Part shown: piece by piece, positions 1 through 64,000 of the stretch
Position numbering within the stretch: position 1 is the first letter of the stretch
How the letters are laid out: the number at the start of each line of letters is the position of its first letter
NCBI RefSeq assembly: GCF_017352155.2
Contig: NZ_CP071462.1
Coordinates: 930,001 to 994,000, forward strand
DNA from: Haloterrigena alkaliphila
Lineage (GTDB): Archaea; Halobacteriota; Halobacteria; Halobacteriales; Natrialbaceae
Direction: 5' to 3'
DNA: 64,000 bases
Position numbers and translations under genes: made by a program
The notes under the pieces: generated by a model
Told to the model about the DNA's origin: nothing
Databases searched by the model: none
The model's input: the letters and a program-made list of their open reading frames with translations, nothing else

Positions 1-195
1 GAGCACCTGGTCTTCCCCTCGGAACCCGACCTCGTGATCAAGACCGGCGCCGAACGGCTCTCGGATTTCATGATCTGGCAGTCGGTCTACTCCGAACTCT
101 ACTTCACCGACGTCAACTGGCGGGACTTCCGCAAGCGGGACTTCCTCCGGGCGGTCCGGGAGTACTGCAACCGGTCGCGTCGATACGGTCGTTAA
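1..195 (+). CDS. Cis-prenyltransferase (UppS-like), C-terminal part only
   Basis: The gene enters from the left edge and only its last 64 residues are seen. They read like the end of an undecaprenyl/polyprenyl diphosphate synthase: a [20 protein letters not shown] segment that matches the isoprenyl-diphosphate-binding 'R(T)GGE-R-SNFL-WQ' region, then SELYFTD and the W-DF-KRDFL tail. The family condenses isopentenyl diphosphate to make the cis-polyprenyl lipid carrier for glycosylation. The usual Arg-Thr-Gly-Gly is Lys-Thr-Gly-Ala here, so this copy differs from the intact paralogue at 697-1671. Its stop overlaps the stop of the convergent gene at 192-578 by four bases. Confidence 0.8.
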
Positions 196-578
196 CGACC
201 CGACTCGAGTACTCCGATCGACTCGGGCGACGCGGTGCCGGCCCGTCGCTCGCCGAGCGGGTCCTCGAGTCCGACGATCGGCCCGGAGAGCCGGAGGGTG
301 TCGAACCGCAGTTCGTACCGGAGGACGCCGTAGTCCTCGAGTTTCGGGAGCGTCGCGTGAACGAGGGAGACGCTGATCTCCGACCGGGTTCGCTCGGCGT
401 CGACCGCGGCGACGGCCGCCGCCAACTCCTCGAGCGGGAGTTCCCGATCGGAGCGCGACAGTGCGTGGATCGCGATTCGCGTACGGACGGTTTCGAGCAG
501 GGACGCAGCCGTCGGTACGGGGAGGTCCGTCAGGCGGGCGAACCGCTCGACGTCGACGGCGTTATCGAGGGCGGCCAT
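192..578 (-). CDS. Small winged-helix protein, DUF7344-like
   Basis: A 128-residue acidic protein beginning [16 protein letters not shown]. It has the look of haloarchaeal single-domain winged-helix proteins (DUF7344 group): a helical N-terminal half with an '[10 protein letters not shown]' helix, an [16 protein letters not shown] recognition-type helix and then short strands ([12 protein letters not shown]). I chose the ATG at 578 because the longer upstream reading is low-complexity and unlike a protein. It lies tail-to-tail with one cis-prenyltransferase and upstream of nothing obvious on its own strand. A DNA-binding regulatory role is inference from the fold only. Confidence 0.6.
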
Positions 579-696
579 TACGTATTCTTGTATTTGTATT
601 GGAAATAAAGTATTTATGATCGGTTTACCAGTTGCGCCGGATAGGATCGCCGTCGCTGACGGGGGTGGAGTACCTCGATACGGTGAGGGAACGCGC

Positions 697-1671
697 TCAG
701 TCGGCGGCCCGGCCGCTCGAGTCGATGCCGTCGACCTGCTCGTTCTCGCCGGCCTCGAGTTCCTCCGGATCGGGTCGTTCGGCCGTCGGCAGCGAGTCGC
801 GGAACCGCTCGACGATCGACTGGGCCTCGGCGAGTTCGGCGTCGCTGATGGCACCGAGCAGGGCCAGCGCGCGTCGAGCGCGGGTCCGCCGCCACGACTC
901 CGCGCGGTGCTCGTAGGTTCGGATCCCACGCAGGAAGTCCGTCTTCGAGAACTCCGGCCAGTAGGGGGTACAGAAGAAGACGGCGGCTTCGTTCCCGTTG
1001 GCGTGCCACGGCAGGAAGTTCGACGTGCGCTCGTCGCCGCCCGTTCGGATGATCAGGTCGACGTCACGAACGGGTTGTTCGTAAAGTCGGTCCTCGATCG
1101 TCTCGACCTCGATGTCGTCGGGCGAGACCTCGCCCGCTTCGACGTCGGCGGCCACGCCGCGAACCGCCTCGAGCAGCTGCGAGCGACCGCCGTAGGCCAG
1201 CGCGATGTTGAGGACGAACCGGTCGTAGCCGCGCGTACGGCGCTCGGCGTAGTCGACGGCCTCGCGGACCCGCTCGGGGAGTCGGTCGACGTCGCCGATC
1301 GCCCGGATCCGCACCTCGTTGTCGTGGACGCGGTCGGCGTCGGCGAACTCGCGGAGTTTCTCACAGAGGAGGTCGAACAGGGCCTCGTTCTCCTCGTCTG
1401 GTCGGTCGAAGTTCTCGGTGGAGAAGGCGTACAGCGTCAGCTCCTCGACGCCGACGTCCTGACACCACTCGAGGACGCGCTCGGTCGTCTTGGCTCCCGC
1501 GCGGTGGCCCTGTGGGGCGTCGTTGCCCTTGCGCCGGGCGTACCGCCGGTTCCCGTCCTGGATCACCGCGACGTGGGTCGGCGCACCGGAGATCTCTCTC
1601 GAGAGCAACTGCTCGTAGGCCGCGTCGACGCGCTGCCGGAGCCACCGCTTCATCACCCGTCTAGAAGTCAT
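697..1671 (-). CDS. uppS: Polyprenyl diphosphate synthase (UppS)
   Basis: A complete 324-residue cis-prenyltransferase that elongates an allylic diphosphate with isopentenyl diphosphate to form the C55-C60 lipid carrier used for S-layer and archaellin glycosylation. Seen: the catalytic block HVAVIQDGNRRYARRKG (the catalytic Asp in QDGNRR), GHRAGAKT, LTLYAFSTENFDRP, and the substrate-binding IIRTGGDERTSNFLPW with the WPEF block near residue 240. The tail after about residue 290 is a disordered acidic extension. The ATG at 1671 is supported by a TATA-like box 22 bases upstream, giving a leaderless mRNA; a second ATG lies six codons in. Confidence 0.93.
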   Translation of the reverse strand: MTSRRVMKRWLRQRVDAAYEQLLSREISGAPTHVAVIQDGNRRYARRKGNDAPQGHRAGAKTTERVLEWCQDVGVEELTLYAFSTENFDRPDEENEALFDLLCEKLREFADADRVHDNEVRIRAIGDVDRLPERVREAVDYAERRTRGYDRFVLNIALAYGGRSQLLEAVRGVAADVEAGEVSPDDIEVETIEDRLYEQPVRDVDLIIRTGGDERTSNFLPWHANGNEAAVFFCTPYWPEFSKTDFLRGIRTYEHRAESWRRTRARRALALLGAISDAELAEAQSIVERFRDSLPTAERPDPEELEAGENEQVDGIDSSGRAAD

Positions 1672-1692
1672 CGCTCCCTATGTCTCTTGTGT

Positions 1693-1699
1693 GTTATAC
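1693..1699 (-). promoter_or_regulatory. TATA-like box of uppS
   Basis: GTATAAC on the minus strand, 22 bases before the uppS ATG. This spacing would start transcription at or next to the start codon, the usual leaderless arrangement of haloarchaea. Confidence 0.5.
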
Positions 1700-1880
1700 T
1701 CCACCTGAGAGACTGATCACCACACCTATCCGACGAACGGGTGTGGATTCATTCGCCGACTGGGTGCAGATTCGCCCCACCGGTCCGACAATTGGGGACG
1801 GATCAACCCCCGCCAAATGGCCCGAAATCGCCCTATCGGAACCGTGACGGCTATCAGTCCGGGGACTCTCGCTTCCGACA

Positions 1881-2291
1881 ATGGCAGATTCGCACGCGGT
1901 CGACGAGGACCTCTACCAGCGGACGAAGGCGCTGCTCGAGCCGGGCGAGATCGAACTCAACGGGGCGATCGTCCACACCGACTACGACGGACAAGAGGAC
2001 GTCCAGATGATGCAGGCGACGCTCGACGTCGGCGATATCATCGCCGAACACACCGGCCACGACCCCGAGGACTGCTTCGTCTACTCGGGCAACGACGACC
2101 CCGACTTCTCCTCGAACCAGCACCAGGGGCTCACCCTCGAGGACGAGGAGTTCGTCTGGGAGTGCCAGCAACTGCTGCGCGAGGGGAGCTTCGACATCGT
2201 CATCTACTACCGGGCGACCGCGGACCACGAGGCCATTCTCGAGGACGTTCGCGACCTCGGCTTCGACGTCACCGGCGTCCGGGGCGACTAG
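1881..2291 (+). CDS. Conserved haloarchaeal protein, DUF5778-like
   Basis: A 136-residue acidic soluble protein beginning MADSHAVDEDLYQRTKALLEP. Visible features are a mixed alpha/beta pattern, a DGQEDVQMMQATLDVGDI segment and a DIVIYYRATADHEAIL strand-helix near the end. It resembles the haloarchaea-specific DUF5778 family; the family number is from memory and no function is known. It has no close operon partner: uppS is divergent upstream and 310 non-coding bases follow. Confidence 0.75.
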   Translation: MADSHAVDEDLYQRTKALLEPGEIELNGAIVHTDYDGQEDVQMMQATLDVGDIIAEHTGHDPEDCFVYSGNDDPDFSSNQHQGLTLEDEEFVWECQQLLREGSFDIVIYYRATADHEAILEDVRDLGFDVTGVRGD

Positions 2292-2601
2292 GCGCGGAAT
2301 CCGTCGCTACAGTTCGTCGACACCGTTCGTCGACCTCGAAACCGCCGGCGAGCGACCGTGACCATCGGTTCATCGTTCGCGGGCGGTACCCACTGCTACT
2401 GCGGTCGAGAACCCGTCCGGAGCGTGATGGACGCCCTCGTACTGGTGGGATCGAGGCTCCCTCGGAGCGATCAGTGCGGCCGAGGACTGGTATCTGTGAC
2501 CTCGCTACATTCTAATTACAACGGATTAATAAACTCGAAATATAGATTACAAAATTCGGGTTCCGTGAGAGTTTTACTACCAAGGGACGTATTACAGGTG
2601 A
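2292..2601. promoter_or_regulatory. AT-rich intergenic region with promoter of the aldehyde dehydrogenase
   Basis: 310 bases without a convincing gene. The first 200 are GC-rich and featureless to me. From about 2510 the composition turns AT-rich (ATTCTAATTACAAC, then ATTAATAAACTCG). TTTTACTA at 2572-2579 lies 23 bases before the ATG at 2602 and is the probable TATA box for a leaderless transcript. The AT-rich stretch just upstream could hold BRE or regulator sites. Confidence 0.5.
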
Positions 2602-4092
2602 ATGTCATCGGACATAGCCAATACGGCGGAGTGGGAGGAACTGTACCTCAACGGGGAGTGGGTCCCCTCCGAGAGCGGGGCGACGCTCGAGGTCGAGGAT
2701 CCCTCGACGCGGGAGGTCATCGCGGAGGTACCCGCAGGCGTCGAGTCCGACGTCGACGCGGCCTACGAGGCCGCCGCCGACGCCCAGACGGAGTGGGGCG
2801 AACAGCCGCCCGCGGCGCGCGAGGAGATCCTACAGGGCGTCGTCCAGAACCTCGAGGAGTGGGAGGAAGAGATCGTCGAACTGCTCGTCCAGGAGGCCGG
2901 CGGGAGCCGAGTCATGGGCGGGACGTCGGTCCACCTCGCGACCGACCAGGCCGCGGAGGCGGCGACGCTGCCCCGGCGGATGAAAGGCGAGCACGCCCGC
3001 TCGAACATCCCGGGCAAGGAGAACATCGTCGAGCGCGAGGCGAAAGGCGTCGTCACGGTCATCTCGCCGTGGAACTTCCCGCTGAACCTCTCGATGCGCG
3101 CGGTCGCGCCCGCGATCGCGGCCGGGAACTCGGTCGTCCTCAAGCCCGCGACGAACACGCCGATCACGGGCGGGCTCCTCATCGCGAAACTGTTCGAGGA
3201 AGCCGGCCTCCCCGCGGGCGTCCTCAACGTCGTCACCGGGCGGGGCTCGGAGATCGGCGACCGCGTCGCCGGTCACCCCGAGAGCGACGTCGTCGCCTTC
3301 ACCGGGTCGACGCCGGTCGGCCGCCAGGTCGCCGCCACCGCCGGCGAGAACCTCGCCGAAGCGGCGATGGAACTGGGCGGCAACAACGGCCACATCGTCA
3401 CCGCCGAGGCGGACATCGATCAGGCGGTCGATGCTGCGGTCTTCGGGAGCTTCGTCCACCAGGGACAGGTCTGCATCTCGATCAATCGTCACCTCGTCCA
3501 CGAGGACGTCTACGACGAGTACGTGGAGAAGCTGACCGAGCGCGCCGAATCCTTGCCCGTCGGGAGCGCCCACGACCCCGACACGGTCGTCGGTCCGATC
3601 ATCGACGAGTCCCAGCGCGACGAGATGCTCGAGTACGTCGAAGAGACGATCGATCAGGGCGCGACGCTGGAGACCGGCGGTGAGACGGTCGACCTCGAGG
3701 GGGTCGACGACTCGCTGGTAGTCGCTCCGACAGTGCTCTCGGACGCGACAAACGACATGGCTGCGGCGTGCAACGAGCACTTCGGCCCTATCGCACCCGT
3801 AATTCCGTTCTCGAATATCGACGAGGCCGTCGAACTCCACAACGCCGTCGAGTACGGCCTCTCCGGCTCCGTGCACGCCGGCGACGTCGGCACCGGCCGC
3901 CAAATCGCCGACCGCCTCGAGACGGGAATGGTCCACGTCAACGATCAGCCGATCAACGACGAGGCCCACGTCCCGTTCAGCGGCACCGGCGCCTCCGGCG
4001 TCGGCGGCTACAACACCACCGACTTCCTCGAGGAGGTCACCGAGAAGAAGTGGATCTCGCTGCAACACGAAGACCGGGAGTACCCGTTCTGA
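2602..4092 (+). CDS. NAD(P)-dependent aldehyde dehydrogenase
   Basis: A 496-residue ALDH-superfamily enzyme oxidising an aldehyde to its acid with NAD(P). Motifs seen in order: VISPWNFPLNLSMRAVAPAI (Asn oxyanion residue), VVLKPATNTP (cofactor Lys), FTGSTPVGRQ (Rossmann turn), the general-base Glu in MELGGNNGHI (about residue 260), the catalytic Cys in HQGQVCISI (about residue 294), and FGPIAPVIPF. It resembles benzaldehyde/vanillin-type ALDHs in the GGSRVMGG and LPRRMKGE segments, but the substrate cannot be read from sequence. It stands alone with its own promoter, and a T-run (CATTTTTC) lies about 28 bases after the stop. Confidence 0.9.
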   Translation: MSSDIANTAEWEELYLNGEWVPSESGATLEVEDPSTREVIAEVPAGVESDVDAAYEAAADAQTEWGEQPPAAREEILQGVVQNLEEWEEEIVELLVQEAGGSRVMGGTSVHLATDQAAEAATLPRRMKGEHARSNIPGKENIVEREAKGVVTVISPWNFPLNLSMRAVAPAIAAGNSVVLKPATNTPITGGLLIAKLFEEAGLPAGVLNVVTGRGSEIGDRVAGHPESDVVAFTGSTPVGRQVAATAGENLAEAAMELGGNNGHIVTAEADIDQAVDAAVFGSFVHQGQVCISINRHLVHEDVYDEYVEKLTERAESLPVGSAHDPDTVVGPIIDESQRDEMLEYVEETIDQGATLETGGETVDLEGVDDSLVVAPTVLSDATNDMAAACNEHFGPIAPVIPFSNIDEAVELHNAVEYGLSGSVHAGDVGTGRQIADRLETGMVHVNDQPINDEAHVPFSGTGASGVGGYNTTDFLEEVTEKKWISLQHEDREYPF

Positions 4093-4163
4093 GCGGGCTA
4101 GCTGACTGATTCACGTTCCATTTTTCGAGGCGTGCGAGTGACCCACCGGTACCGTCCGGTCCG

Positions 4164-4170
4164 CTTATAT
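4164..4170 (+). promoter_or_regulatory. TATA-like box of the heme operon
   Basis: CTTATAT lies 24 bases before the ATG at 4194, predicting a leaderless transcript for the siroheme decarboxylase, sirC and hemA genes. Confidence 0.55.
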
Positions 4171-4193
4171 CGGGGGCGTCCCGACCGTCACGT

Positions 4194-5381
4194 ATGAGTA
4201 CGGACGTCGACCTCACGGCCCGCGAGCGGGCGGGCGTCAACGCCTTTCAGGGCGGCTTTCCGGTCGTCGAACGGCCGTTCGAACCGGCCGCCGCCGCGAT
4301 GGGCGACCGCGGGGTCGACATCTCGGCGAGCGCGTTGCTCGAGACGATCCGCGATCTGGACGACCGGGGCGTGCTCTCGCGGTTCGGGCCGCTCGTCGAC
4401 GCCCAGGAGATCGGCGGCGCGGCGACGCTGGTCGCCATGCACGCCCCCGAGGACCGGTTCGACGATATCGTCGAACAGGTCAACGCCCACCGCGAGGTGG
4501 CCCACAACTACGAGCGCGAACACCCGCACCTGAACGTCTGGTTCGTCGTGAGCGTCGCGGAGCGCGAGGCGCACAGCGTTCGAGAATCGCGAAGCGATTC
4601 TCGCAGCCCATCAGAAGTGCGTTGCACTTCTGAGGACGCCTCGGAACGAGCGAACGGGGGACCCGCGAGCAGCCGCATCGAGGAGGTACTGGCCGAGATC
4701 GAGGACGAGACCGGCCAGGAGACGTACAACTTGCCGAAACAGCGAGAGTTCCGCGTCGAGGCGAAGTTCTACGTCGACGGCCCGCTGGACGGCGACGGCG
4801 ATATCGAGCGCGCCGGCGTCGACTGTACGGATCTGGGGCCGGACGTCACCCCGACCGACAGGGAGACGCTCTCGCCGGCCGAGCGCGACCTCGTCCTCGA
4901 GGTGCAGGACGGCCTCCCCCTGACAGAAACGCCGTACGCGGACGTCGCGAAAGCTATCGGACAGGATCTCGAGTGGGTGCTCGAGACGCTCGCGCGCTTC
5001 GAACGAGAGGGGAAGATCCGCCGCATCGGCGTCGTCCCGAACCACTACGCGCTGGGGTACACGGAGAACGGGATGACGGTCTGGAACGTCCCGGACGACC
5101 GCGTCGGCGAGGTCGGCCCCGAGATCGCCGCGCTGCCGTTCGTCACCCACTGCTACGAGCGCCCGCGCCACGAGGGCGTCTGGCCGTACAATTTCTTCGC
5201 GATGACCCACGGCCGCAGCGAGGCGGAGAGCCGGCGTCGCGTCGAACACGTTCGGGAACGGATGAACGAGCACTGGAACGTAACGTCCGACGACTGGGAC
5301 ACCTTGCACTCGACGCAAATATTGAAGAAGACTGGTATTCGTATGAAAGCGCGTGCCGATGCAAACACTGAGGCGGAGTAA
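4194..5381 (+). CDS. ahbAB: Fused siroheme decarboxylase (AhbA-AhbB)
   Basis: A 395-residue protein with two Lrp/AsnC-like halves, as in the AhbA and AhbB subunits that decarboxylate siroheme to didecarboxysiroheme in the alternative archaeal heme pathway. The N half (about 1-125) has a winged helix (SASALLETIRDLDDRGVLSR) and an RAM-like domain ending HPHLNVWFVVSV. The C half (about 215-385) repeats this, with LARFEREGKIRRIGVVPNHY and the WPYNFFAMTHG motif that carries the proposed catalytic/heme His. Neighbours sirC and hemA confirm the pathway. Residues 127-160 are an in-frame hairpin-repeat insertion that separates the halves. Transcript probably leaderless. Confidence 0.88.
   Translation: MSTDVDLTARERAGVNAFQGGFPVVERPFEPAAAAMGDRGVDISASALLETIRDLDDRGVLSRFGPLVDAQEIGGAATLVAMHAPEDRFDDIVEQVNAHREVAHNYEREHPHLNVWFVVSVAEREAHSVRESRSDSRSPSEVRCTSEDASERANGGPASSRIEEVLAEIEDETGQETYNLPKQREFRVEAKFYVDGPLDGDGDIERAGVDCTDLGPDVTPTDRETLSPAERDLVLEVQDGLPLTETPYADVAKAIGQDLEWVLETLARFEREGKIRRIGVVPNHYALGYTENGMTVWNVPDDRVGEVGPEIAALPFVTHCYERPRHEGVWPYNFFAMTHGRSEAESRRRVEHVRERMNEHWNVTSDDWDTLHSTQILKKTGIRMKARADANTEAE
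4572..4673 (+). repeat. In-frame hairpin-repeat insertion in the siroheme decarboxylase gene
   Basis: 102 bases (34 codons) that interrupt an otherwise family-like protein between residues EREA and RIEEV. It holds two perfect hairpins with 3-nt loops: CGAGAATCGC-GAA-GCGATTCTCG (4581-4603) and CAGAAGTGC-GTT-GCACTTCTG (4612-4632), joined by CAGCCCAT and followed by AGGACG. The same layout with different stem sequences is found at 16146-16199. The encoded peptide is Ser/Arg-rich and probably a disordered linker. Confidence 0.75.
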
Positions 5382-5410
5382 CTGATGACGCTCGACCGAA
5401 CAACACCGGA

Positions 5411-6070
5411 ATGATACCACTTTTGCACGATTTTACCGGCGCGACCGTGCTCGTCGTCGGCGGCGGCCGAGTCGGCGCGCGGAAGGCCCGCCGGTTCGCC
5501 CGCGAGGCCGACGTCGTCGTCGTCGTCAGCCCGGCGTTCGCCGACCGCGACTTCGGCGGCGCCGAGTTGATCCGAGCGGCCCTCGAGCCGTCCGACGTCG
5601 ACGACTGGCTCGAGCGAACCGAGCCCGCGCTGGTCGTCGCCGCGACGGACGACGAGGCCGTCAACGGGGCCGTCGCGAACGCGGCCCGCGAGCGCGGGAT
5701 TCTGGTCAACCGCGCCGATCGCTCGGGCGAGCGCGACCCCGGTAGCGTCGTCGTCCCCGCGACGGTCCGCGAGGAGCCGGTCGTCGTCGCCGTCTCGACC
5801 GGCGCCACCGCGCCCGCGCTGAGCAAGTATCTCCGGGAGGAACTCGAGGAGCCCCTCGCCGGCGCGGGAGAGATGGCGCGGGTCTGCGCCGACCTACGCG
5901 GCGAACTCAAATCGCGGGACGTCACCCCTGATCGACGCCGCGAGATCGTCACCGGTGTCGTCAACTCTCCGGCTCTTTGGACAGCTTTACGTACGGGTAC
6001 TTCTAACTGTGAGCAAGTGATCGAGCACGTGCTGGCCGAGGAACTATCCGCCGGGGGTGATCGGCCGTGA
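5411..6070 (+). CDS. sirC: Precorrin-2 dehydrogenase / sirohydrochlorin ferrochelatase-like SirC
   Basis: A 219-residue protein with the N-terminal Rossmann fold of the siroheme synthase family: LVVGGGRVGARKARR (dinucleotide-binding glycines, residues about 14-28), VVAATDDEAVNGAVA, and VNRADRSGERDPGSVVVPA. It oxidises precorrin-2 to sirohydrochlorin with NAD, feeding siroheme and, through the upstream decarboxylase, heme. The C-terminal half is helical (TGATAPALSKYLREEL). It lies 29 bases after ahbAB and its stop overlaps the GTG start of hemA by four bases, so translation is probably coupled. Confidence 0.9.
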   Translation: MIPLLHDFTGATVLVVGGGRVGARKARRFAREADVVVVVSPAFADRDFGGAELIRAALEPSDVDDWLERTEPALVVAATDDEAVNGAVANAARERGILVNRADRSGERDPGSVVVPATVREEPVVVAVSTGATAPALSKYLREELEEPLAGAGEMARVCADLRGELKSRDVTPDRRREIVTGVVNSPALWTALRTGTSNCEQVIEHVLAEELSAGGDRP

Positions 6071-7407
6071 TTTCGGCCGGGGTCGTAACCGCCGCGCGGG
6101 TGACCCACGAGAGCGGTAGCGTCGACGATCTCGCCGCTGCCAGTCCCGACAGCCAGCGAGACGCCGTCACCGACCTGCTGTCGGTGCCGGAGATCGAGGA
6201 AGCGTACGTCCTCTCGACGTGCAACCGCGTCGAGGTCTACGTGGTCGGGACCGACGCCAGCGTCGGCCGGGCCGCCCTCGAGGAATTCTTCGCGGCCGTC
6301 GACGACGACGCGGTCGTCGTCAGCGACCACGACGAGAGCCTGCGCCACCTGCTGTCGGTCGCGGCGGGCCTCGAGTCGGTCGTGCTGGGCGAAGACCAGA
6401 TCATCGGACAGGTCCGAACCGCCTACGAGGACGCCCGCAACGCCGGCGGCATCGGCGAGATGCTCGAGACCGGCGTGACCAAGGCCATCCACGTCGGCGA
6501 ACGCGCCCGCACCGAGACGGAGATCAACGAGGGCGTCGTCTCGCTGGGGTCGGCGGCGACGAAACTCGCCGCCCGCGACCGCGAACTCGAGGGGGCGACC
6601 GCGCTCGTCGTCGGCGCCGGCGAGATGGGCCGACTCGCGGCGCGCAGCCTCGCCGACGCCGGCGTGGACGCACTCGTCGTCGCGAACCGGACGGTTTCAC
6701 GCGCCGAACACCTCGCGACCGAACTCGACGTCGACGCCGATGCCGTTCCGCTGGAGGCGCTGTCGACCGTCGCGACCGACGCCGACGTCGTCGTTACCGC
6801 GACCGGCAGCGACGATCCGGTCCTCGAGCCGCGACACCTCGCGGCCGACGGGAGCGGCGGCGACCGACCCGAACGCGTCGTCGTCGATCTGGGCCAGCCC
6901 CGGGACGTCAATCCGGCCGCCGACTCGCTGTCGGCCGTGACCGTCCACGACTTAGACGACCTCGAGTCGGTCACCGCCGAGACCTACGAGCAACGCAACG
7001 ACGCGGCCAGCGAGGTCGAGGCGATGGTCGACCGGGAGTTCGACCTGCTCTGCGAGCAGTACAAGCGCGCCCGCGCCGACGAGGTGATCGCCGCGATGTA
7101 CGAGTCCGCCGAGCGCCTGAAGGACCGCGAACTCGAGACGGCGCTCTCGCGACTCGACGGCGAGGAGTTCACCGCAGAACAGCGCGAGGTCGTCGAGGCG
7201 ATGGCCGACGCGCTGGTCAGTCAGTTGCTCGCGCCGCCGACCAAGAGCCTGCGCGAAGCGGCGGCCGAAGACGACTGGAGCACGATCAACACCGCGCTCC
7301 AGCTGTTCGATCCCGACTTGAGCGGCGGTGACGCCCCCATCGCGCCGCCCGTGGAGGCCGAGGCGTCGATGGCCGAGCGCCGACTCGAGGCGACCGACGA
7401 CGACTGA
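6067..7407 (+). CDS. hemA: Glutamyl-tRNA reductase
   Basis: A 446-residue enzyme that reduces glutamyl-tRNA(Glu) to glutamate-1-semialdehyde with NADPH, the first step of C5 tetrapyrrole synthesis. Seen: the nucleophile Cys in VLSTCNRVEVYVVG (about residue 51), GEDQIIGQVRTAYEDA, TKAIHVGERARTET, the NADPH-binding LVVGAGEMGRLAARSL (about 190) and a helical dimerisation domain (about 320-410). The tail after about 420 is acidic and variable. Start is GTG at 6067, overlapping sirC by four bases; the order ahbAB-sirC-hemA is the expected haloarchaeal arrangement. Confidence 0.95.
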   Translation: MISAGVVTAARVTHESGSVDDLAAASPDSQRDAVTDLLSVPEIEEAYVLSTCNRVEVYVVGTDASVGRAALEEFFAAVDDDAVVVSDHDESLRHLLSVAAGLESVVLGEDQIIGQVRTAYEDARNAGGIGEMLETGVTKAIHVGERARTETEINEGVVSLGSAATKLAARDRELEGATALVVGAGEMGRLAARSLADAGVDALVVANRTVSRAEHLATELDVDADAVPLEALSTVATDADVVVTATGSDDPVLEPRHLAADGSGGDRPERVVVDLGQPRDVNPAADSLSAVTVHDLDDLESVTAETYEQRNDAASEVEAMVDREFDLLCEQYKRARADEVIAAMYESAERLKDRELETALSRLDGEEFTAEQREVVEAMADALVSQLLAPPTKSLREAAAEDDWSTINTALQLFDPDLSGGDAPIAPPVEAEASMAERRLEATDDD

Positions 7408-7414
7408 CCGCCGA

Positions 7415-7594
7415 TCAGTACCAGAGCTTCGTCGCGTCGACGACGTCGAGGTCGGCGTCGGCTTCGACTTCCCAGACCCGGAGCACGAGATGGGCTTTGC
7501 AGTAGTATTCCGTCATCTCGAGCCCGGTGTGTTCATTTTTGAGGACGAGTTGGCACGTTCCGTCGTTCGCGCACTCGCCTGTCCGATCACACAT
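7415..7594 (-). CDS. Small Cys-rich haloarchaeal protein
   Basis: A 59-residue protein, MCDRTGECANDGTCQLVLKN at its start, then TEYYCKAHL. Four Cys and one His (C-x5-C-x5-C and YC-x2-H) suggest a single zinc or metal site, but no named family is recognised. I chose the ATG at 7594 because the upstream reading is Arg/Pro-rich and not protein-like. It is convergent with hemA and divergent from the pterin dehydratase gene. Confidence 0.6.
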   Translation of the reverse strand: MCDRTGECANDGTCQLVLKNEHTGLEMTEYYCKAHLVLRVWEVEADADLDVVDATKLWY

Positions 7595-7758
7595 TACAGT
7601 GCCAGAGGATAGTCCACTCTGCGATAAGTCCTTGTCGGTGGGGGGTCCCCATCTCGGCCGACGGCCGCCCGCGGTGCTCACGGCGGGAAACGCCGCTACG
7701 GGCCGAAACGGGCGCGCAGGGCACAATCATTATTTGATTGCGCTCCGTTCGGCCGACT

Positions 7759-8040
7759 ATGGCCGACCTGCTTTCCGACGACGAGATCGAGACGCAGCTT
7801 CCCGACGAGTGGACGCGTGAGGGCGACGAGATCGTCCGGACCTACGAGTTCGACGACTACCTCCGCGGCGTCAACTTCGCCCAGATGGTCGGCGAGATCG
7901 CCGAGGCGCAGTTCCACCACCCCGAGATCCGGATCCGGTACGAGGAAGTCGAGATCCGGCTGACCTCCCACGAGGAGGGCGGCATCACCGATCAGGACGT
8001 CGAGATGGCCGAACTGATCGAGTCCGAACGCGACGCCTGA
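7759..8040 (+). CDS. 4a-hydroxytetrahydrobiopterin dehydratase
   Basis: A 93-residue protein of the pterin-4a-carbinolamine dehydratase (PCD/DCoH) family, close to the family's usual size. The signature is AEAQFHHPEIRIRYEEVEIR followed by LTSHEEGGITDQDVEMA; the paired His-His-Pro and the later TSH are the active-site residues. It regenerates the quinonoid pterin after aromatic amino acid hydroxylation, or may play a role in molybdopterin or pterin recycling. The ATG at 7759 is taken over an in-frame ATG seven codons upstream because it fits family starts. It sits four bases before the next gene, so the two are likely cotranscribed. Confidence 0.88.
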   Translation: MADLLSDDEIETQLPDEWTREGDEIVRTYEFDDYLRGVNFAQMVGEIAEAQFHHPEIRIRYEEVEIRLTSHEEGGITDQDVEMAELIESERDA

Positions 8041-8044
8041 CGGG

Positions 8045-8428
8045 ATGGACGCCCGGTACGTCTTTCGCGTCCGGCTCCGCCTCGAGGCCGACGAGTCCGA
8101 AGTCAGCCTCGAGCCGTCGACGACCGAGACGACCGTCACCTGTTTTCGCGAGGCTCCGGAACCGGGCACGGAAGGGTGGCTGTTCTTCCGCGATACGCTG
8201 TGGCGCGGCGAGGTCAGCGACGCCGCGTACGGCCGCCAACTGGCCGAGGAGTGGCTCGGCGAGCCCGTCGAGTCGGTCTCCTTCCGCGAACTCCAGGTCG
8301 ACGAGGCCTACTTCGCGGCCCTGAAAGAAGCGATCGACGACGACCTCGCGGCGTTCAACGCCGAGAACGTCGACGAAGTCCTCTCGAAGTATCTGGGCTC
8401 GAGTATTCGGGTGACCGATGCGGACTGA
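8045..8428 (+). CDS. LWR-salt protein
   Basis: A 127-residue acidic protein that carries a conserved FFRDTLWRGEVSDAAYGR segment near its middle, which fits the halophile-only family named LWR-salt after this Leu-Trp-Arg. N-terminal strands (ARYVFRVRLRLEA) and a C-terminal helical part (LKEAIDDDLAAFNAENVDEV) are visible. No function is known. It begins four bases after the pterin dehydratase stop, so it is probably in the same transcription unit. Confidence 0.75.
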   Translation: MDARYVFRVRLRLEADESEVSLEPSTTETTVTCFREAPEPGTEGWLFFRDTLWRGEVSDAAYGRQLAEEWLGEPVESVSFRELQVDEAYFAALKEAIDDDLAAFNAENVDEVLSKYLGSSIRVTDAD

Positions 8429-8430
8429 CC

Positions 8431-8509
8431 GCCATCGGCCGATCGGCGCAAACTGACTGCCGTCGACCGATCGGCGCGAACTGTACTGTCGGCCGGTCGG
8501 CACAGTTCG
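8431..8509. repeat. Imperfect tandem repeat, about 28-bp unit, after the LWR-salt gene
   Basis: Three degenerate units start at 8431, 8459 and 8488; shared cores are GCCGATCGGCGC, ACCGATCGGCGC and GCCGGTCGGCAC, each followed by AAACTG, GAACTG or AGTTCG. They begin two bases after the stop of the LWR-salt gene and end before the promoter of the HAD gene. Confidence 0.5.
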
Positions 8510-8554
8510 ATAAGCGACACACCTTTACTCGAGAATGCCGTATCACTGTGTCCG

Positions 8555-9184
8555 ATGGACGGTGAGTACGACTTCTGGCTGCTCGACCTCGACGGCACGC
8601 TCGTCGACGTCGAGTGGTCCTACACGCGGGACGTCTTCGATCGGGTCGGCGACCGACTCGGCCGGGAGTTCACCGACCGTGAGGCCGAGATCCTCTGGAG
8701 CGGCCTGACGGGCTCCCGGGACCGACAGCTCCGCGAGTGGGGGATCGAGCCCGACGAGTTCTGGACGGCCTTCCACGACGAGGAGGACCCGATGGTACGG
8801 GCCGAGCAGACCTACCTCCACGAGGACGCCGCGTTCGTCGCCGACCTCGAGGTACCCGTCGGCCTCGTCACCCACTGTCAAGAGTTCCTCTGTGAACCGG
8901 TCCTGGACGCGCTCGACATCCGCGACTGGTTCGACGCGCGCCTCTGTTGTACCCCCGAAACGGGCTGGAAGCCCGACCCGAACCCGGTCTACCGCGTGAT
9001 GGACGACCTCGGCGTCGGGAAGAACGGCCACGAAGGGGTCCTCGCGGGCGACGGTGCCGGTGACGTCGGCGCGGCCTGGAACGCCGGCCTCGACGCCATC
9101 CACGTCGAACGCGTGGGTCACGACCGGCGCGGACGCTGCGTCCGCGGCGACTACCGCGTCGAGTCGTTCGACGACTTGTTCTGA
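8555..9184 (+). CDS. HAD-superfamily hydrolase
   Basis: A 209-residue phosphatase-like protein. Motif I is LLDLDGTLVDVEWS (nucleophile and acid Asp), motif II is the VGLVTHC segment, motif III the Lys in GWKPDPNPVY, and motif IV GDGAGDVGAAW. A helical cap (about residues 18-90) places it in the phosphoglycolate phosphatase-like subgroup I. The substrate cannot be told. CTTTAC at 8523-8528 is a possible TATA box 26 bases before the ATG. Confidence 0.85.
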   Translation: MDGEYDFWLLDLDGTLVDVEWSYTRDVFDRVGDRLGREFTDREAEILWSGLTGSRDRQLREWGIEPDEFWTAFHDEEDPMVRAEQTYLHEDAAFVADLEVPVGLVTHCQEFLCEPVLDALDIRDWFDARLCCTPETGWKPDPNPVYRVMDDLGVGKNGHEGVLAGDGAGDVGAAWNAGLDAIHVERVGHDRRGRCVRGDYRVESFDDLF

Positions 9185-9292
9185 TCGACGCGCAGCAATG
9201 TGGACTCGAGTCGAGGCGAACGGGACTCGATGGGACCTCTGAGACACCGAAAGGACTTCACGAGTTCAGTTGCTGCTACCGGTAGAGACGCG

Positions 9293-9490
9293 ATGAAGTA
9301 CTGTCTGAACTGCGACTGGAGTACGAGCGCGACCGACGAACCGTCCGCCAGCGTCCGCTCCCGGGCGGCGATCGCACACCACGTCGAGACCGGTCACACG
9401 ATCGACTCGAGCGAGGGCGTCGTCCCACCCCGTATTCCGGACCTCCCCGACGCGGTCTTCGTCGGCGATCTGCTCCCCTCGAGCGATTGA
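9293..9490 (+). CDS. Small zinc-finger-like protein
   Basis: A 65-residue protein starting MKYCLNCDWS and containing AIAHHVETGHTI. The C-x2-C followed by H-H-x4-H resembles a C2H2-type single zinc finger, a common form of small haloarchaeal protein. The ATG at 9293 is chosen because it starts directly at the finger; the longer upstream reading has no protein character. No function is assigned. Confidence 0.55.
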   Translation: MKYCLNCDWSTSATDEPSASVRSRAAIAHHVETGHTIDSSEGVVPPRIPDLPDAVFVGDLLPSSD

Positions 9491-9627
9491 TCCGACGCCC
9501 GGTTCAGCGTTCTGAACGCTACCCGAAGCGGGACCTCGAGACGCTACAGAGTCGCGTTTATCTGAGGACCGATATCTGTCGACAGTAGCGCTCACGCAGG
9601 AGAGTTCGATGGAGACGCAGTAAAAAG

Positions 9628-9635
9628 AATAAATA
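9628..9635 (+). promoter_or_regulatory. TATA-like box of the 9661 membrane gene
   Basis: AATAAATA in an A-rich stretch, 25 bases before the ATG at 9661, consistent with leaderless transcription. Confidence 0.5.
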
Positions 9636-9660
9636 CGCTGGTGGAATAAGTGCGGGTAGC

Positions 9661-10095
9661 ATGTCGACCGGTTCTCCCGAGAGAGGTCGATCTATCTCCA
9701 AGCGAAAGCTGGTGGAAAACGTCTTCCTCGGAGTACTGGGCGTCTCATTTACGGTGTTTGCGGTCGGTGACACGACAGAATATCTACCGTTCATCCTGAA
9801 CAACGTAGCGGCCGTCTTAGTGGGGGTCATCACCGGAATACTGGTATTCTATCTCGTCGAGATGACGACGGCCGGGAATACCGTCGAAACGTCGTTTCGA
9901 GAATCGCAGTTGCTCACGGCAGTCGTTCTCTTCGGTCTGTTACTCGTAGCGGTTGGAATTATCGAACTGGCCGGAGGCAGTAACAGTGAGTCGGGCGTGG
10001 CCTGGGTAATCGGATTTTCCGTTATCGTTCCGATCGCCTCCGTGATATCGTATCTACGGGGACGAGGGAGCACCGCAGATCTCGACCTCTCGTAG
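9661..10095 (+). CDS. Four-helix membrane protein next to a halocin-like gene
   Basis: A 144-residue protein with about four membrane segments (near 20-38, 45-65, 84-104 and 113-133), a basic N-terminus (RGRSISKRKL) and a short polar tail. No family is recognised. Its 3' end overlaps the 3' end of the convergent halocin-like gene by 42 bases. Small integral membrane proteins often serve as immunity or transport partners of peptide antimicrobials, so a role against or with that product is possible, but this is inference from position alone. Composition is less GC-rich than its neighbours. Confidence 0.65.
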   Translation: MSTGSPERGRSISKRKLVENVFLGVLGVSFTVFAVGDTTEYLPFILNNVAAVLVGVITGILVFYLVEMTTAGNTVETSFRESQLLTAVVLFGLLLVAVGIIELAGGSNSESGVAWVIGFSVIVPIASVISYLRGRGSTADLDLS

Positions 10096-10827
10096 AGACG
10101 AGGAGTCACAGAGACTGCAGTTTTCGTCGTCGGCCACCTGCCAGAGGCTCACACCGCCACTGGCGAGACACCAGATAACGCCGGAGATGCTACCCAGTAG
10201 AACGGCCGTCGCGCAGGACCCGTATACGACGCCGATCTGGGCGAGACAACTCCAGTTGACGTCGGTACATTCCTCCGTGATGTAACTCACGCATTCGTCC
10301 GGATCTGCCGTATACAGGATGCCGATGTCTCGGTCGGTTTCGGCTTCGGGCGACGGAATATTCTCAGCACTGGATTCGTATTCGACGACTTCGCCGTCCT
10401 TGATGGAGGTGCGTTTCTCGAGTCGGTCCTCCGAATCGTACTCGGTGACGACGAAATTCGGAATCGCCTCGTCGTCTTTATCGTTCCACGTGAGAAAAAC
10501 CGACGAACCGTTCTGGCCCGGTGTGGCGAACTGGACCGTCGCGAAGCGGTACTCTTCACCGCCGTCGATGACGTGGAACGCACGGCCCGTTTGCGGCTGC
10601 GGGTGAACGGTTCGATCCAGCGATTTTCGGAGCGTCTTCACCTCCTCAGAGGACACGATCGACGAAATGATTTTTCTCTGCTCGCCGCGTTTTAGTTCTT
10701 CTACCGTCCGTTCCGGTCCGGTCGCCGTTACCGAACCGGAGAGGCCAGCAATCGAGAGGCCGGTTGCCCCCATGGTTCGTAGAACTGCTCGTCTATCCGT
10801 GATACCGTCTGTATTTCCGTCAGACAT
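10054..10827 (-). CDS. Tat-exported, Cys-rich halocin C8-like precursor
   Basis: A 257-residue protein. It begins with a Tat signal (DRRAVLRTMGATGLSIAGLS, residues about 11-30), continues with a polar middle part of about 145 residues, and ends with a compact segment of about 80 residues holding eight Cys and two hydrophobic stretches (VVYGSCATAVLLGSISGVIW and LASGGVSLWQV), followed by ADDENCSLCDSS. This matches the plan of the halocin C8 precursor: Tat signal, immunity part, C-terminal Cys-rich bacteriocin. The VADDEN-C-SL-C piece recalls halocin C8's VADEYSGCG. It has an AT-rich upstream region with a TATA-like box. Another secreted Cys-rich protein is the alternative. Confidence 0.6.
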   Translation of the reverse strand: MSDGNTDGITDRRAVLRTMGATGLSIAGLSGSVTATGPERTVEELKRGEQRKIISSIVSSEEVKTLRKSLDRTVHPQPQTGRAFHVIDGGEEYRFATVQFATPGQNGSSVFLTWNDKDDEAIPNFVVTEYDSEDRLEKRTSIKDGEVVEYESSAENIPSPEAETDRDIGILYTADPDECVSYITEECTDVNWSCLAQIGVVYGSCATAVLLGSISGVIWCLASGGVSLWQVADDENCSLCDSSSLREVEICGAPSSP

Positions 10828-11134
10828 TATCAATAAATTAGATTGAAAATTTATGAACTTAACCTAGTGTATGTATTTCCTATATGCGTTTATAGTAAGA
10901 CAATAATTCCATATATGCGCACACTATATTTCAAAATGCTATCTAATGAGCCTATATCGGAATACCGTCGGAGTTCGATATCGCCAGCGGCCGTTTCGAA
11001 CACCTCTCGTGAATGCTACGGGACGTGCTGCCCAGAACTAGTGACTCAGCGCGCTGAGCAGTGAGCGCTTGGTCGGACAGTACGACCTCTCTTCGATACG
11101 AACGGCTCGTTTACGGTTCGATTCTCGCGAAGTA
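10828..11134. promoter_or_regulatory. AT-rich region upstream of the halocin-like gene
   Basis: 307 bases with no convincing gene. Positions 10830-10960 are strikingly AT-rich for this genome. ATAAATTT-type sequence at 10848-10855 (minus strand) lies about 21-28 bases before the ATG at 10827 and fits a leaderless promoter. The rest up to 11134 is of normal composition. The 73-codon plus-strand reading inside it has no support beyond being open. Confidence 0.5.
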
Positions 11135-11788
11135 TCAGTCGAACCGCGATCCTTCGCTCGCCGGCTGGAGTTCGTCGTCGACGAGCGTCTCGTAGGCCCG
11201 CCGGAACCGTTCGGAGAGCGCCTGGTGGGAGATCCCCAGTTCGTCGGCCAACTCCTCCATCGAGATGCCGCGGGGAATCTCGAAGTAACCGTGCTCGAGG
11301 GCGGCCTCGAGGGCCTCGTGCTGTTCGGGCGTCAGTCGCGTCTCGCCCTCGACGACGCCGGTGACGTCGCTGACCCGGCGTAGATCGACGGCGATGCCGG
11401 ACGCCTCGAGGCGGTCGTAGGCGTCACAGAGCGCGTCGCGGTCGCGAAACCGGACCCTGACCTGCCACCAGCCGTTCGTGCCCCACATCTCGAGCAGGGA
11501 GCCGCCGTCGGCGAGCAGTTCGTCGCTGAGCCGCACCGTGCCGTCCTCGAACTCGACGTCGTACAGCAGTCGCGACCCGGTTTCGACGAGCAATTCGTAG
11601 CCCTCGACCGACGGATCCGCCTCGAAGGCCGCTTCGGCCGTCCCGCGGTCGACGTCGGACACCCAGAGGGACGGACGCGTCTTCGACACCGAGGACTCGA
11701 GTTCGAACGTGGCGTCGGGCGCCCGCTCGAGGGCGGTCCCCAGCGTCGTCTCCGCAGCCGGAAGCCGAAACTCGGCGATCGTGGACAT
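11135..11788 (-). CDS. Bat-type helix-turn-helix regulator (HTH-10)
   Basis: A 217-residue haloarchaeal regulator of the bacterio-opsin activator type. The N-terminal two thirds (about 1-150) is the ligand/sensor-like domain with WVSDVDRGTAEAAFEADPSV and WWQVRVRFRDRDAL. The C-terminal HTH_10 is clear: LTPEQHEALEAALEHGYFEI, then the recognition part MEELADELGISHQALSERFRR. Such proteins regulate genes in response to light, oxygen or metabolites; the target here is unknown. The ATG at 11788 is favoured over a GTG two codons upstream. Confidence 0.85.
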   Translation of the reverse strand: MSTIAEFRLPAAETTLGTALERAPDATFELESSVSKTRPSLWVSDVDRGTAEAAFEADPSVEGYELLVETGSRLLYDVEFEDGTVRLSDELLADGGSLLEMWGTNGWWQVRVRFRDRDALCDAYDRLEASGIAVDLRRVSDVTGVVEGETRLTPEQHEALEAALEHGYFEIPRGISMEELADELGISHQALSERFRRAYETLVDDELQPASEGSRFD

Positions 11789-11917
11789 TACCACTCGTAC
11801 ACCGTACTGGCGTAAAAACCGCTATCCAGTCGAAACGGAGAGTCGTCTTTACTGATACCCTCTCGAGTGGGGAGACGCCGTTTCGAATAGCCAGCCGTCC
11901 GCCACGCCGCCCGCGAC

Positions 11918-13822
11918 TCAGTCCCGCTCCGCGAGGGCGGCCGCGAGTTCGCGGACGCCGGCCTTCTCCGTGCGGTCGGGGTTCGCGAGGACCCGAACCG
12001 GCTGTTCGCCGAGGGAGACGAAGCCGAGGTCGAGCCGATCGGCCGTCTCGGCCAGTCCGAGGCCGACGTCGGCGTCGCCGGCGATCACCTTCCGCGCGGG
12101 GCTCTCGTGGGCGCGCAGGCCGAGGTCGAAGCCGTCGATCGACTCGCGCAGGTCGCGGGCGCTCGCGTCGCTGTCGGCCGCGAGATCTTCGAGGGCGGCT
12201 TCGAGACTCGCGCGCAGTCCCGAGTCGCTCGTCCGGTTGACGAAGCGCAGGTCGCGGTCGACCAGATCGGCGAGGGTCTCCACCTCGTGGGGGTTGCCGG
12301 CCTGCACGATCACCCCCCACTCGCGGCTCCAGCGGCCGAGTTCCGCCGCCTCGACCTCCCGCTCGAGCGGGCCCGCTGCCACCGCCACGTCGGGGACGCC
12401 CTCGCGGAGCCGTCGCAGTCCGGGCCGGGTTCCCACCGAGAGGTAGCGGGGGTTCTCGAGGCCGTCGAGCAGCCGATTCAGCGTCGGGTCGTCCTCGCCG
12501 ACGCCCAGCAGCGTCGGGGGCCGGACGTCCGGCGAGAAGAGCTGGACGGTGACGGGTTCGCCGTCCTCGAGGTAGTCGGTCTCCGGACCCACCTCGACGA
12601 CGCCGTCGGCCTCCGCGAGACTGGTGGTCGCGCCGCTGCCCTTGTCGACGGGGTAGACGAGCGGCTCGCCGTCGCCGTCTTCGACCAGGCCGACCGGCAT
12701 GAGCCGCACTCGCCCCTCCCCGTACCGCTCCTGTCTGGCCATCCGTCCCTCGACGGTCGCGGCCGTCGGCTCCGGCACCCCCGCGGCCTCGCGGATCGCC
12801 GGTGCGACGAAGGTTCGGAAGACCATCATCGCGGAGACGGGGTAGCCGGGGAGCCCGACGTACGCGGAATCGGCTAGCCGACCCACGAGCATCGGCTTCC
12901 CGGGTTTGACGCTCACGCCGTGTAACAGGAGGTCGCCCTGCTCCTCGATGACCCGGTAGATGACGTCGACCGCGCTGGCGCTGGTCGACCCCGAGGAGAG
13001 CACGAGGTCGCACTCCGCAGCGGCCTCCCGCAGAATCCGTTCCATCTCGTCCTGTTCGTCGCCCGCGTGGGGGTAGAGCACCGCCTCACCGCCGGCGTCC
13101 TCGACGCCCGCGGCGATCGTGTAGCTGTTTACGTCGTAGATCTCGCCGCGCGCGCTCTCGAGGTCGTCGCCCGGCCGCACGAGTTCGTCGCCGGTCGAAA
13201 CGATGCCGACCGTCGGCTTCGCGCGGACGAGCACCTCGTCGATCCCCAGCGCCGAGAGCAGGCCGATGTCGCGGGTCGTAATCTTCGTACCGGGCCCGAG
13301 CGCGCGTTCGCCCGCCGCGACGTCCGCGCCGGCGAACATGACGTTGTCGCCGGGGGCGACCGACGTGCGGACGAGGACGTCGCCGTCGGTATCGCTGGCG
13401 GCGCTCGCGGTTTCACCGCTCGCTCTCTCCGTCGAGCGTGGCTCGACGCGGTCGGTTCGCTCGACGGGAACCATCGCGTCCGCCCCTGACGGCATCACCG
13501 CGCCGGTCGAGATCTCGACGGCCTGTCCCTCCTCGAGTTCTACTGCGGGCTCCTCGCCGGCGTGTACCTCGCCGACCACCGCGAGGCGGGCGGGATCGGC
13601 CTCGTCGGCGCCGAACGTGTCCCGCGCCCGCAGCGCGTAGCCGTCCAGACTCGCCCGGTCGAACCCCGGCACGTCGAGTTCGGCGTCCAATCGGGCGACG
13701 AGCACCCGGCCCCGGGCATCCTCGAGCGGCACGCGGTCGATCCCGCCCTCGAGCGAGAGCGAGGCGATCGCCTCGCGCGCGTCGTCCGGCGAGGCGAGAT
13801 CGCGAAACTCCTTGCGTTCCAT
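11918..13822 (-). CDS. moeA: Molybdopterin molybdenumtransferase MoeA with C-terminal PBP-like domain
   Basis: A 634-residue protein. Residues about 1-410 are MoeA, which inserts molybdate into adenylated molybdopterin: DVPGFDRASLDGYALRA, ISTGAVMPSGADAMVPVE, VGIVSTGDELV, YDVNSYTIAAG, the SSGSTSASAVDVIYRV loop and LPGYPVSAMMVF. Residues about 430-630 form a periplasmic-binding-protein-like domain (DPTLNRLLDGLENPRYLSVG, RFVNRTSDSGLR, AGDADVGLG), a fusion known in archaeal MoeA proteins and thought to sense molybdate or related ligands. An acidic insert near residues 125-145 is variable. The ATG at 13822 fits family starts. Confidence 0.93.
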   Translation of the reverse strand: MERKEFRDLASPDDAREAIASLSLEGGIDRVPLEDARGRVLVARLDAELDVPGFDRASLDGYALRARDTFGADEADPARLAVVGEVHAGEEPAVELEEGQAVEISTGAVMPSGADAMVPVERTDRVEPRSTERASGETASAASDTDGDVLVRTSVAPGDNVMFAGADVAAGERALGPGTKITTRDIGLLSALGIDEVLVRAKPTVGIVSTGDELVRPGDDLESARGEIYDVNSYTIAAGVEDAGGEAVLYPHAGDEQDEMERILREAAAECDLVLSSGSTSASAVDVIYRVIEEQGDLLLHGVSVKPGKPMLVGRLADSAYVGLPGYPVSAMMVFRTFVAPAIREAAGVPEPTAATVEGRMARQERYGEGRVRLMPVGLVEDGDGEPLVYPVDKGSGATTSLAEADGVVEVGPETDYLEDGEPVTVQLFSPDVRPPTLLGVGEDDPTLNRLLDGLENPRYLSVGTRPGLRRLREGVPDVAVAAGPLEREVEAAELGRWSREWGVIVQAGNPHEVETLADLVDRDLRFVNRTSDSGLRASLEAALEDLAADSDASARDLRESIDGFDLGLRAHESPARKVIAGDADVGLGLAETADRLDLGFVSLGEQPVRVLANPDRTEKAGVRELAAALAERD

Positions 13823-14006
13823 ACCCGCAGTTGGCGGGCCGAGGGTAAAAACGTCGGTCGACTGCGACGGCTGGCGAGGACTCGAGATCAACGGCCAGAA
13901 CCGGCGGCGCGTCGCGAACGGACACTCCGCGACCCAAACGAACGATCATGCTGTAAATCGTCGGGAACGTGCGAACTTCTCCCGGCGTGTTCGCGGATAT
14001 CAAGTC

Positions 14007-14014
14007 CTTTATTG
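14007..14014 (+). promoter_or_regulatory. TATA-like box of the MATE gene
   Basis: CTTTATTG lies 21 bases before the GTG at 14036 and supports that codon as the start of a leaderless gene. Confidence 0.5.
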
Positions 14015-14035
14015 CCAGAACCGCGACGTACGTTC

Positions 14036-15514
14036 GTGTCTTTTCGATTGCGTTCCCTCCCGAACCCGCTCCGGTGGCTGCTGCTCTCGGTCGGGGCGCT
14101 GCTCGCCCGTCTCGGGGTGATCGACCGCCGACGAGCGGAGCGGACGACCGATCTCGCGTGGCCCCGGATCGTGACGGGGCTCGCCCGGATGTCCAAGTCC
14201 GCGGCGGACGTCGCGATGGTCGGCATCGCCCTCGGGCCGGCGGCCATCGCCGGCGTCGGCCTCGCGACCCCCTACTGGGGACTCGCGTTCGGGATCGGCG
14301 GCGGCATCGCCGGCGCGACGATCGGGCTGGTCTCCCAGCGCTACACCGGCGGGACCGCCCGCGACCTCTCGCTGGCGGTAACGACCAGCGCGCTCGTCGT
14401 CGCGGCGATCGTGGTGCCGCTGGCCGTCCTCTACGGCGCGGTTCCCGAGCGACTGATCGGACTCGTCGGGAACGACGCGGCGTCGATCGCCTACGGCGCG
14501 GACTACCTCCGGGTCGTCGCCCTCGGCGTCCCCTTCGCGGCGCTCAACCTCATCGGGAGTCGCACCCTCGTCGGCGCCGACGACGCCTGGACGCCGATGA
14601 CGCTGCGGGCCGGCGGCGCGGTCGTCAACGTCGCGCTCAACGCGGTCCTGATCTTCGTCCTCGGGATGGGCGTCGTCGGCGCCGCGATCGGGACGGTCGT
14701 CGCGAACGTCCTCGTGCTGGTCGCCTTCGCGGTCGGCTTCACTCGCGGTGGGCTGCCGATCATCGGCTCCTTTCCCGTCACGTTCGACCTCGGGTGGCCC
14801 CCGGTGACGCGCGCGGACGTCCGCGACGTCCTGGCCATCGGCACGCCGCTGGTGTTCACCAACGGCGCCCGCCGGGCCGCCCAGTTCCCGATGCTCGCCA
14901 TCGTCGCCCTGTTCGGCCCGAACGTCCTCGCGGCCTACGTCGTCGCCCGGCGCGTCCGGGACCTGATGGACACCCCCGGCTGGGGGTTCTCGCTGGCCTC
15001 GAGCAGCCTGGTCGGGCAGGAACTGGGTACCGGCGACGAGGGGGCCGCCGACACCTACGGCCGCGAGGTGCTCTGGTTCGGGACCGCGGTCTACCTCGTG
15101 AGCGCGGGTGTCGTCCTCCTCTTCGCCGAGCAGGTCGGGCGCGTCTTCGTCGACGATCCGTCGATCCTGCCGCTGGTGACGACGTTCATCGCCGTCGCCT
15201 GCATCAGCGTGATCTTCAGAGGGATCAGCGGCGGCGCGACCGGGCCGCTGCGGGCCAGCGGCGACACCCGCTGGCCGTTCTACGGGCAGGTGCTGGGGCT
15301 CTACGTCTTCGCCATCCCCGTCGCCTTCCTCGGGGCCGTCTCGGTTCCGGTGCCGGGTCTCGAGGCCGTGACTCCCCTTGGAATCGGCGCGCTCTACGCG
15401 GCGCTCGTCCTCGAGACGCTCGTCCCCGCCGTCGTCACCTACCACCGGTTCGAGACCGGTTCCTGGAAGGCGATCAGCCGGACGTACCGACCGGAGTCCT
15501 CGCCCGGGGACTGA
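14036..15514 (+). CDS. MATE-family efflux transporter
   Basis: A 492-residue integral membrane protein with about 12 helices in two related halves. Family features are the N-terminal LAWPRIVTGLARMSKSAADVAMVG segment, GLVSQRYTGG, the long helix around NVALNAVLIFVLGMGVVGAAIGT and the second-half LVGQELGTGDEGAADTYGRE. MATE proteins export organic cations or drugs in exchange for sodium or protons. The start is a GTG, chosen because the reading frame upstream is not protein-like and a TATA-like box is correctly placed. The stop lies inside the first unit of a 21-bp tandem repeat. Confidence 0.9.
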   Translation: MSFRLRSLPNPLRWLLLSVGALLARLGVIDRRRAERTTDLAWPRIVTGLARMSKSAADVAMVGIALGPAAIAGVGLATPYWGLAFGIGGGIAGATIGLVSQRYTGGTARDLSLAVTTSALVVAAIVVPLAVLYGAVPERLIGLVGNDAASIAYGADYLRVVALGVPFAALNLIGSRTLVGADDAWTPMTLRAGGAVVNVALNAVLIFVLGMGVVGAAIGTVVANVLVLVAFAVGFTRGGLPIIGSFPVTFDLGWPPVTRADVRDVLAIGTPLVFTNGARRAAQFPMLAIVALFGPNVLAAYVVARRVRDLMDTPGWGFSLASSSLVGQELGTGDEGAADTYGREVLWFGTAVYLVSAGVVLLFAEQVGRVFVDDPSILPLVTTFIAVACISVIFRGISGGATGPLRASGDTRWPFYGQVLGLYVFAIPVAFLGAVSVPVPGLEAVTPLGIGALYAALVLETLVPAVVTYHRFETGSWKAISRTYRPESSPGD

Positions 15515-15592
15515 CCGTTCGTTGCCCGGGGCTGACCGCTCACCGTTCGGAGACTGACCGCTCGCCGCTCGGGGCAGACCGCTCGCGGACGC
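15509..15592. repeat. Four 21-bp tandem units at the 3' end of the MATE gene
   Basis: Units start at 15509, 15530, 15551 and 15572. Each contains (C)TGACCGYTC or CAGACCGCTC in the same phase, for example GGCTGACCGCTCACCGTTCG. The first unit includes the stop codon of the MATE gene. Confidence 0.6.
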
Positions 15593-15685
15593 GATCGCTA
15601 CCCGGGATATCGCCGTCGTGACCGTTCACTTATAAGAGAGCTCGAATGACTGGCTTTTTCGGCTCGAGTGTCGAACTCGTGTGGT

Positions 15686-16006
15686 ATGGCCACCCATATC
15701 TCTCAGGGCGGATCCGGCGCGGGCGTCTCGCTCCCCGACGCCGTTCCGGCCGAACTGCCGCATCTGACGCGACTGAGTTGGGAACTCGGGTCAAACGTGG
15801 TCGACTGCGACGACGCCTCCCTGCACAGCGAGTGGGAGCGCGCGGGCGGGTCGTGGCGGCTTTCGATCTTCCGAGTCACGAGCAACACCGTCGTCGTGCG
15901 CGTCCGCACTCCCGTCGGCCGGGAGCGGTTCTACGGCGCCGCGGAACTCGATCTGGAGTCGGCGCTGCCGCGCCTCGAGTCCGCACCGCGATGGACGCGA
16001 CTCTGA
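15686..16006 (+). CDS. Hypothetical protein
   Basis: A 106-residue protein with a Gly-rich start (MATHISQGGSGAGVSLPD) and a C-terminal strand-rich part (GSWRLSIFRVTSNTVVVRVR). Nothing identifies a family. The ATG at 15686 is preferred to one six codons upstream. GC-rich third positions support coding. A hairpin followed by TTTTT lies about 100 bases after the stop. Confidence 0.5.
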   Translation: MATHISQGGSGAGVSLPDAVPAELPHLTRLSWELGSNVVDCDDASLHSEWERAGGSWRLSIFRVTSNTVVVRVRTPVGRERFYGAAELDLESALPRLESAPRWTRL

Positions 16007-16101
16007 GGGACACGTTCGACGGACCGCACAGTCAGTCGTCGTTCACTTCGACTGCACATGGAACGCTTCCAGCATCCGCGAGCGACGTGAGCGGTTCACC
16101 G

Positions 16102-16137
16102 ACGGCGAGGCCGAAGGCCGAGCCGTCGGCCTTTTTC
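16102..16137 (+). terminator. Probable terminator hairpin before a hairpin array
   Basis: A nested palindrome with outer arms GACGGC and GCCGTC and inner GGCC-GAA-GGCC, followed by CGGCCTTTTTC. It lies between convergent genes (15686-16006 and 16369-17898), where a terminator is expected. Confidence 0.45.
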
Positions 16138-16145
16138 ATCGAAGT

Positions 16146-16289
16146 CCGCGAGAGCGTCGCTCTCGCGGGCCCATCAGAAATCTTCGATTTCTGAGGACGT
16201 TTTTGCGCCCAGTGAGGGACGCTCCGCGTCCCTCGAGCCGTGTGAGCGGACTCCGTCCGCGAACAGAGAGTGGTTCGCCGTGGCGAACC
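16146..16289. repeat. Array of five perfect short hairpins
   Basis: In order: CCGCGAGAGC-GTC-GCTCTCGCGG (16146-16168), CAGAAATC-TTC-GATTTCTG (16175-16193), GAGGGACGC-TCC-GCGTCCCTC (16214-16234), GCGGAC-TCC-GTCCGC (16246-16260) and GGTTCGCC-GT-GGCGAACC (16272-16289). The first two with their linker CCCATCAG and follower AGGACG have the same plan as the insertion at 4572-4673. The region 16007-16368 holds no gene that I can support. Confidence 0.7.
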
Positions 16290-16368
16290 CGAGGCGGAAA
16301 AAGTTCGTTCTCCGTACTGTTGGTCTTCACTCCCGAGAACGAGACACCCTCGAGTCGACGGCGAGACC

Positions 16369-17898
16369 TCAGAGATACCCCAGATCGGCCAGCCGCTCCT
16401 TCGTCCCCTCGCGCATCTCGACCTCGCCGCTGGCGCCGGCGTCCTCGAGCGGGTCGAACTGCGCCTCGAGGCGCCGCCGCATCGCCCGCACCTGATCTGG
16501 TTCCTGTTCGGAGAGATCGTCGCGCTCGAGCGGGTCGGTGTCGACGCGGTGGAGCCGTTCGGTGCCGTCGTCGGCGCGGACGTACTTGTATTCGGTCGTC
16601 CGGACGGCCCGAAGCCGTCGGTCGTACTCGCGGACGCGGTCGGGAATCTCGCCGAAGCGGTCCTCGAGGCGCTCGATGGAGGGCTGTGGCGCGACGTACT
16701 CGGCGAAGACCGCGTCCCGGGCATCGTCGATCGAGTCGGGGTGAAACGAGCGACTGGACCACTGGTCGCGCAGTTCGGGGTCGTCGACGCCGGCGGTCTC
16801 GAGCAGCGTGGCGGGGAGGTCGAGCAACTGGACGAAGTCGGTCCGCCGGCCGCCGTCGGTGAAGGGGCCGCCGTGGCAGACGAGGGGGACGTCGATCAGG
16901 GTGTCGTAGAGGTTGTACTGGTGGCCGAAGAAGCCGTGTTCGCCGATGTGCTCGCCGTGGTCGCCACAGACGACGAACAGGGTGTCCTCCCACTCGCCGG
17001 CGTCCTCCAGGGCCGACCGAAGCCGGGCGAGTTGGTCGTCCACGTAGGCGAGTTCGGCCCGATAGAGCCCGCGAAGCATGGCGAACTCCCGATCGGTGAG
17101 TCGGTAGTCCTCGCAGTCGTAGGCGCGGGGATCCTGTCGCACGGCGGTCGCCTCCTCGTAGCTCGCCCCCTCGGGCAGGAACTCCTCGGCGTAGGCCTTC
17201 GGCGGGTCGTACTCGACGTGGGGTTCGATGAAGTTACAGAACAGGAAGAACGGATCGTCGCCGTCGCGGTCGGCGAGCCAGTTTCGGATCCAGGTCGTCG
17301 AGCGGTCGGCGCCGTCGTCGCCCGCGGGCTGGAACACCTCGCTGTAGAGGATGTTCGCCGCGTTGACCGCCGGATTCCCGTCGAAAATTCGGTTGCGGGT
17401 AGCCTGGAGTTTCTCCCGGAAGTCCTCCCCGCGAACGACGGCGCCCATGTCCGCATCGGACTGGATGTACTGCCACCCCTTCCGCAGGTCGTCGAAGCCC
17501 CGATCGAAGCCGAACTCCTCGGTGATCCACGTGTTGTTCGAGACGCCGATCGTCTCGTAGCCGGAGTCGGCGAACGACTCCGTGAGGGTCCGCAACCCGT
17601 CGTCGAGGTAGGTGTGTCCGCCGTGGGTCCCGTGCTCGGAGGGGTAGGTCCCGGTGAACATCGAGGCGTGAGAAGGAAGCGTCCAGGGAGCGGTCGCGAA
17701 CGCGTTGTCGAAGCGGGTTCCGTCGGCCGCGAGGCGGTGTAGATTCGGCGTCGTCGCCGGCCCCGTGCTCGTCGCCCGCGCGGTATCGAGGACGACGAGC
17801 ACGACGTTCCGCACGGTGGAGTGTGACTCCGGATCACGTCCGTTAGCCGACACTGCGTCGACGTCTGATGAATCGGATGAATCGACTGACTCGGCCAT
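16369..17898 (-). CDS. Sulfatase/alkaline-phosphatase superfamily hydrolase with Thr nucleophile
   Basis: A 509-residue metal-dependent hydrolase. Seen: the first metal site VVLVVLDTARA, the nucleophile region APWTLPSHASMFTGTYPSEH where the sulfatase formylglycine Cys is replaced by Thr (W-T-L-P-S-H), and the second metal site VCGDHGEHIGEHGFFGH. A Thr there is typical of phosphodiesterase/phosphotransferase members, so this is probably not an arylsulfatase. The first 30 residues are Ser/Asp-rich. It is divergent from a second superfamily member 165 bases away. The substrate is unknown; sugar or lipid phosphate head groups are possible. Confidence 0.82.
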   Translation of the reverse strand: MAESVDSSDSSDVDAVSANGRDPESHSTVRNVVLVVLDTARATSTGPATTPNLHRLAADGTRFDNAFATAPWTLPSHASMFTGTYPSEHGTHGGHTYLDDGLRTLTESFADSGYETIGVSNNTWITEEFGFDRGFDDLRKGWQYIQSDADMGAVVRGEDFREKLQATRNRIFDGNPAVNAANILYSEVFQPAGDDGADRSTTWIRNWLADRDGDDPFFLFCNFIEPHVEYDPPKAYAEEFLPEGASYEEATAVRQDPRAYDCEDYRLTDREFAMLRGLYRAELAYVDDQLARLRSALEDAGEWEDTLFVVCGDHGEHIGEHGFFGHQYNLYDTLIDVPLVCHGGPFTDGGRRTDFVQLLDLPATLLETAGVDDPELRDQWSSRSFHPDSIDDARDAVFAEYVAPQPSIERLEDRFGEIPDRVREYDRRLRAVRTTEYKYVRADDGTERLHRVDTDPLERDDLSEQEPDQVRAMRRRLEAQFDPLEDAGASGEVEMREGTKERLADLGYL

Positions 17899-18063
17899 GG
17901 TGACGCGTACTCCGCCCCTCGGAGGGAAGGTCACCCGCCCGGAGTATGCAGGTGGTTCACGATATCGAAACGTGCCCGAAACGTCGATACTCACCGCTGA
18001 GAGAGGCTCTTTCCGATGGTCGGGTCCGAATCCTTACTCCGCTCGTCGACGTAGACGGCGTTC

Positions 18064-19488
18064 ATGCCGCCACACATCGTCCTGGTCCACTGCCACGATC
18101 TGGGGACGTACGTGGGGTGTTACGGCGCCGGCGTCGAGACGCCCCGGATCGACGCCCTCGCGGGAGCGGGCGTCCGGTTCGATCGCCACTTCGTGACGGC
18201 CCCGCAGTGTTCGCCGAGTCGCTCGAGTCTCGTGACCGGGCGTCACCCCCACCAGAACGGAATGCTCGGACTCGCCCACGGCAACTGGGAGGTCGGCCCC
18301 CACGAGCGGTTCCTGCCCGAGTTGCTCGGCGAGGCCGGCTACGAGACCCACCGCTTCGGGCTCCAGCACGTCACCGAGTACCCCGAGCGACTCGGCTACG
18401 ATCGGACGCACAACGAGGAGTCCCTGACGAGCGAGACCCCGACGTCGGTCCACGAGGGCGCCCGCGCACGCACCGTCGCCGACGACGTCGCGGGGTGGCT
18501 CGAGGCGGGCGACCACGACGACCCGTTCTTCGCGTCGATCGGCTTCTTCGAACTCCATCGCATCGCGGTGGACGGCGGGTTCAGCTTCGAGGGCGAGCGC
18601 TACGACGCCCCCGATCCCGATACGGTCGAGCCCCTCGAGTTCCTCCCCGATCGGCCCGGCACCCGGTCGGACATCGCCGGCATGAACGGGATGGTTCGCG
18701 CGATCGACGACGGCGTCGGGACGATCGTCGACGCCCTCGAGAACGCGGGCCTCGCCGAGGACACCCTCCTCGTTTTCACGACCGAACACGGGCTGGCGAT
18801 GCCCCGCGCGAAGGGGACCTGCTTCGACGCCGGGCTCGAGGCGGCGCTGCTGATGGCCCAGCCGGGCACCCTCGCATCGGGCCGAGTCGTCGACGACCTC
18901 GTGAGCAACGTCGACGTCTTCGCGACGCTGCTCGATATCGCGGACGCGTCGGTTCCCGGCGTCGACACCGACGGGGGCGATATCGCGGGACAGAGCCTCG
19001 CGCCGCTGTTGTTCGACGACAGGAAGGGCGGCGGCGCGAACGGGGCCGCCGGCACGGACGCCTACGAGCCGCGCGACCGGGTCTTCTCGGGGATGACCTG
19101 GCACGATCGATACAACCCGATCCGGTCGATCCGAACCGGCCGTTGGAAGTACGTTCGGAACTTCTGGCACCTGCCCGCGGTCTACATGACGACGGACGTC
19201 TTCTGCAGCGCGGCGGGTCGCGAAGTCCACGAGGACTACTACGGCGTACAGCGGCCCTACGAGGAACTGTACGACCTCGAGGCCGACCCGCTCGAGCGGG
19301 CGAACCTCGCGGCGGGGGCCGACCCGGACGATCCGGCCACCGAGACCGTTCGCGACGAGCTTCGAAGGGAGCTGCTCGAGTGGATGGACGCGACCGCCGA
19401 CCCGCTGCTCGAGGGGCCGGTCCTGCCGAACAACTGGGAGACGGTCCACCCGCGGCTGGAGGACGACCGCGACGACATCCGGCACTGA
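18064..19488 (+). CDS. Sulfatase with formylglycine Cys motif
   Basis: A 474-residue sulfatase. The signature C-x-P-S-R is present in APQCSPSRSSLVTGRHPHQN, whose Cys would be converted to formylglycine. The N-terminal metal site is unusual (HIVLVHCHDLGTYVGCYG) and a second metal region TTEHGLAMPRAKGT is recognisable. It would hydrolyse a sulfate ester; the substrate is not deducible. It is divergent from the Thr-type relative and is followed after 42 bases by a PfkB kinase, which suggests a sugar-handling unit, although this is inference. No signal peptide is visible, so the protein appears cytoplasmic. Confidence 0.85.
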   Translation: MPPHIVLVHCHDLGTYVGCYGAGVETPRIDALAGAGVRFDRHFVTAPQCSPSRSSLVTGRHPHQNGMLGLAHGNWEVGPHERFLPELLGEAGYETHRFGLQHVTEYPERLGYDRTHNEESLTSETPTSVHEGARARTVADDVAGWLEAGDHDDPFFASIGFFELHRIAVDGGFSFEGERYDAPDPDTVEPLEFLPDRPGTRSDIAGMNGMVRAIDDGVGTIVDALENAGLAEDTLLVFTTEHGLAMPRAKGTCFDAGLEAALLMAQPGTLASGRVVDDLVSNVDVFATLLDIADASVPGVDTDGGDIAGQSLAPLLFDDRKGGGANGAAGTDAYEPRDRVFSGMTWHDRYNPIRSIRTGRWKYVRNFWHLPAVYMTTDVFCSAAGREVHEDYYGVQRPYEELYDLEADPLERANLAAGADPDDPATETVRDELRRELLEWMDATADPLLEGPVLPNNWETVHPRLEDDRDDIRH

Positions 19489-19530
19489 TCCCGACCGATA
19501 TTTCTCCCTCGCGGACGAATCCGTCACCGA

Positions 19531-20526
19531 ATGCCCGACGTCGTGAGTCTCGGCAGCGTCAACGTCGACCGAACGTGGTACCTCCCCGCCGAGCGGATCC
19601 GCGACCTCGAGGCGCGCTCCTACTGGTTTCCGGCGGCCGGAGAGACCGTCCGCGTCGAGGGGAGCCCCGACCTCCCCGCCGGCGTCCTCGAGGACGCCCG
19701 CTACCGAACCGCCGTCGGCGGCAAGGGGTCGAATCAGGCGGTGGCTGCGGCTCGAGCGGGAGCCGACGCCGCGTTTCTCGGCTGCGTCGGGCGCGACGAG
19801 GCCGAGTACGGCGTCCGCGAGACGCTCGCCGAGCGCGGGGTCGCCGTCGACGACGCGGCGACCGTCGACCGCGAGACGGGGAAGGCCTACGTCTTCGTCG
19901 ACGACGGCGGGGAGTCGTGGATCGCGATCGTCGGCGGCGCCAACGACGCGGTCGACGAGGGGTACGTCGATCGGGTCCTCGAGCGGATTCGGGCCGCCGA
20001 CGCGCTCCTCCTCCAGAACGAGATTCCGGTCGCGACGACGGACGCCGTGCTCGAGCGCCTCGAGGCCCGCGGGAGCGGGGCCGAGCGCCCGACGGTGGTC
20101 ATCAATCCGGCTCCGGCCGACGGTGCGGCACCGCTGCTCGCTCGGTCGGCCGTCGACGTCGTGGTGGTCAACGAGGCCGAGTACGCGGCGCTCGAGAGTT
20201 GCCTCGCCGACATCGAGGCGACGGTCGTCCGAACGCGCGGTCCCGACGACGTGCTCGTCGAGAACGCAGGCGGAGTCACAGGTCGGGTCACGCCGCCGAC
20301 CGTCGACGCGGTCGACGCGACCGGCGCGGGCGACGCCTTCTGTGGCTACCTCGCGACGCTGCTCGGCGATGGTGAGGGGCTCGAGCGGGCCGTCGAGGTC
20401 GCGACCGTGGCCGGATCGCTTACAACTGAGACCGAAGGCGTTCAGGGGGCGATACCCGATCGCGAGGCGGTCGAACGGGCGCGTTCGCTCGATTTCGAAC
20501 CCGGTGACTGCGAGACTGATGAGTAG
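19531..20526 (+). CDS. PfkB-family sugar/nucleoside kinase
   Basis: A 331-residue ribokinase-like enzyme transferring the ATP gamma-phosphate to a sugar or nucleoside. Signature 1 is TAVGGKGSNQAVAAARAGAD and signature 2, with the catalytic Asp, is VDAVDATGAGDAFCGYLATL. VVVNEAEYAAL and VVRTRGPDDVLV complete the core. An insertion (residues about 20-45, WYFPAAGET region) is atypical in length. The nearby nucleoside hydrolase (21080-22039, opposite strand) makes ribose or a nucleoside a plausible substrate, but the sequence cannot decide this. Confidence 0.85.
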   Translation: MPDVVSLGSVNVDRTWYLPAERIRDLEARSYWFPAAGETVRVEGSPDLPAGVLEDARYRTAVGGKGSNQAVAAARAGADAAFLGCVGRDEAEYGVRETLAERGVAVDDAATVDRETGKAYVFVDDGGESWIAIVGGANDAVDEGYVDRVLERIRAADALLLQNEIPVATTDAVLERLEARGSGAERPTVVINPAPADGAAPLLARSAVDVVVVNEAEYAALESCLADIEATVVRTRGPDDVLVENAGGVTGRVTPPTVDAVDATGAGDAFCGYLATLLGDGEGLERAVEVATVAGSLTTETEGVQGAIPDREAVERARSLDFEPGDCETDE

Positions 20527-20637
20527 TTCTCGCAACGTCCCGTCGACCTCGATCGCCAACCCGCGACGGCGTGCTGTCGATATCTTCGCCGGTCAGCAGC
20601 ACGGCGCCCGCATCGCTCGAGAGGCGATTGGCATTCG

Positions 20638-20788
20638 GTGGCGCGCGCTGGCGTCCAGTCGAGTGATAGCGAGACTGGGCGTCGAAATCGTGCGAGGGAT
20701 GAGCGAGTGACCAATGGGAACGAGCGAATCGGCTGGGGAGGGTGTGGAAACCCCTGTTGCCACGATAGCAGAAGGCGGCTTTTCATCA
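20638..20788 (-). repeat. Structured dispersed element, copy 1
   Basis: About 150 bp, read on the minus strand: GATGAAAAG head, CTGCTATCGTGGCAAC, CACACCCTCCCCAGCCGATT, CGCTCATCCCTCGCACG, then a hairpin with stem CCAGTC/GACTGG (20655-20660 and 20673-20678) and 12-nt loop TCGCTATCACTC, then AGCGCGCGCCAC. Two further copies at 20853-20997 and 49228-49377 keep the blocks and loop but change the stem. Confidence 0.8.
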
Positions 20789-20852
20789 CGGATTTTCTCG
20801 AGCACGTCGGTTGAGCTACAAACGAAGTGAACAGGTGCTCGAGACGTACACA

Positions 20853-20997
20853 GATGAAAAGAAGCGTCATGCTCATTCTGGCAACGAGGAATCGCCACGT
20901 CCTCCCCAACCGATTCACACACTTCGTTCGCTCATCCCTCGCGCGGTTTTTCCGAGCAGCCTCGCTATTGCTCGGCTGCTCGACAGCGCACGCCACT
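20853..20997 (+). repeat. Structured dispersed element, copy 2
   Basis: Plus-strand copy with GATGAAAAG, CTGGCAAC, CCACGTCCTCCCCAACCGAT, CGCTCATCCCTCGCGCG, stem CGAGCAGCC/GGCTGCTCG (20953-20961 and 20974-20982) around the 12-nt loop TCGCTATTGCTC, and tail AGCGCACGCCAC. It is head-to-head with copy 1, and the 64-base spacer carries CTCGAGCAC (20797-20805) and its complement GTGCTCGAG (20835-20843). The whole stretch 20527-21079 has no gene I can support. Confidence 0.8.
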
Positions 20998-21079
20998 GCA
21001 CGCCGGTCCCTCGAGCAGCGGCGACGGAGGACAGTCACTCCGAACACCGAGTACCTCGAGAGACGCGCTCCGTCGAGAA

Positions 21080-22039
21080 TCAGTCGCTCGCGTCCGGTTC
21101 GGTCCGCTCGAGGACGCCCTCGAGCGAACCAGCAACCAGCTCCCGGTACCGCTCGTAGTCGGCGTCGACGGCGACCGTGCCGTTCGCCTCCTCCCCGGTC
21201 ACCCCGTTCTCGTCGACGACCAGCGCGCCGCGCGCGAGGTCCCCGTCTGCGCCGACGTCCATCGGATACGACCGCGTCTCGAGCACGCCCTCGTCGACCA
21301 GCCACGCCACCACGACCGCGTCGTGGATCGCGGCCGCGTCGATGCCGTAGCGCTCGAGGCGCTCGCCGTCGTAGTAGGTGAGCCACTCGTGGAGCGACCG
21401 ACCCAGCGCGGTGTCCCGGGAGAGGCCCTCGACCCGTTCGGGCGGAACGGCGGCCCGCGTCGTCACGTCGAGGCCGACGACCGTCGGCCGGCAGTCCCGA
21501 ACGACTCGCCGGGCCGCGTGCGGATCGGTGTGGAAGTTCGCCTCGGCCAGCGGCGTGACGTTGCCCGAGGCGAAGGCGGCCCCGCCCATGACGACGAGTT
21601 CGTCGAGCAGGTCGGGCAGGTCGGGCTCCATCGCGTGGGCGAGCGCGACGTTCGTCAACGGCCCGATCGGCGCGAGCGTCAAGTCGCCGTCGTGCGCGCG
21701 GGCCTGCTCGACGATGAACTGCGCCGCGTTGACGTCGACGGGTTCGGTGGCCGAACTCGGGCCCGGCAGCTCGCCGCGGATGCCGCCCTCGCCGTGGACG
21801 TGCTCGGACGTCTCGAGGTCGACCAGCAGCGGTCGGTCCGCGCCCCGCGAGACGGGAACGTCCGTCCGGTCGACCGCCTCGAGAATCGCTCGGGCGTTTC
21901 GCGTCGTGTCGTCGACCGGGGCGTTCCCGTGGACGGTCGTCAGCCCCACCACCTCGCAAGCGGCGTGCTCGAGCGCCAGCAGCAGCGCCACGGCGTCGTC
22001 GCAACCCGGATCCGTATCGATCAGCACGGGACGGCTCAT
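21080..22039 (-). CDS. Inosine-uridine-preferring nucleoside hydrolase
   Basis: A 319-residue nucleoside hydrolase that cleaves the N-glycosidic bond of ribonucleosides. The calcium-binding N-terminal motif is VLIDTDPGCDDAVALLLA, followed by GLTTVHGNAPVDDTTRNA, a central LTLAPIGPLTNVALAH block and VVMGGAAFASGNVTPLAEAN, with the later metal/substrate site IHDAVVVAW. Length matches the family. The enzyme would act in nucleoside salvage; the PfkB kinase on the other strand could take the released ribose. Confidence 0.92.
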   Translation of the reverse strand: MSRPVLIDTDPGCDDAVALLLALEHAACEVVGLTTVHGNAPVDDTTRNARAILEAVDRTDVPVSRGADRPLLVDLETSEHVHGEGGIRGELPGPSSATEPVDVNAAQFIVEQARAHDGDLTLAPIGPLTNVALAHAMEPDLPDLLDELVVMGGAAFASGNVTPLAEANFHTDPHAARRVVRDCRPTVVGLDVTTRAAVPPERVEGLSRDTALGRSLHEWLTYYDGERLERYGIDAAAIHDAVVVAWLVDEGVLETRSYPMDVGADGDLARGALVVDENGVTGEEANGTVAVDADYERYRELVAGSLEGVLERTEPDASD

Positions 22040-22182
22040 GCGGATATAGTCGGGGCTTCCGGCGGATAAGCGGCCGGATCGTGGTCGCCAATTGGGAGCG
22101 GGCGTCGCCGCTGCGGTCCGTCACCCCGTGAGCGGGGACGGGTCGACGCCCCTAACACGCTGGCCGCCCTCCCTCGAGAGAG

Positions 22183-23061
22183 ATGCCGACCCGCGCGTTC
22201 CGGATCGCCTACGACGGCACCGGCTACCACGGCTTCCAGCGCCAGCCCGACGTCCCGACCGTCGAGGACGCCCTCTTCGACGCCCTGCGCGACCTCGGGG
22301 TGTTCGCCGCGGAGGCCGACAAACCGGACGGGTACGCCGCCGCGGGACGGACCGACGCCGGCGTCTCCGCGCTCGCCCAGACCGTCGCCCTCGAGGCCCC
22401 CGACTGGCTGACCCCGCGGGCGTTCAACGCCGAACTCCCCGCGGACATTCGGGCGTGGGCCGCCGCCGACGCGCCCGCGGACTTCCACGCGACCCACGAC
22501 GCCGAGCGACGGGAGTACACGTATCACCTGTACGCGCCGACGGTCGACTCGAGTAGCCGCGACTCGAAAAGCCGCGCTTCAACCACCCGCGAAACCGCGA
22601 CCGAGAACGCCGTCGCGGACGACCGCTTCCACGCGGCCTGCGAGGCCCTCTCCGGTAGCCACGACTTCCACAACCTCACGCCGGACGACCACAACACGGA
22701 GCGCTCGCCGACTCTCGAGGCGACCCGCGAGGGAGACTTCCTCGTCGTGACCGTCACCGCCGGCGGATTCGCCCGCGAACTGGTGCGTCGGCTCGTCTCG
22801 CTCGCCCGCGAGGTCGGGACCGGCGACGCCGACCTCGAGCGAATCGATCGCGCGCTCGGCCCAGAGCCGTTGCCCGGCCACGAGGGGATCGCTCCCGCGC
22901 CGCCGGAACCGCTGGTGCTGACCGCCGTCGCGTACCCCGACCTCGCGTTCGAGACCGACGCCGACGCAGCCGCGAGCGCTCGCGAGGCCTTCCGTGCGCG
23001 GCGAATCGATCGCCGAACGGGGGCTCGAGTCGCGGGCGACTTGGCCGACGGCATTCGGTGA
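22183..23061 (+). CDS. truA: tRNA pseudouridine synthase A
   Basis: A 292-residue enzyme making pseudouridine at tRNA positions 38-40. Seen: FRIAYDGTGYHGFQRQPD, the catalytic Asp in AAGRTDAGVSALAQTVAL (about residue 60), FNAELPADIRAW, DAERREYTYHLYAP and FARELVRRLVSLAREVG. Residues about 123-146 (Ser/Arg/Thr-rich, DSSSRDSKSRASTTRE) are a low-complexity insertion absent from the core fold. It is divergent from the nucleoside hydrolase. Confidence 0.94.
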   Translation: MPTRAFRIAYDGTGYHGFQRQPDVPTVEDALFDALRDLGVFAAEADKPDGYAAAGRTDAGVSALAQTVALEAPDWLTPRAFNAELPADIRAWAAADAPADFHATHDAERREYTYHLYAPTVDSSSRDSKSRASTTRETATENAVADDRFHAACEALSGSHDFHNLTPDDHNTERSPTLEATREGDFLVVTVTAGGFARELVRRLVSLAREVGTGDADLERIDRALGPEPLPGHEGIAPAPPEPLVLTAVAYPDLAFETDADAAASAREAFRARRIDRRTGARVAGDLADGIR

Positions 23062-23128
23062 GGGGCGACTCGCGTACCGTCGACTCGCGTACCGGCGCTT
23101 TTTACGTTCGCGACCGACTGGTCGGCAC

Positions 23129-23371
23129 ATGGAACTCTCACCCGAGGAGTACGGTGCCTACTGGCGGGCGTCGATCCGCGTCGCAGCGGGTGTGATCATC
23201 GTTACCCTCGGCTCCCGGCTCGCCTCGCCGCTGCTCTCCGGGCCGACCGTCGGTGCGATCGGGCTCGGCGTCGTTCTCCTGATCCTCCTGATCCTCGCGG
23301 GGACGTACGTCGCGATGCTCGGCGTCGCTCGGGTCGTTCGGACCGCCGTCGACGCCGAGATGCGCGGGTGA
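23129..23371 (+). CDS. Two-helix small membrane protein
   Basis: An 80-residue protein, MELSPEEYGAYWRASIRVAA at its start, with two membrane segments (about 14-30 and 38-65) and a short basic tail. It lies 67 bases after truA. No family or function is recognised. Confidence 0.6.
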   Translation: MELSPEEYGAYWRASIRVAAGVIIVTLGSRLASPLLSGPTVGAIGLGVVLLILLILAGTYVAMLGVARVVRTAVDAEMRG

Positions 23372-23473
23372 AAATCCGGGGTGGCCTCGAGGCGCGTCCC
23401 CTGCTTTCGCCTCGAGCTACCTCGCAGCCGAACCGCTCCGTAACCACTCGCGACCGAACCGGCCCGTGAACAG

Positions 23474-23481
23474 AGATATAT
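23474..23481 (+). promoter_or_regulatory. TATA-like box of the NifU-like gene
   Basis: AGATATAT is 24 bases before the ATG at 23505, which supports this start and a leaderless transcript. Confidence 0.5.
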
Positions 23482-23504
23482 CCGTTCGGTCCCTGGGAAC
23501 AGGT

Positions 23505-23822
23505 ATGAGTGACTCCGCCTCGCAGTCCCCGGAAGACGCCGTCCGCGAAGCCGTGTCGCTGTTCCTCCAGCGCAACTTCCCGCAGATCCAGGCCCACGGC
23601 GGCGACTCCTCGATCACCGCCGTCGACCTCGAGGAGGGCCACGTCGAGATCAACCTGACCGGCGCCTGCAGCGGCTGTGGCGTCAGTCCGATGACGACGC
23701 AGGCGATCCAGCGGCGCCTCCCCGGCGAGGTCGACGAGATCGAGTACGTCTCGGTGACGACCGGCTTCGACGGACTCTCGGAGGGCACTTCGCGGGACAT
23801 CTCCGACGACGTCCCGTTCTAA
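23505..23822 (+). CDS. NifU C-terminal-domain iron-sulfur scaffold protein
   Basis: A 105-residue protein consisting of the NifU/Nfu C-terminal domain. The C-x2-C iron-sulfur-binding motif is GACSGCGVSPMTTQAI, preceded by the usual IQAHGGDSSITAVDLEEG. It would carry or transfer an Fe-S cluster to apoproteins such as aconitase, which is encoded elsewhere in the window. The ATG at 23505 is preferred over one upstream because of the TATA spacing. Confidence 0.9.
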   Translation: MSDSASQSPEDAVREAVSLFLQRNFPQIQAHGGDSSITAVDLEEGHVEINLTGACSGCGVSPMTTQAIQRRLPGEVDEIEYVSVTTGFDGLSEGTSRDISDDVPF

Positions 23823-23828
23823 TTCCCG

Positions 23829-25220
23829 TCAGTCCCACGAATCGGGCCAGATCTCGGCGGCGCGCATTCCCGGCTCGTACTCCTGTTCTCGCAGCCGTTC
23901 CCGCAGGTCGGCGTCGTCGATCCGGGGGATCTCGGTTCGTGTGAGTTCCCGGACCAGCAGCGCCGTCAGTATGGCGTGTTCCCGCAGGTTTCGCCGGTCG
24001 ACCTTGTCGCGCGTGTCCGCCGCTGTGTGGCCCCAGCCGCGACCGCGCTCGCCGCCCTCCGGCGGTTCGCTGTGGAGTTGCAGCGCCGGCACCCCCGCCC
24101 GCAGGAACGGCCAGTGATCGCTGAACGGGTGGGGATCGGGCTCGTGGACGACCGGCTGGCCTACCGCCGTCGTCACCGCCTCCGCCAGTTCCTCGAGCGC
24201 CGCGGAGCCGTGGGTGAGCGCCCGCAGGTTCCGGAACCGGCCGGCGCCGTCGACGTTGACCACCGCGCGGACCGACTCGAGGTCGAGGGCCGCGGCCATC
24301 GCTTCGGCGCCCAGCAGGCCGATCTCCTCGCAGCCGACGCCGGCGATCCGCACGCGACACGCGAGGTCGTCTTCGATCGCCGCGAGGATCGACGTCGCAC
24401 CGGCGACAGTCGCGATGCCGCAGCCGTTGTCGAGCGCGCCCTCCGTGATATCGTGGGCGTCGTAATGGGCGACCACGAGGACTTCGTCCTCGGTGTCCGG
24501 CCCGAGTACCCCGTGGACGTTCTGACTCGAGCCGTCGACGGTCGAGGCGTCGACGCGGAGTCGCGCACGCGCCCCCCGATCCGCGTACTCCGTCAGCCAG
24601 TCGTGGGTCTCGGCGCTGACGCCGACGCCGGGGACGGCGGCCTCGGCGTCGAACTCCAGCGCCCCCGTCGGCGGCAGTTGGCCCGGGATGTGGTTGGCGA
24701 AAACGAACGCCGCCGCGCCCGCCGCCACCGCGTGGCCGAACTTCTCCATTCGGTGGACGAACCGCTGGCCAGACGGCGTCGTGGTGCTGGCGACGGCGAT
24801 TGCCCCCTGCAGGTCGACGTCATCGAGTTCCGCGGGCGTCCCGTAGCCGACGTCGACCAGCGGCCCCTCGACGTCGCCGGCGGGCGAGTACGGCAAGGCG
24901 ATGGCCTCGAAGGAACGGGCGGGAATCTCGCGCGAATTCGGTTCGTCGGTCGATCCCGTCGTCTCGTCGCCGACCACGGCGAACTCGGTGGTGCCGCGCT
25001 CCCAGTACTGCATCGGGAACTCCTGGAACCCCACGTCCTCGAGGCCCGCGTCCGAGAGCGTCTCGCGGACGATTTCGGCCGCTCGGCGCTCGGTCGGCGA
25101 GCCGCCCATCCGGTGGGGAAGTTCGGTCAGTCGAGTCAACAGCGTCCAGGCCCGGTCGTCGGTCCAGGCGCGACCGAGGGCGCGCTCGAGTCGCTCGTCG
25201 ATGGCGATCCCCTCGTCCAT
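23829..25220 (-). CDS. M28-family zinc peptidase
   Basis: A 463-residue metallopeptidase with a PA-domain-like region (about 120-230) and an M28 catalytic core. Zinc ligands and catalytic residues appear as VVAHYDAHD, GALDNGCGIA, CEEIGLLGAEAM, VNVDGAG and PFSDHWPFLRAGVPAL. No signal peptide or transmembrane segment is visible from the chosen ATG at 25220, which argues for a cytoplasmic aminopeptidase. It is convergent with the NifU-like gene, six bases apart, and divergent from pepF. Confidence 0.88.
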   Translation of the reverse strand: MDEGIAIDERLERALGRAWTDDRAWTLLTRLTELPHRMGGSPTERRAAEIVRETLSDAGLEDVGFQEFPMQYWERGTTEFAVVGDETTGSTDEPNSREIPARSFEAIALPYSPAGDVEGPLVDVGYGTPAELDDVDLQGAIAVASTTTPSGQRFVHRMEKFGHAVAAGAAAFVFANHIPGQLPPTGALEFDAEAAVPGVGVSAETHDWLTEYADRGARARLRVDASTVDGSSQNVHGVLGPDTEDEVLVVAHYDAHDITEGALDNGCGIATVAGATSILAAIEDDLACRVRIAGVGCEEIGLLGAEAMAAALDLESVRAVVNVDGAGRFRNLRALTHGSAALEELAEAVTTAVGQPVVHEPDPHPFSDHWPFLRAGVPALQLHSEPPEGGERGRGWGHTAADTRDKVDRRNLREHAILTALLVRELTRTEIPRIDDADLRERLREQEYEPGMRAAEIWPDSWD

Positions 25221-25386
25221 GGACGCGAATTCGCACTCGAGCGGGATATTTGTCCGGGCGGCACCGCCCGGGAGCGGCGCCGCCACGCGACGCCGCGACC
25301 GGCGACAGAGCCGACGCCGGGGTCCGGTGGCCGCCGGTGAGTCGGCGTCCGACACGCTTTACCACCTTCGTTCCGAAACGCGTGCT

Positions 25387-27198
25387 ATGAGTTCCGTTCC
25401 CGACCGCTCCGAGGTCGACGAGGAATATACCTGGGACCTCGAGAGCATCTACGCGACCGACGACGACTGGGAGGCCGCCTACGAGGCGGTCGCCGAGCGC
25501 GTCGAGGAACTTGCCGCCTACGAGGGGCAGGTCACCGACGACGCCGCGACCCTCCGCGAGGTCCTCGAGTTGCGCGACGAGATCATGCGCGAGGTGTCGA
25601 CGGTCGCCGCCTACGCCCGGATGCGCCGCGACGAGGACACCACGAACCAGCAGTATCAGGGGCTGACCGCCCGCGCCCAATCGCTGGCGGCCGACGCCCA
25701 GTCCGCAGCGTCGTTCATCGACCCCGAGATCCAGACGCTGACCCGCGAGGAGTTCGAGGCGATGATCGACGAGGACCCGGGCCTCGAGACCTACGACCAC
25801 TACGTCGACGACGTCCTCCGGATGAAACCCCACACGCGTTCGGCGGAGGTCGAGGAACTGCTCGCCGAGCTGGGGGAGGTCACGGGCGCCACGGGCGAGG
25901 TCTACAACATGCTCTCGAACGCGGACATGGCGTTCCCCACCGTCGAGGATTCACAGGGCGAGGCCGTCGAGATCACCCAGAGCAACTTCGTCAACCTGCT
26001 CAAACGGCCCGACCGCGAGTTCCGACGGACGGTTCACGAGGAGTACTACGACGAGTGGTCTACCGTTCGAAACACCGTGGCTTCGTCCTACAAGAACAGC
26101 GTCAAGGCCGACGTGAAGACCGCGCGGGCACGCCACTACGACACCGCCCGCGAGGCCGCCCTCGACGGCCCCAACGTTCCCGTCGAAGTCTACGATACCC
26201 TCGTCGACACCGTCCACGACAACATCGAGAAGCTTCACCGCCACGCCGAACTCAAGCGACAGGCGCTCGAGATCGACGATCTGCAGATGTGGGACGTCTA
26301 CATGCCGCTGACGGGCGACGAGGGACCGGACGTCGAGTACGAGCGGGCCACCGAGTACGTCGTCGAGTCGCTGGCGCCGCTGGGCGAGGCCTACCAGTCC
26401 CGCGTCGCCGAGGGCCTCGAGTCCCAGTGGGTCGACGTCTACGAGAACGAGGGGAAACAGTCGGGGGCCTACTCCGGAGGCACCTACGACACCCAGCCGT
26501 TCATCCTGCTGAACTATCAGGACGACATCTCCTCGATGTACACGCTGGCCCACGAACTCGGCCACTCGATGCACTCCGAACTCACCAAAGAGGAGCAACC
26601 CTACATCTACTCGAACTACGAGATCTTCGTGGCCGAGGTCGCCAGCACGGTCAACGAGGCCCTGCTGACGAGTCACCTCCTCGAGACCGTCGACGACCCC
26701 GAGTTCCGCAAGCACGTCCTCAACGAGTTCTTAGAGCGCGTGCGCTCGACGCTGTACCGACAGACGCTGTTCGCCGAGTTCGAACACGAGACCCACCGCC
26801 TCGAGGAGGAGGGCGAACCCCTCACCGCGGACCGACTGGACGACTGCTACCGCGGGCTGAAGGAAGACTACTACGAACCGGCGGTCGTCGACGACCGCAT
26901 CGCCCGCGAGTGGATGCGCATCCCCCACTTCTACCGGGCCTTCTACGTCTACCAGTACGCGACCGGTATCTCGGCCGCGCTGGCCATCGTCGACGCGGTC
27001 CTGCCCGACGGCGCCGGCGGCGACCCCGACCGCGAGGCCGCCGAGGACTACCTCGAGTTCCTCCGCCGGGGCTCCCGCGAGTACCCGCTGGACCTGCTGC
27101 GGATCGCCGGCGTCGACATGAGTACGTCCGGGCCGATCGATCGGGCGCTGGAGACGTACGGCCGGCGACTCGAGGAGATGGAAGCGCTCATGGAGTGA
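25387..27198 (+). CDS. pepF: Oligoendopeptidase F (M3 family)
   Basis: A 603-residue zinc peptidase that degrades short peptides in the cytoplasm. The zinc motif is HELGHSMHSEL (about residue 390) with the distal Glu in the IFVAEVASTVNEAL helix. Family blocks include TWDLESIYATDDDWEAAYEA near the start, PFILLNYQDDISSMYTLAHE and FYRAFYVYQYATGISAA. Length matches the family. The ATG at 25387 begins the family-like sequence. It precedes PAN, but 168 bases and a separate TATA-like box lie between them. Confidence 0.93.
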   Translation: MSSVPDRSEVDEEYTWDLESIYATDDDWEAAYEAVAERVEELAAYEGQVTDDAATLREVLELRDEIMREVSTVAAYARMRRDEDTTNQQYQGLTARAQSLAADAQSAASFIDPEIQTLTREEFEAMIDEDPGLETYDHYVDDVLRMKPHTRSAEVEELLAELGEVTGATGEVYNMLSNADMAFPTVEDSQGEAVEITQSNFVNLLKRPDREFRRTVHEEYYDEWSTVRNTVASSYKNSVKADVKTARARHYDTAREAALDGPNVPVEVYDTLVDTVHDNIEKLHRHAELKRQALEIDDLQMWDVYMPLTGDEGPDVEYERATEYVVESLAPLGEAYQSRVAEGLESQWVDVYENEGKQSGAYSGGTYDTQPFILLNYQDDISSMYTLAHELGHSMHSELTKEEQPYIYSNYEIFVAEVASTVNEALLTSHLLETVDDPEFRKHVLNEFLERVRSTLYRQTLFAEFEHETHRLEEEGEPLTADRLDDCYRGLKEDYYEPAVVDDRIAREWMRIPHFYRAFYVYQYATGISAALAIVDAVLPDGAGGDPDREAAEDYLEFLRRGSREYPLDLLRIAGVDMSTSGPIDRALETYGRRLEEMEALME

Positions 27199-27332
27199 AG
27201 GGCCGACGGGTGGCTCGAGTCGCCCGATACCGCCCCCGTCGTCGCCGCTATGCCCATCTCAGTACCCCCGCATATCGCGGGTGTCGTACCGCCCTCGGCG
27301 GGATTCGAAAACCGTCCGGGACCCAAAGGCAC

Positions 27333-27338
27333 ATTTAT
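27333..27338 (+). promoter_or_regulatory. TATA-like box of pan
   Basis: ATTTAT, 28 bases before the ATG at 27367, predicts a transcript with almost no leader. Confidence 0.45.
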
Positions 27339-27366
27339 CGTCGGGGACTTACCAGCGTACGTCAGG

Positions 27367-28599
27367 ATGTCTCGAAGCCCGTCTATCCCCGACCGACCTC
27401 ACCGCGATATCGATCCGGATCTCCCCGACGACGAGCGGCTCGAGGCGCTCCGCGGTCACTTGCAGGATCTCGTGGACGTCAACGAACAACTCTCAGAACA
27501 GCTCGAGGAAGCCGACGAGCGACGCGAGCGACTCCGCGACCGGGTCGACCGCGTCGAACGCGAAAACGAGACGCTCAAGAGCTCCTCGCTGTACATCGCC
27601 ACCGTCGAGGACGTCCTCGAAGACGAGGAAGTGATCGTCAAACAGCACGGGAACAACCAGGAAGTGCTCACCGACGTCTCGCCGCGGATCGTCGAGGAGG
27701 TCGAGCCCGGCGACCGGGTCGCCGTCAACGACTCCTTCGCGATCCAGACGGTGCTCAGCACCGAGACCGACGCGCGGGCCCAGTCGATGGAGATCACCGA
27801 GAAACCGACGGTCACCTACGCCGACATCGGCGGCATCGACGAGCAGGTCCGCGAGGTCCGCGAGGCCGTCGAGCAGCCGCTGGCCGAACCCGAACTGTTC
27901 GACGAGGTCGGCATCGAACCCCCGAGCGGGGTCCTCCTCTACGGCCCGCCGGGGACGGGCAAGACGATGCTCGCCAAGGCCGTCGCCAACGAGACCGACG
28001 CCACCTTCATCAAGATGGCCGGCTCGGAACTCGTCCGCAAGTTCATCGGCGAGGGCTCCCGGCTCGTCCGGGACCTCTTCGAGATGGCCCGCGAGCGCCA
28101 GCCCGCCATCATCTTCATCGACGAGATCGACGCCATCGCGACTCGTCGCACGGAGTCCAAGACCTCCGGCGACGCCGAGGTCCAGCGCACGATGATGCAA
28201 CTCCTCTCGGAGATGGACGGCTTCGAGGCCCGCGGCGAGGTCCGGATCATCGCCGCCACGAACCGCTTCGACATGCTCGATCGCGCCATTCTGCGCCCGG
28301 GCCGGTTCGACCGTCTCATCGAGGTGCCCAACCCCGACCGCGACGGCCGCGAACAGATCCTCGAGATCCACACCCGCGGCATGAACGTCGCCGACGAGGT
28401 CGACTTCGCCGACCTCGCGGACGACACCGAGGACTACTCCGGCGCCGAAATCGAGAGCCTCGCCACCGAGGCCGGCATGTTCGCCATCCGCAACGACCGC
28501 AACGAGGTCACCCATCAGGACTTCGTCGACGCCCTCGAGAAGATCGAGAAGGACGACTCGAGCGACGTGATCTCCTCGGCGGGCTACTTCTATCAATAA
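27367..28599 (+). CDS. pan: Proteasome-activating nucleotidase PAN
   Basis: A 410-residue AAA ATPase that unfolds substrates for the 20S proteasome. In order: an N-terminal coiled coil (about residues 20-75, QLSEQLEEADERRERLRDR), an OB domain (about 80-130), Walker A GPPGTGKTMLAKAV, Walker B IIFIDEIDAIATRR and the second region of homology with TNRFDMLD and LRPGRFDR. The last three residues, Phe-Tyr-Gln, form the HbYX motif that docks into the proteasome alpha ring, so the gene looks functional. The ATG at 27367 gives the usual PAN length. Confidence 0.95.
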   Translation: MSRSPSIPDRPHRDIDPDLPDDERLEALRGHLQDLVDVNEQLSEQLEEADERRERLRDRVDRVERENETLKSSSLYIATVEDVLEDEEVIVKQHGNNQEVLTDVSPRIVEEVEPGDRVAVNDSFAIQTVLSTETDARAQSMEITEKPTVTYADIGGIDEQVREVREAVEQPLAEPELFDEVGIEPPSGVLLYGPPGTGKTMLAKAVANETDATFIKMAGSELVRKFIGEGSRLVRDLFEMARERQPAIIFIDEIDAIATRRTESKTSGDAEVQRTMMQLLSEMDGFEARGEVRIIAATNRFDMLDRAILRPGRFDRLIEVPNPDRDGREQILEIHTRGMNVADEVDFADLADDTEDYSGAEIESLATEAGMFAIRNDRNEVTHQDFVDALEKIEKDDSSDVISSAGYFYQ

Positions 28600-29114
28600 A
28601 TAACGGAGTTTTGCTCTTCGTGCGGTCGCGAAGCGACCGCACTCGGCAAAATCTTCAAAAGAGCGCTTCGCGCTCTTTTGGACAGCGAGGGACCGGAGGT
28701 AGCTCGGGCAGTCGGCGCGAAGCGCCGACGACCTCGCGGGATCTTCGATCCCGCTCAGCTTCGATGAAAAGCAACGGAAGACGGTCCTGCTCACTTCGTT
28801 CGCGGGCTGCGACTTCCGAGCCTTCGTTCGCTACGTCTTCGCGCGGCGTTGCCGCGCGAACGGCCCGCGGGACCAAAGGTCCCGCGCTGCTCACGAAGAC
28901 GCTCCTCCCTCCTTTCAGTCGTTCGTTCACATCGGTCGTCGGCCTCGCTCGCGGTAACTGTTGTTCGATTGCCTGCCCTCCCCCGACTCGCGGCGCCCTC
29001 AATTATTCGGGCGCCGCTCGTGGCCACCGTCTCTAATTCTTGCCGTCGATTCGTATCGGCTCGAGCCCACCGTCGAATCATAAGCCCTTACGCCGCTCGT
29101 CCCCGAGGGCGGGT
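28600..29114. repeat. Hairpin array between pan and pdaD
   Basis: 515 bases with no supportable gene but seven perfect hairpins: GTGCGGTCGC-GAA-GCGACCGCAC (28620-28642), AAAAGAGCGC-TTC-GCGCTCTTTT (28657-28679), GTCGGCGC-GAA-GCGCCGAC (28711-28729), GCGGGATC-TTC-GATCCCGC (28736-28754), TTCGCGCGGC-GTT-GCCGCGCGAA (28838-28860), CGCGGGACC-AAA-GGTCCCGCG (28866-28886), and GCGGCGCCC/GGGCGCCGC with loop TCAATTATTC (28990-29017). The second could terminate pan. Open readings across the region are Ser/Arg-rich and carry no family signal. Confidence 0.7.
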
Positions 29115-29591
29115 ATGAGCACGATTCGAGTCGTCTGGGGGGCCGCGTCGGCACCCACCGAGATGGCCTCCTACGACGCCGCGCTCGCCGAGGCCGGCGT
29201 CGAGAACTACAACCTCGTCTCGGTCTCCTCGGTGATCCCCGCCGACGCCGACGTCGAAGCCGTCGGCACGGCGCCGGATCTCGGCCCCGCCGGCGACCGA
29301 CTGACCGTCGTCGAGGCTCGAGCCACCACCGCCGGGCCGGGGCAGGTCAGCGCGGCGCTGTCGTGGTCCCAGTCGGTCGAGGGGCCGGGACTGTTCTACG
29401 AGACGGCCGGCGAGACGGATCAGGCGGACGTGGAACGCCGCGTTCGCGAGGGGCTGCGCGCGGGACAGGAACTGCGGAAGTGGACCTTCGACGAACCGTC
29501 GGTCGCCGTCGAGAGTCAGCGGGCCGAGTCGGGTACGCACACGACCGCGCTCGTCCTCGCGGTCTACGGCGAGGGCGAGCCGATATGTTGA
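29115..29591 (+). CDS. pdaD: Pyruvoyl-dependent arginine decarboxylase
   Basis: A 158-residue protein of the PdaD family, which cleaves itself to form a pyruvoyl cofactor and converts arginine to agmatine for polyamine and tRNA-agmatidine synthesis. The self-processing region is NLVSVSSVIPADADV (Ser residues near 37-40), and the acidic active-site segment GPGLFYETAGETDQA follows. Length matches archaeal PdaD. It starts directly after the hairpin array. Confidence 0.85.
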   Translation: MSTIRVVWGAASAPTEMASYDAALAEAGVENYNLVSVSSVIPADADVEAVGTAPDLGPAGDRLTVVEARATTAGPGQVSAALSWSQSVEGPGLFYETAGETDQADVERRVREGLRAGQELRKWTFDEPSVAVESQRAESGTHTTALVLAVYGEGEPIC

Positions 29592-29662
29592 CTCGTTGTC
29601 TGTTCTGTCCGAAGGCGAATCCTTTTGACCCGCCGGTTCGTTGATACGCGTACAGACTTCTC

Positions 29663-30061
29663 ATGAACGGAAATACGCCGTACGCAGGGTTGCCGGGGGA
29701 GACGGGTGCTGGTCAGCGTGCCGCGGCGGACGTTCCGAACCTCTCGCGAACGCAAAAGCGCAGCCTCCACCGGGACGTATCGCGGATCGCCGCCCGGACC
29801 CGCGAGTTCCTCCCCGACGAGTACGTCGTCGACGCCGACGTCTCGACGAGCCTTACCGGCCCGCAGGTCACCGTCGCCGTTCGCCCCCCGGTCGGCCACG
29901 CCGTCAGTGCCGGCTTCACCCCCGATCTCGAGGATATCGCGGCCGGCGACGCGGTCATTACGGACGACGAGCGCGACGAGGTCGCTCGCGGCCTGGCCGC
30001 CAGCGCCGCCCTGCAGGTCAAGCAGGCGGTCAGCAACAACGTGACGCCGACCGGCAAGTAG
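29663..30061 (+). CDS. Conserved haloarchaeal protein, DUF5811-like
   Basis: A 132-residue protein beginning MNGNTPYAGLPGETGAGQRA, with a helical LSRTQKRSLHRDVSRIAART segment and a strand-rich VTVAVRPPVGHAVSAGFTPD part. The sequence is typical of a family conserved across haloarchaea (DUF5811 from memory). Function unknown. It follows pdaD by 71 bases. Confidence 0.75.
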   Translation: MNGNTPYAGLPGETGAGQRAAADVPNLSRTQKRSLHRDVSRIAARTREFLPDEYVVDADVSTSLTGPQVTVAVRPPVGHAVSAGFTPDLEDIAAGDAVITDDERDEVARGLAASAALQVKQAVSNNVTPTGK

Positions 30062-30249
30062 CCGACCGCTCGAGTCGGTCTGCCGCCCCATCTGGTGCGA
30101 TTCAGTCGAGACCGGAATCGGTTGCCGCCCCTGAAATCACTGTTACCGACTGCGTCGACCACGTGACCGAGCGCCGGCAGAAGCGCCGCCTGCGCGACCG
30201 CGCGGAGAGGGACGACTGAGTCGGCGAGCGGGACTCGAGGCCGATACCG

Positions 30250-31173
30250 CTACACTTGATCGATGATTTCGTCCGCGAACGTCGACAGCGCCGCCTCGCG
30301 GTCGTCGTTTTGCAGGCCGATAATCGCGTGATCGAGGCCGTACTCCTCGAGCCGTCGAAAGTAGTCCCGAAACCACTCGACGCCGGCCCGAAAACCCAGA
30401 TGGAGCGGTTCGGCGTCGGCCGTGGGGTCGTCGGCGAACTCGACCCGGACGGCGATGGCAAAGGGTTTCTCGCCCGCCGCCTCGCGCCAGTCCGCGAGGT
30501 AGTCCTCGAGGGTGCGCTCGGGCAGGTGGTAGAAGAGCCAGCCGTCGCCGTGTTCGGCGATCCACGCGTCGGACTGTCGCGAGTTGCCGGTCGGAAGCAT
30601 CGGAATCGTCTCGGTCGTCGGTTTCGGGGTCACGTCGAGGTCACCCTCGAGACGGCCCCACTCGCCCTCGAGTTCCGGGAACTCCTCCCGCCAGAGGGTT
30701 CGGATGGCCTCGAACCGCTCGCGGAACGCTCGACCCCGCTCCTCGCGGTCGATCCCGAAGGCGGGGTACTCGGGATCGCGGTCGCCGGAGGCGACGCCGA
30801 GGACGAGGCGACCCTCGGAGAGGCGGTCGACGGTCGCGGCGGACTTCGCGACGTGGATCGGGTGGCGAAGCGTGAGGACGACGCTCGAGGTCCCGAGCGC
30901 GATCTCGTCCGTGTGAGCCGCGACGTGGGAGAGCCAGGGCCAGGTGTCGAACGTCTGGCCCGCGTCGCCGAACCTCGGCCAGTAGGTGGGCACGTCCCGG
31001 GCCCAGAGGCCGTCGAAGCCGACCGACTCGGCGTGGTTCGCGAGTTCGATTTCGGCCTCGAGGTCGGGCGTCGAACGGTTCGCTCCCGTGAGCGGAAAGC
31101 CGGCGCCGAAGGTCAGCCCGTCGCGGTCGAACAGTCGTCGGTAGCCCGCGTTTTCGTGTCCACGAGTCGGCAT
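30250..31173 (-). CDS. LLM-class flavin-dependent oxidoreductase
   Basis: A 307-residue luciferase-like TIM-barrel oxidoreductase using FMN or F420. Seen: LTFGAGFPLTG at the first strand, ESVGFDGLWARDVP, IALGTSSVVLTLRHPIHVAKSAA, the LSEGRLVLGVASGDRDPEY loop that contacts the flavin phosphate, and LPTGNSRQSDAWIAEHGDGW. It resembles the BA3436-type subgroup. The substrate is unknown. It precedes, on the same strand, no obvious partner; the upstream M42 peptidase gene ends 78 bases before its ATG. Confidence 0.87.
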   Translation of the reverse strand: MPTRGHENAGYRRLFDRDGLTFGAGFPLTGANRSTPDLEAEIELANHAESVGFDGLWARDVPTYWPRFGDAGQTFDTWPWLSHVAAHTDEIALGTSSVVLTLRHPIHVAKSAATVDRLSEGRLVLGVASGDRDPEYPAFGIDREERGRAFRERFEAIRTLWREEFPELEGEWGRLEGDLDVTPKPTTETIPMLPTGNSRQSDAWIAEHGDGWLFYHLPERTLEDYLADWREAAGEKPFAIAVRVEFADDPTADAEPLHLGFRAGVEWFRDYFRRLEEYGLDHAIIGLQNDDREAALSTFADEIIDQV

Positions 31174-31250
31174 TCGCTCGAGCTATCGGCTCCGGCCGGA
31201 TGACGGTGCCGATCCGCGACCGCCGGCGTCGCCGCTCGCGTCGCGTCCGA

Positions 31251-32315
31251 TCAGATATCGACGGCGAACGGGGCGAACTCCTCCGCACGACTCGCGAAGG
31301 CGCCGAGCAGCGCCGCCACGGACTCGAGATCGTCCGTATCGATCAGTTCGACGGGCGTGTGCATGTACCGGTTCGGAACGCTGACGACCTGCGAGGGGAT
31401 CCCGCCGGCTGCGGTGAAGAAACCGTCGGCGTCCGTGCCCGTGCCGAGCCCGAGCGCTTCGACCTGTACGTCGACTGCGCGGTCGTCGGCGACCGACCGC
31501 AGCGCGTCGAAGAGCGTGGGGTGGTTCGTACTTCCCCGACCCAGGGCCGGCCCCTCTCCGAGTTCCATTTGACTCGTCTTCTCGCTCGGCGCCGAGGGGT
31601 AGTCGACCGCGTGACCGACGTCGACCACGACGACGGCGTCGGGCTCTAAGTCGAAGCCGACCATCTGCGCGCCCTTGACGCCGACTTCCTCCTGAACGGT
31701 CGAGACGGCGTAGACGGTCGCCTCGGTGCCCGCTTCGACGGCTCGTCGAAAGCCCTCCGCGGCGGCCCACGTCCCGACGCGGTTGTCGATCCCGCGGGCG
31801 GCGAGGCGCGTCTCCGAGAGCCAGGAGACCGTCGACGAGAACGTGATCGGGTCCCCGATCTCGAGGCGCTCGCTCGCCTCCGCCTCGCTCTCGGCACCGA
31901 TATCGATCCAGAGATCCGAGATGTCGGGATCGCCGTCGTCGCTCTCCTCGCGGAGGTGAATCGCCGTCTGTCCGACGACGCCCTCGACGGGGCCGTCGGC
32001 GGCGTGGATCGTCACGTGCTGGCCCTGCGAGACCGACGGGTCGCTGCCGCCGATTCGTCCCGGTCTGACGAATCCGTTCTCGTCGATCGATCTGACGATG
32101 AACCCGATCTCGTCGGCGTGGCCGGTGAGGGCCACCTCGGGCGCGTCGGGGTCGCCCTCGTGGACGGCGATAGCGTTCCCGTAGGCGTCCGTCCGAACGT
32201 CGTCCGCGAACTGTTCGACGTAGTCGAGCCAGACGCGCTGGCCGCGGGTCTCGTAGCCCGACGGCGAGGGCGTCTCGAGCAGTTCGACGAGCAACTCGCG
32301 CGGCGAATCGTCCAT
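31251..32315 (-). CDS. M42-family metallopeptidase (glutamyl aminopeptidase/TET-like)
   Basis: A 354-residue dinuclear-metal aminopeptidase. Metal-binding and catalytic motifs are ALTGHADEIGF, AARGIDNRVGTWAA, the general-base pair in VSTVQEEVGVKGAQ and DVGHAVDYP, plus the late PNRYMHTPVELI. Such enzymes form large tetrahedral particles that finish peptide breakdown after the proteasome. It lies 100 bases downstream of the aconitase gene on the same strand. Confidence 0.9.
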   Translation of the reverse strand: MDDSPRELLVELLETPSPSGYETRGQRVWLDYVEQFADDVRTDAYGNAIAVHEGDPDAPEVALTGHADEIGFIVRSIDENGFVRPGRIGGSDPSVSQGQHVTIHAADGPVEGVVGQTAIHLREESDDGDPDISDLWIDIGAESEAEASERLEIGDPITFSSTVSWLSETRLAARGIDNRVGTWAAAEGFRRAVEAGTEATVYAVSTVQEEVGVKGAQMVGFDLEPDAVVVVDVGHAVDYPSAPSEKTSQMELGEGPALGRGSTNHPTLFDALRSVADDRAVDVQVEALGLGTGTDADGFFTAAGGIPSQVVSVPNRYMHTPVELIDTDDLESVAALLGAFASRAEEFAPFAVDI

Positions 32316-32415
32316 ATCCGAACTGACGGAGGAACGGATAAATACTATCGGCTAGAGGCGAACCGAGCGACGGCGAAAAAATCGCACCGGGAATTCGATC
32401 GCCGACGCGAGGCGA

Positions 32416-34386
32416 TCAGTCGTCGGCGGGCGCGGCACCGCTGCCGCCTTCGGCTTGGTCTTTCGTCCAGGCGAGTTTGCCACCGGCAGCGAGGATCGCG
32501 CGCTCGCGTTCGGAGGCGTCGAGCGTTGCGGTGTACTCCTCGTCGCCGACGCGGACCGTGAATTCTTCCTGTCCGCTGGTGACGGCCTCGTAGACGTCGT
32601 CGACGATCTCGATCTGGTCGCCCTGATCGATGTTCTCGTAGGTGTCCTCGTCGATCGTCAGCGGGATGATCCCGAAGTTGAAGAGGTTCGCGCGGTGGAT
32701 GCGTGCGAAGCTCTGTGCGAGGACGCCCTCGATACCGAGGTACATCGGACACAGCGCGGCGTGCTCACGCGAGGAGCCCTGTCCGTAGTTCTCGCCGGCG
32801 ACGAGGAAGCCGCCGTCGGCCTCGAGCGCGCGGTCGGCGAAGGTGTCGTCGACGCGCGAGAGGGTGAACTCGGAGAGCTTGGGGACGTTCGACCGGTACA
32901 TCAGGATGTCCTGCGTCGCGGGAATGATGTGGTCGGTCGTGATGTTGTCCTCCATCTTCAGGAGCGCCTCGCCCTTGATTTCGGAGCCGAGCTGGTCCTT
33001 CAGCGGGACGTCGCCGATGTTCGGGCCCTTGATGAGTTCGTCGTCGACGGCCTCGTCGGGAGCGATGAGGTCCGTCTTGGAGCCGTCGTACTCGTCGGGG
33101 AGCTCGACGCCGGGGGCCTCGAGGTCGCCGAGTTCGTCCGCCAGATTCCGTGGGTCGACGATTTCGCCTTTGAGCGACGCGGCGGCGGCGACCTCCGGCG
33201 AACAGAGGTAGACGTTGTCGTCTTCGATCCCGGAGCGACCCTCGAAGTTGCGGTTGAAGGTTCGCAGCGAGACGGAGTCCGAGGAGGGAACGTGGCCGAT
33301 GCCGATACAGGCACCGCACGTCGCCTCGGAGAAGTTCACGCCGGCGGCCATCATCTCCGCGACCCAGCCCTCGCGGGCGAGCATCTCGGAGGCCTGCTTG
33401 GAGCCGGGCGCGACGATCGTCTCGGTCTCCATCGAGGTCTCGCGTCCCTCGAGCATCTTGGCGACGGGGAGGATGTCCTCGTAGCCGCCGTTCGTACAGG
33501 AGCCGACGATGACCTGCTCGACGGATTCGCCTTCGACCTCGCTGACGGGAACGACCTTGTCCGGCATCGAGGGCTGTGCGATCAGCGGCTCGAGGTCGGA
33601 GAGGTCGACGACGATCTCGTCGTCGTACTCGGCGTCGTCGTCGGGCTGGAGTTCCTCGTACTCCTCGCCGCGGTTGAGACGCTCGAGGTAGTCCTTGGTC
33701 TGGTGGTCGGTCGGGAAGATCGACGAGGTTGCGCCCAGTTCCGTGCCCATGTTGGTGATGGTCATCCGTTCGGGCGCGGTCAGCGACTCGACGCCGGGGC
33801 CGGTGTACTCGAGGATCTTGCCGACGCCGCCCTTGACGGTCAGGCGACGGAGCAGCTCCAAGATGACGTCTTTCGCGGTGGCCCACTCGGGGAGTTCGCC
33901 CTCGAGGCGGACGTTGACGATCTCGGGCATCTCGATGTAGTACGGTGCGCCGCCCATGGCGACGGTGACGTCGATCCCGCCGGAGCCGATGGCGAGTTCG
34001 CCGATGCCACCGGGCGTCGGGGTGTGGCTGTCGGAACCGAGCAGCGTCTTTCCGGGCGCTGCGAAGTTCTCGCGGTGGACGTTGTGGCAGATACCGTTAC
34101 CGGGTCGGGAAAAGTGAGCGCCGTATTTACCGGCCGCAGAGCGGAGGAAACGGTGGTCGTCGGTGTTCTTAAAGTCGAACTGGTAGGTCTGGTGGTCGCA
34201 GTACTGGGCCGCGATCTCGGTCTGGACCTCGTCCAGTCCCATCGCTTCGAACTGGAGCCAGACCATGGTCCCGGTCGTGTCCTGCGTGAGTACCTGGTCG
34301 ATCTCGATCCCGATCTCCTCGCCGGTCTCGAGTTCGCCCTCGACGAGGTGGTCGTCGAGAATCTTCTCGGTGAGAGTTTGTCCCAT
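32416..34386 (-). CDS. acn: Aconitate hydratase
   Basis: A 656-residue single-chain aconitase of the citric acid cycle, interconverting citrate and isocitrate through cis-aconitate. The three Cys that ligate the 4Fe-4S cluster are in IVGSCTNGGYED and TCGACIGIGH; the substrate loop LLGSDSHTPTPGGIGELAIG and the swivel-domain GENYGQGSSREHAAL with FARIHRANLFNFGI are present. It is close to the shorter archaeal/bacterial AcnA type. The ATG at 34386 is used; a TTG three codons upstream is less likely. Divergent from the next gene. Confidence 0.95.
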   Translation of the reverse strand: MGQTLTEKILDDHLVEGELETGEEIGIEIDQVLTQDTTGTMVWLQFEAMGLDEVQTEIAAQYCDHQTYQFDFKNTDDHRFLRSAAGKYGAHFSRPGNGICHNVHRENFAAPGKTLLGSDSHTPTPGGIGELAIGSGGIDVTVAMGGAPYYIEMPEIVNVRLEGELPEWATAKDVILELLRRLTVKGGVGKILEYTGPGVESLTAPERMTITNMGTELGATSSIFPTDHQTKDYLERLNRGEEYEELQPDDDAEYDDEIVVDLSDLEPLIAQPSMPDKVVPVSEVEGESVEQVIVGSCTNGGYEDILPVAKMLEGRETSMETETIVAPGSKQASEMLAREGWVAEMMAAGVNFSEATCGACIGIGHVPSSDSVSLRTFNRNFEGRSGIEDDNVYLCSPEVAAAASLKGEIVDPRNLADELGDLEAPGVELPDEYDGSKTDLIAPDEAVDDELIKGPNIGDVPLKDQLGSEIKGEALLKMEDNITTDHIIPATQDILMYRSNVPKLSEFTLSRVDDTFADRALEADGGFLVAGENYGQGSSREHAALCPMYLGIEGVLAQSFARIHRANLFNFGIIPLTIDEDTYENIDQGDQIEIVDDVYEAVTSGQEEFTVRVGDEEYTATLDASERERAILAAGGKLAWTKDQAEGGSGAAPADD

Positions 34387-34650
34387 AGCACTCAAAACTC
34401 GGCTTTCCGGCGTGATAAATCCAGCGTGTTTCTACGAGAGGAGACGGCCCCAACGCCTCGAATTCGGAAGATTTTCTGGTAATTCTTGCCGCTCGAATGG
34501 ACGGGCGGAAACCCGGTACGTTCGATCGGTTCGATTCGACCCCGCCAACGGACGGTTCGGCCTCACCGACGGCCGGGTCTGCCACGCGTTCCCGTCACCA
34601 ACGACTCGAGAACGGATACGCTTTTCTCCGTTCCCTGACCTTCTCCGGAC

Positions 34651-35130
34651 ATGTTCCGCTCCGGCACGTTCGTCGCCGAGCACGTCTCGCCGACGACGGA
34701 CGACCAGATCCAGCCCAACGGCGTCGACCTCACCCTGGACCTCGTCTTCGAACAACTCGAGCCGGGCCGCATCGGCCGGGACGGCAAACAGGTCGGCGAC
34801 CGCGTCGCCCGCCCGCTCGAGGAACTCGAGCAGAAGGATCCCGACACCTACTACCTGCCCGAGGGGGCCTACGTGGCCCGGTACGACGAGCGCATTCGCA
34901 TTCCGGAGGGCCACATCGGTTTCGTCTATCCCCGTTCGTCGCTGATGCGCAACTCCTGTATGCTGAACACCGCGGTCTGGGACGCCGGCTACGAGGGGCG
35001 CGGCGAGGGGCTGTTGCAGGTCCACCACGACATCGAGATCGAACGCGGCGCGCGGATCGCCCAGTTGGTCCTCGCGGAAGCCGACCACGAGGACGTCTAC
35101 GACGGGAGCTACCAGCGCGAGAACCTCTAG
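34651..35130 (+). CDS. dCTP deaminase / dUTPase-family protein
   Basis: A 159-residue protein of the dUTPase superfamily. DQIQPNGVDLTLDLVFEQLE at the start and the GFVYPRSSLMRNSCMLNTAV and GYEGRGEGLLQVHHDIEIER blocks match the trimeric dCTP deaminase/dUTP hydrolase fold. It should keep dUTP low. The sequence alone does not settle whether it deaminates dCTP, hydrolyses dUTP or does both. Its stop codon is the first triplet of an inverted-repeat element. Confidence 0.85.
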   Translation: MFRSGTFVAEHVSPTTDDQIQPNGVDLTLDLVFEQLEPGRIGRDGKQVGDRVARPLEELEQKDPDTYYLPEGAYVARYDERIRIPEGHIGFVYPRSSLMRNSCMLNTAVWDAGYEGRGEGLLQVHHDIEIERGARIAQLVLAEADHEDVYDGSYQRENL

Positions 35131-35207
35131 TAGCCACTGAAAGTCAATGCACACCCGATCGCACAGCTGTCGTGCGATCGGTGTGTGAATCGTTTCAGTT
35201 GTTACTA
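35128..35207. repeat. 80-bp inverted-repeat element abutting a stop codon
   Basis: Outer arms TAGTAGCCACTGAAA (35128-35142) and TTTCAGTTGTTACTA (35193-35207) match in 13 of 15 positions. The core CCGATCGCAC (35155-35164) and GTGCGATCGG (35172-35181) pairs perfectly around a 7-nt loop and extends through CACAC/GTGTG. The left end supplies the TAG stop of the dCTP deaminase-like gene. Confidence 0.8.
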
Positions 35208-35297
35208 TAGAGTGACGCGCCGACGGTCGCGGCCGCCCGGGGCCGGCGTCCGGTTCGCGTACCCTTTTGCCGACGCCCGTCGGAGGAGCCGGTACCG

Positions 35298-35852
35298 ATG
35301 ATGGCGACCACCCACGTCTTCGCCGGCCTCGCCGTCGTCGCGCCGGTCGCCTCCGCGATCCCCGAGTTCGCGACGCCGCTCGCCGTCGGCGCGATCGCGG
35401 GCGGGCTCGCGCCGGATTTCGACCTCGTCCTCGCCCATCGGCGCACGTTTCACTTTCCGGTCGCCGGCGCCGCAGTCGCCGTCCCCGCAGTCGGTCTCGC
35501 CGTCGCCGTCCCTACTCCGGTTACGACGGCGCTCGTAGCCCTCGCCGTCGCCGGGTGGCTCCACGCCGCCAGCGATTCGATCGGCGGCGGACCCGAGATG
35601 GACCCGTGGAACGACCGGAGCGAACGAGCCGTCTACGACCACGTTCGGGGCCGCTGGATCCGGCCGCGCCGCTGGATCCGGTACGACGGCGCGCCGGAGG
35701 ACGCCGCCCTCGCGACCGCGCTCGCGGTGCCCGCGCTGGTGGCCTTCGACGGCCCGGTTGTCGCCCTCGTCCTCGCCGGCGTCGCCCTCTCGCTGGGCTA
35801 CGCGCTCCTCCGGCGACGGCTGGTCGCGTGGCTCCCCGACTGGCTCGAGTGA
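35298..35852 (+). CDS. YdjM-like membrane-bound metal-dependent hydrolase
   Basis: A 184-residue membrane protein that begins MMATTHVFAGLAVVAPVAS and continues AGGLAPDFDLVLAHRRTFHF; the early His, the Asp-x-Asp and His-Arg-x-x-x-His are the pattern of the YdjM/DUF457 family. Four to five membrane segments are visible. Members are called metal-dependent hydrolases from motif alone. The start could also be the second ATG at 35301. Confidence 0.75.
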   Translation: MMATTHVFAGLAVVAPVASAIPEFATPLAVGAIAGGLAPDFDLVLAHRRTFHFPVAGAAVAVPAVGLAVAVPTPVTTALVALAVAGWLHAASDSIGGGPEMDPWNDRSERAVYDHVRGRWIRPRRWIRYDGAPEDAALATALAVPALVAFDGPVVALVLAGVALSLGYALLRRRLVAWLPDWLE

Positions 35853-35929
35853 CGGGACCGTCGGCGGTCCGACGACGATTCCGGCCGCGAGTCGGAACGC
35901 TGATACTGCCACCCTCCGAGTGGGTCCGT

Positions 35930-36394
35930 ATGGTTGATGTGTTCCTCGCCCAGACAGTTCACCTGATCTTCGCCGGAATCTGGGCCGGCAGCGTCTTCTA
36001 CGTCGCGTTCGTCGTGTTACCGCTCGCTCGAGACGGGGCGTTCAACACGACGAAACCGCTCGAGGCTATCTCCGGAAAACTGACGACCATCTCGCGGGTG
36101 AGTGCGCTCCTCTTGTTGCTCTCGGGCGGCCACCTCGCCGGATCGCGATACACCGCCGACGGGCTCTTCGGGACGACCGACGGCCACCTGGTGCTCGGGA
36201 TGGTCGCCCTCTGGGCGATCCTGGCCGCTCTCGTCGAAATCGGCGCGAAGCGACTCGAGGCGGGACTCAACGGGAAGAAACTGCGCGAACCGGCTGGCGA
36301 CGCCCTGCCACTGTATCGGGCGGCGGCGGTCGTCGCCGTCGCCTTGCTCGTCGTCGGCGGCGCGCTCACGTCGAACGCGGCCGCGCTCCTCTGA
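35930..36394 (+). CDS. CopD-like four-helix membrane protein
   Basis: A 154-residue protein with four membrane segments, starting MVDVFLAQTVHLIFAGIWAG. Conserved His in the first helix (TVHLIFAGIWAGSVFY), LSGGHLAG in the second and the pattern of helices resemble the CopD/YebZ copper-resistance domain. A role in heme or copper handling at the membrane is possible, but unproven. It follows the YdjM-like gene by 77 bases. Confidence 0.65.
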   Translation: MVDVFLAQTVHLIFAGIWAGSVFYVAFVVLPLARDGAFNTTKPLEAISGKLTTISRVSALLLLLSGGHLAGSRYTADGLFGTTDGHLVLGMVALWAILAALVEIGAKRLEAGLNGKKLREPAGDALPLYRAAAVVAVALLVVGGALTSNAAALL

Positions 36395-36514
36395 AACGGG
36401 GGCCCGTCGCTCCCCGCGACCCCACCCGATTTCCCCCGAATCAGTCGCCTCGTCGACAACGAGATCCGGACATTCTTGCGAAAGATACTTAGTCAGTTAC
36501 TGTAACGTACTCCC

Positions 36515-36952
36515 ATGATGATCAGGGGCAAAGATATGGCGCTGTCGTTACTCGCGGTCGGTACCGCCGCAGTCGCCGGATACGTACTACACTCGGAACA
36601 GCGGACGAAACGCCCGTCGCGGTCGAAAGCGAACCTCGGGGCTCGAATCGTCGCTCGAGATGCGGTCCCCGAAGACGCGACCGTCGTCGACGTTTCCTCG
36701 CAGCGACTGAGCGACATTCCCGGCGCGCGGCGAGCGATCGACCGCGCCGTTCGCAACGACGCGCGCGACGAGTGGGAACACGTGACCCTCGATCGCGACG
36801 GCGCCTGGTCCGTCGTCGACACCGTCCGCGGCTCGCTGCCGTACTACGCCGACGCCGACGGCGCGTACAACGGCGTCTACGTCCACTACGGGGACCACAT
36901 CGTCGTTCTCGACGCGATCGGCTGGGCGCACCTCGAGGAACCGCTGCAGTAG
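36515..36952 (+). CDS. Hypothetical protein with one N-terminal membrane segment
   Basis: A 145-residue protein starting MMIRGKDMALSLLAVGTAAV, with a single hydrophobic helix (residues about 8-24) followed by a basic stretch, then a soluble acidic domain ending YNGVYVHYGDHIVVLDAIGW. The C-terminal strands are well conserved-looking, but I do not recognise the family. It probably lies outside the membrane surface or is anchored facing the cytoplasm; orientation is uncertain. Confidence 0.6.
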   Translation: MMIRGKDMALSLLAVGTAAVAGYVLHSEQRTKRPSRSKANLGARIVARDAVPEDATVVDVSSQRLSDIPGARRAIDRAVRNDARDEWEHVTLDRDGAWSVVDTVRGSLPYYADADGAYNGVYVHYGDHIVVLDAIGWAHLEEPLQ

Positions 36953-37206
36953 GACCGCCCCCACGCGGCGCTCGCACGGTCGAGTACCGACCGGCGTCGT
37001 CGCGGCGGCGGACGTCGATCGCCGACCCGTTTTCGCGCTCGTAGTGTTCCGTTTCGACCCGTCCAGCGTCCGCCCCGTCTCGACTCAGTTCGTCGTCGTT
37101 CGCGTATTCCGAGCCCGTTGGCCGTCGACGGTATCGGCGTCATCGCTCCCGTCCGCTCGCTCTCCAAATCACAACCACTACCTCACAGCCCCGCGGAGTG
37201 GCAGCC

Positions 37207-38106
37207 ATGCAACTGGGCGTAATCGGACTCGGACGCATGGGACAGATCGTCGTCGACCGGGCGCTCGAGGCGGGCCACGACGTCGTCGCCTTCGACCTCG
37301 ACGCGGAAGCCGTCGCGACGGCCGCCGACGGCGGCGCCGAACCGGCCGACTCGGTCGCCGACCTCGCGGACCGGCTCGGCGACGAGAAGCGCATCTGGCT
37401 GATGGTCCCCGCCGGCGAGGCGGTCGACGCGACGCTCGAGGAACTCGAGAGCCACCTCGATTCGGACGACGTCGTCGTCGACGGCGGCAACTCCTACTTC
37501 GAGGACTCCGTTCGCCGGGCGGAGGCATGCCCCGCGGCGTATCTGGACTGTGGGACCTCCGGCGGCCCCGCGGGCGCCGAGCTCGGGTTCTCGCTGATGG
37601 TCGGCGGGCCCGCGTGGGCCTACGAGGAACTGACGCCCGTCTTCGACGCCGTCGCGACCGGTCCCGACGGCCACGAACGGATGGGGCCCGCCGGCGCGGG
37701 CCACTACGTGAAGATGATCCACAACGGCGTCGAGTACGCGCTGATGCAGGCCTACGGCGAGGGCTTCGAGTTGCTCCACGAGGGCCGGTACGATCTGGAC
37801 CTCGAGTCGGTCGCGTCCGTCTGGAACAACGGCGCCGTCATCCGGTCGTGGCTCCTCGAACTCTGCGAGGAGGCGTTCCGCGAGGAGGGGCCGGACCTGG
37901 GGACCGTCGCGGACCGCGTCGAGGGCGGCTCGACCGGCACGTGGACCGTTCAGGAGGCCCTCGAGCAGGAGGTGCCGCTGCCGCTCATCTACACCGCGCT
38001 GGCCGAACGATTCGGGTCGCGGGCCGACGACGGTCGGTTCTCGCGACGACTGGCCAACCGACTTCGGTACGGGTTCGGTCGGCACGAGGTCCCGCGGCGG
38101 GACTGA
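37207..38106 (+). CDS. gnd: 6-phosphogluconate dehydrogenase, decarboxylating
   Basis: A 299-residue enzyme that oxidises 6-phosphogluconate to ribulose-5-phosphate with NAD(P), the route to pentoses in haloarchaea. Seen: MQLGVIGLGRMGQIVVDRAL (Rossmann), VVDGGNSYFEDSVRRAE, LDCGTSGGPAGAELGFSLMVGG and the catalytic Lys in GHYVKMIHNGVEYALMQAY. It is the short (about 300-residue) archaeal type. The ATG at 37207 is used rather than a GTG three codons upstream. Confidence 0.93.
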   Translation: MQLGVIGLGRMGQIVVDRALEAGHDVVAFDLDAEAVATAADGGAEPADSVADLADRLGDEKRIWLMVPAGEAVDATLEELESHLDSDDVVVDGGNSYFEDSVRRAEACPAAYLDCGTSGGPAGAELGFSLMVGGPAWAYEELTPVFDAVATGPDGHERMGPAGAGHYVKMIHNGVEYALMQAYGEGFELLHEGRYDLDLESVASVWNNGAVIRSWLLELCEEAFREEGPDLGTVADRVEGGSTGTWTVQEALEQEVPLPLIYTALAERFGSRADDGRFSRRLANRLRYGFGRHEVPRRD

Positions 38107-38246
38107 CGTCGACTCGAGCGCGCGACTGGCGCGATCAGCATCCACGGATTCGCACTGTCACTCGAGTAAAACTGTGATTTTGCCTGTCGTAGCCGACCCG
38201 AAAAATTGAGTCATATTCTTAACTCCCGCTCTCGACATCACCGATT

Positions 38247-38555
38247 ATGAACTCTCAGCATTCGACGACCGTGGCGGCTGCCGACGAGGAACCAGCGATG
38301 GCGGTAATCGACCTCGTCGCGGACGCCACCGGCATCGATCCCCTCGAACTCGACCCCCTCTACAACGCGATCGATCCCGAAGTGATCGATTCGCTCTGTA
38401 CCTCGAGTCCCGGATTTTCGTCGCTCGAGTTCGAGTACGCCGGCCACACGATCGTCGTCGAACGCTCCGGCCAGGAAATCGAGATTTCGCTCGAACCCGT
38501 GACGATCGGCGCGGATCAGTCGCTGGGCGTCACGGACAACGACCCGTCCCTCTGA
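38247..38555 (+). CDS. HalOD1 output-domain protein
   Basis: A 102-residue stand-alone HalOD1 domain: MAVIDLVADATGIDPLELDP, LYNAIDPEVIDSL, SSLEFEYAGHTIVVER. HalOD1 is a haloarchaea-specific domain often found as output of signalling proteins; its action is unknown. TTCTTAAC about 25 bases upstream may be the TATA region. Confidence 0.8.
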   Translation: MNSQHSTTVAAADEEPAMAVIDLVADATGIDPLELDPLYNAIDPEVIDSLCTSSPGFSSLEFEYAGHTIVVERSGQEIEISLEPVTIGADQSLGVTDNDPSL

Positions 38556-38655
38556 GATCGGTTTCTCGCGAGCGCGGTAGGGTGTCGTTTCGTCCCCGAG
38601 TACCGTTCCACCGTTCCGATAGCGGCTGGTCTCCGAACTGCCGATTCCGACGGCA

Positions 38656-38718
38656 GAGTGATCGGAACCGACGCTGGAGTGATTAGAACCGATGCTGGAC
38701 TGATCAGAACCGACTCCA
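38656..38718. repeat. Three 21-bp tandem units
   Basis: Units at 38656, 38677 and 38698 share the pattern GAGTGATYRGAACCGAYGCTG with a few changes in the third. They lie in the 247-base gap between the HalOD1 gene and the SRA-HNH gene; the gap holds no supportable gene. Confidence 0.65.
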
Positions 38719-38802
38719 CGGTCGGCGGGACGTGCACCGACGCGGTACAGCCGTCCGGTTTATGTATCACGTGTTCGAAGGGACGCAGTATCGCGAGTAC
38801 GG

Positions 38803-40260
38803 ATGGGTGAGCACAAACGCAACATCGCGGTCCGCTTCTTCGGCGGGGCGGGGAACTATACGGACGTCCTCGAGGACATGTGCGGCTACGTCCTCACCGA
38901 GGGCCCGAGCGAGGAAGCCCTCTTCGAGTGGATCAAAGCGAACACGCGGGCGACGAGCGACGACGGGATCGGAAATCGGCTGCGGTTTCTCGGAGCGATC
39001 GGACTGCTCGAAATCGACGCGGACCGAGTCCGACTGACCGAACGCGGCATTCAGTGGCTTTCGGAGACCGACCCGGAGATCCTGTTCGACGCACTCACCG
39101 AGAACGTCTCCGGCTTCGAGACGATCCTCGAGTCGCTGCTCGAAGGGCCGAAGACGGACGCCGAACTGGGAGCGGCGATCGCAGCCGACCATTCGGAATT
39201 CGACTGGTCCGATTCCGCCGGACCCGCACAGCATCGCGGCTGGGTACAGAGTCTCGGCTACGTCGAGCGAACGGACGGCACGAACGCGCTCACCGACAGC
39301 GGGCGACGGCTGGCTCGTCGCGTCGCGTCGGGGCTGCCCGCGCTCGAGCGCGGCGACTACTACACGCAGTCGGAACTCGAGGCGGCGTTCGACACGAGTT
39401 TCGGCTCGTACATCAAGGGGATCAATCCCCGAACGGACGACGACGGCGACCTCGCGTACGTCATCGTGAAGGCCCGCGAGGACGGCCCCTACGGCGACGA
39501 TCTCGCGGGCGATGAGTTCACGTACATCGGCGAGGGCGTCCCCGCGAAGGGCGACCAGCAGTTGACGCCGGCGAACGCAGCGCTGGTCGACCACGCCGAG
39601 GGTGCAGTCGCGCCGGTGTACTTCTTCTACCAGCCGGCGGACGAGGATCGACTCCGGTACGACGGGCTGGTCGACGTCGTCGACGCCGAGTACGTCGCCG
39701 ATCCTGACGGCGAGCGGATGGTCTACCGGTTCACGGTGGCGCACCTCGAGGTCGAGGACCCCGCCGAGTTCGAGGCGCTCGCGGACTCAGTTTCCGACGA
39801 TAGCAGTTCGGACGCCGGCGAGGACGACGAACCGGATCTCACCGCCGACGAGGAGGAATTCACCGTGACACAGCGCCGCGTTCGCTCGAGCGCCTTCGCG
39901 AAGCGGGTCAAAGCCGCCTACGACAAACGCTGTGCGATCTGCGGGACGTCCCGCGAGTCGCCCGCCGGCACGGTGGATATCGAGGCCGCCCACGTCTACC
40001 CGAAACGGGAGAACGGCCGCGATCACGTCCGCAACGGACTCGCCCTCTGTCGGCTCCACCACTGGGCCTTCGACGCCGGCTGGCTCGCGGTGACCGACGA
40101 CTACCGCGTACTGGTCGCCGACCGGCCCGACCTCGAGGGGTACGAGGAGTTCGTCCGACTCGAGGGCGAGGAGTTGACGGTGCCGGCGGACGAGGAAAAG
40201 CGACCGCATGCGACGTTTCTGGCCGCTCACCGGGAGATGCACGGGTTCGAATCGCCGTAG
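38803..40260 (+). CDS. Winged-helix/SRA-like/HNH endonuclease, candidate modification-dependent restriction enzyme
   Basis: A 485-residue protein. Residues about 15-95 form a winged-helix-like module (NRLRFLGAIGLLEIDADRVR, LTERGIQWL). Residues about 200-330 resemble the SRA fold that flips 5-methylcytosine: DEFTYIGEGVPAKGDQQLTP, ANAALVDHAEG and RYDGLVDVVDAEYV. Residues about 370-435 are an HNH nuclease with C-x2-C and the ββα residues: CAICGTSRES, VDIEAAHVYPKREN, NGLALCRLHHWAFD. This architecture is that of McrA-like type IV restriction enzymes that cut modified DNA. No methyltransferase lies beside it. The link to defence is inference from domains and from the neighbouring toxin-antitoxin genes. 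Confidence 0.78.
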   Translation: MGEHKRNIAVRFFGGAGNYTDVLEDMCGYVLTEGPSEEALFEWIKANTRATSDDGIGNRLRFLGAIGLLEIDADRVRLTERGIQWLSETDPEILFDALTENVSGFETILESLLEGPKTDAELGAAIAADHSEFDWSDSAGPAQHRGWVQSLGYVERTDGTNALTDSGRRLARRVASGLPALERGDYYTQSELEAAFDTSFGSYIKGINPRTDDDGDLAYVIVKAREDGPYGDDLAGDEFTYIGEGVPAKGDQQLTPANAALVDHAEGAVAPVYFFYQPADEDRLRYDGLVDVVDAEYVADPDGERMVYRFTVAHLEVEDPAEFEALADSVSDDSSSDAGEDDEPDLTADEEEFTVTQRRVRSSAFAKRVKAAYDKRCAICGTSRESPAGTVDIEAAHVYPKRENGRDHVRNGLALCRLHHWAFDAGWLAVTDDYRVLVADRPDLEGYEEFVRLEGEELTVPADEEKRPHATFLAAHREMHGFESP

Positions 40261-40297
40261 AGACTATCGTTCCCTCGTCGCGAGAGGACGATGCTCC

Positions 40298-40344
40298 ATT
40301 GGTCTGGTGACCAATACCATTATTGCGCTGGTTGCCGTACCAAT
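40298..40344 (+). promoter_or_regulatory. Palindromic operator candidate of the TumE/TumA operon
   Basis: ATTGGT-CTGGTG-ACCAAT at 40298-40315 and a weaker GGT-TGCCGT-ACC(AAT) at 40330-40344 lie 29 bases apart, just before the tumE ATG at 40353. Toxin-antitoxin operons are normally self-repressed, so these are probable binding sites for the TumA-type DNA-binding protein. Confidence 0.55.
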
Positions 40345-40352
40345 AAGCGAGG

Positions 40353-40691
40353 ATGGCCTCGCCGACGGACGACGACCTAGATGGGATCACTACGACGGAG
40401 AAATACCGGGACGGAACTGTCGTTCGTGTATTCGTCATGCGAACGACTCGCGATGCGTATCCGTCGGGATGGGCCTACAAACTCCACTACGGTACGACGG
40501 AACCGAACCCACCGGAAACACTCGACGATGGGACGATTCGGCGATACGATAACTCACACGAGGATACGAAGGGGCACGAACTCCACGTCGCGCCCGATCC
40601 CGAGCCAGAAACCATCGAGTTTCCCGGCATGATCGAACTCTGGAACCGATTCTGGAGCGAGATTCCGAAAGACGAGTTCGACGACAGATGA
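40353..40691 (+). CDS. tumE: TumE-family toxin (DUF6516)
   Basis: A 112-residue protein matching the TumE family of toxin-antitoxin systems: ending RTTRDAYPSGWAYKLHYGTT, then TIRRYDNSHEDTKGHELH and a PEPETIEFPGMIELWNRFW tail. The conserved core Y-P-G-x-Y-K-x-H-Y and R-Y-D-N-x-H are the likely functional residues; members are proposed nucleases, but the target here is unknown. The antitoxin-like gene begins 28 bases downstream, an order (toxin first) usual for this type. Confidence 0.8.
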   Translation: MASPTDDDLDGITTTEKYRDGTVVRVFVMRTTRDAYPSGWAYKLHYGTTEPNPPETLDDGTIRRYDNSHEDTKGHELHVAPDPEPETIEFPGMIELWNRFWSEIPKDEFDDR

Positions 40692-40718
40692 TGCGCCAGC
40701 TCACGAGGTGAACACCCA

Positions 40719-41168
40719 ATGACCGACGATACCCCACCGCTGCACCCGATGGAACGCGAACAGCTCCAACGCGAATCGAAACTGGTCGTTACGGTACGAT
40801 CGTCCCAGGAGTTCCACGACGACGTCGTCGCAGCGATCGAAACGCTCGATCACGGAAAGTCATCCGACCCGGTACCGACGCTCTCGTTCGGGAGTTACGA
40901 CGACCTCATGGACACGCTTACGCCACGCGTGATCGACCTGATCGAGGCCGTTCGACGGCACGAACCGGGCAGTATCAACGAGGCGGCGCGAGTGGTCGAT
41001 CGCGACGTCAAGAACGTCCACGAGGAACTCAGTCGGCTCGCACAGCTGGGCATCGTCTACTTCGAGGAAGACGGACAGCGAAAGCGCCCCGTCGTCTGGT
41101 TCGACGAGATCGTCATTACCCTCCCGTTCGACCCCCAGAGCAGCGGAACCGCGACCGCAGCGCCCTGA
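40719..41168 (+). CDS. tumA: TumA-type DNA-binding antitoxin (HVO_A0114 family)
   Basis: A 149-residue protein with a winged helix: TLTPRVIDLIEAVRRHEPGS, NEAARVVDRDVKNVHEELSR and LGIVYFEEDGQRKRPVVWFD. It is the HVO_A0114-like family found as partner of TumE. It would bind the palindromes upstream of tumE and neutralise the toxin. The N-terminal 40 residues (HPMEREQLQRESKLVVTVRS) may contact the toxin. Confidence 0.82.
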   Translation: MTDDTPPLHPMEREQLQRESKLVVTVRSSQEFHDDVVAAIETLDHGKSSDPVPTLSFGSYDDLMDTLTPRVIDLIEAVRRHEPGSINEAARVVDRDVKNVHEELSRLAQLGIVYFEEDGQRKRPVVWFDEIVITLPFDPQSSGTATAAP

Positions 41169-41224
41169 CACACGGGGGACGGGCCGCTCGGCCTCGAGAA
41201 CAGGTGAGAGGGGACGAACGAAGC

Positions 41225-41578
41225 TCAGTACCCGTCTCGCACTTTGTCGATCTGACACTGCACGCAGAGATCGTCGGCGAAACAGGAGACGTTGTCGTAC
41301 GGACAGTCGTACGCCTCGACGTGAACCGACTGCCGGCGTTTCTCCCGACGCCAGATGCTTTCCCAGTCGTCGATGTCCATGTCGGCGGAGGTGAACACGA
41401 CGGTCCCGTCCGAATCGACGATCTTGGCCGCCGTGACCGACGACTGATTGTCCTTGACGTGTTCGATGGCGTGCTCGTAGGACGAACAGGCGATCTCCGT
41501 CGTGCCCGTTTCGTCGTCCAGGAGCCGCACCCTGATCGAGCCGTCGTACTCCTCCGTCGGCTCCAGCCCGCGAGTCAT
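41225..41578 (-). CDS. Hypothetical acidic protein with C-terminal Cys cluster
   Basis: A 117-residue protein. The N half is strand-rich (RVRLLDDETGTTEIACSS); the C-terminal part contains YDCPYDNVSCFADDLCVQCQ, four Cys that could bind a metal. Family not recognised. It is convergent with the antitoxin gene and is downstream of the nuclease-like gene on its own strand (70 bases away). Confidence 0.6.
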   Translation of the reverse strand: MTRGLEPTEEYDGSIRVRLLDDETGTTEIACSSYEHAIEHVKDNQSSVTAAKIVDSDGTVVFTSADMDIDDWESIWRREKRRQSVHVEAYDCPYDNVSCFADDLCVQCQIDKVRDGY

Positions 41579-41648
41579 GGTGGATACTGGCCGAACAGCG
41601 TGAAAAAGGGCGGGGAAGCGGCCAGACGGCCATCGGCCCGCTGGGGTC

Positions 41649-42899
41649 TCACACCGGCTCGCGAAGCGCCCAGACGTCCTCGAGGGGCTCGAGGCGGTGC
41701 GGCTCGGCCCCCCGCTCGGTCAGGATCCCGGTGTGATAGAGCATCGCCTTCAGCTGAAACACCGTCGGCGAGTGGTAGACGGCGCCGTCCGCGAGCGCCT
41801 CGCGTCGAAGGTCGCCGTCCTCGGTCAGCACCCGGCGCCGGACGTCGTCGTCCCCGCGGAGGAACAGCTCCACCGTGAACGTCGGATGAACTTCGTGGAG
41901 ATGCGTGACGAGGTCCACGAGCGACGGCTCCGGTTGCCAGTCGTCGTGCATGGTCTGGAGTTCCGTCACGAGCAACTCCGTCGCAGGGTACTCGAATACC
42001 ACCCGGCGGGCTAACTGCCCCCACGCTGGCGCGAGGTCGACGAACCGTTTCTGCGATCGGTACCAGTCCGCGAACTCCTCGAGGGCCGCCTCGACCGCGC
42101 CGTGGCGACCCACGCCGAACCGGACCACCTCCTGCCCGAGCGAGGTGAGTTCGACGCCTCGCGGGCCGTCCTCGATCAGTCCCAGGAACGCGGCCCCCTG
42201 CCTCGCGCTGTCGACGGCGCCGACGACATCGTACTCGGATAGCAGGGCCGCGGTGTCGCCGTCCGCGTAGTGGGCCAGCGGGTAGCCGAGGTAGTTCTTC
42301 GGGTGGTTCAGCCCGAAGGAGGCGTTCGCGACGCCCTGCGCGCCGGCCTGGAACCGCAGCGCCGTCGCCTCGCTCGAGGTCCGGTTCCCGACGATTCGGG
42401 GGACCTCGAGCGCCTCGACGTCGCCCGCCGAATCCACGCCCAGCACGCCGACGTTCAGCTCTCGGGCCAGTGTGCGATCGGTCGCCGAAATCGCGGCCGT
42501 CGGCGCCGCGAGGTACGCCGCGTTCGCCTCGTGGAGGCGGTCGTAGGCCTGCACGATTCCCAGTCGCGCGTCCACGCCGCCGCTGGCGTACCCCTTCGCC
42601 TCGACGGCGATCAGCGGCGGTTCGTCGCCCAGTCGATCGACCGCCAGCAGTTCCGACTCGAGGCTCCGCACGCCCACGAGATCCGGATAGCCGCCGCCGA
42701 TGCGTACGTGGTTGAACGGCGCCAGCCGGTCCCGGACCGTCGGCTCGATCGGCCGGCCGGGGCGCCACTCGTCCTGCGAGAATTGCGTGTCGGCGACGAC
42801 GTAGGATCGCTCGTCGTCGCCACCTGCCGTCGGAAAGAGCCGCCGCTTGGTGTGGGCCAGCACCTGCGGTTCCGAGAGCGATCCGGCCGCGCTACTCAT
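41649..42899 (-). CDS. PD-(D/E)XK nuclease-like protein
   Basis: A 416-residue protein of unknown family. Residues about 60-105 contain GGGYPDLVGVRSLESELLAV and then PPLIAVEAKG, a good fit to the PD-x(n)-E-x-K active site of the restriction-endonuclease fold. The following helix/strand pattern (GIVQAYDRLHEANAAYLAAP) also suits it. The rest (about 190-416) has winged-helix-like parts (ALLSEYDVVGAVDSARQGAA, LLVTELQTMHDDW). Position between a TA module and a repeat, near an HNH enzyme, suggests a defence or DNA-processing role; that is inference. The start at 42899 is the second usable ATG region. Confidence 0.65.
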   Translation of the reverse strand: MSSAAGSLSEPQVLAHTKRRLFPTAGGDDERSYVVADTQFSQDEWRPGRPIEPTVRDRLAPFNHVRIGGGYPDLVGVRSLESELLAVDRLGDEPPLIAVEAKGYASGGVDARLGIVQAYDRLHEANAAYLAAPTAAISATDRTLARELNVGVLGVDSAGDVEALEVPRIVGNRTSSEATALRFQAGAQGVANASFGLNHPKNYLGYPLAHYADGDTAALLSEYDVVGAVDSARQGAAFLGLIEDGPRGVELTSLGQEVVRFGVGRHGAVEAALEEFADWYRSQKRFVDLAPAWGQLARRVVFEYPATELLVTELQTMHDDWQPEPSLVDLVTHLHEVHPTFTVELFLRGDDDVRRRVLTEDGDLRREALADGAVYHSPTVFQLKAMLYHTGILTERGAEPHRLEPLEDVWALREPV

Positions 42900-42907
42900 G
42901 GGTCCCG

Positions 42908-42917
42908 ATTGGTCACC
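42908..42917 (-). promoter_or_regulatory. Operator-like motif shared with the TumE/TumA promoter
   Basis: On the minus strand GGTGACCAAT occurs nine bases before the ATG at 42899, preceded by ATTATTG. The same decamer is the right part of the TumE/TumA palindrome (40306-40315), also next to ATTATTG. This suggests common control by the TumA-type protein. Confidence 0.45.
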
Positions 42918-42998
42918 GATCCCAATAATGTTGCGACGAATCGGCGGTTCGACAGCCGCTCTGCTACTGCCGGTTCGGCGATCCACCGCTGGGTGGGA

Positions 42999-43101
42999 CT
43001 GAAAGGGGCGAGCGCTCTCGAGGAAGGCGGGCGACGAAAGGACCGCAGCGTAGCGAGGACCGCATCGAGCCCTCCGACTCGAGAGCGCTCGGGGCTTTCA
43101 G
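42999..43101. repeat. 103-bp inverted-repeat element
   Basis: CTGAAAG (42999-43005) and CTTTCAG (43095-43101) form the ends; inside them CGAGCGCTCTCGA (43009-43021) pairs perfectly with TCGAGAGCGCTCG (43079-43091). The loop of 57 bases has two GGACCGC copies. The 231-base gap 42900-43130 holds no gene apart from this element. Confidence 0.7.
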
Positions 43102-43130
43102 GCTGTAGCCGTCGACTAGATCTCCGCGCT

Positions 43131-43319
43131 TCACTCGACACCGAACGCATCGGACTCGAGTTCGCTGCAAATCCCGACCATCACGCCGAGGAAACCCAGC
43201 GCCGCGAGCGCGATCCCGACGACCCACGGCGTCGATCCCCACTCGAAGAGGGCGACGAGCCAGAACGCGCCGACGAGGACGACGCCGCCGGCGACGATCA
43301 GTCGGACGAACCGCTCCAT
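43131..43319 (-). CDS. Small two-helix membrane protein
   Basis: A 62-residue protein starting MERFVRLIVAGGVVLVGAFW, with two membrane segments (about 6-22 and 28-50) and an acidic tail. No family is recognised. The ATG at 43319 begins directly before the first helix and is preferred to longer readings. Confidence 0.55.
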   Translation of the reverse strand: MERFVRLIVAGGVVLVGAFWLVALFEWGSTPWVVGIALAALGFLGVMVGICSELESDAFGVE

Positions 43320-43461
43320 GCGTCCGGATTCACGACCCCGAACCAAGTATCCAGTCGTTCGACGGTCCTCGTCGGGTTCCACGTCCGCGATCCCCCCTCG
43401 AGTTCCGCGCTCGAGGCGATCACGAGTCAGGCGTTTGTGTCTCGAGCCCGTATCACGACGT

Positions 43462-43863
43462 ATGCTCGAGCCGACCCTGGTCTACGACGACGACTGCGGC
43501 TTCTGTACGTGGTGGGCCGACTACGTCGACGAGCGGACGGACCTCCGCATCGTGGGCTTCAGCGACCTGCCGGAGTACCCCGAGATCCGGAAGCGCCTCC
43601 CCGAGTACTACGAGGAGTGTTCGCACCTCGTGACCGAGGAGCGCGTCTACTCCTGTGGCGCGTCGCTCGAGGAGGCGCTGCGCCGCTACGACCGCGGCGG
43701 CCCGCTCAGCGAGACCGTCGGGTTCCTCCGGAACTTCGAGGACTACGCGCGGATCCGCGAGTGGGGCTACCGCCAGGTGGCCGACAATCGGGATACGTGG
43801 GGCAAGCTGCTGTCGAAGACGCCGCCGGTGCGACAGGAGTCGGAAACGGACGACGAGCGGTGA
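43462..43863 (+). CDS. DCC-family thiol-disulfide oxidoreductase
   Basis: A 133-residue protein of the DCC (DUF393) family named after its D-x-x-C motif, here VYDDDCGFCTWWADYVDERT, with C-x2-C as the redox pair. It would exchange disulfides on a partner. The convergent gene is a lipase-maturation-factor-like membrane protein; DCC proteins and such proteins are often neighbours, so they may cooperate in extracellular protein folding. Confidence 0.85.
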   Translation: MLEPTLVYDDDCGFCTWWADYVDERTDLRIVGFSDLPEYPEIRKRLPEYYEECSHLVTEERVYSCGASLEEALRRYDRGGPLSETVGFLRNFEDYARIREWGYRQVADNRDTWGKLLSKTPPVRQESETDDER

Positions 43864-43911
43864 GGGTGCCGAGCGCTCGAGCGGGCCGTCGCAGGCCCAG
43901 CCCGCACCGTC

Positions 43912-44001
43912 CCACCGATCACAGTGCCACCGATCGCAGCGCTATCGATCACAGCGCCACCGATCGCAGCGCCACCGATCGCAGCGCCACCGATCACAGC
44001 C
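43912..44001. repeat. Six 15-bp tandem units
   Basis: Six units of consensus CCACCGATCRCAGCG fill 43912-44001 exactly (90 bases) with few changes. The array crosses the stop codon (43994-43996) of the membrane gene on the minus strand and so encodes its last residues. Confidence 0.8.
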
Positions 44002-45484
44002 CCGGCCCGCGGAGCCGGAGGTCCTCGAGCGACGTCGGCGCGACGTAGGTTCCGACGCGCTCGCGCTCCCACCACCGGCCGGTCTCGGCGCGCTCCTCGG
44101 GCGTCGTGTACCGGTAGCGGTACCGAATCGCGCGGACGTGCGTCGGGGACGCCTCGCGCCCTTCGAACGGATCCTCGGCCAGCAGCGTCCGCGTTTGCTC
44201 GTCCTCCTCGAGCAGTTTCGCTAACAGCCGGGTGAACCACGGGCTGCGACGCGGCGACGGCGCCATGGCGGCGAACCAGAGCTGCCAGTCCAGCCGGAGG
44301 TGGTAGGGCGCGATCTGGGGCGGTCGGCGCTCGAGGTCGGTCGGCTTCCCCGTGAATCGGTACGTCTGCCACTTCGTGTCATCGGTAATCGTCTCGTCCG
44401 TCGTCCCCTCGATCACGATCTCGTAGCGATCCCGCGTGATCGAGCCGAACGCGCCGTAGGTGTTCACGAGGTGGAGCGGATCGTAGGCGGTGTTCATCGT
44501 CTGGCTCTCCGAGAGCATGTTCTCGATCGGGCGGATGCTCATCGCGACCGCGACGATCGCGACCAGGATCGCCGCGCCCTCGAGGTACGGCGGCGTCGCG
44601 ACGGGTTCGGGCGCCGCGACGGGCAGCGCGGCCTCGAGAGCGGAGACGGGGAACGCGGCCTCGAGCACGCCGTCGCTGAACGTCGCGATCGCGAGGACGA
44701 TCGTCAGGGCGTTCAGCCACGCGAAGTTGCCGGTGAGCATGAGCCAGCCCATGAAACCGATCGTGACGGCGCCGGCCAGCGACGAGACGGGCTGGGAAGC
44801 GAAGTAGAGAAACGGAACCGCGAGTTCGACGACGTGATTGCCGAACGTCTCGAGGCGGTGGAAGCGATCCGATCGGTGGTGGACGTACCAGCTAACCGGG
44901 TTCGGAATGGGCTGCGTCTCGTAGTGGTAGTCCATACACGTGAGGTCGCGCCAGCAGTCGTCCCCGCGGAGTTTGATCAGCCCCGCGCCGAACATGTTGC
45001 GGAAGAGGACCCACTGCAGGAGCAGGAGGATCACGAACGGCGGGGCGACCTCGCCGGCACCGAGGAAGATCGCGAGGAAGCCGGTCTCGAGCAGCATCGA
45101 CTCCCAGCCGTAGCCGTAGAAGGTTTGTCCGGCGTTGACGAACGACTGGTAGCACAGCCACATCGCCGACCACAGCGCCATCGAGACGGGCGTCGGGTAC
45201 GGCTCCGGCAGCCAGTACGGTAGGGCCACCAGCGCCAGCGCCGAGAGCGCGACGCCGGTCCACGCCGTGATACCGATGACGCGGTCGCTCGGATAGAAGT
45301 AAAAGAGACTCGGCCGCTCGCGGAACTCGGCACCCTCGGCGTACCACTCGAGGGGCAACAGGCCGTCTTCGCCGGCTAGCGGCCGGAACTGAAAAGCCGC
45401 GACGAGGAAGGCCAGCAGGAACAGCAGCGCGAGCCCCCGCTGGAAGAGGAAGCGAACGAGCCAGAACTCCTCGCCGTGGAACAT
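43994..45484 (-). CDS. Lipase maturation factor-like membrane protein
   Basis: A 496-residue protein of the LMF1 family. About eight membrane segments fall within residues 10-330. Family blocks seen: WLVRFLFQRGLALLFLLAFL, YGYGWESMLLETGFLAIFLG, FRNMFGAGLIKLRGDDCWRD with CMDYHYETQPIPNPVSWYVH, and a C-terminal soluble domain starting FGSITRDRYEIVIEGT. LMF1 proteins assist folding and disulfide bonding of secreted lipases in animals; the archaeal role is unproven. It faces a DCC thiol oxidoreductase gene, which supports a disulfide-linked function. Confidence 0.85.
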   Translation of the reverse strand: MFHGEEFWLVRFLFQRGLALLFLLAFLVAAFQFRPLAGEDGLLPLEWYAEGAEFRERPSLFYFYPSDRVIGITAWTGVALSALALVALPYWLPEPYPTPVSMALWSAMWLCYQSFVNAGQTFYGYGWESMLLETGFLAIFLGAGEVAPPFVILLLLQWVLFRNMFGAGLIKLRGDDCWRDLTCMDYHYETQPIPNPVSWYVHHRSDRFHRLETFGNHVVELAVPFLYFASQPVSSLAGAVTIGFMGWLMLTGNFAWLNALTIVLAIATFSDGVLEAAFPVSALEAALPVAAPEPVATPPYLEGAAILVAIVAVAMSIRPIENMLSESQTMNTAYDPLHLVNTYGAFGSITRDRYEIVIEGTTDETITDDTKWQTYRFTGKPTDLERRPPQIAPYHLRLDWQLWFAAMAPSPRRSPWFTRLLAKLLEEDEQTRTLLAEDPFEGREASPTHVRAIRYRYRYTTPEERAETGRWWERERVGTYVAPTSLEDLRLRGPGL

Positions 45485-45602
45485 AGTCGGCTCTCAGTTC
45501 GCGAAGCGCCAAAGGAGTGACGTACAGCCGATGGCGGCCGTCGGCCACAGTTCACTCCGGTGCATACACACCGGGAGTGGCCGGACGGAACTCGACGATC
45601 GC

Positions 45603-46784
45603 TTACGGTTCCATCACGACCTTGATGCAGTCGTCCGCCTTGTCGTTGAACGTCCGGTACATCTCGGGGCCGTCCTCGAGGCCGACCCGGTGGGAGATGA
45701 TGAAGGAGGGGTCTATCTCGCCCTCCTCGATCGTTCCCAGCAGCGGATCGAGGTAGCGCTGCATGTGGGTCTGTCCCGTCTTGACCGTCAGGGCCTTGTT
45801 CATCAGCGGGCCGAAGGGGACGTTCGCGCGGCCGAGGTAGACGCCGGGCACGGAGAGCGTGCCGCCCTTCCGGCAGCACTTGATCGCCTCGCGAAGCACG
45901 TACGGGCGGTCGTCCTGCAGTTTCGCGCCCTCCTTCACCCGGTCGGAGACGCCGTCGAGACCCGTCCCGTGGGCCTCGGTTCCGACCGCGTCGATACAGC
46001 GGTCCGGACCGCGACCGCCGGTCATCGACATCAACTGGTCGTAGACGTCCGCGTGCTCGTAGTTGATCGTCTCCGCGTCGCCGTGTTCGCTGGCCATCTC
46101 GAGTCGTTCGGGGACGCGGTCGATGGCGACCACCTGGTTCGCGCCCATCATCTGCGCGCTCTGGATGGCGAACTGCCCGACCGGGCCGCAGCCCCAGACG
46201 GCGACGGTGTCCTCGTCCTCGATGTCGGCGTTCTCGGCGGCCATGTACCCCGTCGGGAAGACGTCCGAGAGGAACAGCACCTGCTCGTCGGGGATATCCG
46301 ACTCGATCTCGATCGGGCCGACGTCGGCGTAGGGGACCCGCAGGTACTCCGCCTGTCCGCCGGCGTAGCCGCCCAGCAGGTGGGAGAAGCCGAATAACCC
46401 GGCCGGCGACTGGCCCATCATCTTGCGGGCCATCTCCGCGTTGGGGTTCGAGTTGTCACAGAGCGAGTACAGCTCCTCCTCGCAGAACCAGCAGGAGCCA
46501 CAGCTGATCGTGAAGGGGACGACGACCCGGTCGCCGACCTCGAGGCTCTCGACCTCGTCGCCGACCTCGACCACCTCGCCCATGGGTTCGTGGCCGAGCA
46601 CGTCGCCCTCGCGCATCCCGGGCATCTTGTCGTTGTAGAGGTGGAGGTCGGAGCCGCAGATCGCGGTGGCCGTGATCTCGACGATCACGTCTGTCGGCTC
46701 GACGATCTCGGGCTTCGGAACCTCGCTGACTCGAATATCCTTCTCGCCGTGCCACGTGAGCGCCTGCATCGTGTCGTCGGTCAT
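45603..46784 (-). CDS. Zinc-dependent alcohol/formaldehyde dehydrogenase
   Basis: A 393-residue medium-chain dehydrogenase. Catalytic zinc ligands are in [12 protein letters not shown] and [13 protein letters not shown]; the structural zinc has the four-Cys pattern in [16 protein letters not shown]; the NAD site is [17 protein letters not shown]. Length and the [18 protein letters not shown] region place it near glutathione-independent formaldehyde dehydrogenases. The substrate is unknown. Its ATG overlaps the stop of the upstream SRPBCC gene by four bases, so the two form an operon. Confidence 0.9.
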
Positions 46785-47533
46785 AGCAGATCACCCCGTC
46801 CGCGAGCGGACGGTCTGTTCGCGGTCGTCGGAACTTCGCCGGTCTCCGCGAGACTCTTGAAGCGGTCGAGCGCCGTCCCGACCAGCGACTCGGGGACGAC
46901 CTCGAGGCGCTCCACGGCCGCGCTGCCGACCGATCCGCCCGGCGGATCGAAGCGAACCTCGAGAGTCACCTCCGTCCCGCGGTCGCCCGGTGCCTCGTCG
47001 AACGAGAGCGACCAGGCGTCGAACAGCGCGCCGCTACCGCCGAGACCGCTCGAGACGCCGTCGACCGTCTCCCAGCGCAGTCGCTCGCCGGGTTCGTCCG
47101 CCGTACTCTCCATCTCCCACGACAGCTCCCGGTCGAGCGGGCCGGTCGCGCGCCACTCGTAGCGGTCGTCGCCGGTCTCGGTGACCTCGGCGAACTCCCC
47201 GACGATGCGCTCGAGATTCTCGGGATCGCGCACGAGTTCGGTCAGTTCGTCCGCGGGTTTCCCGATCGTGACCGAGCGCTCGACCGGGTGCGCGCCGCCA
47301 GACTCGGACAGGGAGCCGCTGAGCGTCCGGTAGGACAGGAACCCGCCGGCGAGCGCGACCACCGTCCCGCCGATCGAGCGCCGTCTGAGACCGAACGCGA
47401 CGAGCGCGCCGCCGAGGGCGAGCGTGCCCGCTCGTTTCAACTGGGCGCCGTCGATCCTCACCCTCGAGCGCAGTCCGGTGCTGACGCCGTCCGACGAGTC
47501 GTCGATCGCCGCAGCCGATGCCTGCTCACCCAT
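46781..47533 (-). CDS. SRPBCC-domain protein with N-terminal membrane segments
   Basis: A 250-residue protein. Residues about 32-70 are hydrophobic ([34 protein letters not shown]), followed by an SRPBCC/cyclase-dehydrase domain (about 80-225) with [20 protein letters not shown] and [20 protein letters not shown]. Such domains bind hydrophobic ligands. The gene ends inside the start of the alcohol dehydrogenase, so the two products probably work together; how is unknown. Confidence 0.8.
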
Positions 47534-47720
47534 GATAGTGATCAGATCGGGGTCGCGGCGTGGTTTCGCGAGCGGTTCCGTCGTCGGCGTCGGTCGGGTC
47601 GGGGTTCCGTATGATCATACGAATACCGGTCCTCGTACGCACGAGAACGCGGAATCCGGCCTTAGATACCGGGGCTGAGAGTGAAGGCCGGACCGAGCCG
47701 AGCAGCGACGGGCCGGACCG

Positions 47721-48509
47721 CTACGGCCCCTCGTACTCGTTCAGCCACGAGCGCACCGCGGCCCCCAGCGCTCCGGTGGTGCTCCCCAGATTGAGAATCT
47801 GATACCCTGAGTCGGCCTTCTCGTTGACGTCGTCCATCCCGAAGCCGAGGCCGCCGAGGGGGACGCCGGCCTCGAGCGCCGCCTCCCGGACCGCCTCGAC
47901 GCGTTCCTCGACTTCGTCGTGCGTCGGCTCCCCGGGATGGCCCAGCGACACCGCGAGGTCCAGCGGGCCGGCGAAGACGAACCCCAGCCCCGGAACGTCG
48001 AGGATCTCGTCGATGTTTTCGACCGCCGTCGGGTTCTCGATCGTCACGCCGACGACGATCTCCTCGTCCTCGGTGCCGGCGTAGTCGTCGGTCGTCCCCC
48101 ACCGACTCGCGCGGGGACTCGCGAAGCCGCGTTTGCCGGGGTCGCCGTCGTACTCGAACTGCGAGGCCTCGAGCGCCCGCCGCACCTCGTCGGCCGACTC
48201 GATCCGCGAGACGAACAGCGACCGAACCCCCGCGTCCAGCGTCTTCCGGACCATGCCGGGGTCGGGTTCGGGTAACCGGATGAGGAGCTCCGTCCCGGTT
48301 ACGTTCGCCGCGCGCGTCAGGTCCTCGAGTCGATCGCCGTCGAACGGGCTCGGCCCGGCGTGTTCGAGATCGATCCAGACGAAGTCGAGGCCGAGTTCGC
48401 CGTAGAACTCGACCAGCGTCGGACTGTACGCGTTCTCGAGGACGCCGAGCGCGACGTCGTCGTCCTCGAGCGTTCGCCGCAGGAGGTTGGTTCGTGGCGA
48501 CGTCGCCAT
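47721..48509 (-). CDS. HpcH/HpaI aldolase-family protein
   Basis: A 262-residue TIM-barrel enzyme of the class II pyruvate/acetaldehyde-type aldolase family. Seen: FVWIDLEHAGPSPFDGDRLE (metal/catalytic His region), LLIRLPEPDPGMVRKTLDAG (substrate Arg), FVSRIESADEVRRALEASQF and GVTIENPTAVENIDEILDVP with GFVFAGPLDLAVSLG. It would cleave or form a 2-keto-3-deoxy acid; the substrate is unknown. The ATG at 48509 begins family-like sequence. Confidence 0.87.
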   Translation of the reverse strand: MATSPRTNLLRRTLEDDDVALGVLENAYSPTLVEFYGELGLDFVWIDLEHAGPSPFDGDRLEDLTRAANVTGTELLIRLPEPDPGMVRKTLDAGVRSLFVSRIESADEVRRALEASQFEYDGDPGKRGFASPRASRWGTTDDYAGTEDEEIVVGVTIENPTAVENIDEILDVPGLGFVFAGPLDLAVSLGHPGEPTHDEVEERVEAVREAALEAGVPLGGLGFGMDDVNEKADSGYQILNLGSTTGALGAAVRSWLNEYEGP

Positions 48510-48608
48510 GGGCCACGGACCAGCACGACGAGGATAAACCTTCGTGGCGCGGCTCACAATCGTGTTTTCGTGGCAACAGCTTTTGACCGGGACCGCGAAC
48601 GCGGCCAC

Positions 48609-49143
48609 ATGAATCACGTCGCCATCGAAGACGTGGATTCCGAACCCGACGAGGACCTGCACGCCGACCGTCGGGACCTCGCGGCGGCGCTGGGGACCGA
48701 GCACGTCGCGATCACGCGCTACGTCCTCGAGCCCGGCGAGCGGTTCAGCGGAGCGGTTCAGCGGGTCGGTTCACGCGCACGTGGATCAGGAGGAGGTGTT
48801 CGTCGTGCTCGAGGGCGAGGCGACGTTCGAGGTGCGGGCGGACGGTGACGACGAACGGGGCGTGAGAACCGACGACGTGACGGTCGCCGAAGACGAAGCG
48901 ATCCGGTTCGCTCCGGGCGAGTTCCAGTCCGGACGCAACGCCAGCGAGGATCAGGTGGTTGCCTTGGCGCTCGGCGCGCCGCGAGAAAGCGAGGACGTTC
49001 GGATCTCCCGGATTCCGGTGCTCGACGACCGGAACGTCGCGTGTCCCGACTGCAACTGCGACCATATGCGCATCTCGAGGGGCGACGACATCGACTTCGA
49101 GTGCCCCGACTGTGGGGCGACGATGACGCTCGAGGACGAGTGA
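48609..49143 (+). pseudogene. Cupin protein with C-terminal zinc ribbon, broken by a 13-bp tandem duplication
   Basis: The frame opened by the ATG at 48609 (MNHVAIEDVDSEPDEDLHAD, ITRYVLEPGERFSG) is shifted at 48752, and the rest of the protein continues in another frame (VDQEEVFVVLEGEATFEVRA, then a zinc ribbon CPDCNCDH and CPDCGATMTLEDE). The cause is a perfect direct repeat of AGCGGTTCAGCGG at 48739-48751 and 48752-48764. Deleting one copy restores GERFSGSVHAHVDQEE, including the cupin His-x-His. The intact protein would be about 173 residues. A sequencing error is possible, but a perfect 13-base duplication is more like a real slip. Confidence 0.88.
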
Positions 49144-49227
49144 CGGTTTCGCGGAACGTACTGTCTTCGTTCGCCGATCTGCTCACTCGAGGTGCGAATG
49201 AAACGACGCTTCGATTCGCGCGGAAAG

Positions 49228-49377
49228 TGAAGTGATGTGTCCTGCTATCGTGGCAACGGTGAATCACCACGCCCTCCCCAGCCGATTCGCTCTCTCGCTT
49301 CGCTCGTTCGCTCATCCCTCGCACGAGATCATTGGCTGCCCTCACTGTCGCTCGGACAGCCAATAGCGCGCGCCACC
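49228..49377 (+). repeat. Structured dispersed element, copy 3
   Basis: CTGCTATCGTGGCAAC, CCACGCCCTCCCCAGCCGAT, CGCTCATCCCTCGCACG, then stem ATTGGCTG-C-CC / GG-A-CAGCCAAT (49331-49341 and 49354-49364, one mismatch) around 12-nt loop TCACTGTCGCTC, then AGCGCGCGCCAC. It is related to the copies at 20638-20788 and 20853-20997. The gap 49144-49443 has no other supportable content. Confidence 0.8.
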
Positions 49378-49444
49378 ACCCTGCTGGACCGTCCATCTGG
49401 TGTGTGCTGTTCTCGACCGATACGTACCGCGGTCGTCTGTAACA

Positions 49445-49615
49445 CTACAGTTCCGGTAGTTCCTCGGCGTTTCGATCGCGGCGATCACGAAGTCGCGTTG
49501 CGAGTTCCGCACCGATCTCTTCGCGTTTCGACTCCGGTAGATCGTCCGGAACGAGCAGGCCACGGGCATCGGTAAGCGTAGGCTCGCTCAGCCATCGATA
49601 ATACGCTTCGCGGTA
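49445..49615 (-). pseudogene. Gene remnant beside the structured element
   Basis: A coding-like stretch of 56 codons ending in TAG at 49447-49445, with no start codon and an in-frame stop just upstream: it reads YREAYYRWLSEPTLTDARGL, then LLVPDDLPESKREEIGAELA and ATRLRDRRDRNAEELPEL. It looks like the C-terminal end of a protein whose upstream part is gone, next to copy 3 of the dispersed element. The original family is not recognised. Confidence 0.5.
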
Positions 49616-49643
49616 TCAAAATATTCCGGGGCGAATCTGACCG

Positions 49644-50858
49644 TTATTCGGCCAGCGAGTGCAACGCGGCCCCCGCGGCGACCACGACGAGCGCGCCGCC
49701 AGCGAGTACGGCCAGTCCGGGGACGAACGAGCCGGTAGCGTCGCGCAACGCCCCGACGAGCACCGGGCCGACAAAGCCGCCGATCTCGCCGACGGCGAAA
49801 ATGAAGCCGACCGCGGTGCCCGTTAGCCGGGCGCCGATCCCCTCGAGATCCGGCGGGATCGCCCGGACGAGCGGCGAAACGCCGCCGACGCCGAGGCCGG
49901 TGACGACGATGCCGGCGACGAGCAGCGGACCGGTGTCGCCCGCGATCACGCCGAGGATCCCCACGAAGGCGACGGTTCCACAGCCCATCAGCGCCGACCG
50001 CCGCGCCCCGAACCGGTCGGCCAGTTCCGGGACGGCGAGCACGCCGCCGACGTAGGCCGCGATCAGCAGGCTCGTCGCCCGGCCGGCCGTTCCGGTCGGC
50101 AGGCCGCGCGACTCGAGCAGCGTCGGGAGCCACCCCTGCAGGCCGTGGTTGAGCAGCAGGTACATCGTCCCGATGACGACGACCAGTTGGAGTTCGCGGT
50201 GGGAGAGCACCAGCCGGAGGTCGGCGACGACAGACTCGAGCGAGAAGCCGTCGTCGTCGGCCATTCGGTCGTCGATTCGGGCCCGCTGGGCGACGACCAG
50301 CCACGCGAGGCCGTAGGCGACGGCGACGACGCCGCTCCAGAAGAACAGCGGCCGCCAGCCGCCCAGCCACGGGCCGATGACGGGGCGGCCCACGCCGAAG
50401 ACGAGCGCCGACCCCGCCGAGGCGCCGACGAGGTAGATCGACGACGGGCGACCCGTCTTCTCGGGCGGGAACAACACGCCGACCAGTTTCGGGAGGCCGA
50501 AGGTGATCGCGGTCGCGCCGACGCCGAGCAGGAGCGTCGTCGCGAGCAGCGACGGGAAGCCGGGGGCGGCGCTGCGGGCGATCTGTGCGACCCCGTAGAT
50601 CAGGACGCCGGCCGCGAGGCTCCGTCCGGGACCGATCCGGTCGACGGCGATGCCGGAGAACAGCGCCAGCGGGATGTAGGTCAGCGGCACCGCCCCCGCG
50701 AGCACGCCGGCCTGCGTGCCCGAGAGCCCCACCTCGTCGATGATCACCGGGAGGTACGCCGGCAGCGAGAACCAGACGAACATCAGGCAGGTGTAGCTCA
50801 GCGCTCCGAGGGCGACGAGTGCGTACTCACGGCGATAATCGGCGCTCGAGCGACCCAT
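49644..50858 (-). CDS. MFS transporter
   Basis: A 404-residue major facilitator protein with 12 membrane helices in two halves. Features: YALVALGALSYTCLMFVWFS in helix 1, the loop signature SGIAVDRIGPGRSLAAG between helices 2 and 3, GVLFPPEKTGRPSSIYLVGAS, and a second-half loop VPELADRFGARRSALMG. The substrate cannot be read. The ATG at 50858 begins directly before a typical polar N-terminus. Confidence 0.88.
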   Translation of the reverse strand: MGRSSADYRREYALVALGALSYTCLMFVWFSLPAYLPVIIDEVGLSGTQAGVLAGAVPLTYIPLALFSGIAVDRIGPGRSLAAGVLIYGVAQIARSAAPGFPSLLATTLLLGVGATAITFGLPKLVGVLFPPEKTGRPSSIYLVGASAGSALVFGVGRPVIGPWLGGWRPLFFWSGVVAVAYGLAWLVVAQRARIDDRMADDDGFSLESVVADLRLVLSHRELQLVVVIGTMYLLLNHGLQGWLPTLLESRGLPTGTAGRATSLLIAAYVGGVLAVPELADRFGARRSALMGCGTVAFVGILGVIAGDTGPLLVAGIVVTGLGVGGVSPLVRAIPPDLEGIGARLTGTAVGFIFAVGEIGGFVGPVLVGALRDATGSFVPGLAVLAGGALVVVAAGAALHSLAE

Positions 50859-50965
50859 TCGGCTGGTCTGAGTGGTGGCAGCCTCGAGTAGTTTGGCCTC
50901 GCGGCGGATCGGTCCGGGTTCGGCTCGTGACGGTCGGGACCGGGTGACGAGCGAAACGCGGATCG

Positions 50966-51439
50966 TTACGGTGGGTCGACGAATCCGTTCGGATCGTCGA
51001 TCGAGCCCGTATCGTACGCTGCTCGCCACAGTGCGATCGTCGCTCGAGCGACGAGTCGGATCTCGGCGACTTCGATGCAGGACGATTCAACTGCGGCCGG
51101 ATCGCTCGCGGCGTTCGGTGGCGGATGGAAGTGTGCGTCGTCGTCGGGCATCGGGTAGTCGTGGGGATGAACGTCCCAGCGGAGATTACGGCCGAGATCG
51201 TCCGTATAGTGAATGTTGTAGTCGTCCCGCGTCGACCAGACGACGTCGAACCGACCCCCGGTCGCCTCACCGATACCGTCCTCGAGGGTGATTCGGAGTT
51301 CGTCGGGATCGAAGAAGTCGTCGAGTTCCGCCGCCGCCAGCGGCTCCTCGGACTCGAAGACGTCCCTGAACTCGAGCAACGCGGTGCGATCGGTCGGCCC
51401 CCGAAGCGAATGGGTCTCTTCGCGTTCCCGGCCCGCCAT
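50966..51439 (-). CDS. TumE-like putative toxin partner
   Basis: A 157-residue protein with VWSTRDDYNIHYTDDLGRNL followed by RWDVHPHDYPMPDDDAHFHP. The Y-N-I-H-Y and R-W-D-x-H with a following H-F-H-P recall the TumE/DUF6516 core. It starts three bases after the stop of a winged-helix gene, an arrangement typical of haloarchaeal toxin-antitoxin-like pairs. Assignment as a toxin is inference; no activity is visible. Confidence 0.5.
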   Translation of the reverse strand: MAGREREETHSLRGPTDRTALLEFRDVFESEEPLAAAELDDFFDPDELRITLEDGIGEATGGRFDVVWSTRDDYNIHYTDDLGRNLRWDVHPHDYPMPDDDAHFHPPPNAASDPAAVESSCIEVAEIRLVARATIALWRAAYDTGSIDDPNGFVDPP

Positions 51440-51442
51440 TGA

Positions 51443-51955
51443 TCACACCGCGTTCGGGCCCTGAACGGCGTCGGCTGCCTGATCCAGCGCGAGGGCGACC
51501 TTTGCGAATCCCAGGTTTCGTCGCGTCGTCTGCCACTGTCTGACCCGTTCGGCGTCGATATCGGCCTCCTTCCAGGAGATGTCCTCGGGTTCATCGACGC
51601 CGGTCTCCTCGCGATAGGAGTCGATTTCGTTCTGCATTTCGGCGACCTTCGTGAGCAACGTCGCAGCGTCGGCGTTCTCGAGCATATCCTGTGCCTGCTC
51701 GAGAACGAGCGACTCGGTCGAGCGTCGGTATCGCGTTGCTCCTCGGTCCGAGACCGTCTCGACGAACCCCGTCTCGGCGAGGTCCTCGAGATGCGTCCGA
51801 GCAGTGGTCTCGGAAACGAGCGCTCGCTCGGCGACCTCGCCGGCGGTTGCGCCATCGTAGGTCGTTTTGATCACCGACCGGACGCGCCGAAACGTCGTCG
51901 TCTCGGCTTTCCACTCGTCTCTTGCGACGTCGTTGACGTCCGTGTCGCCCGCCAT
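51443..51955 (-). CDS. Winged-helix regulator (DUF7342-like), putative antitoxin
   Basis: A 170-residue protein with an ArsR-like winged helix: TTYDGATAGEVAERALVSET, TARTHLEDLAETGFVETVSD and GATRYRRSTESLVLEQAQDM, followed by a long helical segment (about 95-165) suited to dimerisation. It is the first gene of a two-gene operon with the TumE-like gene. CAGTATACTG at 51998-52007, upstream of its ATG, is a perfect 10-bp palindrome that could be its own operator. Confidence 0.72.
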   Translation of the reverse strand: MAGDTDVNDVARDEWKAETTTFRRVRSVIKTTYDGATAGEVAERALVSETTARTHLEDLAETGFVETVSDRGATRYRRSTESLVLEQAQDMLENADAATLLTKVAEMQNEIDSYREETGVDEPEDISWKEADIDAERVRQWQTTRRNLGFAKVALALDQAADAVQGPNAV

Positions 51956-51997
51956 GGTGTTCGGACCGACGGTATCCAAAATAATTAATCTGTGGGG

Positions 51998-52007
51998 CAG
52001 TATACTG
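51998..52007. promoter_or_regulatory. Palindrome upstream of the winged-helix gene
   Basis: CAGTATACTG, between the convergently read beta-CASP gene end and the winged-helix gene start. An AT-rich ATTAATTATTTT-type box lies between it and the ATG. Confidence 0.4.
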
Positions 52008-52014
52008 GCCCAGA

Positions 52015-53322
52015 TCAGATCGACACGACGTCGCCGAGTTCGGGCGCCGCCGCGTCGAAGCCGTCGGCGCGCAGTTCCTCGGCGAACGCCTCGCAGCGGT
52101 CGCCGTGGTTGACCAGCACGTCGCTCTCCCGGTAGGACTCGAGGAATGCGAGGATCCCCTGCCGATCCGCGTGGGCGGAGAAATCGTACTGCTCGACCTG
52201 CGCGCTGACGGGCATGATCCGACCGTCGATCTCGGCGCTGCCGGTCTCGAGGAGGTCGCGACCGGGCGTCCCCTCGACCTGGTAGCCGGTCATGGTGATC
52301 TTGTTCATCGGATTCGCCCGGATTTCGGGAATATAGGTCATGGCGGGGCCACCAGAGAGCATCCCGCTGGTCGTGATGATCGCCGCCTTCTGATCGGTGA
52401 TGCGTTTGCGCTGGCCGTCGCGGCCGGTGACGAATCGCGCGTGAGAGATGGCCCGCCGGAACGCGTCGGCGTCGCGGACGAACCCGGGGTACTGTCGGAG
52501 CATCTCGGTCACCTGCTTCCCCATCCCGTCGACGTAGCAGGGGATGTCGTGGGCCGCACAGACGAGCATCAACTCCTGCGTGCGGCCGATGGCGAACGCG
52601 GGGACGACGATGGAGCCGCCCTCCCAAAGCGTCGTCTCGACGCTCTCGACGAACCGGTCCTCGACGGCCGACCGGTCCTCGTGTTCGACGTCGGAGTAGG
52701 TGCTCTCACAGAGAAGGACATCGGCCTCGGGACGCGCGGTGGTCCCCGGGACCAGCCGTTGCCCGTGAACGCGCTGTCCGTCGACGGCTGGGGCCCGTCC
52801 GTTTTCGGGACTCGACGTCGTGTCGCTGCCTCGGCGGTCGTCGACGTGGAAGTCACCCGTGTAGAGCAGTCGGGTGTCGCCGTCGTCGACGAGCACGTGC
52901 GCGCTGCCCGGGATGTGGCCGGCGTTGTAGAACGTGACCTCGTGACCGGCCGCTTCGAACGGCTCGCGGTAGCCGTGGGTCTCCGAGACCTGCGTGACCC
53001 GCTGCACGTCGGTCTCGGTAAACGGGCACTGCATCGTTCCGCCGTGGAGGTTCAGGGTGTCTCGAGCGAGCGTCAGCGCCAGTTCGTACGTCGGCGGCGT
53101 CCAGTGGATCGGCGGGCGGGCGTCGCCGGAGAGCAGCGACGGCACGGCGCCGACGTGGTCGAGGTGGCCGTGGGAAACGACGACCGCCTCGGGGTCGGGC
53201 GTCTCGACGGGAAACTGCGGCGGGTTGGCCGTCAACATCCCGAAATCGAGCAACAGCGCGTCGTTCACGAGGATCGCGCTGCGCCCCACCTCGCGAGCGC
53301 CGCCGAGAAATCGGAGCTTCAT
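52015..53322 (-). CDS. Metallo-beta-lactamase/beta-CASP ribonuclease
   Basis: A 435-residue enzyme of the archaeal RNase J/CPSF group processing RNA. Motifs: MKLRFLGGAREVGRSAILVN at the start, VVVSHGHLDHVGAVP (motif 2), HIPGSAHVLV (motif 3), YTGDFHVDDR (motif 4), the beta-CASP STYSDVEHEDR and IVVPAFAIGRTQELML, SGMLSGGPAM, and QYDFSAHADRQGI (motif C) with VNHGDR. No KH domains precede it. A linker around residues 180-215 is low-complexity. The ATG at 53322 is the family start. Confidence 0.88.
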   Translation of the reverse strand: MKLRFLGGAREVGRSAILVNDALLLDFGMLTANPPQFPVETPDPEAVVVSHGHLDHVGAVPSLLSGDARPPIHWTPPTYELALTLARDTLNLHGGTMQCPFTETDVQRVTQVSETHGYREPFEAAGHEVTFYNAGHIPGSAHVLVDDGDTRLLYTGDFHVDDRRGSDTTSSPENGRAPAVDGQRVHGQRLVPGTTARPEADVLLCESTYSDVEHEDRSAVEDRFVESVETTLWEGGSIVVPAFAIGRTQELMLVCAAHDIPCYVDGMGKQVTEMLRQYPGFVRDADAFRRAISHARFVTGRDGQRKRITDQKAAIITTSGMLSGGPAMTYIPEIRANPMNKITMTGYQVEGTPGRDLLETGSAEIDGRIMPVSAQVEQYDFSAHADRQGILAFLESYRESDVLVNHGDRCEAFAEELRADGFDAAAPELGDVVSI

Positions 53323-53476
53323 TACCGGGAGTCGGGACTCGAGCCGTTTTCTCCCATCGATTCCGTCCGCCACCGCTCGGTCGGTTCGGAACGATTCTAC
53401 CCGTGGTCGCTCGGTCGGACTGGAACACCACCGCGGCCGCTCGAGCGCCTCCAAACCGAGATTCGGGGTCCCTCGC

Positions 53477-53899
53477 TTACCGGTCCCGGAGGCGGCTGCG
53501 ATCGCTCGTCGACTCGCGGGTTCGATCGCGCTCGAGTCGGTCCGCGCCGCCGTCGGCCTCGAGGAGTCGATCGAGTTCCCGTTCGAACTCCGCCTCGCTG
53601 AGTTCGCCGTCGACGTACCGGGAGCGAAGGCGATCGGTGGGTGCGGCGGTCTCGGCGGAGCGGGTCGTGGGGTCACCGATAGTATCAGCGTCTGCGGCCT
53701 CGTCGCCCCGGAGCAGTGAGACGAGTCCGACGACGGCCAGCACGCAGACGGCGAGGATCGCCATCGTCACGACCGCGGCGACGACGGTCGCCACGATCGA
53801 GAGCACGATGCTGACGACCGTCGCGACGGCGCCGAGCACGAGCAGCGCCAGCAGGGCGACGCCAGCCCCCTTGAGGAGGACGGTTCCGAGTCGAGCCAT
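53477..53899 (-). CDS. SHOCT-domain membrane protein
   Basis: A 140-residue protein with two long hydrophobic segments (about 7-33 and 36-62), an acidic linker, and a C-terminal SHOCT domain DRLRSRYVDGELSEAEFERE (about residues 90-118). Haloarchaea encode many such proteins; the function is unknown. The ATG at 53899 begins MARLGTVLLKG. Confidence 0.8.
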   Translation of the reverse strand: MARLGTVLLKGAGVALLALLVLGAVATVVSIVLSIVATVVAAVVTMAILAVCVLAVVGLVSLLRGDEAADADTIGDPTTRSAETAAPTDRLRSRYVDGELSEAEFERELDRLLEADGGADRLERDRTRESTSDRSRLRDR

Positions 53900-53963
53900 A
53901 CGAGTCGTTGCACGTACACCCACAAAAGGACAGCGTCCAGTCGGACAGTTGATGGGTCGACGA

Positions 53964-54308
53964 TTAAGAGCCGTTGGAACGGGCCTCGTTCGGCGCCGCT
54001 GCGGGCGAGCGGGTCCGCCACGTGAGCCCGATGAGATAGACGTCGAGGAGCGAGACGAGCAAGACCGCCAGCGGGACGGCGATATCGGTGAAGCTGACGG
54101 CGGTAAACTGTAGCGCGGTCACCAAAAACGGCTCGCTCAACTCGAAGGCGCCCGACAGCGTCCGTGCGGAGAGGAACGCGAGCGCGAGGACGTAGAGCCC
54201 GAACCAGCTCGCGCCGCGTTTCCACTCGCCGAGATAGCAGTGGCCCAGTCCGGCGGCGAGCGCCGAGAGGGGGTACGCCGGCCAGATCGGTCGTCTGCGT
54301 TCGCTCAT
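53964..54308 (-). CDS. Hypothetical membrane protein
   Basis: A 114-residue protein with three or so membrane segments. Its start MSERRRPIWPAYPLSALAAG and the GHCYLGEWKRGASWFGLYVL helix resemble small haloarchaeal TM2-like proteins that begin with a Gly-x-G-H-x-Y-L-G turn. Function unknown. It lies 64 bases upstream of the SHOCT gene on the same strand. Confidence 0.6.
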   Translation of the reverse strand: MSERRRPIWPAYPLSALAAGLGHCYLGEWKRGASWFGLYVLALAFLSARTLSGAFELSEPFLVTALQFTAVSFTDIAVPLAVLLVSLLDVYLIGLTWRTRSPAAAPNEARSNGS

Positions 54309-54377
54309 GGATCTGCCCTACGGCCCGCAGGACAATGCGTGTTACGTCAGACGCACCGCTGACGTCGTCCGACGGCG

Positions 54378-54656
54378 CTACTTCTGATACCGCCGAATAC
54401 CGAACTGGCCGTAGCCGCCGTAGGCGAGTTCGAGGGACCCGATCCACCAGTTCCACCGCTCCGGCGGACTCCCGTCGGGGGCGTCCGCGAGGTGTTCGAG
54501 GACGACGTCGTTCGTCAGCGTCGTCCCGGCGTCGGCCTCGTACCGGCCGGAATCGGCGAGATCGACGGCCTGCCGGACGACCACGCGGGACTGGCCCATC
54601 GTGCCGCCGAACTCCTCGCGCAGGCGAATCTCGAGCCGTCCGGGATCGATGAACAC
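54378..54656 (-). CDS. Conserved hypothetical protein
   Basis: A 92-residue acidic protein starting MFIDPGRLEIRLREEFGGTM and ending ELAYGGYGQFGIRRYQK. The RWNWWIGSLELAYGGYG segment near the end is well structured and likely conserved. No family or function is recognised. Confidence 0.55.
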   Translation of the reverse strand: MFIDPGRLEIRLREEFGGTMGQSRVVVRQAVDLADSGRYEADAGTTLTNDVVLEHLADAPDGSPPERWNWWIGSLELAYGGYGQFGIRRYQK

Positions 54657-55128
54657 GGCTAGTCGTAGGAAGCCGATCTACTTGATTGTTCGAGTAGCCG
54701 AGGCTACGCGGGTACCAGACCGAAGTGACTGCGATCACGGAGCGCGGTGGCCGGGAGGACGGCTCGAGCACCGCGAGAGCCGTCCGACCCGGGGGAGGGC
54801 AGGCGGTTCACCGATGACGACCGCGAGCGAACGGTGCGCGGCGCAACGCGCCGCGGAAAGACGAGCGGCGCAAGCCGCGAGTCAGTGAGCGAGCGGGCCG
54901 ACGACCGATGTGGAGAGCGCGGCGCGTAGCGCCGCGTATGGCGAACGGCGCGAGCCGTGAGCCGGGCCCCGGAGGGGCCGAAACGGAGGGAGGAGTGCTT
55001 TTGATCGACCTTTTGCCGAGGGACGTAGCGCTGTGCGGCAGCAACGCTGCCGCCAGCGCTGCAGACCGCAGCGCAAAAGGTCGGTTGTGATCGATGATCT
55101 TTTGAGCGGCGGCCGTTATCGGTCGGAT
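54657..55128. repeat. Hairpin array upstream of the S6e gene
   Basis: 472 bases with no supportable gene but many hairpins: CGCGGCGC-AAC-GCGCCGCG (54837-54855), GCGGC-GCAA-GCCGC (54865-54878), CGCGGCGC-GTA-GCGCCGCG (54918-54936), ACGGC-GCGA-GCCGT (54945-54958), GGCCCC-GGA-GGGGCC (54965-54979), GCGGCAGC-AAC-GCTGCCGC (55035-55053) and GCGCTGC-AGACC-GCAGCGC (55056-55074). The last two are enclosed by CGACCTTTTGC (55006-55016) and GCAAAAGGTCG (55073-55083). Two of the loops (GCAA, GCGA) are GNRA tetraloops. Confidence 0.7.
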
Positions 55129-55533
55129 ATGGCAAGTTTCACTGTCGTCGTCGGCGACCCCGACTCCGGGTCGTCCTATCAGCTCGAGGCGGAGGAACAG
55201 GACGCGAACCGCTTTATCGGCAAGTCGATCGGCGACGAAGTCGACGGCGGCTCGGTCGGGCTCGACGGCTACACGCTCGAGATCACCGGCGGCTCCGACG
55301 ACGCCGGGCGACCGCTCAACCCGAAGGTCTCCGGCTCGAACCTGCAGGAAGTCCTGATGAAGGAACGCCAGACGGGCTACCACCCGTCCCGCGACGGCGA
55401 ACGGCGCCGCATCACGGTTCGGGGCCGCGAGGTCTCCGACGCCGTCGCCCAGATCAACGCCTCGATCGTCGACCGCGGCAGCACCGACGTCGACGAACTG
55501 CTCGGCGAGGGCGACGCCGAGGACGGCGAGTAA
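55129..55533 (+). CDS. rps6e: 30S ribosomal protein S6e
   Basis: A 134-residue ribosomal protein of the small subunit, archaeal/eukaryotic type. Seen: [60 protein letters not shown] and [20 protein letters not shown]. Length matches archaeal S6e. The hairpin array ends 46 bases before its ATG. It is followed 19 bases later by a conserved haloarchaeal gene, probably cotranscribed. Confidence 0.95.
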
Positions 55534-55552
55534 TCGACCACCGAGTTTTCCA

Positions 55553-55990
55553 ATGGGAGATCGAATCGCGAGCGACCACCCGTCAGTGCGAACGGTCCGA
55601 GCGACGTGTGCGGAGACGGCGACCGGCGTCCGACTCGAGGTGCCGGCCGACGAGCGCGACGCGTTCCCGACCGACGAGGTCGTCCGGATCGTCCTCGCGG
55701 ACGAGGAACTGTTCGGCCGGGTCGAGCGAGCCCTGACCGGCGACGACCTGTCGATCCCGGGAATCTACCCGACGCCGGACGCGGCCCGAGACCCCAGTGG
55801 CGCGACCGACCGATTGCTCGAGTGGGTCGACGACCGCGACGTCTCGGCCGGCGGATCGGTCCTGATCGACGTCATCGAACCCGAGTTCCTCTACGGCGTC
55901 CGGTCGCCCGGGGAGACGGTCTACTACGACGCCCACGAACCGCCGAGCTCCAGCCTGAGCGACATCGCGAAGGATCTCGAGGATAGCTGA
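55553..55990 (+). CDS. Conserved haloarchaeal protein, DUF7112-like
   Basis: A 145-residue acidic protein starting MGDRIASDHPSVRTVRATCA, with VVRIVLADEELFGRVERALT and LIDVIEPEFLYGVRSPGETV segments of beta-strand type. It follows rps6e closely. The family (DUF7112 from memory) has no known function. Confidence 0.7.
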   Translation: MGDRIASDHPSVRTVRATCAETATGVRLEVPADERDAFPTDEVVRIVLADEELFGRVERALTGDDLSIPGIYPTPDAARDPSGATDRLLEWVDDRDVSAGGSVLIDVIEPEFLYGVRSPGETVYYDAHEPPSSSLSDIAKDLEDS

Positions 55991-56136
55991 CGGCGGGCTG
56001 GGAGTGGCGCTCCCGACGCGTAGCGCACTGGAATTCTCCTCGCGGGGCTGTGAGTCCACATCGGCGGAGACACCGGTCGCTCACGAAGAGCATCTCGATG
56101 GCGCGAAAAATCGATCGTGACGAACCGCGACCGGCC

Positions 56137-56637
56137 TCAGAGACGGGGCAGGAACGCGTACAGTAACAGCCCGAAGGCCAGGTGCTGGACCATCGTTCGT
56201 TCGACGGTCGCCCGGACGTACTCCTCGTCCGCGATGGAGTACTCCTTCGTCCGGACCTTCGCGTGCATCGAGAGCACGTCCGCTTCCTCGAGGGAGTGCA
56301 GGCTCGGGTAGACGGTCCCCGGGCTGAGTTGCGCACCGAAGAGGTGGGTCAGATCGGAGAGCAGTTCCTTGCCGTGGGTCTCCTCGTGAAGAGCGATGAG
56401 CATCAGGAGAATTTCGTCCAGGTTCTCCTTGATGATTGCCTCGTCGAACTGCACGTCGTCGGTCGGCAGCGCCGCGTTGACCTGCTCCATCAGTTCGTCG
56501 AGCTCGCGCTCGACGTCCTTCGCTGACTCCGCGGTCGTTCCGAGGGAGATATCGTACGATTCCGACTGCGAATCTGCAGTCGCCGCCTTCGACAGTTCGT
56601 CGAACACGGACTCTGTGTTGGGGGTTTCCTCACGCAT
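56137..56637 (-). CDS. PadR-like transcriptional regulator
   Basis: A 166-residue protein. The N-terminal 80 residues are acidic and helical (SAKDVERELDELMEQVNAAL). The C-terminal half is a PadR-type winged helix: DEILLMLIALHEETHGKELL, LFGAQLSPGTVYPSLHSLEE, ADVLSMHAKVRTKEYSIADE, ending with a helix (TMVQHLAFGLLLYAFLPRL). The gene lies next to the archaellum operon on the same strand, so control of motility genes is possible but unproven. Confidence 0.8.
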   Translation of the reverse strand: MREETPNTESVFDELSKAATADSQSESYDISLGTTAESAKDVERELDELMEQVNAALPTDDVQFDEAIIKENLDEILLMLIALHEETHGKELLSDLTHLFGAQLSPGTVYPSLHSLEEADVLSMHAKVRTKEYSIADEEYVRATVERTMVQHLAFGLLLYAFLPRL

Positions 56638-56975
56638 TGACGATCACCAGTTGGGGGGTTCGCGAGTGGATCCGCCACAGGAATCCGTCGGCCACGCACT
56701 GCCGACGAAGGGAGACGGTCCACACACGACTACTCTGGAACTGGGACTGGGAGGTATTAAACGACAGGGGAGAGGACATACACGAATAAAATAATTATAA
56801 GATAGTATGATTTATAAAATAACGGTTGTGGGAGGGTTTGTGGGTGCTTCGGGGGAGACTGTAGATATATGGCCACGGTTGTGAAGTGATCGCATTTATA
56901 AGTGGTAATTCGTATCCTTTGTTCCGCCTATCTAGGCCATCCTATAAGAGTTGTGGCCCACTCCCGACTGAACGG
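56638..56975. promoter_or_regulatory. AT-rich region between the PadR-like gene and the archaellum operon
   Basis: 338 bases without a supportable gene. Positions 56757-56822 are strongly AT-rich (AATAAAATAATTATAAG, ATGATTTATAAAATAAC). CGGTTGTG occurs at 56823-56830 and 56876-56883, flanking an ATATAT box; CATTTATAAG at about 56893-56902 is another TATA-like site on the plus strand. TTTAATA near 56755-56761 (minus) could drive the PadR-like gene with a leader of about 90 bases. Confidence 0.45.
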
Positions 56976-57434
56976 TCAATACGTCGACGGCCCGTCGCGA
57001 ATGATGCTGACCATCTCGTCCGAATCGTCGGCGTCGTCCTCCTCGTCGATCTGTCGTTCGACTCGCCGTTCGGCCATCCGCGCGATCATTACGTGTTCCT
57101 CGAGGTCGTCGCCCCTGATCGTCGCGATGTACTCCAAACTCTGGGCGTGGGCGGCGAAGAGCGTCCCGCTGAGCGCCTCGAGGGGGTACTCGAGGGTCGT
57201 CGGTTCGTCGTAGCGCTTGTTGTGGATCTCGCCGAGCGAAAGTCCCCGCAGGTACGAGGTCATCTGTTCGCGCACGAGCGGACTGATCCAGCCCAGGTCT
57301 TCGTAGTACCGCAGGCAGTTGAGCGCGCCCGTCGTCCCGAAGGTTTCGCCGAGAAACCGGGCCCACTGAATGGTCGCGTCGGTTCGCCCGGCCGAGCGTT
57401 CGAGCGTCTCGAGGTACGGTTGTGATCCTGACAT
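56976..57434 (-). CDS. Archaellum accessory protein ArlE/ArlD-like
   Basis: A 152-residue protein with the ArlD/E (FlaD/FlaE) domain: TIQWARFLGETFGTTGALNC, LRYYEDLGWISPLVREQMTS and YLRGLSLGEI. These proteins sit at the base of the archaellum motor and, with ArlC, link it to the chemotaxis adaptor CheF. An acidic tail follows. It lies 137 bases after arlJ with its own TATA-like box, so it may be transcribed separately. It is a second ArlE-type domain besides that in arlCE. Confidence 0.85.
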   Translation of the reverse strand: MSGSQPYLETLERSAGRTDATIQWARFLGETFGTTGALNCLRYYEDLGWISPLVREQMTSYLRGLSLGEIHNKRYDEPTTLEYPLEALSGTLFAAHAQSLEYIATIRGDDLEEHVMIARMAERRVERQIDEEDDADDSDEMVSIIRDGPSTY

Positions 57435-57456
57435 GGTGAATGGCCGGCGTCTCCGG

Positions 57457-57463
57457 TCTATAC
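57457..57463 (-). promoter_or_regulatory. TATA-like box of the arlE-like gene
   Basis: GTATAGA on the minus strand, 23 bases before the ATG at 57434, suggests a separate leaderless promoter. Confidence 0.45.
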
Positions 57464-57515
57464 CGTCAACAGTCGTGGGAGTATCAAGAAGGTTCGTTCG
57501 ATTACGAGCGGTGAG

Positions 57516-57533
57516 TCGCCCCGTTAGGGGCGA
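57516..57533. terminator. Hairpin after arlJ
   Basis: TCGCCCC-GTTA-GGGGCGA lies 39 bases after the stop of arlJ. There is no strong T-run, so it may act as an RNA end or processing site rather than a classic terminator. Confidence 0.4.
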
Positions 57534-57571
57534 TGCAGCCGGCGACACCCGCGTTCGCGACGGGCGCGAGT

Positions 57572-59293
57572 TCACATCACGAAGTTGACCACGTACTGCG
57601 TGCTGGCCGCGACGAGCGCGCCGAGCCAGGTCAGGAAGACGAAGTGGACCAGCCCGCTGAGCAGGTGACCGCGGTCGGTGATCCGGATCATGACCGCCGA
57701 CAGCGCGGCGTTGACGAGGACCGTCGCGATCAGCAGGTACTCGATGACGACGAGGTTGTACTGCTCGGTGTGCATGAGGTTCCCCGCGACCTGGCTCTGC
57801 TCGCCGAGGTCCATCTCGCCGGTGATGTCCATCATGATCTCGACGACCTCGAGGCCGATGAAAAACGAGAAGACGCTCGCCGCGGTGATACCGTAGAGGA
57901 CGCCGATCAGCGTCGTCGTCGCCTGCTGGCGCTTTTCGCGGACCTTGAGCACCTCGTTCTGGTTCTTGCTGATCACGTTGCCCAGCACCTGCGGGTCGCC
58001 CCCCATCTGTCGGCCGACGACGTACATGTCGCCGAACTTCTGGATGAGGTAGGAGCCGGTCTCCGCGGCGAACAGCCGCCACGAGCGGATGTTGTCGATC
58101 CGCATGTTGAGCCGCTTGTAGAGGGCGTCGACGTTCGCGGTCAGCGCCCCGAAGTCCTTCTTGCGCAGGCTCTCGAGGACGCTCCCCGTCGAGGTCTGTT
58201 TGACGCTCTCGACGGTCCCGAGCGCCCGGATGAAGCTGGGAAACTCGCTGTCGCGGTCTTTGACCTTGCTCTCCTCCTGGCGCATGCGCCAGCCGGGCAG
58301 GAGCAGCGGCGTCACCGGAATCGCCGTCAGGATCGGCACCGGGACCCGCTCGGTGACGAACGGCAGATAGCCGAGCAGGGCGGCCAGAACGCCGAGGGCG
58401 AGGAGGAGGCTGCAGCCGATTCCGATGGCGAGCGCGCGCGGAATCCGAGTCATCGGCCCCTCGCCGGCCGTCTCTTCGATGTACCACGTCGGATCGTACG
58501 GCGACACGACGTGGATCGCGTAGACGAACCCTACCTGCACGATCCCGAACATGGCGACCGTGCCGGCGATGAGCAGCGTCGGACTGGTACCGATCAGGAT
58601 CGGCAGGACGATCGCGAACACGAGGACGAACGCCACCGACAGCATCATCGACATGTACAGCTCCTTCATCACGTCGAGTTTCGCCAGGTCCGACTCGTAG
58701 CGGGTGACGAACTGCTGGATGATCGTGTCCTGTTCGTCGATCAGGAACTCGCTGATCTGCTGGCCGCCACCGACCGTGTAGGCGAGTCGCTCGAGAAAGT
58801 CGGTCAGGAGCGGACTCGCGGTCTGTTTGGCGCGGATCCGACAGGCGTCGTCGAGGCTCTGGTTCCAGGTGTCGACCAGCGCGACGAGATACCCCATCTC
58901 CTCGGCCAGCGCGTCGTACTCGTCTTCCTCCGCGAGCGTCCGAAAGATCTCGACGCGGTTGATGTTCGTCATCGAGAGAACGGTGATGTGCGTCAGGAAG
59001 AGGTGAAAGCGCTGGCGGACCTGCTTTCGCTTGCGATCCTGGGAGAGTTTCGGATAGATGATCGCGACGGTCATCGCCAGCAGCCCCAGCAGGACGACCG
59101 GCAGGCCGACGAACAGCGGCAGTCCGAGTACGACCGTCAGCACAGCCCCGCCGACAAACAGGCCGAACGCGGGCGCGACCGCGAGCAGGAGATACCGCGT
59201 GGTGGCCATCTCCATGCTCGCGTACGCGCCGTTGAGCGACTTGAGGAACGATCGAGCGCTGGTGTCCGGCGCGGATTGGGTATCTGTCGACAT
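57572..59293 (-). CDS. arlJ: Archaellum membrane platform ArlJ (FlaJ)
   Basis: A 573-residue polytopic membrane protein of the T2SS/archaellum GspF-like family that anchors the motor ATPase ArlI. Two repeats of a cytoplasmic four-helix domain are seen (VRQRFHLFLTHITVLSMTNI and DSEFPSFIRALGTVESVKQT) with about nine membrane segments between and after them. The basic stretches contacting ArlI (KLSQDRKRKQVRQRF, KVREKRQQATTT) are present. Follows arlI by 30 bases. Confidence 0.93.
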   Translation of the reverse strand: MSTDTQSAPDTSARSFLKSLNGAYASMEMATTRYLLLAVAPAFGLFVGGAVLTVVLGLPLFVGLPVVLLGLLAMTVAIIYPKLSQDRKRKQVRQRFHLFLTHITVLSMTNINRVEIFRTLAEEDEYDALAEEMGYLVALVDTWNQSLDDACRIRAKQTASPLLTDFLERLAYTVGGGQQISEFLIDEQDTIIQQFVTRYESDLAKLDVMKELYMSMMLSVAFVLVFAIVLPILIGTSPTLLIAGTVAMFGIVQVGFVYAIHVVSPYDPTWYIEETAGEGPMTRIPRALAIGIGCSLLLALGVLAALLGYLPFVTERVPVPILTAIPVTPLLLPGWRMRQEESKVKDRDSEFPSFIRALGTVESVKQTSTGSVLESLRKKDFGALTANVDALYKRLNMRIDNIRSWRLFAAETGSYLIQKFGDMYVVGRQMGGDPQVLGNVISKNQNEVLKVREKRQQATTTLIGVLYGITAASVFSFFIGLEVVEIMMDITGEMDLGEQSQVAGNLMHTEQYNLVVIEYLLIATVLVNAALSAVMIRITDRGHLLSGLVHFVFLTWLGALVAASTQYVVNFVM

Positions 59294-59323
59294 TGGCGGT
59301 GTAGCGTTCGATTCGGTCGCGTC

Positions 59324-61003
59324 TCAGGCGAACTGGTTGAGGCCCCGTATCTGGATCGGGAGCCCCTCGAGGCCGTCGCGCTGGAAGTCGGCGATGGCCT
59401 TGTTGACCTCGTGGTAGCCCAACACGTCTGCGTCGATCAGCTGGCGGATGATCTCGGCCCGCCGATCGAGTTCGTCGTAGATTTCGCGAGTGTCCTCGTA
59501 GCCCAGCAGCGTCGCGATCTGTTCCTCGAGGACGAATGAGTTGTTCCGGCCCGTGAAGGCGACCTCGTCGTCGCGGGGATCCCACTTGAAGGCCTGACGG
59601 GTGACGACGCCGCCCTCGTAGTCGGAGTAGCCCTCGATCTCCTGGACCGAGGTCACCCGTCTGAGGACGTCGTCACCCTGTTTGACCCGGTTCTGGAACA
59701 GCGCGACGTCGCAGTTGTCCATGAACGTCTCCGGGACGTTGATCGGCGCTCCAGTAAAGCGCTGGATCATCGAGACGATGTCGCTGGCGTGGAACGTGAG
59801 CATGACGGGATGACCCGTCTGGGCCGCCTGGAACGCCATCTGTCCCTCCGCTCCGCGGACCTCACCCACGATGATGTAGTCGGGACGCGAACGCAGCGCG
59901 GCCGCGACCAGGTCGAACATGTCGACGTCAGCCGACTCGTCGCCCGACCCCTCGCGCGTGAGGAGTTGCTGCCACGTGTCGTGGGGCGGCATCACTTCGG
60001 CCGTGTCCTCTGCGGTGTAGATCTTCGAGTCCTGCGGGATAAACGAGAGGATCGCGTTCAGCGTCGTCGTCTTCCCCGACGCCGTCTCGCCGACGACGAA
60101 CACCGTCTGCTCGTTCTCGAGACAGAGCCAGAGGTAGGCCGCCAGTTCCGGAGAGAGCGTCCCCCACTTCGTGATCTGGAGGATCGACAGCGGGATCTCC
60201 TCGCCCTGACGGATCGTCATCGAGGGGCCCTGCACGGAGACGTCGTCGGAGTAGATGATGTTGATACGCGAGCCGCCGGGCAGCGTCGCGTCGATGATCG
60301 GATCGGAGTCACTGACCGGATGATTCATCCGCTCGCCCATGTTGCGCAGCCACTGCTCGAACTCCTCGGGGGTGCCGAAGTCGACCGTCGCCTTGATCAT
60401 ACCGTAGGTGCCGTGATCGAGGTAACACTGCTTGGGACCGATGACGTGAATGTCCTCGTTGGCCGGGTCGGTCATCACCGGTTCCAGCGGCCCGAGGCCG
60501 ACGATGTCCCGCTGGAGTTGATACCGAAGTCGGTCGAACTGATCCTGCGAGAGCGAGATCTTGCTGGTGCCGAGGGACTTGAGCCGACCGATCGACTGGC
60601 CGGTGATCCCCGACGTGACCTCGATGACGTCGTCGAGCAGTTCGTCCAAGTGCTCCTCGAACTCCTCGTTGTTTCCGGGGGCCGGCCGCGTGACGCTCTT
60701 GTCGAGGATCCGGCGACGGATCCGATCGTACAGTTCCTGATCCTTCTCCTCGAGGACCGGTTCGACGCAGTAGTACATCGTGCTGATCCCGCGATCGCCG
60801 TAGACGTGACAGAAGATCGGCGCCTCGGCCTCGTAGATGACGTTCGGCCGGCGGGACTCCCACTCGCCCGACGGCTCGTCGATGAGCTTCGGATACTCGT
60901 TGTACTCCTCGTAGAACCAGTCGAGGTGTTCCCGGAGGTGGGGGTACTCGTCGGCCAGTGCGTCCAGTTTGTTCTCGAGTCGCGCGGTACCGAAATCAGC
61001 CAT
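59324..61003 (-). CDS. arlI: Archaellum motor ATPase ArlI (FlaI)
   Basis: A 559-residue type II/IV secretion-type ATPase that powers assembly and rotation. Seen: VFVVGETASGKTTTLNAILS (Walker A), the Asp box EDTAEVMPPHDTWQQLLTRE, the Walker B-like PDYIIVGEVRGAEGQMAFQA, and the His box MLTFHASDIVSMIQRF. The N-terminal domain (about 1-230) binds ArlJ. The ATG at 61003 lies two bases from the arlH stop. Confidence 0.95.
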   Translation of the reverse strand: MADFGTARLENKLDALADEYPHLREHLDWFYEEYNEYPKLIDEPSGEWESRRPNVIYEAEAPIFCHVYGDRGISTMYYCVEPVLEEKDQELYDRIRRRILDKSVTRPAPGNNEEFEEHLDELLDDVIEVTSGITGQSIGRLKSLGTSKISLSQDQFDRLRYQLQRDIVGLGPLEPVMTDPANEDIHVIGPKQCYLDHGTYGMIKATVDFGTPEEFEQWLRNMGERMNHPVSDSDPIIDATLPGGSRINIIYSDDVSVQGPSMTIRQGEEIPLSILQITKWGTLSPELAAYLWLCLENEQTVFVVGETASGKTTTLNAILSFIPQDSKIYTAEDTAEVMPPHDTWQQLLTREGSGDESADVDMFDLVAAALRSRPDYIIVGEVRGAEGQMAFQAAQTGHPVMLTFHASDIVSMIQRFTGAPINVPETFMDNCDVALFQNRVKQGDDVLRRVTSVQEIEGYSDYEGGVVTRQAFKWDPRDDEVAFTGRNNSFVLEEQIATLLGYEDTREIYDELDRRAEIIRQLIDADVLGYHEVNKAIADFQRDGLEGLPIQIRGLNQFA

Positions 61004-61004
61004 C

Positions 61005-61733
61005 TTATGCCACCGTCCTGCTGACGATCGAGATGCCACGGCCCTGCTGGACGCTGAAGCCGATGGAGTCGTCGACCGGCGTTTTCATGTTCTGGAACCG
61101 GCGGACGAGGATCTTCCGTCGAATCTCCTGTCCGACCGTGTTCGTCTCGATCTGAAAGTAGACGTCGGCCACGTTGCGCAGCGGCCGCAACGCGTCGTCG
61201 GCGACGCTCGTCGGATCGACGGTCATCACGACCGTCTTGTCCTGCATGGTCACGTGCCGGAGGAAGGTAACGAGCCGCTGGATGACGTGGTCCTCGTTGC
61301 CGTCGGCGATGACCGCCTCGTAGTTGGGATCGTTCCGCAACAGCCCCGACAGCGTGTCGACGAAGACCACGTCGGCCTTCCACAGGGTCTCGGCGCTTGC
61401 GAACCGGGAGAGCAGTTGTCGTTTCTTCCCCTCGTCGTGAGTGTCGACGTTGGCGTGGAGGAAAAGCAACTGCTCGTCCAACAGGAGGTCGACGACGTCG
61501 TAGGACAGCGACGCCATCTGCTGGACGAACTCCCACGACTCGAGTTCCGTCGAAATGTAGGTGACGTAGGCGCCTTCGGAGGCCATCCCGTACGAAAAGC
61601 GCTGGGAGAGCGCGCTCTTGCCGGCGCCGTCCTCGCCCTCGATGAGGACGACGCTCCCCTCGGGGAAGCCGCCGCCGATGGCGGTGTTCACGCGATCCCG
61701 TCCCGTCAGTCCGATTGAGTGATAGTCGGTCAT
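61005..61733 (-). CDS. arlH: Archaellum ATP-binding regulator ArlH (FlaH)
   Basis: A 242-residue RecA/KaiC-like protein that binds ATP and regulates ArlI. Walker A is VLIEGEDGAGKSALSQRFSY and the Walker B region is KADVVFVDTLSGLLRND. The strand/helix pattern IQRLVTFLRHVTMQDKTVVM is typical. Its ATG overlaps the stop of arlG by four bases. Confidence 0.94.
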   Translation of the reverse strand: MTDYHSIGLTGRDRVNTAIGGGFPEGSVVLIEGEDGAGKSALSQRFSYGMASEGAYVTYISTELESWEFVQQMASLSYDVVDLLLDEQLLFLHANVDTHDEGKKRQLLSRFASAETLWKADVVFVDTLSGLLRNDPNYEAVIADGNEDHVIQRLVTFLRHVTMQDKTVVMTVDPTSVADDALRPLRNVADVYFQIETNTVGQEIRRKILVRRFQNMKTPVDDSIGFSVQQGRGISIVSRTVA

Positions 61734-62200
61734 GGTACGTAGAATTCGAGCGTTTCCTCGTCGCCGTTGACGATGACGACGACCCGGTGCTCGGCGCCCG
61801 TCTCCAGCGTCTGTGGAATCTCGAGTTCGGCGACTTCACCGCGGCGCCACGCGCTCGAACTACCCTCGTGGACGGTGAGCGTGGCCGAGCCGTTCGAGAC
61901 GTACTCGCCGTCGATCAGTACGTCGAGTGCAGAGGCGTCGCTACTAAGGGTCTTCTGGCCGGTGTTCTTGATGAGAACCGAGACGGTTCCGTTTCCATCG
62001 GTCTCGTTGTAGACCGCGTCGCTGCCCGGATCGCTGATGATCTCGACGTCGGTATCGATCTGGTCCCTGACGTCGCCGCTGTAGGTATCGATCGACCCGC
62101 TGATCTCGTTGACGTTGGTCACCAGCGTCCCGGCGACGCCGGCCGCGACGAGCATCGCCGCGATGAACAGGATCAGCGAGGAGACGGAATCACTGGCCAT
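61730..62200 (-). CDS. arlG: Archaellum stator protein ArlG (FlaG)
   Basis: A 156-residue protein with one N-terminal membrane helix (SSLILFIAAMLVAAGVAGTL, about residues 7-26) and an extracytoplasmic Ig-like domain (NGTVSVLIKNTGQKTL, LDVLIDGEYV, AEHRVVVIVNGDEE). With ArlF it anchors the motor to the S-layer. It lies between arlF and arlH. Confidence 0.9.
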   Translation of the reverse strand: MASDSVSSLILFIAAMLVAAGVAGTLVTNVNEISGSIDTYSGDVRDQIDTDVEIISDPGSDAVYNETDGNGTVSVLIKNTGQKTLSSDASALDVLIDGEYVSNGSATLTVHEGSSSAWRRGEVAELEIPQTLETGAEHRVVVIVNGDEETLEFYVP

Positions 62201-62203
62201 CGG

Positions 62204-62644
62204 TCACACCTCCGTCTCCGTGACGGCGACGCCGTGTTCGGTCACGAGTTTGACCCTGTTCGGGCGGTCGGCGCTCGAGGCGACGATCGAGAGCGTCTCG
62301 CCGGGTTGCCACAGGTCCCGACCGGTGGTCCCGTTGACGCGGGTCTCGAGCCAGTCGCCGTTGGGCTCGTAGACGCCGTCTATCAGCAGATCCGTCTCGG
62401 AAACGGAGAGCGTCGTCGAGCCGGTGTTCGTCACGTTCACGGTGAGGTTGTCGGTAGTACCGTCGTAGCTCGTTTCGTTGAGTTCGATCGCGGTGTTGCG
62501 GAGATCGAGCGTTCGATCGTCGCGGTCGTCGATCGCCGTCGTTCGGTCCTCGTGGGCCGTCTGGAGTACTGGATAGGCGATCCCGACGGCGACGAGCATC
62601 CCGACGAAGATGATCGCCGTCGCACCACTGGTACTGAATCCCAC
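62204..62644 (-). CDS. arlF: Archaellum stator protein ArlF (FlaF)
   Basis: A 146-residue protein with one N-terminal membrane helix (ATAIIFVGMLVAVGIAYPVL) and a beta-sandwich domain (DNLTVNVTNTGSTTLSVSET, DLLIDGVYEPNGDWLETRV) that binds the S-layer from outside. It is a paralogue of ArlG and is three bases upstream of it. Confidence 0.9.
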   Translation of the reverse strand: MGFSTSGATAIIFVGMLVAVGIAYPVLQTAHEDRTTAIDDRDDRTLDLRNTAIELNETSYDGTTDNLTVNVTNTGSTTLSVSETDLLIDGVYEPNGDWLETRVNGTTGRDLWQPGETLSIVASSADRPNRVKLVTEHGVAVTETEV

Positions 62645-62667
62645 GCGTGATCACCTCGGTGGGCCGG

Positions 62668-63825
62668 TCACGGCCCTCGTTGCGGCGTCGATCGTTCGGG
62701 TTCGACTTCGCGTTTCGTCTCGTGGATCTCCTGCAGTTTCATGATGTACGTGTAACTGTCGGCGTGATCCTCGGCGGTCAGTTCCTCCGGCGGCGATCCC
62801 GGATCGACGTGAATATCGAGGTCCGGACCGCTGAGGACGCTCTCGAGGTGGTGCTTGACGTCCTTGCTGATCCATCCGATCTCGGCGTAGTAGGAGATCG
62901 CCCGCAACGTCGCGGCCGACCCGCCCGTCCGGACGAGCTGGGTGAGCCACTCGAAGACGAGGATATCCGTCGCGTACGTGTCCGCGAGCGTCGCCAGCGT
63001 GACGTCGTCCGAATCGTCGTCGGTCGACTCGTCGGAACGGCCGGCAGCCGCGCCATCGGCGCTCGCCGACGCCTCGTCCGGTCCTTCGACGCTGCTAGTT
63101 GCCTGCACTTCGACGCGCGTGTCGTCTTCGTCGTCGGTCGCGGTCCCGTCGGCCGCGTCCTCGTCGAACGTGATCGTCTCGCCGCCCGACGACTGCGCCG
63201 CGGCAGCGTCTTCGATCACGCCTTTGAGATCGTCGAACGACACCGTCTCGTCGTCGGCCGTCGATTCGGCTCCGCCCCCGGCCTGGAGTCCGAACCCGTC
63301 CGTCGCGGTCTCCCGGGCCCCCGCCTCGTCCTCGCCGAAGACGCCGAAGCCGTTCTCCGCCTCGCCTTCGCCGGTGAACGGGTTCACGTCGTCCGTCACC
63401 CGATCGTAGACGCCCAGGAGCTGGCGGACCCGTTCGTTCATCTCCTCCATCTGTTCCGCGACCTGTTGCTGGGAGTCCTGTACGGTGCCCAGCTCGTTCT
63501 CCTTGTCCTCGAGTTGCTCCTCGAGTTCCTCGATCCGATAGAAGAGGTCGTCGAGGTCGTCCTCGTCGCCCTTCGAGGAGCCGCGGCCGAACAGGCCGCC
63601 ACCGGCGCTGCCGCCGTCGCTCTCGCCGTCGGACTCGTCGTCACCGTCGTCCGACTCGGTCGAGTCGGCTCCCGAATCCGGATCGGCGGCCGATCCGCCA
63701 CCGGATTCGCCGGCGAACCCGTCGTTGCTTTGCCGACGCTCCTCGCGCTGGCGGCCGCGACGACCGCCGCTACTGCTGAGGAAGTCTTCGATGAGTTCGC
63801 GGAATGTTGCGAGTCCGAAATTCAT
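62668..63825 (-). CDS. arlCE: Fused archaellum protein ArlCE (FlaC-FlaE)
   Basis: A 385-residue protein. The N-terminal part has a highly acidic, Gly/Ser-rich linker (about 20-85), then a coiled coil of FlaC type (about 88-145, DLFYRIEELEEQLEDKENEL) with VRQLLGVYDRVTDDVNPF; a second disordered linker (about 150-265) leads to an ArlD/E domain (TYATDILVFEWLTQLVRTGG, TLRAISYYAEIGWISKDVKH). The fusion is the euryarchaeal form that joins motor and chemotaxis adaptors. It is the first archaellum gene of the operon in this window. Confidence 0.9.
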   Translation of the reverse strand: MNFGLATFRELIEDFLSSSGGRRGRQREERRQSNDGFAGESGGGSAADPDSGADSTESDDGDDESDGESDGGSAGGGLFGRGSSKGDEDDLDDLFYRIEELEEQLEDKENELGTVQDSQQQVAEQMEEMNERVRQLLGVYDRVTDDVNPFTGEGEAENGFGVFGEDEAGARETATDGFGLQAGGGAESTADDETVSFDDLKGVIEDAAAAQSSGGETITFDEDAADGTATDDEDDTRVEVQATSSVEGPDEASASADGAAAGRSDESTDDDSDDVTLATLADTYATDILVFEWLTQLVRTGGSAATLRAISYYAEIGWISKDVKHHLESVLSGPDLDIHVDPGSPPEELTAEDHADSYTYIMKLQEIHETKREVEPERSTPQRGP

Positions 63826-63831
63826 ATGCTC

Positions 63832-63942
63832 CTACACGAGATCCTGACGCGGCCGGGTGATCACTACGGTCGACTCGAGCGCGGGTATCGGCTCGAGGAC
63901 GCCGACGAGCGGCGTTTCCCCGGTCACACGTCGCAGACTCAT
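63832..63942 (-). CDS. Possible short leader peptide upstream of arlCE
   Basis: A 36-codon frame, MSLRRVTGETPLVGVLEPIP to its TAG at 63834-63832. The minus-strand CTTTAGG at 63968-63974 lies 26 bases before its ATG, the right place for a leaderless promoter, and the TAG is the start of TAGGAG, a ribosome-binding-like sequence six bases before the arlCE ATG. It may be a translated leader coupled to arlCE; it could also be chance. Confidence 0.35.
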   Translation of the reverse strand: MSLRRVTGETPLVGVLEPIPALESTVVITRPRQDLV

Positions 63943-64000
63943 ACTACTCCTCAGTAGTGGGCAGGGTCCTAAAGGTGTACCCTCGAGTTCGCCCCGCGTT
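63943..64000 (-). promoter_or_regulatory. Promoter region of the archaellum operon
   Basis: The minus-strand sequence has CTTTAGG (63968-63974) about 26 bases before the ATG at 63942. Only 58 bases remain before the window ends, so upstream control sites cannot be seen. Confidence 0.4.

What the first reader, a model, noticed from the sequence alone, without database searches (positions are those of the whole stretch)
10054..10827. Candidate new halocin: Tat-exported precursor with eight-Cys C-terminal domain
The 257-residue product has a twin-arginine signal, a polar middle and a compact C-terminal domain with eight Cys and hydrophobic stretches, the same plan as the halocin C8 precursor in which the N part is the immunity protein. 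The gene is in an AT-rich patch unlike its surroundings. Sequence identity to halocin C8 is low except around VADDEN-C-SL-C.
Basis: partly seen in the sequence, partly recalled or inferred. Interest (0 to 1): 0.72.

Follow-up and report, generated by a model that had tools for sequence, protein, structure and literature searches.

The report
Secreted halocin-like toxin-immunity gene pair
A salt-loving archaeon carries a small acquired pair of genes that very probably encodes an exported, cysteine-rich killing peptide and a separate membrane protein that protects the producer; it resembles the known archaeal antibiotic halocin C8 in its carrier part but has a different toxic part.

Summary
In detail: window 10827-10054 (-) encodes 257 aa with a twin-arginine signal, a polar middle free of Cys, and a C-terminal domain with eight Cys, in an AT-rich patch. 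The reading 'new halocin' is partly supported. No Pfam or NCBIfam model matches the protein. Profile comparison ties its N-terminal/middle part to proteins carrying the halocin C8 domain. The C-terminal Cys-rich domain is not detectably related to the halocin C8 domain: it belongs to a separate, unannotated family, found in 13 of 391 haloarchaeal genomes and on a Haloterrigena plasmid. A small membrane protein lies just downstream in 6 of 7 close relatives (the seventh behind a transposase) and 7 of 9 distant ones, against 1 of 210 background genes and 6 of 23 halocin C8-domain proteins. The closest relative pair is conserved together in another genus. All five congeners have a glutaredoxin-like gene at this site instead. 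Best explanation: an acquired bacteriocin cassette with a dedicated membrane immunity gene, laid out as in pore-forming colicins. The function is inferred. New variant of a known kind.

The parts
10054..10827 (-). Precursor gene, 257 aa: Tat signal (about residues 1-36), Cys-free N/middle domain (about 37-175), C-terminal Cys-rich domain (about 176-257)
   Evidence: homologues
10057..10299 (-). C-terminal Cys-rich domain, residues 177-257, presumed mature toxic peptide; 7 of its 8 Cys and one Asn (residue 191 of the precursor) conserved across the family
9661..10095 (+). Partner gene, 144 aa, four predicted membrane helices, convergent with the precursor and overlapping its 3' end by about 40 bp; proposed immunity protein
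10828..10960 (-). AT-rich upstream region of the precursor, with a TATA-like CATAAATTT about 25 nt before the ATG (sequence observation only)
9491..11134 (.). Variable interval occupied by the two-gene cassette; the five congeners carry a roughly 90-aa glutaredoxin-like gene here between the same flanking genes

Best explanation
A bacteriocin (halocin-type) cassette acquired at a variable chromosomal site. The precursor is exported by the Tat pathway. Outside the cell a protease frees the disulfide-rich, hydrophobic, acidic C-terminal peptide of about 80 residues, which kills or inhibits related haloarchaea, most likely by acting on the membrane. The convergent gene 9661-10095 encodes a small polytopic membrane protein that sits in the producer's membrane and blocks its own toxin. 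Shown here: the anatomy, the conserved two-gene linkage, the site swap relative to congeners, and relatedness of the carrier part to halocin C8-domain proteins. Inferred: export, cleavage, disulfides, toxicity, membrane target, and immunity by the partner.
For: Anatomy. Carrier part related by profile to TIGR04449 proteins: group A to H2 95.5%, E 1.6e-8, reversed control 0.1%; an HMM made without any TIGR04449-matching protein hits L058 and the G081 and G089 proteins at 6e-6. A small protein with at least 3 predicted membrane helices lies within 700 bp downstream in 6/7 close and 7/9 distant relatives, against 1/210 background genes; upstream 1/39; the seventh close relative has it beyond a transposase-type insertion. 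P0001's close homologue and P0002's only clear homologue among 391 class genomes lie side by side in G357 (43% and 37% identity); a second pair is conserved in G119 and G181 (55% and 51%). All five congeners have a different gene at the site. One relative pair is on a plasmid, both genes annotated hypothetical. In G205 the precursor carries a stop while the membrane gene is intact. Immunity genes of ionophoric colicins lie on the opposite strand with their own promoter (PMC9517006).
Against: No activity data. In Sulfolobus viruses a secreted toxin also has a small three-helix protein gene downstream, yet that protein alone did not protect and the toxin protected its producer (PMC8628083). In halocin C8 the precursor itself gives immunity. 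Partner proteins of different pairs are mostly not recognisably alike, and the correlation between precursor and partner similarity rests on two close pairs (Spearman 0.03). Structure models were too poor to use (pLDDT 35-48).
Confidence: 0.62

Rival explanations
1. Halocin C8 scheme: the N/middle part of the same precursor, once cleaved, is the immunity protein, and the neighbouring membrane protein has another role (release, receptor, or helper).
For: N part related by profile to halocin C8-domain proteins; halocin C8 precedent (PMC11509114); self-protection by a secreted Sulfolobus toxin while its three-helix neighbour did not protect.
Against: Direct likeness to halocin C8's N part is weak (22.5%, E 9e-4). 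The membrane gene is far more frequent beside this family than beside halocin C8-domain proteins (13/16 against 6/23).
Confidence: 0.2
2. Not a toxin: a secreted Cys-rich protein with another extracellular role (metal or redox function, adhesion), coupled to a small membrane protein.
For: No functional test; the site holds a glutaredoxin-like gene in congeners, so a redox link cannot be excluded; many small haloarchaeal secreted proteins are uncharacterised (own knowledge).
Against: Patchy distribution (13/391 genomes), site swap, plasmid copy, broken copies, fast divergence, and a related carrier part in halocin C8-domain proteins fit a conflict system better.
Confidence: 0.15
3. A true member of the halocin C8 family whose C-terminal domain has diverged past recognition (an alternative on ancestry, compatible with either immunity scheme).
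For: Same plan, related carrier part, Cys-rich hydrophobic C-terminal domain.
Against: Cys-domain profiles of the family do not match those of halocin C8-domain proteins (0.6-2.3%), while the latter match each other at 95-98% and the window family's two subgroups match at 90%; 8 Cys instead of 10 and a different spacing.
Confidence: 0.2

Closest known systems
Halocin C8 precursor ProC8 and TIGR04449 (halocin_C8_dom) / PF22862 (Hac8_like_N)
   Same: Tat signal, polar middle, C-terminal Cys-rich hydrophobic domain of about 76-80 residues; the N/middle part is related by profile to TIGR04449-bearing proteins. What I take to be the genuine halocin C8 precursor was found in G013 (L025) and matches PF22862 at 1.7e-48.
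   Different: No TIGR04449 or PF22862 match for the window protein; C-terminal domain unrelated by profile; 8 Cys not 10; separate convergent membrane-protein gene.
Pore-forming (ionophoric) colicins and their immunity genes
   Same: Immunity gene on the opposite strand with its own promoter (PMC9517006); small polytopic membrane immunity protein (own knowledge).
   Different: No sequence relation found; colicins have receptor and translocation domains and no Tat signal (own knowledge); pore activity of the present peptide is only inferred.
Sulfolobus spindle-shaped virus toxin B310 and its neighbour C108
   Same: Secreted archaeal toxin of about 300 aa with a small three-helix gene downstream (PMC8628083).
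   Different: Codirectional; C108 alone did not protect and the toxin protected itself; sequence relation not tested.
Archaeal toxins and expanded halocin C8 family of Makarova et al. 2019 (mBio 10:e00715-19; not held, own knowledge)
   Same: That survey enlarged the halocin C8 family and looked at neighbour genes; some of the present proteins may be in it.
   Different: Could not be checked here.

Membership tests
Halocin C8 family | Twin-arginine export signal at the N terminus | tested here: met
   RR at residues 12-13 followed by a hydrophobic stretch, conserved in relatives; no signal-peptide program was run
Halocin C8 family | N-terminal domain PF22862 (Hac8_like_N) | tested here: inconclusive
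   No PF22862 match in the window protein and none in its genome over cut-off; relative L005 12.6 bits against cut-off 27; profile-profile match to TIGR04449-bearing proteins of group H2 at 95.5% but to halocin C8's own group H1 only 22.5%
Halocin C8 family | C-terminal halocin C8 domain TIGR04449 | tested here: not met
   No TIGR04449 match; none in genome G000; HHalign of Cys domains 1-2%
Halocin C8 family | Ten Cys in the mature peptide | tested here: not met
   Eight Cys, seven conserved in the family, different spacing
Halocin C8 family | The N part of the precursor confers immunity | not testable with these tools
   A separate membrane-protein gene is linked instead
Bacteriocin with dedicated membrane immunity protein (works like pore-forming colicin pairs) | Adjacent small polytopic membrane protein gene, conserved with the toxin gene | tested here: met
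Bacteriocin with dedicated membrane immunity protein (works like pore-forming colicin pairs) | Toxicity to relatives, blocked by the partner | not testable with these tools
   needs culture work

The most novel reading that the evidence does not exclude
Haloarchaea use one related exported carrier part to deliver at least two unrelated Cys-rich C-terminal killing peptides (halocin C8 type and the type described here), the second kind with its own small membrane immunity protein, usually encoded convergently: a swappable archaeal peptide-toxin system, with the halocin C8 single-gene immunity as one special case.
Probability: 0.38. Interest if true: 0.7.

Novelty: new variant of a known kind. 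Interest (0 to 1): 0.52.

Why it matters
Halocin C8 is the best-described archaeal peptide antibiotic, and the standard example of a single gene giving both toxin and immunity. A family with a related carrier part, a different toxic domain and a separate membrane immunity candidate would show that archaea, like bacteria, swap toxin domains and carry dedicated immunity genes. It gives a defined two-gene cassette, with a close pair in another genus, for direct tests of killing and protection, and a search pattern (Tat-exported Cys-rich precursor plus small membrane protein downstream) that the current family models miss.

Tried and rejected
Pfam, NCBIfam, PHROGs and PADLOC scans of both proteins: nothing meaningful. 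PDB sequence profiles: no match. Collection scans of genome contigs: no relative. Viral contigs: one hit (L081), rejected as a chance match in a phage HNH-like protein; two more scans empty. Phage records: none. Structure prediction without an alignment: pLDDT 47.7 and 35.3, not used for fold searches; relatives found by the genome search were not handed to the structure tool because its stated rule does not list that source. Precursor-partner co-divergence: Pearson 0.72 (p about 0.001) but Spearman 0.03, carried by two close pairs, so not claimed as general. Many hits match only the Tat signal and were not counted as family. One search's profile also contained L003, a TIGR04449 protein, so relation to halocin C8 was judged only from profiles without it. 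Bacterial promoter and terminator scan: not suited to archaea, nothing useful. Makarova et al. 2019 and Mei et al. 2008 are not held.

Full report
Observation. The minus-strand gene 10827-10054 encodes 257 residues: RR at 12-13 and a hydrophobic stretch (Tat-type signal), a polar middle without Cys, and a last third with eight Cys at 179, 187, 194, 205, 220, 237, 240 and 251. The patch is AT-rich: GC 0.535 for 10001-11000 against about 0.66-0.73 for most of the window.

Family. Pfam and NCBIfam give nothing for the precursor. Whole-genome searches found distant relatives: the closest, in G357 of another genus of the same family, is 43% identical over the full length and 61% over the Cys domain; others are in G119 and G181 (55% identical to each other), G016, G414, and a plasmid of Haloterrigena salifodinae (WP_204749461.1, 'hypothetical protein'), with more distant ones in G255, G291, G317, G170 and G362. 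A profile of the Cys domain alone matches 13 of 391 haloarchaeal genomes in 11 genera, and none of the five congeners. Seven Cys are invariant and one Asn nearly so across the family.

Relation to halocin C8. What I recognise as the genuine halocin C8 precursor was recovered (L025; PF22862 at 1.7e-48), and TIGR04449 matches 43 of the same 391 genomes but not G000. Profile comparisons, with reversed-sequence controls, split the protein in two. The N/middle part of the window family matches that of one group of TIGR04449-bearing proteins (H2) at 95.5%, E 1.6e-8, control 0.1%; against halocin C8's own group (H1) it is weak (22.5%, E 9e-4), but H1 and H2, whose Cys domains are clearly related, match each other in this part only at 57.8%. 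An HMM built from the window family without any TIGR04449-matching protein also hits TIGR04449-bearing proteins, mainly through this part. The Cys domain behaves differently: window family against halocin C8-type domains 0.6-2.3%, no better than reversed controls, while the halocin C8-type groups match each other at 95-98% and the two subgroups of the window family match at 90%. So the carrier part is shared and the toxic part is not detectably related.

The partner gene. In the oriented loci a small ORF (60-150 aa) with at least three predicted membrane helices starts within 700 bp downstream of the precursor in 6 of 7 close relatives and 7 of 9 distant ones, against 6 of 23 TIGR04449-type loci and 1 of 210 background genes of the window's genome; upstream it is 1 of 39 (Fisher p 2e-15 for the subset of 11 loci). 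The background set is from one genome, the gene and helix definitions are mechanical, and the relatives are not independent, so the p value is indicative only. The seventh close relative, G414, has a 127-aa four-helix protein further down, beyond ORFs that look like a transposase insertion. In G362 a roughly 50-aa two-helix frame follows, below the cut-off. The partner of the window (P0002) has one clear homologue among 391 class genomes, next to the precursor in G357, 37% identical; the partners of G119 and G181 are 51% identical. Most are convergent, as in the window; those of G016, G317 and G170 are codirectional. In G205 the precursor carries an in-frame stop but the membrane gene is intact; in G007 the precursor is broken and no partner was seen. 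Outside the two close pairs, partners are not recognisably alike, and the precursor-partner correlation rests on those two pairs.

History of the site. In all five congeners the same flanking genes (window 8555-9490 and 11157-11800) are present in the same order at 82-89% DNA identity, with a glutaredoxin-like gene of about 90 aa (named from its sequence, not by a family search) between them instead of the cassette; G000 has only distant paralogues of that gene elsewhere (36-40%). The most economical reading is that the cassette replaced it in this lineage. With the plasmid copy, the broken copies and the patchy distribution this is the pattern of a conflict gene.

Mechanism. Best supported: Tat export, extracellular release of the C-terminal peptide, toxic action on relatives, and protection of the producer by the membrane protein. 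Halocin C8 releases a C-terminal peptide (PMC11509114; PMC12893001), and ionophoric colicins carry their immunity gene on the opposite strand with its own promoter (PMC9517006); that those immunity proteins are small polytopic membrane proteins is my own knowledge. A membrane target follows only by this analogy and from the hydrophobic, acidic character of the peptide. A caution is the Sulfolobus virus toxin B310: its small three-helix neighbour C108 did not protect, and the toxin itself did (PMC8628083). Immunity by the N part, as in halocin C8, therefore remains a live rival. No activity was tested, and single-sequence structure models were too poor to use.

Verdict. Not a halocin C8 by membership (its defining domain was tested and not met), but it works like one in plan. 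A new variant of a known kind: a related carrier part, a different Cys-rich presumed toxic domain and a separate membrane immunity candidate. Whether Makarova et al. 2019 already listed some of these proteins could not be checked.

Noticed in passing
L029, L031, L039, L056, L057, L060 (downstream of TIGR04449-type precursors): Six of 23 distinct halocin C8-domain loci also have a codirectional 116-136 aa protein with 3-4 predicted membrane helices 11-230 bp downstream, so some true halocin C8-like genes may have separate immunity too.
   Followed up: partly
L092-L096; window 9491-11134: A glutaredoxin-like gene of about 90 aa sits at this site in all five congeners and is missing here; only distant paralogues remain in the genome.
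   Followed up: yes
L100 5142-6255: Two transposase-like ORFs separate the precursor from its presumed membrane partner in G414.
   Followed up: no
L098 2757-4003; L099 3035-3532: Broken precursor copies: G205 with an in-frame stop and an intact membrane partner, G007 disrupted without partner.
   Followed up: partly
window 56137-56637 and 56640-56975: A PadR-like regulator gene beside an unusually AT-rich intergenic stretch (GC 0.58 for 56001-57000); the minus-strand ORF at 57572-59293 looks like an archaellum or pilus membrane component.
   Followed up: no
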